NCBI RefSeq assembly: GCF_003073045.1
Contig: NC_037593.1
Location: 983,525-1,047,524 of the forward strand
Length of the DNA stretch: 64,000 bases
Source of the DNA: Pomacea canaliculata
Lineage: Eukaryota; Mollusca; Gastropoda; Architaenioglossa; Ampullariidae
Direction: 5' to 3'
Part shown: piece after piece, positions 1 through 64,000 of the stretch
How the letters are laid out: every line of letters begins with the position of its first letter
Position numbering within the stretch: position 1 is the stretch's first letter
Notes under the pieces: generated by a model
Told to the model about the DNA's origin: nothing
Database searches by the model: none
The model's input: the letters and a program-made list of their open reading frames with translations, nothing else
Made by a program: the position numbers and the translations under genes

Positions 1-338
1 ATATTGGTTTACAGGTTTTTCCTAACCATTCCAACTGAATCAGTATTAAGGGAACCGAATTGTTTTCCATAGTAAACAGCTCATTAGAATTCTGGCTTTT
101 ACAACCCAAGCACAATGGCAAAATGTAACCAGCTTATTTTATTATTGGCAATCTATGTTTATTTAGATTCCTCACCTGACAAAAAGAGATTTTGAGAGTG
201 AGGTATCTAGAGTGCTTTCTTTTTTTATAGTTGAGTTCATTATATTTATAAAAGGGAGGTGACCTGATGCATATAGCAAGTGAAGATTGTTGTTTATGTG
301 TTATGCTCATGTGTCTGTGTGTGTTTTGCATGAGACAG
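1..338 (+). other. Intron of the myosin XVIII gene (partial)
   Basis: AT-rich sequence with no recognisable coding block. It ends in a polypyrimidine-poor acceptor (TGAGACAG) just before the first visible myosin exon. The upstream exons lie outside the window. Confidence 0.6.
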
Positions 339-2407
339 GTGGCAGATCTAAGTGCTCGGGTTCAAGGATATGAAGAAGGGAGTGTGGACAAACATGCTGT
401 AAAACGACTCGAGACCAAAATTCGTGACCTTGAGAGCCGCTTAGAGCTTGAACAATCTCAGCGACAGCGTTCTGAAGTTTGTGCCAATAGTGTTTCATTC
501 TAAACATTATTTTACAAAACAGGCCCCTTGTTTTAAATTATAAGAAGGATCTGAATGATGAGGCAGTTTTAGTATATAAATGATAAATGTGAATCATACA
601 TAATGCCAGTTTTAGTTTATGTCACATGCATGCAGTCTGTGATGGTAGGTGTGAGTAGGGAAAACATGGCCTACAGCAAAGAAGGCGAGTAGTTGGATAG
701 TAAATATTTTGATAGGCAAGAGTTTCTATTTATGATTGTGCTGTTCTGATCACTGACAAATCCTCCTGACCTTTGTTTCCTGTTCACAGACACAATTATC
801 ACGATACAAGGAGCAGCTAGAGAAAGGGGCTTCAGAGAGAGACGATCTGGTCACTGCTAAAACATCTGCGGAGGAGGTGTGCAAGCGAGCTCAGAAACAG
901 CTGAGAGAGCTGCGTGATGAGCTGGCGGAGGCTCAGAAACGTGAAATGGAGGCAGTGCACAAGAGCAAGGAGCAGGTGACACTTGTCTTCTTCACAAAAG
1001 TCTCTGGTTCCAAATGGGGTTGTCAGCAAAAGTTTGTTGTGGCATTCACTGCTTGCTGGGTACCATGCTTAGTCATATTTAGGGTTATCAGCCATTAAAT
1101 ATGCTGCACAGTTACAGCAGGCTAGTCAGTGTGCAGTGTACAGTAACTGGGTGCTGGTTATTTGTAGTGCAGATGTTGGTAATAGTTAATATACGCTTGT
1201 TGTGTGGTCAGGCAAACATCAGTATAACAGTAATAGTAATTGGTTAAACATGCATGCCTGTCAAAGTAAAATATCAATTGTAATGCAAAGACAAAGAACA
1301 AAGCATATCAAACACATCCCAAACAGAAAGAAGTGAAAATCTGAGCTTATGAATGCCAAACATGCAGAACCCAGAATTGTGGGGAGAAAGGAAGAGTTGA
1401 TTATGAAATGCATTAAGGTACTTGTGGAGAAAGTGAGATGTGACTGACTTGTGACCTACTCAGGAGCGGGAAGTAGAAGCGCTGGAAGAAGAGCTGGCCC
1501 AATGTCGTGCAGATCTCAAGCTAGCTTTCAAGCGAATATCAGACCTGCAGGCAGCGCTGGAAGAGGAGCTGGACTCTGATGAGGACAGTCTTCAACTGGG
1601 TGACAGGTACAATATGTTTGCTCTTTACACTGGCCCACTAAATGGCAATAATTGTTTCTTGTGTAGAAAATTCCATGGATCAGACATGTAGCCAGACAAG
1701 AGGTGTAGCTTCACGATGCTGTATATGTGTCATTTAGACTGTACTGTTGTTTCAGTATTGCTTTGTTTAACTGGATGGGTGAAATATTATCTCCAGTTCT
1801 GATAGAAGACTTCTTGATTTCAGTGACTTTGATGATTCTGAAGATGAAGGTAATGATGATCTAGACACGTATCTTGGCAATCACCATGCAGCAGGCAAGG
1901 GGAATGGCATGGGCCAAACTGCAGGCAGTTCTGATAAAATCAAGATGCAGATCGGAGAAAATGGTAAGAATGGCAGAGAGAAGGGCCCTGGTTTTTTTTT
2001 TTTTCTTTTTTTTCTGCGGCTGTTCACATTCTCAATAAGAGTCTCCAGGGATACGACTGTTTCTAGGTAGAACATTCTGTCCATTGTTACTGTACATAGT
2101 TTTTTTTACGTGCAGATAGTCTAGTTATATATAAAAGAACCAGAATCTGCTGTTGCTTTTTGTCACTCTGTAGTGTTGCTGTCTTAAAGTTCTGAAGAAT
2201 TCTTTATCTGTGCTTAAGAAAGTGCCTAACATTTATGACAGCTCTTAAAAAATATGGCATGTCCACTTTATTCTTATATTGGGTTGTATTTCCATTGTGT
2301 GAAGCTGTATTTCCATTGTGAAATACATATTTGTGATAGCTTTTGAAACAAATGTGCCTACTTTGTTTTTCTCTACTCTGCTGTGTGCAGGAACTGCTGA
2401 AGCATGA
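339..2407 (+). CDS. MYO18A: Unconventional myosin-XVIII heavy chain, C-terminal part (5' partial)
   Basis: C-terminal end of a myosin XVIII, an actin-binding, largely non-motile myosin of Golgi and cytoskeleton. Exons: 339-476, 790-975, 1464-1606, 1797-1963 and 2391-2407, all with GT/AG borders and matching phases. The first three encode uninterrupted heptad coiled coil rich in Glu, Lys and Arg. Exon 3 ends with the family-typical block KRISDLQAALEEELDSDED. Exon 4 is an acidic Ser/Asp linker (DFSDFDDSEDE), as in the myosin XVIII tail. The last exon supplies only TAEA and the stop codon. The motor, PDZ and most of the rod lie upstream of the window. MYO18A versus MYO18B cannot be settled from the tail alone. 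Another coiled-coil myosin is possible but fits the acidic tail less well. The tiny last exon is the least certain part; read-through of the preceding donor would give a different short tail. Confidence 0.8.
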
Positions 2408-5400
2408 GTACCTTGGATGGATGCAACAAACTGTGATCATTGCCCTGAATCCTTTGATACTTACTGTGACAACACTGCAGGCAAGTGTGTGATGCTGGCC
2501 GTGTCTGAGGGCAGTGCACATGTGTAAGGGCTATAAGCAGTCAGTATTAGGGGATATTAATCTTCCTTTTCCAGACATCTTGCATTAAACTGCCGCCATT
2601 TTCCTTGTCTTAGGCAGCTTGGACGGACTTCAGATATGCTGCCATCATTTAGGAGCATAGACTGATCGGTCTGATCCTTTAGAAGAATACTGCTATGTTT
2701 TTTTGGTGGGTCCAACTTATTTATATCATTTTATGTGAAATGTGTACATCACAGCTTACATAAATGTTAGTTTAAGGCAGGAAGTGGGAAACTTGATTGC
2801 TGCATCAAGTAGTGTGAAATGCTACATTGCACATTATCATTTGATAATTCAGTTGTCTTTTTTCTGTGATTATGCAGTTGATGTTTTATGGCTCACCAGT
2901 GGTTGAAGAATAAGAGGACATCAAATTATCGCATCTCTTTCAAGAATTTAGCATTCACTGTTGTAAGTTTGTGGTGATCACCGTTATATCCTTCACAATA
3001 TCTGGAAATGTCTCTTTGTTGTGTTGAGGATGGTGGTGGACTTGGAAAGATGTCTTTTCTTTCCACAATTGGCATCCACTGGGTTCACTTGGTCATTAGG
3101 CTAGGTCACTTGTCATAAGGCTAGGAGCATTTGGATTGCATGTTACTGCTGCTCTTGCAAAGTGAAGTATTTTGATCTCAGTGCCTTGTATAGTTTACCA
3201 GGGTTGTAAAGAGCTGGTGTGAGGGTCACCATAGTGGTTTGTAGTGTTCCTCCTGTACAAGTGTGTTTAATGACAGTTCTTTTGCCAAACCCTTATACCT
3301 AATTGTTTTCAAGGCTGTGTGCTTATGCAGTGCCTAAACCTTCAGTTATTCAGGTTTTGCATATAACCAGTGACGACAATTGTGCTGTGTTAAATAAACT
3401 GCAAAATTTAGTGCAGTACAGGTAGCACAGATACTGGCTGCCAAGAAACTTTGCTTGGGCCTATCGGGGACTTTATTGTTGACTGTTTTGAAGTGCTCCT
3501 GTGTGCAATATGCTGTAGGTAGTAGCAGCAAGAGCTGTTACCAGACTGGTTGGCTGACATCATGAATGTGACAACCTCAGGTGTATTTCAACACACTTTT
3601 GAGCAATGCCACAGGTTTGTAACAGTTTGTCATTCTTTTTGGGATGTGCTGTTCACTGAGGTGGTGTTTTTGCCTTGCCATTCACATGGTGCTGTTCAGA
3701 CCGTGATATTACGTGCATTTCTTTTGTACAATGTGTCTTCTGAGACACATGCATAGTGAATGTCCTAGGAAGAGGAATGTGGGAGGTTGTTGACTTGCCT
3801 CTGATTATAAACATTTGATGTGTCCCAAATATGTTGTTCAAAGTAGAGAAGTTCATAGTAATAGCCAGGTGTCCTGTGGTAGCTAGAGAAACTATCCATG
3901 CAATGTGTGGAGCAAATGTCTTTACATTTAGCAGGACTTCTGGGGAGAAGATCAAAATGTGGTACTTGGCCAACCTAGGGCAGTGACTTGCTCTCCCACA
4001 TGTCCACGATCTCCATAACAAACCTTCCTCCACAGGCTGATGCTACACAGTGATGTATGCTTTAGGAGCACATAAAATCAGGTGCTAATTTCCTGTTTCA
4101 TTATGTTTTTCAAAGTCTAATTTCCACTATTTCATTTGGTTTTCAAAGTCATGCAGTTTCTCAAACACTTCATTGTGCAAATGTTCCCACAGAAATTGTT
4201 CTTTGGAACATTGTAGCATACCATTTAGAGAAAATGTTCTGCCTTGTGCTTAGACAGATTGCTCAGTACACAATTATGGCCCACTTGGACATGCGGACAG
4301 CACTGAAAGGGTTCAAGTATATGACACTTGTCCATCATGACATCTACAGCACAGTACCACAGCTTCCATTGTTAACTTATAAGAAAGGACAAAGTACTTG
4401 GTAAACCAAGTTGCAATCAGTATTGTGTAGTTTTCTGATAGTGTAACAGCCTTTTGCTTTGGAGTAAAATTGTGGCTTGCAGATGGTAGCAAAGTGTTGA
4501 TGGCCCTGACTTTGCCACTTGCAGATTGTTTCACGTTTCCTTAGCCACCTGGAAGTGTTTGGCAGGATTTTCATACACATGTTCATATCTTTGTAAACAA
4601 TAACAAATGACATGTTTATATCTTTGTAAACAGTAACAAATGACATATTTATATCTTTGTAAACAGTAATGAATTCAGCTCATTTAGCCTAATAGAAAGG
4701 CTTTTTTTTTAAATGCAAGTTTTTCTGAATGCAGTGACTTGTATGTCTCACTATCCCTAATTAAAGCAGACATAAGCTCACTGCTCTTATTGCCTGTTAG
4801 GCTGTAAATCAGGGTCTAACATATTAACATATTATTTTTTTTTTCTTCAAGGTTTTATTTGTTATAAATAAAAACAGAACCAAATTTTAATCATGCTGTC
4901 CTTTTTTTAATAATGTAAGCAAGAGAATGGTATTTAAAGCAACTTTGAAGGCTATTTCTAGGGGTCAAAATTTGCCCGGATGTGGGTGATCAGTAAAGTC
5001 CTTCCCAACCAGCACAACAGGTCAGGTAGTGGCATGAGAGAGTTGCCCACTGCCTGTACATCCATTTTGGCTGGAGGATCTACCTTAACAAGAGTGCAAA
5101 ACTGTGACTGGGTGTAAGACAGGATCCAAAAAGTACCGTGTATCAATATACTGGAAATGAGACAGGGTTGTCGAGAGAACAAAAACACCATGGTGTTTGC
5201 AAACCTCAGGACTGAGCATCATAACCAGCCCATGTTTTCACACATTACATAATTTTTTTAAACTTTTTGCCTGACATATATCTCTGGTATCATATTTCAC
5301 TGGAATCCTGCAGTTATCAAATTAAAGTTTAACACAGAAATGAAATCTGTTGTTTTTTTTGGAAATGAGAAGCTAGGCATTCCATTTTTTATTGGCATTA

Positions 5401-6390
5401 TAATTGACAACAGTGTAAGATTATTTGTTGTTCATAGCTGTAAAAGTGTTGTATAAAAAAATGTGGAAGTCAAGTGGTCATTGTAGTCGAGAAAAATGGT
5501 ATGAAATGGTTTGGCTTGAGCATCTGCACGTCGGTTATTTTCACTGGCTAGATTAATTCTTCGTCTGTACTGGGGTGTAAGGGGATATTGAAGTTTATGA
5601 GTGACACACACCATTATGACCATACCTTATGGTTTAACTCGTGCCAGTGTCATAATGGAGAAACAAGATTGTTCAAGTTGCTGTGGGCAGGTGTTTCAAG
5701 CCATGTGACCAAGCTAAAGACAATTTTTTTTCTAAATGACCACAGTTTTAAATGCGGTGCATATCAATCTCACTGGACCTTTGCTACTTTATCATGTCTA
5801 TCTTTCATTAGATTTTATTTAGATTTATTTTAACTGATAGTTTCTGCTTATAGAGCTAATAAGTTTGAAGCACATTTTGTAAAATGTAATAATTTTTATA
5901 GTGAAAGAGAAGTCTCTACCATGAGATGTTGGTAATGGGGCAGAAGTGATGACAACTCAGTTTTAAAAACCATTATAATACAATTTTACAAAGTTTTAAA
6001 CCTAATAATTTCTAAATGGCAGAGAAACTCAAAACAAAGGTGTTAAGAAAATAAAGAATATTTTAAGAGAATTCTGATACATTTGTCTACCATTTCTCAA
6101 GTTAAAGCAGAGCTGAATGTGACAGTCATCTTTTAGAACGCTTTCACATGTTAGAAGACATGATATTTACAGATAAATAACTTATTAAATCATGTTATTG
6201 TTTTATGGCTGAGTACACTGTTTGGCACAAGAATGAAATGATGGGTGCATATGGTTTTCACAAAATAATTTTAGATAGCTTTTCATCAAAAGACAATGAT
6301 CTTGGATATGCTATCTCTGTATGTTGAACTGTAGCATGAAGCTATGTTGAGGAAGGAAAATGTATTTTCATGAGAACAAAATCTACAGTT
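2408..6390 (+). other. Probable long 3' UTR and downstream region of the myosin XVIII gene
   Basis: No coding potential seen on either strand; the open frames here are short and featureless. The + strand is rich in T and G, as expected downstream of a + transcript. AATAAA-type poly(A) signals occur at 3393-3398, 4867-4872 and 6050-6055, and any could end the transcript. A 33-bp tandem repeat lies at 4586-4670. Confidence 0.4.
4586..4670. repeat. 33-bp tandem repeat, about 2.6 copies
   Basis: The unit begins TATCTTTGTAAACAGTAACA and recurs at 4586, 4619 and 4652 with one or two differences. It is non-coding and lies downstream of the myosin gene. Confidence 0.7.
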
Positions 6391-9300
6391 CTGAGGCAGA
6401 CTGCTTCACTTTTCATGAAACTCAACACGAACCCATAAAAGAAGTTGAATGTGACCAGTAGTTAACATACTCCTCACTGTCTGCAGAAAAACAGCAACCA
6501 GACCTAGATACACCATCACCACGATGGAGTTTTCAGTGTTTGTCCTTAAGAAAAAGCACAGAACAATAAGGCAGCTATGCATGACATGCACAAATAAAAC
6601 AGACACAAATGCCAAGTATGCACAAACTACGATCAACCAAACACAAGCCTAGCTTACAATCAAGGTGTTGGTCACATCTGAATCCCAGTAAAATATTACT
6701 TAGTACAAAGCTGCATTTCAGATGTTAAGCAAGCTATATCGGTTTTGAATCACCCTATGCTTAGTTCAGAAAATAAATGTTAATCCTGCTCATCTGAAGC
6801 CAAACAGCAGTTAAAGACACTTGCTAGGAAGCACTCGTTAATGGCACTTACAAATTAACAGCAAACCTGGTTACCTTTAATTTTCACACGTGCACACATG
6901 CATTCACCCACACACAAAAATACACTTTAAGCAGGAGCAATTTCATTTTGCGTTTTTTATACTCGTACAGAGATAGAATGGTGACCATCAGAACAAGCAG
7001 ATTTCAGAGCAAGGTGATGGGGAATACTTAGACAAAATGTTTTTTAAGCTGTGCACAATCTGCCAAAGTAATAAGCAACCACACATACTGTCAGCTTAAA
7101 AAAACATTCTCCTATGACCTTTCTATGATGAAGTCTGGTACGTGAAGCTATGACACACTGATGTACATGATCAGATCATATTCAGTCTACAGGCAAAATT
7201 GTAGAATGACCAAGTTTGGCAAAGTTGTCTTTGAAAGTCACAGGACGTCAACAGTTTTGGGGCGAATGTTCTGGACATTGGAACTTTGGTCAACACGCTA
7301 AGTCGAAACTTTTATTTTTTCATTATGGCACTGATAGGTTTGGGATATGGGACTGATAGGTTTGTCGCTTTGCCCAGTTAAGAATAGCCTTAAGGACTTG
7401 AAGATTTGGTCATCAACAAGCACACTATAATCAGCACCTCCCCCAGAGCTCTCTACACATAATTTCACATTTATCACAGATATACTCCAATCTCAGCGTT
7501 CCAACATGTTCTCTTTGATGAAACACGTCACAATCTTGGCACTGGCACTTAATACATTTTGGGTAGAACATATCAAAATATGAAGTACTGCCTCCTCACT
7601 AACAATATCTTTGACTTTGTGCTGCTAGTCTCTAGCTGGATGATATAAATAAAAGAATTTTTAAATGTCATTCTATATCAAAAGGAATCACTTTTCACAA
7701 CATGAAAATATTTAAAAATTGTTGTTAGAAAAACTAAAGCAATCTGGGAGATTCTATGTATCAGACAGACCCAACATAATCTCAAACCACTAGTTAACAA
7801 TATATAAAAATTTAGGGCAAACCACCTGAATTATAAACCAGGCTTGATGGGTAAAACCTGTGACATGAAGACACTCTTCATTCAGCTAAACTCACTCTCT
7901 ACATGTCCTTTCCTCAGATGGCCCCTCATTTTCAAAGCCAGGAACACCATAGACTCAAAATAATGAAAGAGTGTAACAGAAGTGCACAAGATGCATCAGC
8001 ATGTCTTTACAAAAACAGATGCTACAATTAGAAAGATGCTTTTAATTATTATTGCTACTATTTCATCTGTAGCAACTCTAGAATATGGTATGAGTATGGT
8101 TTTGAAAACGAAGGAAAATCAGGGCCGCAAAACTTGAAATATCTCCACACAATTTATCACATGCTTGAGGACATACGGGGCTCAATCAGGACAACAGGTG
8201 ACTGTCAATATTGTTTAAACAAAAACAAGTCTGATCTATGCAAACATCTGGAGTAGTGGTGCAAGACAACACCCACTAACACCTAGTCTTCAATATCAGG
8301 CAGGTTACAGATCTCTTTTTATTATAGTCAAAGCCTCATTTCTGTGGAAACAACGCCTACTTTTCTTAAAAGTAAACAGAATGATTATTTGCTATTAAAA
8401 ATATGCAATTTCCCTTGGCATCAGAAAATAGTAGAGCTCTAGTTTTAGTTTTTTCTCCAAAATTCTAATAACTGCTTCATACAGCAAAGAGCTTGAAAAA
8501 TATGTCATCATGATCTCATGCTCCAGAGGGATTAGTGTAATATCCATCAATATTTTGAGATTTTTTCCACTGTGATCCATGTTTTGAAAACTTATTCTTT
8601 TCACCAGAGAAAGCAGTAAAATGACCGCCACGCACACGGGATGAGGGAAAGACAAATGCAGCTTTGTCATTTTGTTTCATGAATGTATGCAGTAGGATTT
8701 GGCTTCTATAATTTTCTTTTCATCAGGAATGAAAATGTATGAAGTGTTAAAAAATACAGTCATTGCTTATTATTAGATCAAATAAGTGCGTACATGTATG
8801 TACAAAATCAAGTATAATCTCACTGTTGAGACACCATACAGTACTTTGCATACAAAATACAGGTTGCAAAAAAAACCCTACATGTTGGTTACTGCTTGTC
8901 AAAAATGGATTATACAGACTCCTCAATAATTTTTAATGGCCCACCATCAGTAAAGCGCATTCTCGATCAAACACTATACAGAAAATTACAGTTTCACACA
9001 ATTCCCAATATTTATTATGATTGTCAGGTAGACTGGGAATGTATGAGACACAAGTACGCAGTGTAAAATGACAACTATGTGACACCTCATCACCCTCAGG
9101 CAACACTACAACCGACTAGATCTGGCCAGTGCCTTGGTAATGTGCAGCTGCAACCAGGCTGCTGGTGCCTTTCTCTTTTTTAAAATAGTTTTTGGCAGTT
9201 TTTACACCTCACCCAAGGACACAATCCTATGATCTTCACAATTTCTATGTGCATTACAGAGACTAACATTCACATTTTACAGGCCTAATCTTTCATTTCA

Positions 9301-10359
9301 CACATCTTTCACTTTCACAGTGCCTCATATTTTGTAGCACGCAAACTACGCAGCAGAGCATAGAAGGCACGAACGTCATTAGACCAGCTACCATACATTT
9401 CAACATTGGGATACAAAAAACTGCATTGTAAATAACAGAGTACTGAATTCAGGCAAAATAAATGTGATAGTAAGCCATCACTTTTCAGCTTAAATTAATG
9501 GGCAGTAATTGTTAAAAAAAAAGAAGACATTAACCAAACCCGCACCAATGTATCCAGTAGGAATATACAACAATCATGTGGAGAGGGAAAAATACATAGA
9601 GCAAACAATTTCTGAACATGGCTTAGAAGCACACAAAAATTTGGGAGATCTGACTTCATTCAGAAAATGCTGACTTTATTCTGAAAATTGAGGAACTCGG
9701 GTTTATTATAGCAAGTTACACCTCTTGCAGCCTCAAAAATGTCGCTGAACTTCATTGATGGATAAAGTCAAAGCACGAGATTTCTATTTTTATAGGTACT
9801 TTAAAAATAAAATTGGGACAAATGTATTTGACAAAAACAAAGTTATTTATCTTACAACACATGTTCATACATTTGTACACAGTTTACGAAGGCTTTGCCT
9901 TTTTAAGCAAAGAAGTACAAACATCTGAGGACCCACAATACCAATTTCTGTGGAGAAGTGCAAGCTAGTTAATACCATCATCTGTGGAGAGATGTTTGGT
10001 TCTTATCCTCAGACTAGAAATAGGTGCACATTGTAATCAACCTCAAAGACAAACATGCTCGTGACACCTAATCAATGTAAAAGCAAGTTTAAACATTGTC
10101 ATACAGAAATATTTCACATAAAAAAACTAGTTTTATGGCAATATATTGTAGTGAACCATAAATCATTTGCACAAACAAAACTAAAAAAGGCAAGGAATGA
10201 AAGACATGCTATTAACTATCTCCATATTTCTTTTGTGTGCATTCCACATCTGCATTGCATAAGAAATGTTTACAAAAAAAAAATGGTGTCAATGTTTCGT
10301 AAACTTTTCTTTTTAAATGACACAATCAAAGGAAGGACAGAAGATGGTACAAACAACTT
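6391..10359 (-). other. Probable long 3' UTR or flank of BCKDK
   Basis: No coding block recognised. The + strand turns A- and C-rich here, the mirror of the preceding 4 kb, which suits a transcript read from the opposite strand. Several TTTATT (reverse AATAAA) sites are present, for example near 8321, 9009 and 9700, so the transcript end cannot be placed. No TIR element or LINE was recognised in it. Confidence 0.35.
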
Positions 10360-13300
10360 CTAGATTCTGAAGCTTTCCGTTTTGCCATCAATATGAGCCA
10401 GGCGTAGGTACACATCGGTGCCAATGCCAGGCATGCTCTCCATGGTCAGGCTCCCTCCCAAGTATGTTGCATAAGCACGTGCTGTAGGTAGTCCAAAGCC
10501 ATACCTGCATGGGATTAGGACATCAAAAGGTGCACAAAGGGTGATAAAGTGAACCACACCTCTGAAAGCAGCTTCTTAGTTTCAAAGAGCCTGACACCAT
10601 AACCTAACTGTGATGGGTAACAAGGAGGAGGCTACAAGGAAGTGACTGTCATAAAGCTACAACTTCTAGTTAACAGGCAGCTACAAGTGCTGGTTAACAG
10701 GAAGATGTTTAAAAAATACTATACTTGACTATTTCACTTATATAACAACTTTTACACATCACTGCATCTTTTTTCATCATTTTACAGCATTTTAGTCCAA
10801 TGTATAAGCTCCTTGATTTTCTTACTTTCTTCTTATTTCCTTTCCTATTTATTTTCTTTAATTTATGTATTTGCGGCCCCATGATCCCTGAGGAGTAACA
10901 ATACACTAATTTATGCATTTCTTGTTTGTTGACAACATGTTTTAGAAATATCCTAGAAATAGAAATGCAACTTTGACTAAAGAACAATATTATTCTTGGA
11001 AACAGAATGTTGGAATGGTGGGCTGAGGACCTGTGATCCAGAATGATGCAAAGGTTCTAAGTTGCAAGTATGAAGGTGGCAGGTTTTAAATAGGATGAGC
11101 AGCAGCTATGGTGCTCTTTATGACTGATTATTTCTATCATTTACACAAGGTCTGCAGTAACACTCAACTATAGATCAAAGAATTCATTCCTAGTTTTTGC
11201 CATAAACTACTCTGAATAAGACAGCAAGATGAAAAGACATCATCTTACCCATGCATCTTTCCTGGCATGGGGCTGGACTGTGGATTGTTCATGAAGCCAT
11301 CAAAGATGTGCCCATCAGCCATTTCATCTGCAGAAGACCATGCAGTAGTGAAATTGTACTCAAAGACTTTGGACATCAGCTTGTTTGGGATGCCACCACC
11401 ACGGTCAGAAATCCTGCAGAAAGGGAATTTCTCACATTGTGTCAGATTGACATTTCACTGGGCCCAACTTACCACCTCCACTCTAAGAACTCATGTGCTA
11501 CGTACCTTTGCACACAGCACTGAGCCCAACTGACCCCTTCCATTCTAAGGACTCATGTCCTATGTACATGAGCACACAGCTCAAACATGCTACACTGTAT
11601 GTGCAATACTAGCTGACAAAGTAGGCAGAAAGTCCAAAACTCAGCTGCTTGTCTCGCTTTCCAGACTTGTAAATGTGAACATGTCACACGACTTCTTCAT
11701 TCTCTTCACTGGCTACCATTAAAAGCTTGAATAGATTACAAGCTCTCAACTCTATGCTATGGATTCTTTGAAGGCTCCTCCCCAACTACTTTACTGAAAT
11801 CTTGTCTGTCCACACTCCTGCCTGAAACCTTGGCTCCTCATCAGTCTCGCGCATTCTGTCCTCCCTCCCACAAAGACAGACTGGTATCTTTCAGTTATCA
11901 TTATTGCTCTGAGCAGAGAGTACGATCTATCTTGGTCGTGATACTGCACATTATAAGTACCCATTATTATTATTATTAAATGCACTTTAACTACCACTAT
12001 GTCCTTCATTGCTGCCTTGTGTGTACACGATTTATATCCTCAACAAATGTATTTTTATGACAGGAAAGTGTTTTAGAAAATACTTCTTTCCAATACAATT
12101 AAGCTGATTTTACACACCTGATAACAAAATCACTGTCATTATTGGCTATAGTGACAACCACTTCTGGCAGATTGTTACGATTGTTGGCATGCGTTTCAAC
12201 AGTTGCTCTGAAAATCAGAGAAGAAAAAATTATGAAAAAACATTTCATCTTAAGAAATATTTGTGCCAATTCACATCCATTGCAATATAAAACATACTAG
12301 CATGCAGCATTCACTCACTTGTTCACCGAGTAACTGTACTGTTTAACACTTGTTCACTAAGTTACTGAACATCTTAACACTAACACCTGTTCGGCCATTT
12401 ATGTCTTGACTGTTGTCAGGCATGACTGTCATGTCATCACTGGTTTACCCAATAAGCCCAGAAAAAGACAACTTCCAAATACAATTTAAACTTTGTGTCT
12501 AATAACATGTCTTTCACTTTTCAATTCTGTGTATCCACCCTTATTTACATAAATTAACAACAAATGGAAATCATTGATTCTTACAGAAATGTTTTATATT
12601 TAAAAATATTTTTCTTTCTAGATTTGAGTGTATCATGTTTGTCTACCTGAGGTTCCTTGGAAAAAGGATTTTAAATAACAAAGAAATCTAGCAGCCAGAT
12701 ATCTGAACTAAGTGGGAAGGAAATGAGATAAAAGCCATATTTTTAAGACATAATTTTCTTATTTCAAGTTAGGAAGTAACTTGTGTTTGTGCAGGAACTG
12801 GCTAAAAAACAAATTACCTGAAAGCATTCTTGAGTAGTTCCGTCAGGATGTAGTCAAAAGGAGGCTGGATGTATGGAAAGGTTACATTCAGGTGACCATT
12901 CAACGAAACCTCTGGGGCATATCCATACTTTCCCTCACATATAGACCTGGAGTTACCACAAAATGAAAGTCTCATTTAATCATGTAATCAAACAGACAGA
13001 CACTAAAGTCGTCCTCAAACACAATGAAAGTTATAATAATCGTGTACACAGACACAAAAATCTTCCTCAAATGGCCAAATTAACATAATAGTCTGTGACA
13101 TGGCACACAATACTTCATGCCCACTGATCATTCAATTGTGATGAAAGTTTGTCAAAACTCACTTTACATTAAGTTAGCTTTATGAAGATGGTGACATTTA
13201 TGTCTGTCAAATAAACTTAAGACAAGGGTGAAAAGTACATCCCTCTTACAAACAAGCAAGACAGGAGAGATCACCTCTATCATGCTAATCTAACATCATG

Positions 13301-16300
13301 AGAAAAGTTTATTAATGCTGCATCAAACCAACACAGGACCAGTAAGTTTATATTTTCATGTATTCCCATATCTACTCATGATCTTGAAAATGATCTATCC
13401 TATAATTAAATCCTCATAGACCAAAGAACGGCATTTTACAAACTTTAAACTTTGCCACATCTAAAATTTACTATCTTACTCGCTATATAAACATTCAGAA
13501 TTTCATCTAATATGCAGTATGTAATACAGATCTATTACAGCAATAAACAACTTACTTGACATACTGAGCTCTTTTTTCTAGAACTTTGCGGGGAGAAAAG
13601 GCCACATTCACAATACCTACATGGTTAGGCTGAAATAGAAAAAAGTTTCACTTGAGGGACCACCAATCATTCACTTCTTGATGTGCAAAAGTAAACCTGT
13701 TTAAATGTGAAGAAACAAACTAATCTTCCTGATGTTTCCATTATTTATTTATACACACACATACATATGTAAATAAATGCAGGAAGCAACTTTTAAAAAC
13801 TGAGACAACAAAATAGCAAGCTTGCTGAGATCGAAGATAAAAATGAACCTTTTCATCATGTAGTGATAAGTGATGCTCTGCTAATAATCGGATTCCAAGT
13901 CGAGAGGTGAGAGTTCGATCCAGGAAAGATTTGATCAGAGTTTCATCCTGTGATGTTTAAAATTTCAAGAAATAAGTAAAGCATATTACTGAGAACTAGT
14001 AGTGCAGTAGTTATAATGCAGCATACACACTTGTCATTAATGTAGCAGTAGATCTGAAGATCCTAATATGGGATGCAATCATTAACTTTTGATGCTGGAT
14101 CCTTGTATCTCAAGCACAGCTATGAAAATTAGTTAAGCCTTGTAATTTGTAAAACTCTACATGACATCAGGAGCAGTTGCCCCATTTCTTCTTGAGCCAG
14201 TCGGGGAAGTCTGACTGTTAAAAATAGCTCTTGACAGTTATTCTGTCAAGAGTGGCAGTCAACATTCTGCTAGAGATAGAACTATTAAAATACAATGTTG
14301 GATGAGTACCACAGCAAAAGAGCCTTAAAAATATTCCAGTACATTTTACCTTGCAGTACACCACTTGATTACCACTTAATAGTTACAATCACAAGTGTAA
14401 GACCGGTATTGCAGTCTACCACACAATAAACAAGCACAAGTAGCTTCAAGCTAGAACCTGGTGCACTAAGAATTACTACTATTATGAGAGAGCTAATGAT
14501 ATTTGTACTTACAGCAATGTGCTTGCGGACTTGAGAAAAGCCTTCAGCTAGTTGAGTGACGACATCTTTGTGGTCATCCAGTAACTGCCGAACAGTCTCT
14601 GCATACTTCTCCTCCTCTTGCAAGTTCCTGATCTAGAAAGCACAACCTCGACTAGTACATATTGATTACACCAAGTTTATTTTTGTGACAAAGCTTCACA
14701 TGAAACCTCACCCATCTCATGGACGTATGTATACACCAGTGTATTTCACACTCTTGAACATCTATGCACCATCCCTAACGTAGTAAAACTTCATATTAAT
14801 CCAGTATTTACTCATTGTGTGAGGCACACTGGTGTGCATGCAACAGATGTCAGTAACAAGAAAAATCAAGAGGGGGCTCCAAAACACACTATCAACTTTA
14901 AAAAAAAAAAATGAAAGAACCTTTGAGGCTGCTGATTGATAAAATTTGCTACTTTCATAAGTTTGTAATTGAAGAGTACTGTTATTTTCTTTTTACTTTT
15001 GTTGGTGGATAGGGTAAACATATATATATATAGAATCTTTGACAGCATAACTTGGCTGGTATTACTATAAGGGCTAGTCTTTGCATAACATGGCTGCTAT
15101 TACTACTTTGCAGTACAACTTCAACATAAATTATCATTAAAAACATTAATTTCCTATAAGCCTTATTACATTTTCACTATATTAGAAAGGTCTTCCTCAT
15201 TTACCTTAAATCTTTTTTGCACCACTATAGCATAAGACTGAAAGTATTCTACATCACACAAGATGACTATCATGTGAAGTAACACAGCTTCTAGAAATGG
15301 TCTGGAACTGTGAGGGGCATCTTGATCACTCAAAATATATGATGTTATTTCTATGCATAATAGATTTTCTATATCAAATAATAAACAACAAAATGACTTA
15401 CAAGTGTAAAGCTGGACAAGATATGGAACGCTCGAATGTAAAGCTCGTGCTGCAAAAGCCAAAGCAAGACTCGATAACAACTTCCACTTTAACATCAAAC
15501 TGTCATCATGAAATAAAATTAATTCATCAATCATAACCATTAAATCAGGCCAGCTTATAGGATTATTTATCCAAGGTATGAGTATGGTAAAATAAAGTTA
15601 CAGAAATGTCTTATCTGTTTATTACACAAGATGCACATATTTCCACATAGCCCTCACACACACACACACAAAGGCACACAGCACTTACAAACACACCTAT
15701 GCACAAACACACACACATACACACGTGCACATACAAAATTGCTTCACTTCTATCCCAACTGTGCCACAGCCTTTGGCACGAAATGTTTAACGTGCAGGGA
15801 GAAAAACTACTTAAAAAACAGGAATCTGATGCTAAATAAAGCTAGCAAGGTGAAACAGTTGTCTACTCCGGCTGACTGCCTACAGCAGCACCCCCACCTT
15901 CCCCTTGTTAATGCTGCTATCGTGCACACAGTAAGGTCTTAAGGAATACTGGATAGGGTTTTAAAATGTGCATAATCAACATTCAGAATCCAGCCGCACA
16001 GTAAAACTGACATTAAATTGTATTTTATGAAGGTGAAGTGGAGGCCTAGAAACAAAGACACATAAAACCCACAAGCAAGAGGAAAATCCTCTATGTTTAT
16101 GCAAAAGCATCCTCATCTTCCCGAGACCTGCAACTTATAGCTACATGAAGTACCTGAAGTCTGCAATCACTCTTCTGGCCCAGATGCATGCTCAATTTTA
16201 TTCCTTATCTTTTGTTTCTAAAATAAACCAGTAACAAGTCACAGCTAAAATTATAAACACCCCCAACATACAGCAACTGACTGAACAAGCTTAGCTGCAA

Positions 16301-19300
16301 AACTGACAAAATGTAAAATCTCTTCTCTGCTTTAAACTCTAAAAATAGTAAGAACTGCTTTAAAAAAAAATATCTGGATGAAGTTATTCTTTGACATCAG
16401 AAGCTGAACCATGTCTACCTTAAGTCTTTACAGTTTACTTTCTTGCCTAGCCATCAGCCATTTTTTTTTGGGGGGGATGGGTTATTTTTGGCCACAGATG
16501 TTTGAATGAATTAGGCAGTTAGCCATTTTCCTTTCCACACATACAACTGATTATGAGTATAAGCAAGCAGTATATTATTTTCACAAATGCAATTTTCATG
16601 TGTTTGTGTTCTTCTGTGGCTAAATCTCTGGGACTCTTAAGAAATAAAACTAAACACAAATGAGGTACAAGCATACAGGGCTGACTGTAGCCCCACCCTT
16701 TCAATAGGCTCACGTGCTCTGGCACACATCTGGTAAATGTCAATGTCCAACAAGAAAAGCCACAGTTTGCACCAGGAATGATAACACAAGGAGGCCAGGC
16801 CAGTGGCTACATCAGGGGCAGAGGAGAAGATAAGGACAGTCTAATCAGTATTTGAACAAAAATATGTGTATATGTGTATGCGTGCGGATGTGTCTGCGTG
16901 TTTATATGTGTGCATGCATGTCTGCACATGTGTGTGTGTGACAAGATAGAAGTGTAACAGGGAGAAATCTCTCAACACTTTTCTGAACTAAAATAATCTA
17001 CTTCCTGCTGGTTGCATTACATTTCTACAACTATTTTCTTTCTCTTGGTTTCAGCTGCTTCATAACCCTTTATATTTTTGTAACTTCAAACACGTGGTTA
17101 AATCAGTCCATGTTATAGAAATTAAAGGAGGGTTAATACTAGCAGCCACTAGTTACCTGGCTGACCAGTGGTTACCATGACGATGACTGTAGGGAGGCAG
17201 TGACCCTGTGTCTGTTGTGTGTGACCTCGACAACTTGACAACAACTGCATGGCACATGAAAGCTAATACTTTCTGTTCATGCACTGAATGTCAGGGTTCA
17301 TGGGGAGAGCAGATGGGTTAAATGTATTGTACCAAGACTGCAAATGACTTGGCTTCATTTATAGAGTGGTATGTCATCCCACCTATAATGTTTCCCTCTT
17401 CAATGCTTACACCTCACTGAAGGGTCCTCTAAAAAATAAGAACTGTTCTCGTGTTTTATGAACTCAGTTTAATTTACATTTGGTACATTAAGGTAACAAG
17501 CATTGTGTCTCCAACAAGTGGACCTAGGAGAATGATTGATCAACACGTTAAAGCTATGTAAGATAATTGCAATCATTTCACGTGTTTGAGTTATGTATTC
17601 TATAATTCTAATCATTAACTCTCTGCTAGAGGGATGTAAGCTAAGCAGGGTAGGTCTTCAGCATGTTAAAGTAGTGATCAATAATATAAGTCTTCTTTAA
17701 TTCATTCTACAGCAAATTATATTTTCTATAAATCAGAACTATGACACTTAATTACTTCTATTGACATTATGTCTTCATTAAAACACAAATATCAAAAACA
17801 AAAAAAAGACAGAAAATATATTTCGGCAATTAATAAAATAAAAGTATCATATTTTATCCAGAGAAAATAAATATCACACCCCACCAACTTTAGTGCTCAG
17901 ATAGCAACAGGACCTGTTTATTCTCCATTGGATTTGTGGAGGGGAAGAGTTGAGTGGAGAACGTGTGTCAGGGAAGACAACCTATTGCCTTACACACTCA
18001 CAAGTAAGCAGCCCAACAAATTATTGCAACCAGTTCCAAATTCTAACCTGAATGTATCACCACTTACCACTTGCAGAATAATGGGATTGCAACCAACTAT
18101 AAATGGCAAGTTACGAAAGCCGGCGATGCGATGTGCGATTCGAACTGGCAACTCCTTGCTCAGATACTGAGCACTTCTCTGCAACAAATTCAGTATCACT
18201 GCTTGGCATCTCTTTTAACACTTGTCAGGGAAAAGTTGCCCCATGAATGATACTCAGTAATACTAACTAGCATTCTCTTCGAAACAAAAGCTTAAAAAGA
18301 ATTTCTCTCTAACTAGCCTCCAAAGTGCCTGTACAAGTTTACAAGCGCCTATGAATTGAAACAGGCAAATTGGTATTAAGTCCAGTTCAAACTTTCATGC
18401 CAGCCAGCTTAATAACAGTAATTCTTGGTACATATTAACAACGCACAATTATACGCATATCACTTGCTCCCATATTACATACAAATATACTAAAGACATG
18501 ACATTTACAGCATAGTCTAAAGTAAGCTTATATAGATGTTATATAGCTCATTTCACTATGAGTGAAAATGTCATTTTGGATAATTGGAGACTGCAAGTTT
18601 ATGGTCTTTAACGTTTGTCCTCATATTTAAACAAAGTACACTCCAACAAAAAATTTAAATAATCCTAATTCCCTATATATCTACTAGTGTAGACTAAGGC
18701 TGCACCAATGCTACATTTTGTAGGTCTGTTTTTAAGTCTCTGGCAACAGCTTCAATACTGGAGCAAACAAGGAAGAGGAAAAACACAGCAAACCAGCAAG
18801 TTTAATCCTCTAATGCTGAAAATGTGGAGACACCACGAGGTTCAAGATGAAGCAAACTGAAAAATTCTACTTTGTAGCCCTGCTTTGTTTACAGTGGGAA
18901 GAGAAGTTTGGTTTTGTGACACATGTAGACATGATAGCCTACCCTTATGTGTACAAACCTTTATGGGTAATTTTTAGGGGACTTTTTGATTTGTTTTATT
19001 TGTAATAATAAAGCTACCAGTATTCTGTCCATACCCAGAGCATGCACTAGCAGGAGAATGTTTTACTAAGTTCAGGTAAATTTTACACTATTCCTGTTTA
19101 CAGAAATAATAGGCACTAGATGAATTGTCTGTTGTGTCAGTGTGTGGGTGTGTGATGTTGTAGGTGTGCTTTATGAATGGTTTTAAATGTAAGATTGCTT
19201 GTTTTTCAATTTTGCTATGATGTTCCACTTGCTTCATATCCTTGTACCTAACAACTATATTTTTCAGTTTTTCATAACTGAAAACACTTTCCAAGTTACA

Positions 19301-21435
19301 ACTGCCCAATGGGATTAATAAAGCTATTCATTTGAACATTTAAGATCATTCCTCTAGGTGTCCTTCAAACTGAATCATTGATCAACAAGCTTGGAGTGAA
19401 TTCCTGATTAGAAAGTGACGTGAAGTTTACCTATTCCAGCATCTTATCTTATTTACACTGTTTACTTCACCCATTTTTTTTTTTTTAACTGTGCCCGATT
19501 TCTCATTAGAAACTAGATTAAGAGTTCACCTGTCATAAAAGTTACACTTTGTGCGTCGTATCATTGGATTTAGAGCACCATGTACTTTAAATGGTACCAG
19601 TATCAATGGATCCAGGACACCATGGGTTAATAAGAAACAGTTGCAGTAGCAAAGGTTTTCTTTCTATTAGTATTACCAATAGCACAATTGAAATAGCACC
19701 ATGCCAAATCAGGTATCAAACATTAAGGTACATACACAGAGGCATGCAAATCCTCTCTCTAGTTGTAATGGCCAACAGCCTAACCATAAAAAATGTTAGT
19801 CTTGAGTTTTGAGTTTTTTTACCCCTATTCTCCAATCTGCCCCCCTGTGTGAAATATAAACGATGAAGCACATTTTGTTCTTTGTTATACTGCCTTATAA
19901 CCTCTTAGGACAAGGCTTATTCAACTAAAAAGAAAAAAAGCTACACCATGCCAGACAGCTTTAAAGTGAGTCCGTTATTAACTTCAGCCAACAAAACTGT
20001 TGTGAAGAAAATGGTGTTTATTTTTATCAATATTTTAAATTTAAAAATGCTGCTGTAGACTGTGATTAGCCCACGTGTTTATAAAATTTATGTGCTAGTT
20101 AGTACTTGTTACCTATAGTTTCAGTACATCTGCATTGTCTATGATTATTATTGTTGTTTACACACTTTCTGTGAGGCTTTAGCCCATGAATGATCATCAT
20201 CCAATCTCTCTCCTCCCCATCTCAGGATGAACAACTCACCAAAATATGACTCTTGTCCGGGCTCTTTCCAGCATAAAGGATGGCTGCTGGAGTCAGGCGC
20301 ACAGATGGCTGAATAATAAGAAGAATTTGTTTAAAAATACAGATAATGATAATTTTACTATGTCTAATAAAAAAAAGCTTCACAAGAAATATGCGAATCT
20401 AAAGGACAGCAAAACTCTTTACTTGACCATGAACAGCATCTATTCCATGATCTGGCTGTAAAATATATATAAAACTCTAAAACCATAGTGCCACAGCATT
20501 ACTATGAATTGTGTCAAGAAAGTGTGAACAATGCCACAGCATGTTGACAGTACTATTGAGGGCTATACAAACTGCACAACTCTACAACAGGAACTTGTGT
20601 AAGTACATACACAACAGTGCTAAACATGACATATGTAATACATGTGGATTATTGTACAGGTCTTTACAAGTATATTGTTATCAGCACTCATACCAGTGAA
20701 TTGCTAAGTATATGATGTGGGTGTGTTTGAGCACGTGTAAGGATTTATCATGACGACCAACACGTGTACACTTGTGTCACTGTTGTTGCTAAAAGCTAAA
20801 GTGTGAGAAAAAGTGTGTCGTCTCAGAGAAAGACAACAGAGGTAGGCTGCAGTAAACAGAGTACATGCATGAACAAATGAAGTGCAATACACAAAATGTG
20901 TTTTGTTACTCATCAGGAGGGAACATTTACCAGTATTTTTGTTGATGTGTTGTACTTGTCTTACCCATATATCACACATTGTAACACAGTGCTGATGTTA
21001 CAATAACTGCAGAAAACAGCAGAGTTGGAGTGAAAAGCTGTTTCCTGTAGTGTCCGTGTGTGGGTTTTTATTGTCTATTATTATTATTCTACCCATACAA
21101 CGTGTGGCACCGGTCTGTTTGGTGACAGTACTGCGGTGTGACTGTGTGACTCGGGCAAGCGTATGGGGTCTGTGGTGCATTTCAATGTGTCAAGGAGCTG
21201 AAGGAGGCTGAAACACACTGATTACCTTGCCAGCGGCCTGGTCAATGGCACTTTGGTAGTAAAACGAGGTAACTGACTGCGACCTCTCTCGCTCAGTCAG
21301 TCTGGTGTACAGCTCTTCGGAAAAACTTCGTTTGGTGACCACAAAGGCCGAAGGTGCGGCACCACTGACACTTCCGGCCCTCGTCAGCATCCCGCAGGCA
21401 CACACAGCCCTTTGCACAGACATACTGAAAGCCAT
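10360..21435 (-). CDS. BCKDK: Branched-chain alpha-ketoacid dehydrogenase kinase, mitochondrial (complete, 11 exons)
   Basis: Mitochondrial kinase of the GHKL fold that phosphorylates and inactivates the E1-alpha subunit of the branched-chain ketoacid dehydrogenase complex, so slowing Leu, Ile and Val breakdown. Exons in transcript order: 21226-21435, 20240-20308, 18068-18178, 15402-15449, 14513-14632, 13849-13947, 13556-13629, 12818-12946, 12118-12207, 11249-11413 and 10360-10504. They sum to 1260 bp, 419 aa, against 412 in human. Residues 1 to about 35 form a basic, hydroxylated targeting peptide. Residues 51-67 ([17 protein letters not shown]) match the family start of the mature enzyme. 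Visible motifs: EHH at 210-212, N-box ELLKNAFR at 280-287, G1 box DRGGGIP at 320-326, G2 box GYGFGLP at 372-378 and the diagnostic end [11 protein letters not shown]. The start ATG is 21433-21435; a second in-frame ATG lies four codons later. Exon 6 has a weak donor (GTTCAT). Introns hold CA/TG microsatellites and a LINE tail. Confidence 0.95.
11624..11990 (+). mobile_element. 3' end of a CR1/L2-like LINE in a BCKDK intron
   Basis: The + strand encodes a decayed reverse-transcriptase tail. It reads Val-Gln-Asn-Ser-Ala-Ala, then Cys-Glu-His-Val-Thr, then SLHWLPLKA, the usual C-terminal block of CR1/L2-type LINEs. A 3' UTR follows, ending in an (ATT)n tail near 11964-11978. About 250 bp are clearly alike the larger copy at 34.5-35.2 kb, including the closing TCTTGGTCGTGAT motif. 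The 5' part is missing and the frame is broken. It sits antisense to the host gene, between exons 9 and 10. Confidence 0.7.
12300..12445 (+). repeat. Possible LINE 3'-UTR remnant
   Basis: Partly alike 34860-34945, sharing TGTTCACTAAGT and a CATGACTGTCATGTCATCAC-like stretch. It is probably a small scrap of the same CR1/L2-like 3' UTR. The likeness is patchy. Confidence 0.3.
15645..15735. repeat. CA-rich microsatellite
   Basis: Imperfect (CA)n with interruptions, between BCKDK exons 3 and 4. A short open frame over it is only a low-complexity shadow. Confidence 0.7.
16862..16945. repeat. TG-rich microsatellite
   Basis: Imperfect (TG)n/(TGCG)n run in the same BCKDK intron. Confidence 0.65.
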
Positions 21436-21960
21436 CTTCTTTCTGCAAGAAATGGTCGTTTTTTGCTTGGTTTGCCTCCAGCAAACAGCACTTGACGGCA
21501 CCTCCACTCCAAGATGAATGCAGCCACAGGACACTGGCCGCCTGCCTGGCGGAGCGAGCAGATGGTTGTCAGCACCCACAGCCGGCAGCACGCGCTTGTA
21601 AACAAGATAAAGGGCTGATGACAAATCTTCTTTGGCGATATAACCAATATTTCCTTGGAAAACTGGGTCTGTTGTGACCCATACTGTGTGGAAACTGGAC
21701 ACCACCGCGTGAAGTGCTGCAAGAGGTCGCGTTGTGTCGCTCTCACTCCATCGCTCCACGAGGCCTTGACGGCGATTGGTGGAAGAGAAAGTAGGACACG
21801 CTGGCCTCGTTGTCGGCCCTCCACGTACCGCGCTCTCGCCGCCAGCCGCGGCTCTACTGACACACAAAGGTCCGTGGTCAAGGCTGAAAAACAAAACATG
21901 GAATCCTCTTTGGTCTAACGGCTCTAACAGTAGAGGGCTGGGTGCGAGGGGAGGGCTGAG
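21436..21960 (-). promoter_or_regulatory. CpG-rich 5' region of BCKDK
   Basis: This stretch is clearly richer in G, C and CpG (for example CCGCGCTCTCGCCGCCAGCC) than the AT-rich surroundings and lies directly upstream of the BCKDK start codon. No TATA box was recognised. The BCKDK frame stays open upstream to about 21894, but that extension does not resemble the kinase family and is taken as 5' UTR or promoter. Confidence 0.4.
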
Positions 21961-22109
21961 GTGTTAGCGATGACGTCAAGGACAACGAACCGTAGCGCCT
22001 TTGGCCTTTGGCCTTAGGCCGGGTTGGTGCACCACAGGTGAAGGACAATGACCTCGACACGTGGACATCCAAAGAAGCGACATCCACGTAATGCGTGAAC
22101 TGTACTTAG

Positions 22110-22720
22110 GCCGCCTTGACTCTACGCAAGAAAATATAAACAAAGCAAAAATATGGGGAAAGAGTTGTCGTGTACAGGACGACCAGTCCAGTCTTTGACT
22201 TCAAAAGTCAGTTCTTGCTCTGACCGACCACCGCGATGTCCACTACCCTCCAGGCTACCTTGACAGGGTGTCGTGCCGGGTCGTGCCGGGTCACGTGGCC
22301 ACGTCGCTTGACTGTTGAAAGTAGAGGTTCCTGGTGTCCTACGAGTGTGGCCATCTTGTTTCCTACAAAGTCGTTGGTTCTGTGTTCTGTGTATGAGATC
22401 CGGGGGCAGCCTCCTCAGGCTCTTGTTCAGCAATGGCCGGATTCTCCTTTCCGTCTCGGCGAGTAGAGTCCACGTGTCACATCCGTAGAGCAGGATGGGT
22501 ACTACCAGGGGTTTGTACAGCTTGTACTTGGTATAGTGAACCTTATCTTATGGCTATGCCACATCCTATCTAGTCTAGCCATTACCGCTGTTGTCGCGAT
22601 CCTGATGTGGATATTTGACACGGAGCTGCCGTCCTTGGAGAGGATGATCATGTTAACAAAAACACGACCGTATGGGTGAAGTAAGGGCAGTAGTGTATAA
22701 AGTGTCAACCTGGCGTGTTT
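22110..22720 (-). mobile_element. LINE fragment (C-terminal end of the reverse-transcriptase ORF), family A
   Basis: On the minus strand a broken frame reads LSKDGSSVSNIHIRIATT, then MARLDRMWHS, the thumb-side block of a non-LTR reverse transcriptase. After a frame change comes a tail with Thr-Gly-Arg-Pro-Val-His-Asp. Several frame breaks; truncated at both ends. The 3' tail is shared with the copy at 35.64-35.87 kb. It lies in the intergenic gap upstream of BCKDK. LINE clade not assigned. Confidence 0.65.
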
Positions 22721-23774
22721 TTTCTAGTTTACATTTACATCTAGTCTGCCGCATACGGGTACCTTAACTATCAGAACTGAAATAAAACTGATTACACCCG
22801 AACAACCTTCTAATGTCCTCGATTCATTCTATTGCAGTGTGATGAGGTTTGATGTGGCTGGGTGGGAATGGACAAATACCCAAGTATTTCGATATTTTGT
22901 CTATCACGTCTGAATCAGAAATATATTTTAAATCTTTATAAATCGTTTGATTTTTGTCAGGGTTATGTTTTTTTTCTGTAATAGTTTTTTTTTATATATA
23001 TATTTCAGAACCATTCAGAACACAGTGGCATAGGAATTATAGGGGCAAGATGGGCAGTGGTCCCCTCAAAAAAGAAACTGAGGGGACAAGAATATCTTTT
23101 GCCCCCCACTCCCATCCTACCCAGTGCTTGAGATGTGATTTTTCACAAAGTACAAAGAAGGTAGAGGAACCGAGAGATGGAGAGAAAAGACAAATCTTTC
23201 TTTACGATGGTAACAGAATAAGGAAGAGCTATATTCTCTTACACATAGCACAAAACAAATTCATTATCAAAGAAGACTCGGGGGGAGGGGTGTTGGTTTT
23301 TTGTGGGTTGTGGTTGTTGTTTTGTTTTGTTTTTTTTGCACACAGAATGTGATTAATACAAATATCGGGACATCGCTGGGAACCCGATGACCGCTGTATT
23401 AGGAGGAACCGCCATGACCCACACCCGTCGTCTGTAATTATAGTAATTACAGCAGCCTTCCATACCCACAATATGTACTGCCATCTCATTTATTGATATC
23501 AGAAGTAAAAAATAATTGAGTGAACAGCAGACTTCGCATGACAGTTTCTAAAAAGAAAGAACTTATTGATGGCGAGAGCTGCAGATCCAAGCGGCTAAAA
23601 ATAGCGCGTAGGAAGACGATGGTGTGGAGTAGTCTCCCCTTGCCGACAGGGGGCGCGCGACGCCAAACGGAAACAAACTGTGGGGAGTGGTCCAAGGTGA
23701 CTAGAGATCTCACAGGATGACACACAAACACTTGAGCAACAAGCACTGCATGTCCACGCGTTGAGTGCAGCATC
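22721..23774. other. Intergenic gap upstream of the duplicated-module membrane protein
   Basis: AT-rich with T runs and a short TA microsatellite near 22990-23004. Nothing coding is recognised. The last 250 bp become richer in CpG (GCGCGCGACGCC near 23651) and may contain the promoter of the gene starting at 23775. The 151-aa minus-strand frame over 23486-23941 is antisense to that gene's first exon. Confidence 0.4.
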
Positions 23775-26700
23775 ATGGAGACGCAGAGTTCCTTTACCAT
23801 GGAACTGTCAGCTATCGTCCTCAGCTGCTTGGCAGCGATTATCTTGTGCATCATCAAACTACCGCACGTCCTTGTAGTCGACGCTGTGTACACCGTGCTG
23901 GGTGGTGCTTGTACACTGTGGTACACCGCCGATGTCCTCAATGAGGTACGAATTTCTAGTCGTTGTGCTTCAAACTAAAGTGCTAATTATTCTCCAGTCT
24001 CTGTACTTACGTACCACCGTCATGAAGTGACATTTTCCATTCTCGCTAATAAACACCACTGCGGATTGCCATTCTCGAAATGTGTGATATATATGGTATT
24101 GATGTAGACAATGAAGATGGAATCTTTGAATAACAGCTGCTGAAATAATTTGATTCACCGTCAAAATGTCAGACACGTTTTACTTGCATTAACATAACCA
24201 GTTAGATCTAGAAACTATTCAGTTTCTACATTTATATTTAGATTTAAACATTTTATAAACTTTTGCAAATGGTAAAGAACCCTTTGTAAACGTTTATAAA
24301 ATGTTTAAATGCTATCTGGGATATGTTCCCTTCTGGTTATAAAAATACAAGTGGACCATTCCATTTTTGTTTCGTTACAGCAGCGTTGTTTGATAAACCC
24401 TTACAAGTGACGTTTTTAAAGACCAACCTGAATGGTTTGCGTTTTTTGCAGATATCAGTAGATATGGACGATATAAACATAACCTGTAAATTTCAGCCTC
24501 CAAAACTGATCAGTTAATTAATTAACCGCTGCCAAAGTACGCGATTCGCACCTGCGATCAACGAGCCCCGCTAACAGTGTACTACGTGACGTTGGTACAC
24601 CATTCACGACATTGCCAGTCGTCAACACCACACAGTGTACTACGTCACGCTAACCGTGTACTTCGTAACGTTGGTACACCATTCACATTACCAGCTGTCA
24701 ACACCAATCAGAGCGACATGTCGGGTTATTCGGACGTTGAAACTGGCATTTCTCGTGCTAAAGTAGCAGTTTTTCAGAACCACGAGAAATGCAGACTGTC
24801 AGCGTCTGAATAATCTCAACTGCCGCTCATTCTCTCTCTCTGATTTGTGTTGACTGCAGGCAATGCTGTGAATGGTGTACCAACGTGACGTAGTACACTC
24901 TTAGCGGTGCTCGTTGATCGCAGGTGTGAATCGTAGTGGATAATTAATTAACAGATGGATTTGGAAGGCTGAAATTTACAGGTTAGTTTTATATCGCCTA
25001 GATCTACTGATATCTGCAAACGCAAACCGTTCAGGTTGATTTTTTAAGTCTCGATTGTAAAACTGACCTAAGCCAGCAGGCTAGAACAGCCGTCATAGGA
25101 AGCATTAAAAAATGGTACAGATGAAGAGACAGTTACTTTTATTTATTGACTTCTCCCATCCACAGTACAGCAGAGGGATCGTTCTGGACATACATCATAT
25201 CTTCTTGGCCAAGATCCGAGTTGTTAACCTTTTGACGACGACAGTCAGCTGGTTGCTGATCCGCAAGTCTGTGGACATCACTACCAGGAGTGCTGTCAGC
25301 TTCTCTCGGTTTATCGTAAGTTGCCCACGATGACAATGTTAGCTTCGGTCATTACGTCTAGTTATGATCGCCTTCATACTGAAGCTTTTGAACGCAGGAC
25401 TGCGTTATTTCATGTTCAGCTGAGTTTGTTACGTTTTGTTTGTTTGCATTTGTTTCGAGTCACCACCGCGTAGGGACAAAACAGAAAACTCTTACAAACC
25501 GACCTGTATAAAAAGGGTCAACTGTCCAAGTTAATCTGGTGATTCGATCTAAACTCGTACCTAATTAATGTAAAGCTCAAAATCAGTTCCTTTATATAGC
25601 ACTGAGCGTCCGGGATTAGGTAGTTAGCCTGACTGGTCACACCAAACCTTCTTAAAATATTCTGTGGTGTTTATGGTCTTCCAGCATCCCAACATGCAAT
25701 ATCGTCATCAGGGGCAGCTCCTTCATATGTTCTAATGAGCACGCATGATACACGTGTAAGTCGGTTACTAACCAAAGACATGTGCCGACAAATGTATGTA
25801 TTCACACCACTATAAGAATGCAATTTTTCTTCCTTTGCAGACCTACGCCATCTCTGCCATTGTCATGATTATGGCACACGGAACGAATAGCTTCACACGA
25901 GCAGTTAGTATTTGTTCCTGTGATTACACAACTTTTGATGACGTCAGTCACCGCGACCGACATGAACAAGGACGACAAGAAAGACGACCTGCAGGGCGGG
26001 CTCCAGAGGGAGGCCGCAGAAAATAAAATAGAAATGTAATCTTCGGACATGGGCATCTTTTGTAGACACTGGCATTTTCTCTGGACATGATCATTTTCTT
26101 TAGACGACATTAACGTGTTTACGAAAGGAACAACCATTTGACGCCGACTAAAGGGGGACTTGGCACTAGTACAATACTTTATATTAACAGAGTGCCAGAA
26201 TAAGAGATTAAAGATGCTTTATGACTGGCATTGCTATTTCAGTGCCACTAGCTTACAAGACTACAGAAACTAATACCGCACATCATACTTCAGCCGCAAG
26301 CCTACAAGGACACCAACAATTAGATGGCATATCATGAGCATTTACTAGGAACATTCAAATTATTTTAAGATTTTAGTTACACTGATAAAATATGCTTATG
26401 AGAGTATCACTTGTTGACTCGCTTACTACAAAGACGTTGTTAGTCGATTTAGCTAACATGAAATCACGAAAAAACCCCGCGGGACTGACGTGCTGTACAC
26501 CTGTGTCAGCATCTAGCTTACAGCACTATTCCCACCACCCTGTGGGCCGTGGTTCTGGGGATGCAGATGTTCAAAACTGGCACTCGGGTCAACGCCCACA
26601 TCCGAACAAGTGACATCAACCTCTTTTTGGTTGTGGACATGTTTCTTCACCTCGTTCTGGGCCTGGCTGACATCATTCACCCATTCGTCATCGCCGACAT

Positions 26701-29700
26701 CCAGGTGAGCAAGTGTGTCACCACCTGCTTAAACCACAGTGCGGCAAAGAGATAACAGCGCACTTTAGTGTAACTTTGATGTCCATGTGCGGTCATGTCT
26801 TTGTCGCTGTGCACATTTCATTTTAACAAGCGTTGTGTCTTGGACGTCGTGTATGTGTGCACCACCACGCGGAAATACCTTCATGATCATGAGCACATTC
26901 TTTCCCAGAATACAAACGATTGCCTTAATGCTGTCCAGACTAGGGAATTATTTCTGGACCTTAGACATGGCACTTCCCAAAAAATCGCATATTAAAAACA
27001 AAGCCAACAAGCTGTGCAGTACGAAATCAGAAATTTTCCTGAGCTGAAGATGAATACCTTAGCTAAAGCAAATACAAATATCCCCATGTAAATATTGTCG
27101 ATCATTGCCAAGTCAACTACAGCAGACATGCGCTGATGTAAATTTTGTTAAATTGTTAATTACTGTTCATCAAATCACACTTATTCTTTCTTACGTTTCA
27201 TCTTCGGCCAACGATCTCTCGAAGAACTTAGCCGTCCCATAAATGAGCTAGACGGTTTGGGACAATCAGCTTAGCGGGTGGAATGTCATGATTCTGCTGG
27301 ACACTTCCACTTGCAGTCATAGCGGCACTTGTTCCTGCAAAGCATGCGTGAAGTCGCAACTGGCCAAGCGCTTTTATGAGCACCGACCACTTGTTCCTCC
27401 TCGCTCCATCCTAGCTCCACGACCTCCTCGCATTTGATTTCCGCAATCATCAGGGACGTCGCCCAGAAGAATTACGCTGCAGCATGCCATCCATGCTTTG
27501 TTCCTTGGTGCATCGCGTGAGGCTGAAGGGGAGACACTAACCATGAACTGGGTGACTATTCATCAGCCTGATCCCTCAGTAGCTGCCCGCAATACATCAC
27601 CAGCCTCCAGATGAGAAAAAAGACAATGAGGGTTTTCCCATGCGGCCTATACCTTGGCAACGCCATGTGATTAAGCTATACTAAACAGATAGGCATAAAA
27701 CTGCTCTGACCTAGACAACTTCCCGCTGGCGAAGAACCGTAACATCCTGGCTACGGACGACGACCCTGTATACTTACAGGTCTTACGCAAGGAGGTCCAA
27801 CAGTCTATCCACAACCTGAAGGGTGGGAAGTCTCCAGCGGTCGATAACGTTCCAGTGGAGTTTCTCAAATTCAGGAGAGGAGACAGCGAACATACTGCCC
27901 TATGTTTGAAAATATGGAAAACTAAACAATAACTGCGAGAATGGATGCAATCCCTGGTCATACCCTTACCAAAAACAGGGGAACCAGAGGCAGTGCCCGA
28001 ACTACCAAGTGATTAACCTCATTAGCTATCCAAGCAAAGTTATGCTGAAAGTGATTCCGAACCCCTAACACCAATGACGGAGGAATTTATCGCGGAAGCC
28101 TCGACAGAAACTTACAGGTTGTGGCATGTGATGCGGAAATTCGACATTGAAGAGGGTATCTTCCAAACCATCCAGTCGTTTTACACCAGTTCTGGGAACT
28201 CAGTACTCCTTAATAATTAGGTATGAGAACGCTTTTCGACGACGGTAGGTATTCGACAAGTCTGCCCTTGTAATGAGACCCGATGTCTCAGGTAGAACCA
28301 ACGTCTCCTCATGGTATGCGCATGCGCTTAAGGTCACAATTCATGACTGGTTTGAAAGGCCCTTTCCTGTAAGACTCGATGTCCTGGGACTATTTAATAA
28401 AACTACATACACCGAACATCTTCCATGATCGCAAATCTCAAGTCATATTGTGCTCTCGACTGATTTGGTTTGATCGACGACTGTTGAAGAATAATGGAAC
28501 ATACTGGCTCACTCTTTGTTTGATAACCTGCACCAGCGGGTGTTTGATCGTCTGCTAACGAATAATTGAACGTCAAATCTAAATGAAAACAACATGGAAA
28601 ATAAAAACATATACAACTGACGCTGGTTTCGACAAATAAAAAATCACGAAAATGTCTGCCAATCCATTGAGACATGTGCCGTAGAAGACACCCGTTCATC
28701 AACACCACCAGACCCAGTGTCTGCCTCTGGACAAACCACAAGGAGACGTAAGTTCTGAGACATCTTGTGTCGTTACACAGGCACAACATCTTTCGTGGGC
28801 TTCGTGATAGGTTTACCACAACCATGAGCACTGTTCGCCTCCTCACGCCAAACGTTTCTTGTTTTCTGGGTCACTCCCACAATAGCATCTACCTACATTC
28901 TTAACTCTTTCTTCTTCGTGTCAGGGGAATGCTTCCGTGGCTAGGTTACATTTTTTGCAAGCATCATTACTTTCGATTTCAATAATTGTTTTCTCTGAAC
29001 AATGGTTCTACGAACCTTCCGATTCGCTCCTCTATTAGCCTGGCAAAGCCGGGCACGTTTGTGAAAACCGTGAACTGAAAACTGAGTTGAACTTAAGACG
29101 AAGGAACACGTGTACTAGATGAAGCTGGGGTCCATCATCCGTGTTTTGCTTGACAGCAACAAGCAGCAGCACTATCAACTAAACTAATCACAAATACAAT
29201 AGGATGGGGAGGATTGCACACCATGCATGTCGTCTTTAAGGGCCTGGTTTGGAAGGGCTAGGTGGCGTGATTGCCTCATGCGGACCACATGACTCATCAG
29301 ATGTTCTCTGTCTTTAAGGACCTGGAGCTGGACGATCTGCACGTGTACCAGTACCGCTTAAACGGCGCCGTCAGTCTTGGCAACGCCGCCTTTTCATGGG
29401 TAGCACGTCGCTTCCGGTTTGGCGACGAGAAGCGCGCCGTCATCCTGAGCCATTTCTTAGTGAGTTTGCTTCACTTGGTCTAATGTGACGACGATGTGCA
29501 ATGTCTGCATAAATATCTTAGATACTTTCGTCTGTCAACAACTCTTTTACATCTACTTCGACAGAATGTCTTCACACACGCATATCAACAAAAACACATT
29601 ACACATACACTGCCCTTTTGAGAAAATGATTAATGATTAGTCGATAAAGTATCAATTATACCCGGATAGGAGCTGTCGATACAATGCCTTACACAAAACC

Positions 29701-31297
29701 TGACCTGTCTACAAAAATGTCTTACATATTTCCCAACTGCTCGAAAAAAAAAGCTATTTTGCGCATAGTATGCAAATCGTGTTAAACCACTCGGCGTCCT
29801 CTGAAAGGTAAGAACCTTTCTTTCTCTCACACAAACCCTTGATACATGTACTACAAAATTTGCAGCTGGGCACACTTTTAACTCCTGAAGTAAACGAAGC
29901 ATAAGTCCTAGGTGCCTATATTGTCAATGGCTCGTTTCGGATCCTAATCTACGGTGTCAGCCTCCCCAAGAAACTGAGTCTTTGCAGTCGAAGATAGTTC
30001 GAAGGAAGAACTTTACAGTTTGTACACCAATGTCCACATGTTATACACGCTGGAAAATCAGCGACACACGCTGACTACTTTAGTAGCGACTTCTGCTACT
30101 TCAACAGCGACACGCACTCCTCAACGTTGACTAAAGGCGACACACGCCCGACACAACAATGAAGCCATCGGCTAGTCTCACTCTGTCTCCACTCCGCGAC
30201 TATTTCCTCTAATACTCTCACTCAGGGCTTATATACAGTGATACCTCGGTTCTCGAACATAATTCGTTCCGGGAGGACGGTCGAGAACCAAATTGTTCGA
30301 GAACCGAATCAATGAAACCCAAAGGAAATAATGGAAACTGGATTAATTTGTTCCAAGCCCCAGAAAATGCCTATTTATTGGCCTAATTTGTATATAATAT
30401 ATAGAAAAACATGAGTCTCAACAAGAAAAAAGAAATAAAAGTGTATTTATTAAAACAAAAACAAAAACAAAAACAAAATGTACTGTACAGTACAGTAAAT
30501 TGTGTTTCATTTACTGTACCTGTACCAAACTTTATGGCAGGAGGGAATGAATGTGGAGGGAGGAGGGAAGGGGGATGGTTATTGTCACTGATGACGCAAG
30601 CTGGGTCGAATGAACGCCATTCGGCTCAACTCGGCTCAACTCGGCTCAACTCGGACGTTCGGATGTTCGAGTTCCAAATATTTGTTCGGATTCCAAGACA
30701 AAATTTTCTCGAATTTCCTGGTCGAATACCGATTTGGTCGAAAGTCAAGGCGTTCGAGAACCGAGGTATCACTGTACACTGTACAAGTTATCTAGAAACT
30801 TCCCGCATCTCTTCACACATGCGCTGTCTCACATCGAACATTCCAGTTACCAAGGCTTGCGTCAGTCACACTTGCTCATGCACTTGCTAGAATGATCTAG
30901 AGTAGACGGCTCTAGTCACAGCCGCGCGGCGGTCATCGGCAGGTCAGGCGGGGTCACATACCGCATCAAAGCGCTGACGGCGCCGGACGACACCTGGCAC
31001 AGACAGCTACCACATTTAGTTTGTAATAGTGAGGCTTAGGTGTGGTTGAGACGCAGCACTAATTGTGATGGTTACTTGCAGAGCTGCGTGGTGATTCTGG
31101 CGGGAATGACGACGTGGCTGTCTTCCGGGATGCTGACCTTCACCTTCAGCACGCAGATCATATACCTCCGCAACGTCCTCATCATGCTGCCCGCAGTCAT
31201 CTGCTTCTTGCGGAAGGACAACGGCGCCTTCTGGTTCCAGCACATATTCCAGCACTTCGCCAAGAAAGGCCGGTTTGTCACAATACTAAAGTGCTGA
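23775..31297 (+). CDS. Uncharacterised multipass membrane protein with two repeated modules (317 aa, six exons)
   Basis: I do not recognise the family. Exons: 23775-23945, 25166-25315, 25841-25903, 26510-26704, 29301-29459 and 31082-31297, all phase 0, GT-AG, giving 317 aa. It is very hydrophobic, with about eight membrane spans. These include 9-32, 36-55, 69-90, 100-122, 132-148, 163-183, 212-228 and 238-262, with further hydrophobic stretches to about 288. The halves at 33-150 and 168-290 look alike. Each has Leu-Val-Val-Asp, then an Arg 42-44 residues later, then Ser-Trp, then Ala-Val-x-x-Ser-x-Phe about 13 residues on. Introns 1 and 4 fall 24-25 residues after the LVVD motif. Introns 2 and 5 fall just after SRFI and SHFL. 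The tail RFVTILKC is short and basic. No signal peptide beyond the first span, and no enzyme motif. For exon 4 the acceptor at 26509 keeps the frame. For exon 5, 29301 or 29319 would both do. Introns carry a fold-back, a LINE and a mariner-like MITE. Confidence 0.75.
24398..25065. mobile_element. Long fold-back (inverted-repeat) element
   Basis: The left arm (about 24398-24760) and right arm (about 24780-25065) are reverse complements over nearly their whole length. Examples are TGCAGATATCAGTAGAT near 24447 against its complement near 25008, CACCTGCGATCAACGAGC near 24549, and GCATTTCTCGTG/CACGAGAAATGC flanking the loop near 24770. The left arm also has an internal tandem duplication of about 70-85 bp (24571-24700) that the right arm lacks. 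No coding capacity. It fits a MITE or Foldback-type element. Lies in intron 1 of the 317-aa membrane protein gene. Confidence 0.7.
27690..28275 (+). mobile_element. LINE fragment (N-terminal side of the reverse transcriptase), family A
   Basis: On the + strand a broken frame reads LRKEVQQSIHNLKGGKSP, then VDNVPVEFLK, then Glu-Trp-Met-Gln and SLVIPLPKTGEPE. This is the fingers region of a non-LTR reverse transcriptase. Further on come remnants of WHVMRKFDIEEG and Thr-Thr-Val-Gly-Ile-Arg-Gln-Val-Cys, the usual VGVRQGC block with changes. Multiple stops and frame changes; no endonuclease was seen. Lies in intron 4 of the membrane protein gene. Confidence 0.7.
30236..30774. mobile_element. Non-autonomous mariner/pogo-like element (MITE), 539 bp
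   Basis: Terminal inverted repeats CAGTGATACCTCGGTTCTCG and its complement are perfect over at least 24 bp and continue imperfectly inward. They are flanked by TA on each side (30234-30235 and 30775-30776), the Tc1/mariner target duplication. No transposase frame remains. Inside are an A-rich stretch and GGCTCAACTC tandem copies near 30620-30650. Lies in intron 5 of the membrane protein gene. Confidence 0.85.
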
Positions 31298-32480
31298 TAG
31301 GCTGGGTGCACACCACGTCGCTAGGTTGTAGCTGTGCGCCTCATGCCAGGTCCTCAGCCACAATGATCCTGAAGTAGTTTTACCAACTGTATCACCTTAA
31401 CCTAGCGCTTGCTGATCGCCCAGCCTATGGTAATCACGTAATGAGTAATATGGGGAATGTTCCCTTCAACATTCTCCTATAACCATCAGGTCACCCACAG
31501 CTACCTGTCCACTTTATATACACAACCTTCCTGGCCATTGAGAGCAGACAATTTAGCAGGGTCATTCTAAACGCTCATGTAATTTTCATGTTGAAAATTG
31601 TGTTGCCTGCAACAACCGCAGCTGAGCTGGAGACAGCGCCTGCTGATGCTAAAGAATTCTCAAGCTAGGTTCCGCTCTGACCAGTGAAAAAACAAGATGA
31701 GGCAGGTAGAGACGACCTGCAGGCCGCTCATCACCCTCGTAGTTCCATTCTTTCTGTACTGCTCCTGTTCCCCAGTAGGTGCAGGCTGTCCTCCAGCTCC
31801 AGCTCTCTCACACACTTCTTGTCTTCCCTGATTAACATACCGTGTGCTCTTTCTAGTTATCCGCAGGCCTGACAAGAGGGAGGGGCAGGGAGGGATGTTG
31901 TACCCAGGCCCACAGCTGTCGAGGGGTCCGGCTTTGGTCAGTAACTTTTTGTTCGTTATCTTTTTCTTTTAAGCAAAAGCAAAAAGAAAGGGCATCACGA
32001 GGAAAACATAAAGCTAGGCTTCACCACTACTAGACTTACTGCTACCTCCAATAATTGTACACAAATCTGTGACGATTGTGACATCAAACGTGCATTGGGG
32101 TGAAGAATATACACCTTGTATTGTCTGTAATCTTCGTTTCTTTGTCGAGTTTTTCGCGTCCATTGTGACATTTTCCTATAGAAAGGGTGTGAATAGTTTG
32201 ATCTGACACTATTTGCCCTGTTAGTGACCACTCACGTGTACACAGCTCTCAAATGCTCATATTATGCAGTGTTGTAGATCCTGGTTGTTTACACGTTTTC
32301 TGTCTAGTTTAAGTTACTAAACGAAATGTAGACACTGCCAGTCAAATAACAACGTGTAAGACTATGTTGGAAAAATAATAAACGATTACAATTAATGATT
32401 AATGTAGGGGTTCGGAAAGACCATCTACCGCGGGACCAGTGATGACTTTCCACAGACCTGGTTATCCGTACTGTACTTGA
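31298..32480. other. Intergenic; nothing recognised apart from probable 3' UTR
   Basis: No coding block identified. The first few hundred bases are probably the 3' UTR of the membrane protein gene. AATAAA occurs near 32376. Confidence 0.3.
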
Positions 32481-32489
32481 TCTCGCTGT

Positions 32490-32725
32490 GGAAACGTAGT
32501 GTGGTCCCAGGGTATAGTCATGTAGTGTGGTTACAGGGTGTAGTCCCAGGGTGTAGTCACGTAGTGTGATCCCAGGGTGTTGTCACGTAGTGTGGTCCCA
32601 GGGTATAGTCACGTAGTGTGGTCCCAGGGTGTAGTCACGTAGTGAGGTCTCAGGGTGTAGTCACGTAGTGTGGTCTCAGGGTGTAGTCACGCAATGTAGT
32701 CCCACAGTGTTGTCACGTAGTTTTG
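32490..32725. repeat. 26-bp minisatellite
   Basis: About nine imperfect copies of a unit close to GTGGTCCCAGGGTGTAGTCA followed by CGTAGT. Copies differ by one to three bases. Non-coding. Confidence 0.85.
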
Positions 32726-32936
32726 TAACGTCTGCTTATTTGTGCTCAGCTTTCGTTCTGTCTGACACTGCCCACTTCACCCATGCGAAACGCTTGACCA
32801 ACGCACTCTCATTTGTAAACAGTAGCGACCGTTGCCATGCAACTTCTGTTTAAGATGTTTGTTAACTGGTGCATTGTATGGTATGGTTTGTGACTTATCT
32901 AAGCACACATTGCTCTTTTCGAGATTGTTCTCAGAA

Positions 32937-33276
32937 GTCCCAGCAGGAGTTATGTGTACGGACACTCGAAGAGGCGGGCCAGTTAAAAGACCGACGGTTG
33001 TACTACATGAGCATGGCTTGTCGTCCTGGCCAACAAGGCTGTGGGCACTTCCACGAGAGAGAAAAAGAGAGAAAACTAGTGACAGCTTTCTTCACACCTG
33101 GCTTCACATCGACATCGACCGTTCAAAAAAGAACTGTAAACTTATTGTTAGGCCCAGTACCTGGGGACATCGATGACTTGAACTTATACCTACAGGCATT
33201 TGCATCTTCGAACCTTCGAACAGACAATAACATCTATGACTTTAAAATACATTGTAGAAACTTGACCATTTTGTGA
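32937..33276 (+). CDS. Hypothetical ORF with downstream poly(A) signal
   Basis: An open frame of about 112 codons follows a good acceptor (TTGTTCTCAG at 32927-32936). It contains RTLEEAGQLKDRRLYYMSMA, a Cys-Gly-His segment and LLLGPVPGDIDDLNLYLQAF, and ends with NLTIL and a stop. The frame also stays open back to an ATG at 32869. AATAAA (33617-33622) follows 340 bp later, then a run of eight A (33632-33639). It could be a last exon whose partners I missed, a processed retrocopy of a transcript end, or a chance frame. No family recognised. Confidence 0.25.
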
Positions 33277-34094
33277 TTTTTGGAAACTATCTTTTGAGGA
33301 TACAAAATCGAAATTTTAAGAGTGAGGTTCAATTCAATGGCCAGACTTCAGACTTTTTAATCATCGTTCTCAACATTCACGTGTAACACACACAAAAAAA
33401 GAGTTTCTTAAACATGGCTTTATTAAAGGCGTGAACTTTCGCATTACTTTTTTCCCCATTTTCACTGGAGGTACTGTTATTGTATGTAGTCAAGTTGGGA
33501 GGGAAGAGGGGTATGTGTGCGCGCGCAGAGACTCTACCTGTGCAATTAGTGGCAGGTTCTCGGTGTGTCAGCAGTTGAGTACAGTTTGTGTAAATTTAGT
33601 AGTTAAGTGTTTTGAAAATAAATTTATTTTGAAAAAAAATACATAGACTTTAAAACCATGAAGTGTGCGAGTTGTTGTTTTTTTCCAAGTTCGAGTCAGC
33701 GTACCAAATTTCTTTGTTATGATTGAGTCTGCAGAGAAATGAAAAGCAGTATATGTAGGTCCCTGAGAAAACCAACCTTCGCCGGACAGAGGGGTTTATT
33801 AATCTACCGTCTTCCCTGACTCGCGTTGCGGAAGTTTTTTATTAATTTTTTGAGACAAACGCTGGCCACATCCCGTTTGGCAAGGTCGCATCTACCGGGT
33901 GGTCCACAATCACAAAAATTAGGTTATCATGTAGCTTCCATTTGGGGAGAGAACGGCTTCATTCCCAAGATCGAGTATCCTGACAACGCTTCAATACCCT
34001 GTTTCCTGCTCGCTCTCAAATGAGTTTTGTTCCTTTTCTGGCAGAGCTCTACGACCTGTTCTTTACAAAGTACTAACACGAATTAACTGTTAAC

Positions 34095-35225
34095 AAGTCA
34101 ATGTTTACCGGCATTTTTTTTTATAACTTTGATAATCCTATGCTGTCGACTCTCACCTGTATACCAGCAATCCAGAGCATCCAAAATTGTATTTCTGACA
34201 TTAGACTAGTTAACAAGTTAAAACTAAATGACGAAAAAAACCCAGAAGATTTAATTTTTTCAAAGAGCAAGAGTTCACCCTTCGCTGCCTGTCTCTGTTC
34301 TGGTAGGCGATGCCGATGTTCCTTTTGTTACTTCAACACATAACGTAATGTCTACTGACGTGTCACTTGATGAACATGTTTCTCACATCTGTCGTTCTGC
34401 ATTTTCTATGAGCTGTGGAAGATCAGCTCCATTCGTCATACTCTGTCCATCTCAACCACCAACATTCTCATCTGCTCATTTGTTCTTGGTAGCTGTCCAC
34501 AGCACCTCATTGAAAGTCCAGAACTCAGCTGTTCGTCTCGTTTTCCAGATCGTAAATGTGAACATGTCACACCACTTCTTCGCTCTCTTCATTGGATACC
34601 AGTTAAAACTAGAATAGACCACAAGCTGTCAACTCTATACTCCTCCATCCACTACTTTACTGAAATCTTGTCTGTCTTGCCTCTTGCCTGAAACCTTGGC
34701 TCCTCATCAGACAGACATTCTGTCCTCCCTCCCACAAAGACAGTAACATACGGACAACGGACGTCCTCCCTCTGTGCTGCTAAGCAGTGGAACTCTCTTC
34801 CTCATCACATTCGCCGCTCAGACTACAAGGCTACATTCACACGCTCTGTGAACACACATATCTGTTCACTAAGTACTGTCCCTGAATTACTATTCTTAAC
34901 TCCCTGGCAACACTGTCTGTCATGCTAACAGTCATGTCACGACTCCATCTTACACTGTGTATAGTGTCTACATCCCTTCATACCTTCATCCACTGCTTTA
35001 CATTCTACTCTTGTACCTCATCTTTATGTTCTTCAGGGTATCTATACGTACCTCACTGTCCACTGGCTGTTATCTTGTACCTCATCTTTATGTTGTTCAG
35101 TGTGTCTTTACATACCTCGATCACTGTCCCCTGGCTGTTATCTTTCATTTATCGTTATTGGCCTGCACAGAGAATGAGATCTGTCTTGGTCGTGATATTG
35201 CGCGTTATAACCATTACGATACCTC
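34095..35225 (+). mobile_element. 3' part of a CR1/L2-like LINE
   Basis: The + strand reads IQSIQNCISDIRL, then NKLKLNDEK, VSLDEHVSHICRSAF, ISTTNILI and finally HVTPLLRSLHWIPVKTRIDH across several frames. These are the palm and thumb blocks of a CR1/L2-type reverse transcriptase. About 600 bp of 3' UTR follow, with an internal duplication of about 90 bp (35060-35150) and the same end motif TCTTGGTCGTGAT seen at 11.9 kb. The 5' part, including the endonuclease, is absent, and there are several frame breaks. Confidence 0.75.
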
Positions 35226-35639
35226 AAAATTCCTTCACAGCTGTAAAGTTGCAGCATCTTGGAAACAAAATGATATCTTGAGATTTATGTATACCAGGAA
35301 TAATAACATATTCAAACACAACCTTGAGTTCTTGATAAAATCGTTAGACTGTCCCCTAGCCAATGGTTTTCACTTTATTTTGTCCACGAGCCTTTTGTTC
35401 GTAAAAGTTCATATAAATATTCTTAAAATATGTAAAGATAAGAAAGAAAAACAAATGATACTTAATATAGCCTAACTTAAATTTCAAAAATCGTTTCAAA
35501 CTAAGAGACTTAGACATTGATATAACAATTAGGCTGGGCACCCTTTAGACTTTTGTCAACGAAGGTCGCGAGTACAGACTTGTCTGATGTGTGGTCTGTG
35601 GTCAAGGAACCGTCTGTGTGCCTCAGTCAGTCGTGTCTT

Positions 35640-35870
35640 GACCGTCACCTGTGGGCTGTGGTTGTGGGGACGACATGGACGCGGCAGCAGACAGGGCCAC
35701 CACTCTTGTCTCTAGTGGGCGATAGTCAGCAGGTCGTGTACAGGACGATCAGTCTAGTCTTTGACCTTCGTAAGTCAGGTCTTCCTGTGACCACCGCGGA
35801 GTCCACTACCCTCCAGGGTGTCTTGAGGACAGTCTCCCACTCCCACAGGGTGTGTCCAGGGCAGAACACG
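35640..35870 (-). mobile_element. LINE 3'-end fragment, family A
   Basis: Shares long stretches with 22160-22265, for example CGTGTACAGGACGA and GTCCACTACCCTCCAGG, in the same minus orientation. It corresponds to the end of the reverse-transcriptase ORF (a degenerate Lys-Asp-Trp-Thr-Gly-Arg-Pro-Val-His-Asp tail). Very short and truncated at both ends. Confidence 0.55.
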
Positions 35871-36010
35871 GGGAGTAACTGTGAAAGCACAAGGAGGCAA
35901 CTGGCTGATCTCCCTTGCCCCGTGTGCACATGCGCAATGCAACGTATCACAGTGGACGTCAGTCGCTGTTAATCTTAGGTTTCCGTAAGATGTGAAAAAT
36001 TAAGTTCACA

Positions 36011-39000
36011 ATGAGTACTGATACAACAAACAACACCCCGTCTTCAAATGGAGAGGGGTCGACGACAGAAGATTCTGCAGGAACCTATGAATGTAATATT
36101 TGTCTTGAAACAGCGAACGACCCAGTTGTCAGCATGTGCGGACATTTGTTTTGGTATGTGTGTGCGTAGATTGAGCAGAGAGTAGTTCGGTCGGTGGTAG
36201 TAGTAGAGAATGTTGCTAGCACAGGCCATGCTATCCTATTCTCTTATTTTTTCTGAATGATTCAATCCAATTCAATGCAATATAGCAGTCGTGTGTGCTT
36301 TGTTTTGCTGAGAAATAGAACATACTAGAATGTTTAAGAAATCAGCGAAGTCGAATACATGGATTGTCATCGGATTTAAGATCAAAACTTTACCCTGGGG
36401 TAAAATCTTTAATGAAAAATAGTACAGTGTATGCGCTAAGTACAGTTGATTTTTTTCACACAGCAATAGACTGGTGTAGTTATTTTCCTATTCCACTACA
36501 TAATACAACCAATGCAAATCTGTGCATATGGCTAAAAATGCCCCCATGACTTATAACCAATAAATAAAGTGTGAACCTAGTGTGAACAGGAGAGATGACT
36601 TGGAACACTAGATTTACGTAGTACTGAAGTATTAGACTTTTACTTTTTGCAAATTAGGGCATACTAATCAAGGAAAAATAAAGACTGCATTCGGACAAAA
36701 TGCTCATATCTATATATTACATTTATATGCTTTTTTAAATTGTTAACTTCATTTGAGCATACTCTTTGTGTTAAATATTGGTACACATGCTGAACACAAG
36801 TATGTTCGCCTGTCCATCACTGGTGCTAATGTTTGTGTCACTCCAGTCCTTTTGTCCTTTTGTTGTTAAGTTTATACATCATCAGAATCATTCATTTTTA
36901 TTTAACATAAGAAACAAATATAGACCAATCTTCTTTTAGTTGGCCATGCTTGCACCAGTGGTTGGAAACAAGGCGGCAGAGACCGACATGCCCTGTGTGC
37001 AAGGCTGGAATAAGCAAAGACAAAGTGATCCCCATATATGGTCGAGGTAATCCAAATCCACAAGATCCAAGGTTGGTTCAGGAAATGATTAATCTTTTCT
37101 TAGTTTTCTTCTGTATCTTTCTCTCATTGAAAGAGAATTTTTTGTGGAGAAGGGGGGAGTGGTGATGGTGGTATTATTATCATTGTGCATGTATAGAACA
37201 AAATTTTAATGTGTAATAAAGAGTCACTTATTATTTCCTCTACGCCAGATTTTTTAGTAGAAATAATTTATATTTTATGCAGTCAAATGCAAGTTCACAT
37301 TTTCTGGTACCTCTGCTATTTTCATCCTCTCTTTCACCATTAACGGGCCACATTCTGATATACTATTTGTTTGTGTGTGTTTCTTTTTAAAGAGAAAAGT
37401 TGCCACCAAGACCACCAGGACAGAGATCTGAACCTGAAGGCTCGGGGGTTAGTGTTTCACCAACAACCATCTCTTGCTGTGCTTATGTGGTTACCTCATC
37501 CTTTTCCAGTTTTAAATGATAAGAGAGAAACTTAAAAGCCAGTTGAAAGCTCGTCATGGTGTTGTTTAGTAATCAAAAGTAGCTTGTAGATATGACTGAC
37601 AGATGCCCTAGACCAGTGGTTCTCAAAGTATTTGGACCCCGGACCACTTAAGTAAAAAATATGGCGGACCACCAAGGCCTAAAAATCAGTCTGTACTATG
37701 AATTTCAAATTTAAATTGCTGCATTTGTTTCATTACAATTCAAAACTAAATGTCCTTTTGTGACAGTAGTATAGTAATAAGTGGACATAAAACTACGTTA
37801 TTTGTAATTAAAATGTTAATGCGAGGAATGCATCACTTTTAACATCACTTTGCCGACATATGACAACTGTCAGCCGCAGACCACCTGACTTATGCACTTT
37901 GAGAACCACTGCCCTAGACCAAAGTAATGTTTCCTCTGTGTTTGGTGTGGTGAAGATGCACTCCTAGTCATGGCATCCACTTCACACTATGTATGAATGC
38001 ATGTGAATCAACATACAAGCCAGTTGAGAACATGCTAATGCTGGGAGTGTGCTGTGCAGGGAAAGAAAGACTGCTGGATAGTGTGTTACTGAAATTGCCA
38101 TAAAATCATAAATGGCAGTACAATCTAAAGCAGCATCAAATGAATAGCAGCTGTTGCAAACTGCTGAAATTTCTGCATTTGTTTCTAGGCTTTTCACAAC
38201 TTTGGATTTGGTGGTGATGGAGGTTTTCAGTTTTCCTTTGGAATAGGAGCTTTTCCTTTTGGCATCTTTGCCTCAGCATTCAACTTTAATGATGGAAGAC
38301 CTGCACCTCGTAAGTACATGGGGCAACATTTGTATCTATGTAGACTGATGTTTTCCACACATTAAAAAGTGCTCCTAAATGTGAGGCTAAACTAGCCATT
38401 CCGAGACATGTTGAAAGGTAAAGTCATGCAAGCCAAGCTCAAGGGGTTGCTTGTACATGTTTCTCAACTTTAAAATTGTTCAAAAGAAGCAAATTAAGAA
38501 ACATTATTAAAAATCACTTTTATACTAATTAGATGCATTGCTTGGATAAAACATTTTGTGTGAGATTCTAAATTTAAAACATCTCAAAGCTGTTCCAAAT
38601 CTGCCAAAATAGTGATATCCATTGTTTTCAGAGTTGGTTTCATAGAAAAACTTGTGTTTACAGGTAAATAAACAGGAAATTTCATGACAAAATAAAATTA
38701 CAAAGAATTGTTTGAGCAGTTTGGATTTCAATAACCCAATATGATAATAACTATTGAAGAGATTATGTTGACTACTAACACAAGTACAGATAGCTCTGAT
38801 ATAATGAATGTTCATCAATCTACTGTCTTGGATTAAAATTGTCAAATGTGACTTACATGTGATTGGTTTAAACTCTTTGGCATTTCCACGGTATTTACTA
38901 TGCTCACCAGCCAGATCTGCCACACATGCAAGTTAATTAATTAATAAAATTAATCAAACTTGAATTTGACAAGTAAACAATCCATCTAGTAGCTCTGCCT

Positions 39001-41022
39001 GCTGGTTATGGACTGGCTGATGCTGATGGCAGTGATATGTAGCAGAAGTGCAGCTTAAAATAGTTTGAAAACAATTTAAACAGCTCAGAAATTGTTATAC
39101 ACTGTTTTACGAATTTTCGCATAAAACTGCAAAGCCTAAAACTTTTTTTTAAAAGAAGTAAGCAAGTTTAAAGAACATGGGTATTTATCACTGTTAGAGA
39201 GGGCATTACTTAGTTTATCATTTATCTTAAAATTATATTTGTCAGTTTTGAATTAGTAAATTTGAATGTCTGAGATGCATTAAGTGCTAATTGGCTTTTT
39301 AGCCATGCATATTGTCCAAGCAAGGTTGTCTTGAGCAAATTATTCATGTTGTATTTCATGTATAGAGCTGCAAAGTTGATCCATTAAAAAAAAAAAAAAA
39401 CCTGACGAAAGTTAGTTGTAGTTCCTGTAGCCAAAATCACATTATCTGCATTTATTAATCCTGGCTACACTACAAATATATGATCAACTCATGCATAAGA
39501 CACATACGTGGATGAGAATGGCCAGACTGCTTGTTCCCAATTCACTGTGTCCATTTTTATATGAATACTTGTTGCTTGATGTCATGCTTGTATCTTGGTT
39601 TTACTATTTTTAGTGGTGATGTCTACTTTAAAGGTATACTCAAGGCTGTGGTGACAATCAAATGGTTAAAAATTATATTGAGTTACGATTGCAGTTAACG
39701 AGAGTAATGTAGAAGAAATAAATGATTCGTTTCTCACTTTATTACCACTTATTAGCATTATTTAGGTTACTGATATTTATAAAAATTGAAAAAATCCAGG
39801 TAAATCGACCCTTGTGTCCTTCCGCAGAGTAACCGTGATAGCTTCCCGAGACAGCAGAGAAACTTGCGTGTGACATAGAACCAAGACAGACAGGAAGTGT
39901 CGGTGATCATTGCTAGGATTTGAATTCATGATCAGTGGTGTCTCATTAGTTAATTTAGCTTTTAAAGTGAACTTTTCAAAGCATAGTTTTAAAAATTATA
40001 GAAAACAGTCTGTCTCATTTGGTAAGCAGTCTTGGTCATAGGTCATAAGGTCACGTGACGGAGAAGGAGACTTCGTCTTAGCAAATGAGTCCTGTGCAAT
40101 TTCTCTTATTAAACATAACATTCTACAAAACATTCAACTTTTTCCACATGAACAGACTCTAAAATAGACGAGATTCAAATTGGTCCCACTCTTTACGAGA
40201 TTCTAAGCAGTTTTATTTTGCCTTTTCAATCTCTTTAAGTAGGATGCACACAAATGAGCAAAGAAAGTATGGAGGCTTATTACCCATTGCAGCCATCTAT
40301 CAGTGCCTGTTGAAAATTCCTAATAAATTTTTGTGTGTGCACTTCTATGATACTTATGCAGTCACTATTTGCAGCTTATTGAATATTGAGAATGCAGTCT
40401 CATAATAGAAATAAAGAGGGGAAAGAAAGTTTACAGTAGCAAACGCAGTAATGCAAGATTGCCATGTGGGATTTGCAAATCAAATATCTACATATATAAA
40501 AAGTGAAAAAAAAAATCTGCTTTTTTTCTGGGGACTATGGACTGACCATTGGTTCAAGTGAAGGTAGACTTTAATGCAATACCCGTGTTTAGTTTTAGTT
40601 TATTCCTTGTTGCTCCCTTGAGGAGCATAGGGCCGCATCAGCACCTCACCAGCGGATCCGGTTTTGGGCAGCTCCCTTCAGCTGATCCCATGCGGTTCCG
40701 ATGTCCTGTGCCTCACTTTCTACTGTTCTTTTCCAAGTCTGACAATACCAGTGAGGCTTCAATTTCTTTTGAGTATGGGGAATCTGGGCGAGTTTGGGGG
40801 TCATCGGATGTTAACAGAATTATTGTGATCAGCAGTAGCAAAAAAAAAAAAAAATTTATCTGCAAAGTAATAAGATTCATGTAAGAAAAGATGAGTTGTA
40901 AATAAATGTAACTGTTTGTTGCAGCCCCCCAGGGTTCGCCACAAGAGGCAGAAGAACAGTTCTTGTCCAAAGTTTTCCTGTGGGTGGCCATCATTTTCAT
41001 CTTCTGGCTACTCATAGCATGA
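36011..41022 (+). CDS. RNF185: E3 ubiquitin-protein ligase RNF185/RNF5 type (complete, five exons)
   Basis: Membrane-anchored RING-finger ubiquitin ligase of the ER and outer mitochondrial membrane, acting in ER-associated degradation and mitophagy control in the characterised homologues. Exons: 36011-36153, 36940-37071, 37393-37447, 38189-38309 and 40925-41022, together 549 bp, 182 aa (human RNF185 is 192). The C3HC4 RING ligands are Cys28, Cys31, Cys43, His45, Cys48 (codon split by intron 1), Cys51, Cys65 and Cys68. Next come the family motif [14 protein letters not shown], a proline-rich linker ([13 protein letters not shown]) and a glycine/phenylalanine-rich hydrophobic segment ([13 protein letters not shown]). 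The protein ends in a C-terminal transmembrane helix, residues 163-182. An acidic Ser/Thr-rich N-terminus is typical. RNF185 is preferred over RNF5 on the [12 protein letters not shown] segment, but many invertebrates have a single gene ancestral to both. A hAT MITE lies in intron 3. Confidence 0.93.
37614..37911. mobile_element. hAT-type MITE, 298 bp
   Basis: Terminal inverted repeats CAGTGGTTCTCAAAG and CTTTGAGAACCACTG are flanked by the perfect 8-bp duplication CCCTAGAC (37606-37613 and 37912-37919). These are the hallmarks of the hAT superfamily (Charlie-like ends). No coding capacity. Lies in RNF185 intron 3. The intact duplication argues for a fairly recent insertion. Confidence 0.9.
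39623..40242. mobile_element. Possible MITE with short imperfect TIRs
   Basis: The ends CTACTTTAAAGGTAT and ATNTCTTTAAGTAG-like sequence are imperfect inverted repeats of about 12 bp, flanked by GATG on both sides. The interior is AT-rich and non-coding, in RNF185 intron 4. Weak evidence; chance is possible. Confidence 0.3.
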
Positions 41023-44000
41023 TTGTCAGGACAAGGGCAACAGAAAACCATTCATTTCTTTTCATACTTTTAGTCACGGTGCATAAGTCATTATACTTTC
41101 TTTACACATTGGTGTTTTCCTTTTTTTGTTGTCATGGTATGCCAGATGAAATGTAAGAAAGTAATCGCAGAAAAGCTTGTGTGAAGAATGTCTCCAGACA
41201 AGCACAGCCAGACTCTTTCCTGGTAATGTTACAGGCATGATGCATTCTTCTTCACACCAACAGAGACACTGAGTCCTGGTATTTGACACTGACACTGACT
41301 CTCTGGTACTGGACGCTCACAGTTGTCACTGAATTTACAGTGCTGTATGTGATGGTATGTCATCACGTGGTTGCCTCACCCCTTTCAAATAAGGGACCGA
41401 GTAGAAAGGGTTTCTTCATGCATTAAATACATGGATAACAGATCGTATATGTTGGTTATAAATTATGACTTGTAATTGGTGTTAAGAGTTTGAACTCATA
41501 AGAGTTTGTTTTATAACTTGGCTCCAGTTGGACGTTGTACAATTCTCAAAGTGTCACCATTGTAAATTCATGTTGCAGTAGTTGGAAAACACGACACATG
41601 TCCTAGAAAGTCAGGGTTACAGAAACCCCACCCTATATGATTCATTTGTTTGTGAGTGTGCATGTGTATATATAAGTATAAAAGAACAAAATACGTCTTT
41701 TAAATTACTTGTGAGGTTTCAGTTTGAAGTGGTTTGTGAGTGTCCCTTCAATCTCTTGTAAGAGTGAGATCTAGGTGAAGATGTTCTTGTGATGATGTTA
41801 TGATGCATTTGATGAGCTGCAATGTAGTTTTCAGCGATTGTGATCTGGAAATTTTGTGTGATTCTGGGCTTGCCTTATGGCATCCTGCTTGCAGTTATCA
41901 AGTTAGTAATTTAAATAGTAGTCCAGAAATCTGGTCATGTAAACTTAGCAAGAATTTTATACATAGAGTGAAAAGTTTTTATGCATATATTAAACAGAAG
42001 ATGAATTTGCATGGGATGTAACTTAAGGGAATATTGAAATAGTGGAACCTCTGGAATACAGTCCTCAACATTACCATTCTTCACATGCTCTGATGATTGT
42101 TCCTTTGATGTTGTTTAGACTGGACTATTCCAGTTACTTCCCACACCTGACTTAGAGTAATAACTTTATGTCCAGCAGCCTTCCAGACTACATAAACCAT
42201 GACAGTGACAGCTTCATGGTGCCAAAGCCAATTTTCCAAACTAAATAAACCATGGCATACATAACATGCTCAGCTTTGTAAAAAAATTGTAAATGCCACT
42301 TGATTTTCACAAAACTTGTCAACTGTCTCTTTCAGAGATGATTGCTTTTGAGCTTACCTTGGTTCTTGTCACAATCCTCCTGGTTGATTTGAATTTTTCT
42401 TTTGATCATTTTTTAAGGGTTTTGGCTATATGCGAGTTTCAGAACATGAGTAGCACTGCAGCTACATTGGAAAGCAAAATACTTTGAGATGACCTCACAC
42501 TGTTCAGTGAAGGTGGATTAAGGAGGGTCATCAGCTTATTATGACCTGTAGCAATGATGTGAGAGGACCTGCAGCCTTCAAGTATTGGGAGCTGAAGACC
42601 ATTAGGGTAATTTGATGAGGCAAAGTGGTCAACCCAGGACAGTGACAGTTGAAGGCTCACAGTGCAAGCCCTGTGCTCCAGGATCTTCTCTGTAGACATC
42701 AAACAGCAAGTTTCCCCAAGCCACTGCCTTTGCCACTGCAGTTTGGAGTAGTTGTTTTTAAAAATCAGTTCTTGATATTATGCATAAGGTTGATACTTTT
42801 TTATTACCGGGAAAACGAAGAAATTCAGAAAGTCAGAACAACCCAAGACTGCTTGCAGTTATTTGGGACACTTGTAAACATTTTCAGAGTTTGAAAGTTT
42901 ATGATGTGTGTTCTTGAATCATATGAATGGCAGTCACAAGAACAAGCTCCACATCTTAAGATCCCTTCCACAGAGAGAATTTTGCTTGATTTTTAAAAGC
43001 TTTGATTGAGTGCATTATTAAAGCAGTTGGCATCGCTGTGGTATCAAGGTTTTTAAGCTGGAAGATGTGCACTATAAAAATAATATTGTTGTGTGTAGGT
43101 ACCACTTGTCTGGGGTTTCCATGCTAGTTAAATTGAATTCTTCTTATACAGTTTGCTCTGACAGATGCAAAAGTCGTCTTAGCTACAGCTACATTAATAT
43201 GTTTGTATTGAATGAATTAAGCAATTCCAGAAAGCTGCACAAATGTGTACAACGTGCTCATAAGGTTCATTGAGCTACCTACATTAGCAAACACTTATAG
43301 GACTTTAAAATATTTGTGCATGTCTTTGTTCACAAGGATATAAGCAGCAGGTTTTGGTTATGTTACATAATCCAGAGAACAAAAATTGTACGTTTCATTC
43401 CAGTTTATTTATGGAAATATGATTTCTTTTTTGTAATTAATTTATGTCTAGAATTTATTTTTCAGCTCATCACCCACATCAGGTAAGGAGGTTTAGTTTA
43501 AACTATCACTTGTATTGCTGGGTGTCTGTCACTTGTATTACTAGGATCAATAGCATTTGTTGCTGAGTGGTTTCTTTCACTGCCGTGGTGTTAATAACAT
43601 TGTGCCAGGTATCAGTTGTAGGATATTGTGCAGATCATCTCATTTATTTCCAAGGTTCACTCATTTGTTCATGAAGCTTGCTTTTTTTTTTTTTTAAGTT
43701 ATGTGTAGGCATCTATTAGTTTGGATATTTTTATGTTCACAACTCAACTGTCAAGGCAACTGCATGTTGGCAAAACACTTGCCATCTGATTTTCACACAA
43801 CTGAATGATTGGAACTAGTTTTGCCTGTCATGAACCTCAGCAACAGACCAAACACTTGGCTGAAGAGGATCAGCAAGGGTCACCTGAGTCTGTTACTCTT
43901 CTTTATCCAGTTTGTATCTTGGCATCACATCACTGTCTGGCTTAAAAAGAAATTTATTGATCTATTCCTCAGCAAGTGGCATAGCATGATATCTGAAAAC

Positions 44001-44820
44001 ATTAAGAAATAGGGGATTTGTTTAGAATTTTACTGTCTAGTATAAATACACAGCAGAGACATTTACTGTGTGCAGTCATTTCTCTTATATAAAATTGTTT
44101 GCCCGCTGCCTTTAGTAGCATGCTGATGTATTTTGTTGGAATCACAATGGCTATAAAGTATTCAGAAGAGAACTTAAAATAGGTCTGTTTGTACAGCAGC
44201 TATTGTGCATTGCCAAACTTTGAGGCACTGTTCTTCAAAGGGTTTTATTTTAATGACTTCAAAACATTTTAACGGGAAATTTTTATCATGGCAACACAAG
44301 TCTAATGTTTCTAAAATGCTTAAGTTTCAGTCTGATACAGTTTTGATGGCATCGACAGTTTTGCTGTCAGATTGTGTCTTAAATGATTGGACACCATTTT
44401 GTTGTAGTGATTATTGCATCACTAATGAGGTGCAAGGAGTTATTTTTAAAATTGCATCAGAATGGAAACCAGGGGGAGATTATTACTTAATCTTATTTTT
44501 GAGACTTTGTGTCCTTCAGGGAAAAACTTGTAGACAGAATGTAAAACTACTATAAAGGTAAGAGAAGTGAGTACTTTTTAAAGATCAGCCTAAATTTGTT
44601 TTTTAAAATATCCAGTCCTTTGTTTGTTTAAAATATACAGTTTAAAATATAAAGAGGGTTAGAGAAACACAGCAAGAACGTCATGTGACATAATCTCCAT
44701 TGCAGCTTGTATATTGCATGTAATACAGACAGTAATTATGTTGTACATGTGTAAGTTGTACATGGGTCACGTACCACAGAAGTAAACTTTGTTGAATAAA
44801 ACCAGTCTTTTCTCTTTGAG
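41023..44820 (+). other. Probable long 3' UTR and flank of RNF185
   Basis: No coding block. T- and G-rich on the + strand. Poly(A) signals AATAAA at 42244-42249 and 44795-44800, the latter where the base composition changes, so the transcript may run nearly 3.8 kb past the stop codon. No repeat family recognised. Confidence 0.35.
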
Positions 44821-45119
44821 GTGATAGTGACGGTCAGCATGAGTGTAGCATGTTGTCTCTCACCATGACTTGACATGGTGTGGAAGTCAGTCTCCTACAG
44901 CAGATACACAGTACACCACTAGCTCGCCAACAGGCTTTGACTTACATGCTACATGTGAACTGTAGGCTAAGTGGTTAGCCATGTAGCTAGCCCGGTGAGG
45001 TCGCTGTTGTCAGCGCTGAATATGATCTTCCCACCTGCGAGGGGACAGTTGCTGATGTGCAGTTCACCGGACCTTGTGAGAACGTGTCGAGGGACTAGGA
45101 ATTCAAAGAATGCTGCATT

Positions 45120-45300
45120 GTGGGCACTCATCATGACGGGGTGGCTTGTCCCACACGCACCCACTCGTGTCTTCCAGTCATGATGAGTGCGTGTGCCACC
45201 CGTCATAGTGAGTGTGTGCCACCCGTCATGATGATTGCGTATATGTGTGTGTGTGTGCCACCCGTCATGATGATTGCCTATATGTGTGTGTGTGCCAGAC
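45120..45300. repeat. Short tandem and inverted repeats around GTCATGATGA
   Basis: The unit GCCACCCGTCATGATGATTG followed by a (TG)n tract occurs twice (about 45218-45295), with further partial copies before it. At 45127-45143 the same core is present in reverse orientation (CATCATGACGGGGTGGC), so a stem can form. Non-coding minisatellite. Confidence 0.6.
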
Positions 45301-46132
45301 GTGCGTTGATGCTCGAGTCCAGTTTGCTGTGCGTGCACAGGCTGCTGTCCTTCTTCATTAGGTGTCCGTTAACTCTTAGAGTTTGTGGCATTTCTGCACA
45401 GAACGTGTTTTTACAGATGGTACATTGTGAAGTGAGTATAATGCTTGAGTCGCCATTGTGTATGAGTGTGTGTACGTGCGTGCTCGCGCAGGTTGTGTTA
45501 TGCACGAGTGCATTTGGTGTGGTGTTGGGTTCAGTGGCATTGCTAAGAGCAATAGGTCAGAGGACACTAGCCGCATGATAGTGTCCGACCCGTCGTATGG
45601 GTGGCCGTGCGTCAGCCCGTGGAACGTCAGACGCCGAGCTGCTATCCTGGCGTCAGCGGGTGTGACGCCCTCGGACTTACAAACAAGCTCGTGACGCGCT
45701 GTGCGGACTGGGGGCGTGGCTGTCAGCCGGGTGTGGTCCCAGACACCCCTTGGTGCTCAGTCTTGGACCACCCGAGGAGGTGGGAGGTGAGCTGTTTGTC
45801 GTGCAGACCGGCGCCATGTTACGGTCACCTTGTCGAAACTCGGAGACAGACGTCTTAGGCATTATGTTTTATCAACGAGTTCAAAAAAATAATTCATGAC
45901 TTGTGATACACATCTCCGAGGGATCCTGGAAAGTCCCTGGTGAGTCTGCCATATGATGTTGATTGACAGTCCAGCTGCACTCTTCAGCATCGTCAGCCGA
46001 GAGGAAACACTTGCAGCTGACTGGTACTAACGGACTCGTTGGTGGACTCCTCGGGCATGGTGACCCCATGGCAATGACAACACCGCCACTGGGATGCCAA
46101 ACGTCACAAGAAGAGACTCGTAAGGTGAGAAA

Positions 46133-46201
46133 CAGGTAAGTCTCGCTACTATGCCACTTTTGCTCGGTCCCGGTAGGTGGCATAGTAGGGAGATTTGACT
46201 G
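46133..46201. mobile_element. 69-bp hairpin, possible residual MITE
   Basis: CTACTATGCCAC at 46146-46157 and GTGGCATAGTAG at 46177-46188 are perfect inverted repeats. With the imperfect outer bases (CAGGTAAGTCTCG against CAGTCAAATCTCC in reverse) each arm is about 25 bp, ending in CAG. It resembles the joined ends of a small TIR transposon, but no clean target duplication is present. Confidence 0.4.
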
Positions 46202-48146
46202 TACACGGTTACTTATGTATACGGGTGGCGGATTGAGCAGGGTGTAAACTCTACAACGCGATCAGTGGTTTATGAGTCGTCCTTCATTATCCATATACTT
46301 GTGTCTTCCTTCCAACTCTTGCCTGTCGCTAATGGAGTTATTTGAGGCATTCACAAAGCATGAACGGCCTCACATACAAACATCTATCATCCACACGGTG
46401 ACATACATGCAGGGAACCGGACTCAAGCAGGGCGATACGGTTGGTGGCCAGTTGTTGGCCTCATGCCTTGTTTACAACTTGTCTGTAGGTGTTGACAACA
46501 TCAAGTTTAATTCAGAGTAAGTTAGCTTGTTGTTATGTCTCGTAACCCCTGACCTCAAGTGATTTCCAAGCATTATTGTCAGTGTTTATTACCTTCAGTA
46601 ACCTGTCACTGTCATTATTGTCAACAGGTCTGTGTTATCAAAAGAAAAATCCCTGGGAAGTGACCAAACCAATATATCTTGCTTGTTTTGTTTATTTTTA
46701 ATCGTGTTCTATGAAGATTATCCTAAAACACCGCCAGTAGGACCGTTGACAGAGATCATCCCATTTTGTCTTGCTCTCTCTCTCTCTCCAGTCTGCTGTA
46801 TGCTCCACGTTTTAAAAAGGGAAAGTGTACAGGCCAGCTGTGAAATGAGAGAATAAATCAGTTTTTTTCGAGAGCCTCGGCAGTGGTTCGTGTGTCACAC
46901 CCAGGGGAGGAGCGGGGACACAGAAAGAACTGTTACCTGTCCACCGCCCACCTCAGTACCAAAGGTCTTTTGAATTTCAAAATAACAAGATGGCAGGTGA
47001 CTTTTGAGCACAGGCCAAGGACAGCCAGTTTCTCGCACTGTCCTGAAATACACGACCTACAATCCTGACGACGGTTACTTCTGTGCTTGGCATGATGGGA
47101 AATGTTCAACAAGGCACCCGTCAGCTTCGCTCCACTGACCTGATTCGCAAGACGGTTTGTCTGCCTGTACCTGATCTCATCCACAAACACCATCAGTGTC
47201 ATAGACTTGGTCTGTCACTGAGCTGGTAGCCTGGTACATCAACTCCAGTGGCACCGAACTCTGGCTCTTTAGTAAGGTTTTTCTAACAAATGCAAGATAA
47301 ACAAACTCACAAATAAATGCCGCTGGTTGTGGTGAAGGCTGTGAGGCGTGACAACTCCTGTCAAGTTTTAGTTTAGGATGAAAAGCAGCCAGGGAGTCAG
47401 TGCACTTCTTGTGACAGCCAAACATTGAGAGAAATGATCAGGCTTCACAACCTGTCTGTCTGAATACTTATGTTGTGCACATCTTGGGCTACCACGAAAG
47501 TAGCCAGCGCTAAATCTGACAAAAGTCATTGAGCTCATGTCCACTGGGACCACTTCCGGTAGAAGGCAATTAAAGTTGTCAACAACTCTTTACATGCACG
47601 CTCCTCTGGTATTGTTGTTTTTACACGTGACTGATTTTGACATCCTCTCGTCAGCAACTCTGTCTGATACAACTACACAGCCCTACCGACTATTCTCACA
47701 CCTGTATGTTCGCAGTTCTCTGTCGTATTTACACTGGCTGCATGGGTCGCTGGTCAAAATGTCGGCAAATGCTTGTCAACATCTCCAAGTACAAAGACGC
47801 CGCATAGGGCCATGGGATGTGTAGCAGCTGCACCCTCGGAGATGTATAGGTCCTAAGTAAGACTACAACTCCATGGAGCTGACTCCTGAGGTTCTCTGTT
47901 GGTGTATTTGTAGATGATGCCTGCAGATGACTTGTCGCACGGAGAGAGGTCAGCTTGATGTATCGGAAAGCCTTTCACGAGGTCATCAGGCGTCATCTTG
48001 CAAGTCCCGCTAACTGAAATATGTGTCGAGTATGCTGACCGGAAGTGTCTCCAGCTGCTGTTGAAGACTGCTCATCTGTCTTCTGTTTTCAAGTCGTTAG
48101 AAATCAAGGCAAGAACGGCTGTTCTATCTGTCGTCGGGTCCCCCAG

Positions 48147-58206
<10,060 letters not shown>

Positions 58207-60130
58207 TCTATATCATAAAGGCATAACCTTTTCTTGTAAAAAGATACGGGTGAGTGTGTGTGCTTGCAAGGTAAAGTGTAAGTGGTTTCTAATTCATTGT
58301 GTTTTACTTCCTGCAAATCAACATCAGTTTAAGTACCAAGATACACTTTTTACAGATTTTGCACAATTTCTCTCTGGTAAGTGTTGATGAGGCTGAAGCA
58401 GTTTACTCAGCTGCTACCCCACTGAGCACCACACCATAATCAAGCATGGTTATTGTTGAGGGCTTATTTTCACAAGGTATACCCAACCAACCTCCAATGG
58501 CTGAAGTTGAATATGCTTTATACTCTTAAACTGACAGCTGGTAAGCACATTGCCAATAAGTTTACCAGCAGCTGGTAATCTTGATATCAGTTACAAGGGT
58601 AACATCTTAAGAATAGCTAAGTTTCTCTGATTTTTCCTGACAGATAGTGGAATCAGTGGTGACTACAGACTTTTCCACTGTTCTGAGAAATAAAGGCTTT
58701 CACATATTTTAATTTAAAAATAGAATTTGTCATTTTGGATTTAAGCAGTTTGTGGTGGACAGCTGTGTTAGGTCTGATGAAAAGTTATTAATCACAGTAC
58801 CAAGAGTGAAAAACTTTAGTAACCCCAGGACATACATCTCATGTCACATGATCAGGGGCTATGGCCCTACGTGACCAGAGCAATGGCTCCATATGACCTG
58901 CTGGCTGCAGTTTCAACGAATGTAACCAGACTGGGCTGGAGACTTACACGAACAAGCTAGTGGCAGGTGACAGTGATGACCAAGTGGTTGGAAAGACTGG
59001 ACATGACGATTCAGCGACGTCTCAAGAATATCATTTTGTTCATTCCCATGACTGGCACTGACCAATGGTCCGCCCATACTGGCCATCAGGTAGATTGGAC
59101 AGCTGCACTTTCTAATAGTTTAACTGACTCTCATACTGACAGATCTGCTAATGGCTTTTATCTAACAAAGATGACCACAAATTGCTGCCATTGCTTAGTG
59201 TTGGTGGAAGCTAGAAAAATGATCACACATCTTCCTACCTGATACCGTCCACCCTTACAAGGTAGACAGCATAAACTGATCTTGAAAGGTTAGTGCATTA
59301 ACCTTTGACTGATGAAAAAAACCTGTTAAAAAGAGATCCCAAGTTTTATATTTACTTATTGGCTTATCAAAATAGAACAAGAATTTTCTCCTCTACCTTC
59401 TGCATCAAAACACTGACACAATCACAAAAGCAGTGGTTGCAACACTTACGATAATCAGCAATCTCAATAGTTTTAACAAAACTCTGGGTAAGAAAGCAAA
59501 TGTTTTAACATTTTTGTGGACACTACCGTCATCTTAATAATAGACAAATAATAGACTGCAATCATTTCCATTTGTGCTTGACATGCACACCCATCTATGC
59601 ATTCTCTACAGTGCATGCATGATTCCTTCAGGTAGCTTTCATCCGAGGACTTACCCCTTGGCAGCACAGGAAGGACTCTGCAAAATGTTGCTTAGCAGGG
59701 TTTTCTTTCTTGTCAGACATCTTTCTTCATGCAGTTATGTCTGTATCAACATTTTAATGAACAGCTAAAATAACCATAATTGGATAGCTGCTGCTTATGA
59801 CTAAGCTCATATTAATTTTGTTAACTTTAAAAGCTATATCTTGATCATATTAACAATGCCAATTTCCTGCACATACTGCTAGAAGTTTTCCAACTGCACA
59901 ATCATGATCATCCTTTAATCATGCTGACTTTAAATGACCAGTCTCATCACTCAATGACACTGATCTTTCTATTGCACACATTGCTAACAATCTCTGCCAT
60001 TTTGCTAATGTCTGGGTTAAAGACAAAGGACTCACCCCTACTTGTTGGCTCTTTAGCCATCCACTCTTTCTTGATGTTTATAACCTGTCTCACTGCCATA
60101 CAGTCTAACTGCTAATGATAAGTCATTGTT
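58207..60130. other. Intergenic; no gene recognised
   Basis: AT-rich, probably beginning with the 3' UTR of the serine protease (AATAAA-like site near 58690). Open frames such as 58967-59242 and 59921-60115 have no family features. Confidence 0.35.
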
Positions 60131-60159
60131 TATGGTCCATATTTGTGTGGGATTAATGA

Positions 60160-60425
60160 TATGCCTCAGGAGAAATGGTAGCAAAGTGGTTAGTGTGCTG
60201 ACATCTGAGCTGAGTGGTGTGCTGGTGGATACCCATGCAGTGCAGCAAGCTTTCCCAAGATGGCAGGAATGGATATCCAACTCCAAAGAGGATTGGGGAA
60301 GGAAGTGAGGGAGAGATGGGCACCACCCTCATATGAAAGCTAACCCCCAGAAAGGCAAGATCTGTAACACTTCACTGCCTAACAACCTTAAAAGGTCATG
60401 GGAAGACCTTTACCTCAAAGATTTT
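60160..60425 (+). mobile_element. Probable tRNA-derived SINE
   Basis: GGTAGCAAAGTGGTTAGTGT fits a tRNA A box and GGTGGATACCC a worn B box about 40 bp later. The body follows (GGGAGAGATGGGCACCACCC) and ends in a short GACCTTTACCT tail. This arrangement is typical of molluscan tRNA-derived SINEs. No clear target duplication was seen. Confidence 0.5.
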
Positions 60426-60429
60426 ATAT

Positions 60430-62199
60430 GCCATTTTTGTTTACCTTGACATGTCTGTGATACAGCCTAAATTGTTTGTTGTGAAGGGTTTATACCATGT
60501 CTCACTCCAATGTTTAGTGGTTACCATGAACTGTGAACAAAACCATCCAACACTTGTATGAAAGCTGACACACAAATCATTTTAATTACCATGGCATGTT
60601 GTTACGCCCATATTTATAAGTAAGAATTGAAATATTCAAGACAGGTCGTGACACATGACATGTTTGAAACCAATGCCTCGCTTGCAAGCAGTAACCAAAA
60701 GAGCAAACAGCACAGTTATTCACATATATACATGGCACAGCATGTGAATACACTTTTAGCATTCTGTCCCTAGGACAGCAAGGGAAATTCACTCATCACT
60801 ACTTTGCTCCACAACTGATGTTACAGTTACAGCAGAATATAAAGGAGTTATTGTTGTCTTGCTATCAACAGCTGGCAAAGACAGAAAGGAAAGCTCTGAA
60901 TAATGCTCTGAGCTCCAGTAAGCTGTACTTATGACATATACAGCAAGCTTTAGTTTAAAAAAAAAGGGGGGGGGGGCAGAATAAATGGCCATAGTATATA
61001 ACTTATAAGATGGTTCATTCAACCCTAAGTCTTTCACTGCTTGTAACTTATGCAGCAGCAAAATAATTGAAAATAATATTACCAATACATTGTACAGCAT
61101 CAGCTCTGCAAAATGTACAATACCAATTTGTGTATTTAGTTACATATAAAAAACTAGAGTTAATAGTCTACTATCTTTTAAAACATCTATGATCTTAAAA
61201 TGTTAATATCTCGAAATGATGTTTTAATCCCAAACACACTACACCACCAGAACTGAATACTTAACTACAGCAAGAAAGTTAAGGAGAAACTTAGTTAAAT
61301 ACACACACATTCAAAATATTAAAAAAAACAAACAAAAACAAAAACACAATTACAAGAACTGAACAGTTTTCTAAATGAGAGCATAGATAAGGGGGCAAAA
61401 AGAAGTAGGTTTACCTTAAGTGGTTTCAGTCCTAGGCAGTTTAACTGAATTGATGTTTTTAAACAAATGAACTAGAAACAAAAATAAAAAATTCTGCAAA
61501 CACTGTTGGGGAAAATACTCATCTTAGTGTTCAGCATGCTACATAAATGTGGTAAACTGGGGGTGGGTCACAGCAATCTGAATGCTTGCTTCTTTTGCCA
61601 AGAGATCTCGGAAAAGATAACTTCAGTAAAATCATGCTATATTGTACTACTTTCAAATGAGAACAAAGTTATCTAATGTTGATATAAAACTAGTTGTTGA
61701 AACTGCAAGCAGAACAATTTCAATAACAAATATGCATGAGAAAAGAAACCATGGCGACTAAGGCCCTCAGGTAAAAAAAGGGGAGGAATCATAATTTGAT
61801 GAAAATCAACCATTACAGAATTGTACATAAAAATAAGGTAAGGTGCAGTCATTGACAATCTGTGGCACAGTTGTACCAAAACTTTGGGTGAACTGTTGAA
61901 ATGTTACAAACTGCTGTATCATTCTAAAAAAAAAATAATAATAAATTTTCTGATACAGCTTTGGTGGATAAGTGACTGCTGGCATGCTAATACTCACACA
62001 GTTTCTGATATTTAGACAGGACTACACAAGATTTCTGACTGGTGATAAGACTTCACATGGCCCGCCGAGATTGGTATTCCTCGTGCTTTGTGTAGTCTTT
62101 GATGCTAATATATGACAGCTCATGGTCTAAAATCGTGTCATTTTACGAAAGGCTTGAGCTGAAGCAGGCTTTGGTTTGGTCTTGTTCCCAATAAGAACT
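60430..62199 (-). other. Probable 3' flank of the UBE2V-like gene
   Basis: A- and C-rich on the + strand, without coding blocks. Contains short homopolymers (A and G runs at 60958-60977). The transcript end could not be placed. Confidence 0.3.
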
Positions 62200-62628
62200 T
62201 CAGAAAAATGTTTGTCCTTCAGGCGGCTGTGGCACTTTATTTTCCTTCAGTGTCATACACTCACGAATCCCTGCTAAACATGTTTGAATGTTCATGCCTG
62301 ACGTCCACTGTCGAAGACATGTAACTTTTTTGGGATCCACTACACCCGTCTCTTTGTTGACACAAGACAAATTAATTTTTGTCTGGAACTGAACTGTTGG
62401 CGGCATATCTGGGTACCTGTCACCACAATGCAACCTCACAGTGTAAATGCGGTTCTCAAACTGCGTTCTTGGTGGACCTAAAATGGAGCCTGTCCAATGC
62501 GAAAGAGTCATATCTTCGTCATCCTCTAGCCCCCAACTAAGAGTACCATCTCCGCCACCCTTTTGGCCTTCTTCAAGCTCATCAAGTAGTCGGAAGTTAC
62601 GAGGAACAACATAGTCACTGCCCGCCAT
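62200..62628 (-). CDS. UBE2V2: Ubiquitin-conjugating enzyme E2 variant (UBE2V/Mms2 type), intronless
   Basis: Catalytically inactive E2 partner that, with UBC13 (UBE2N), orients ubiquitin for Lys63-linked chains in DNA-damage tolerance and NF-kB-type signalling. The 142-aa frame starts [17 protein letters not shown], continues with [19 protein letters not shown], Gly-Pro-Pro-Arg-Thr, [20 protein letters not shown] and [16 protein letters not shown], and ends [10 protein letters not shown]. This is full length against UBE2V2 (145 aa). No catalytic-site cysteine stands where active E2s have it. The start chosen, [11 protein letters not shown], aligns with the family; the frame stays open 20 codons upstream to 62688, taken as 5' UTR. 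The N-terminal half is conserved and the C-terminal half clearly more diverged. The lack of introns is unusual for this family and suggests a retrocopy that kept its frame. UBE2V1 versus V2 is not resolved. Confidence 0.88.
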
Positions 62629-63090
62629 GTTAGTTTCGTGACTTTCTAGCAATTGTGGGCAGAACGCAAAGACCAGTGATGTCATCACGTTGTGTTGTTC
62701 GTTATAGGATCATCTAAAAACTATGACGTATAAGCAAAGAAAATTTCTTGAAACCAAATTAAATTAAAAATACTACACAAAATAAATAAAAGTATACTTT
62801 ATACAATTGTTTAAACAAAGAATGTGTACCTTCAAAATGTTTTACAGGATGTTTTAATGTTTGTGACGCTACCGTTTTCGTGTGTGCACTATGATAATTG
62901 TTTATTGAGCTGGTTCATGTGACATCATCAAAACATGCGTAGAGGACATGGGGGACATGGTCGACATGACCAAAAGGGCACTATAGTGGTACCGCTGGAG
63001 TTATCATGAATATTTTTGCCTGGTTTTCATGGTTGGATACTGAAGCGTTAAAGAATTGTGGGTTCACCCTACCCCAACTACCTTAAATTT
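62629..63090. other. Upstream region of the UBE2V-like gene
   Basis: AT-rich. Nothing coding recognised; presumably holds the UBE2V promoter, but no TATA or other box was identified. Confidence 0.3.
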
Positions 63091-63097
63091 ACTGTAC

Positions 63098-63429
63098 CAG
63101 TGGCGTAGGAAGATGTTCGGCGTTGGGGGGGCAAACTCCCTGCTGACAGTGAACAGCGTTCGCACTCGCACATTTCGTAAAAAAGGATGGGGGTTACTGC
63201 ACGCACGCATGATCTGATCGTCAGAGGTGTTAGAGCCTCCACTTGCCTCAGGGCCCGCTTTTGTGACGGTGATGACCGTCTCCTCTCTACGTTCCCCTAC
63301 CTTTCTTCAGTTCTTTGCTCTTTGTGAGGAATTACGTCTCAAATATTGGGGGGGCAAAAGGATATTCCTGCCCCCCCTGTATTTTCCTCGGGGGGGGGGG
63401 GGGCTGCCCCCCTGGTTCCTACGCCACTG
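63098..63429. mobile_element. MITE with G/C-run ends, 332 bp
   Basis: Terminal inverted repeats CAGTGGCGTAGGAA and TTCCTACGCCACTG are flanked by TGTAC on both sides (63093-63097 and 63430-63434), a likely 5-bp target duplication. Long G or C runs lie just inside both ends (63126-63132 and 63391-63412). No coding capacity. The ends resemble widespread metazoan hAT-like MITEs, but the superfamily is not certain. Confidence 0.8.
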
Positions 63430-63434
63430 TGTAC

Positions 63435-64000
63435 TTGTACACAGAAACAAAAGCACATTTGATTCGACTGTTGCAGACGACGGATCAATGAACATGCACT
63501 TCGATCGATCGACTAGTTTGTCAGTTTCCATGAAAAAAAATTAAGTTTAATGGAGAAAATAATTTTACTGACATTTCTTGTTCAGAAGTGATGTTTCTAT
63601 TGGCATTTTTTCTTGTTTCCTCTCAGTACATGACAGTACAAAGTCTTTTGAGTGTGGAAGTACGTACAGTACGTGCATGTCCGGTACACATATACGGTAC
63701 ACTGTATTTGAGACGATTCTGCCTTGGATAATTTAATTATTCCGTTAAATAAATATACATTGTAACCGGACTGACCGGCACCCTATCTCTAACTAACACC
63801 CTAGCGCCAAATCAGTCCGTTCCTCTTTTGTCGGTACAGGGAAGAGGACGGGAGTTCCCTAGGAGAATTTTTTCTCTCTACTAAAATTCTGGCTCTCGTT
63901 AGTCGGGTGCGTCGCCTAGTTCGTAATTGCCTCGCGTTGTGTTCTTTTTCTTTTCCTTCTAAACCTATTTCTGCACGCACCCGAGCTACAGCCGACCTAG
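63435..64000. other. Unassigned sequence at the window end
   Basis: No recognised gene. From about 63640 short motifs built on GTAC recur. From about 63770 composition shifts to pyrimidine-rich with more CpG, which may be the start of another repeat or a promoter cut off by the window. Confidence 0.25.

Follow-up and report, generated by a model that had tools for sequence, protein, structure and literature searches.

Large membrane proteins can arise by duplication and fusion, a route that is already known. A gene of the snail Pomacea canaliculata raises the question of whether its product was made in this way. An initial annotation of the letters alone proposed that a multi-span module had been duplicated in tandem and joined within one gene, with intron positions matching between the halves. 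If this is true, both copies have kept their exon structure and the fusion seam may survive as well, so that the order of events could be read at one locus, and a family without an assignment would be added to the mollusc membrane proteome. If the halves belong to two genes, or resemble each other by chance, this is an ordinary gene without an assigned family. We examined the gene in a window of 64,000 nucleotides, the whole stretch of DNA that was analysed (positions 983525–1047524 of one contig), and in the P. canaliculata genome searched here (440,159,624 bases, 24 contigs).

Exons and coding signal

The initial annotation divided the gene into six exons separated by five phase-0 introns, as follows:

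23775–23945, + strand: exon 1, with the N terminus, a hydrophobic stretch (TM0) and span A1 with LVVD, in an open phase-0 frame
25166–25315, + strand: exon 2, with span A2, Ser-Trp and AVxxSxF, by frame, codon and splice scores
25841–25903, + strand: exon 3 in its initial version, with span A3
26510–26704, + strand: exon 4 in its initial version, with span A4 and then span B1 with LVVD
29319–29459, + strand: exon 5, with span B2, Ser-Trp and AVxxSxF, by frame, codon and splice scores
31082–31297, + strand: exon 6, with spans B3 and B4, a basic tail and the stop TGA, by frame, codon and splice scores

Splicing these exons as described gave an open frame of 311 residues with introns 1–5 after residues 57, 107, 128, 193 and 240, which bears out the joined frame and the intron phases. 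Coding potential was scored with a codon model trained on 3,158 codons taken from ten regions of this genome with matches to Pfam transporters or chaperonins. GC content partly drives such scores, so we weighed frame contrasts and not absolute values. All six exons (6/6) scored positively and higher in the annotated frame than in either other frame; exon 1 reached 18.1 bits, with −1.7 and −6.8 in the other two. Because the six exons score as coding, and best in that frame, they are likely to be real coding sequence.

Splice sites were scored with weight matrices, and the scores are expressed here as the share of the 4,174 GT or 3,996 AG sites that are as good. Apart from the junction between exons 3 and 4, the four other donors were equalled by 0.3–5.8% of GT sites and the four other acceptors by 0.03–9.5% of AG sites. 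These include the donors of exon 1 (3.16, top 2% of GT) and exon 4 (6.51, top 0.3%) and the acceptor of exon 3, the best among the sites of the model (9.66, top 0.03% of AG).

Similarity between the halves

The landmarks on which the duplication had been proposed are present in the spliced protein. LVVD starts at residues 33 and 168, with introns 1 and 4 placed 24 and 25 residues past its first residue; intron 2 falls directly after SRFI and intron 5 directly after SHFL; and Ser-Trp and AVxxSxF are spaced nearly equally in both halves, as counted by eye on the spliced sequence. Significant similarity of the halves on sequence alone did not emerge, as the plain local, end-to-end and ungapped scores all lay within the shuffle range. 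The best local alignment scored 39, a value reached by 226 of 2,000 full shuffles and by 381 of 2,000 shuffles that preserve hydropathy (permutation within ten-residue blocks). The end-to-end score was reached by 820/5,000 and 1,410/5,000 shuffles, and the best ungapped segment was ordinary (115 of 200 shuffles reached its score).

Among 190 offsets tested with a banded alignment, the score peaked at 45 at offsets −20 and −21, the LVVD offset being −20, and was 43 at the offset of introns 2/5 (−22); the maximum outside offsets −24 to −19 was 34. At the offset of introns 1/4 (−19) the score was only 25, which makes duplication slightly less likely and its absence slightly more so. A score of 45 at the landmark-chosen offsets −22 to −20 was matched by 16 of 1,000 block shuffles, and with any offset allowed by 11 of 150; half-to-half tests anchored on landmarks or introns stand at the 0.5–2% level and the free-offset test at 7%. 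When exons were compared in pairs, 2/5 (z 2.65, equalled by 18 of 1,000 shuffles) and 3/6 (z 2.37, 28 of 1,000) stood out, pair 1/4 was unremarkable (z 0.92, 168 of 1,000), and none of the six mismatched pairs exceeded z 1.22.

We then compared the introns. The correspondence claimed in the initial annotation survives in the plain alignment for introns 2/5, which coincide exactly, but not for the other pair, intron 1 mapping 7 residues before intron 4. After realignment of 3,000 block shuffles, introns 2/5 coincided exactly in 41, and in 15 of these introns 1/4 were also no farther apart than the observed 7 residues; random placement of introns gave one exact coincidence in 1.5% of trials. Only 0.17% of 20,592 position pairs match as well as the 12 residues that precede introns 2 and 5, and four of the five sequence windows around these introns are at 3.3% or less. 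For introns 1/4, 13–84% of position pairs were as good in all five windows, and this pair by itself gives no support to duplication. When the windows were anchored on LVVD instead, the one covering the 20 residues that start with the motif stood at 0.5% and the other four at 4–76%.

These results bear on a rival reading, in which an ordinary membrane protein of several spans was never internally duplicated and its short shared motifs and coinciding introns are products of chance in hydrophobic sequence. We consider this rather unlikely: the ease with which shuffles reach the local alignment score, or the banded score at some offset, the missing local similarity at introns 1/4 and the choice of landmarks after looking all speak for it, whereas the intron-aware tests and the diagonal of exon pairs, on which 2/5 and 3/6 stand out, speak against it. 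The tandem duplication of a multi-span module is moderately backed by the intron-aware and exon-pair tests and by the charge pattern described below, but not by plain sequence similarity; we regard duplication of the halves as plausible and unproven, with moderate support overall.

The junction of exons 3 and 4

The join between exons 3 and 4 is the weakest point of the gene model. Its donor at 25904 scored −1.85 (21.8% of the 4,174 GT sites are as good) and its acceptor at 26510 scored −1.12 (27.2% of the 3,996 AG sites). Three other GT sites within 25850–26100 outscore this donor, including 25943, which is in equal phase. The coding frame also seems to switch inside exon 3. In a codon scan, the signal lay in the annotated frame between 25841 and about 25880, after which it moved to the +1 frame, where it peaked at 8.9 bits per 20 codons near 25940, formed a strong coding window at 25938–26006 and stopped at the TAA at 26037; the change point is not sharp, with positions from 25876 to about 25930 within one bit. 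Although the peak was matched by only 0.8% of held-out open 20-codon windows, the shifted stretch is unremarkable over 40 or 50 codons (7.7% and 14.5% of held-out windows as high). This GC-rich stretch scores on the minus strand too, so the coding signal is not clean.

Two alternative exons follow from the shifted frame:

25841–26035, + strand: alternative longer exon 3, from the frame scan and change-point scores, with its donor at 26036
26524–26704, + strand: alternative exon 4, phase 2, with acceptor TTACAG

The shifted frame is open over 25869–26036, with AATAAA at 26022 and the TAA at 26037–26039. Donor 26036 is phase 2 in this frame and outscores the eight other GT sites in 25850–26100 (0.28; 9.2% of all GT as good). 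Acceptor 26524, whose phase 2 agrees with that donor, scores better than 26510 (1.01; 11.8% of AG as good), and the coding score is negative over 26489–26524 and positive from 26525. Four AG sites farther upstream outscore 26524, but they are cut off from exon 4 by its upstream stop. With these exons, the gene would pair as 1/4, 2/5 and 3/6, with a charged linker between the halves. This arrangement requires a one-base frame break, and the halves can share an orientation only if the hydrophobic beginning of exon 4 does not span the membrane. An alignment of the whole halves with the frame-shifted exon 3, which was picked after inspection, scored 45, reached by 47/2,000 and 80/2,000 shuffles. 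A genome search with the DNA of 25841–26040 matched only itself, leaving no second copy to arbitrate, and on splice and coding scores the exact border between exons 3 and 4 is provisional. The exon mapping of the initial annotation is affected accordingly: the 2/5 pair stands out, but the equation of exon 3 plus the start of exon 4 with exon 6 rests on the worst-supported splice junction.

A joined open frame for a single translated protein exists, with weak splice sites at its seam. The second half lacks an in-frame ATG upstream of residue 146, and a stop lies just 5′ of exon 4; this half therefore requires an upstream exon or a start inside exon 4, a point in favour of one gene. Such an upstream exon is part of an alternative that we judge unlikely, in which two adjacent genes lie in tandem and the halves are paralogues, not parts of one protein. 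The upstream gene would consist of exons 1–3 with an extended exon 3, and the downstream gene of exons 4–6 with a first coding exon that starts at ATG 25938 or 25962 and is spliced from 26036 to 26524. ATG 25962 opens a frame with a phase-2 donor that fits acceptor 26524, and ATG 25938 is in the same frame; the weak seam, the AATAAA at 26022 and the strong coding window at 25938–26006 are likewise in keeping with two genes. However, the upstream gene would have a fourth span only with a frame-shifted exon 3, one exon would have to serve both genes, and the minus-strand score of the GC-rich stretch counts against the coding window.

A decayed gene, with a genuine frame break in exon 3 and a locus that has lost the capacity to produce the whole protein, would account for the apparent change of frame but is improbable. 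Every exon apart from exon 3 is open and resembles coding sequence, and by the 40- and 50-codon comparisons the switch could be noise. A residual indel is also possible, because the assembly, according to the paper on the published Pomacea genome (PMC6129957), was built with PacBio reads, the animal being highly heterozygous, and was corrected with Pilon.

Charge pattern and membrane topology

Span limits were drawn by eye on a hydropathy table, and the counts that follow depend on them. Lysine plus arginine (K+R) number 3 and 4 in the loops between spans 2 and 3 of the first and second halves, 3 and 6 in the stretches after span 4, and 1 and 0 in the loops between spans 3 and 4; the loops between spans 1 and 2 are acidic in both halves. 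The positive-inside rule is an established basis for reading orientation from charge. Because the K+R-rich loops fall at equivalent places, both halves are predicted to lie in one orientation. One shared orientation, with an even number of spans in each half, favours a fused parallel dimer and, on these by-eye spans, disfavours an inverted-repeat transporter with odd-span repeats of opposite orientation. For the extra N-terminal hydrophobic stretch (residues 10–28), whose topology is uncertain, the second half offers no clear counterpart.

Searches for relatives

The protein had been said to belong to no named family, and this holds for Pfam, NCBIfam and the PDB. Profile searches of Pfam and NCBIfam gave no match near its cut-off; with the first half, NCBIfam returned two matches far below the cut-offs (E 0.052 and 1.1), and a PDB sequence search returned two chains of an unrelated phosphatase at E 1.8, all of which we took as chance. 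The 2TM domain (PF13239) was rejected for residues 105–151, where it scored 11.6 and 13.0 bits (E 0.11–0.3; the cut-off is 24.8), and this weak match vanishes with the alternative exon 3. The p53-inducible 11 family (PF14936) was considered as a small multi-span protein of similar layout. Its alignment was no better than chance (854/1,000 and 769/1,000 shuffles reached the score), its profile was absent among matches up to E 10, and the exon matches of the snail's own PF14936 gene, which sits on contig C3, break elsewhere, as judged by eye.

Within the snail genome, a protein search of limited depth, run one exon at a time, revealed no convincing paralogue or single-module relative, and tblastn of the flanks of the window, 100 kb on the upstream side and 80 kb on the downstream side, found no convincing tandem paralogue (best non-self E 0.057). 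Two marginal genome matches (E 0.515 and 0.701) were set aside. One sits in a tandem-repeat array; the other is interrupted by two stops where it matches and lacks a matching open frame of 60 residues, and its E of about 1e-4, obtained only in a small pre-selected database, is not evidence. Pattern searches of viral and prokaryote contigs for relatives of the second half gave 3 and 86 matches, none of which was confirmed. Orthologues in other eukaryotes may well exist. A literature search on intragenic duplication with intron positions, fused four-span repeats, internal symmetry and gastropod orphan genes found nothing on this snail gene, and a bacterial promoter scan, Rfam and a tRNA search were uninformative or empty.

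Repeats and neighbouring features

Two introns contain repeat elements:

24415–25047, no strand assigned: foldback repeat in intron 1, with inverted arms 85–87% complementary
30234–30776, no strand assigned: terminal-inverted-repeat element in intron 5, with 25-bp perfect inverted ends

The foldback repeat has many dispersed copies in the genome, with at least 152 matches from the 40 scored of 1,020 candidates. For the element in intron 5, at least 39 more copies, 91–95% identical, were found among the 40 scored of 584 candidates; it is perhaps a fairly recent non-autonomous DNA transposon. Intron 5 also holds a GC-rich dispersed repeat at 30890–31020, with at least 39 other matches of 74–93% identity among the 40 scored of 51 candidates. 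A missed exon at 30902–31006 was rejected, since this GC-rich, coding-like block is the dispersed repeat, whose codon score mimics an exon.

Downstream of the gene lie tandem repeats of 26 and 39 bases (32496–32721). Elsewhere in the window, 36911–37162 encodes a partial RING finger below Pfam cut-offs, and the residues after it presumably resemble RNF185/RNF5. Plus-strand open frames over 49124–58203 encode CUB, LDL-receptor A, trypsin and two MAM domains (Pfam), which look like parts of at least one mosaic protease or extracellular protein; a Thr-rich repeated stretch is found in the frame at 49623–50849. The minus strand at 62203–62709 has a ubiquitin-conjugating-enzyme domain (PF00179, E 2.3e-14), which we take to resemble a UBE2V-type gene.

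Discussion

Our preferred reading, which we hold tentatively, is a single gene whose halves derive from tandem duplication and fusion of a three-exon, roughly four-span module, giving a fused parallel dimer. An ancestral module of this kind would have been duplicated in tandem, and the two copies would then have fused into a polytopic membrane protein with four spans per half in the same orientation. The product would most likely form two similar four-helix bundles side by side, related by an axis perpendicular to the membrane, and may act as a pore, ligand-binding or scaffold unit, and not as an inverted-repeat transporter of the alternating-access kind.

It is quite unlikely, in our estimate, that the gene represents an undescribed animal family in which the three-exon module was duplicated and fused with its seam still readable and a terminal exon turned internal. 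At such a seam, donor 26036 overlaps the would-be stop codon of the upstream copy (ATG TAA read as AT/GTAATC), and the AATAAA ten bases before it may be a leftover polyadenylation signal or chance.

The snail gene is a membrane protein without a family match, and the architecture proposed for it is already of a known kind. A review (PMC3962082) states that units can be duplicated and fused around a symmetry axis parallel to the membrane normal only if each has an even number of spans. Unlike in established fused dimers, homology of the halves of the snail protein is not established by sequence; like pseudo-symmetric, even-span proteins with parallel repeats, it has two candidate four-span repeats with the same charge orientation.
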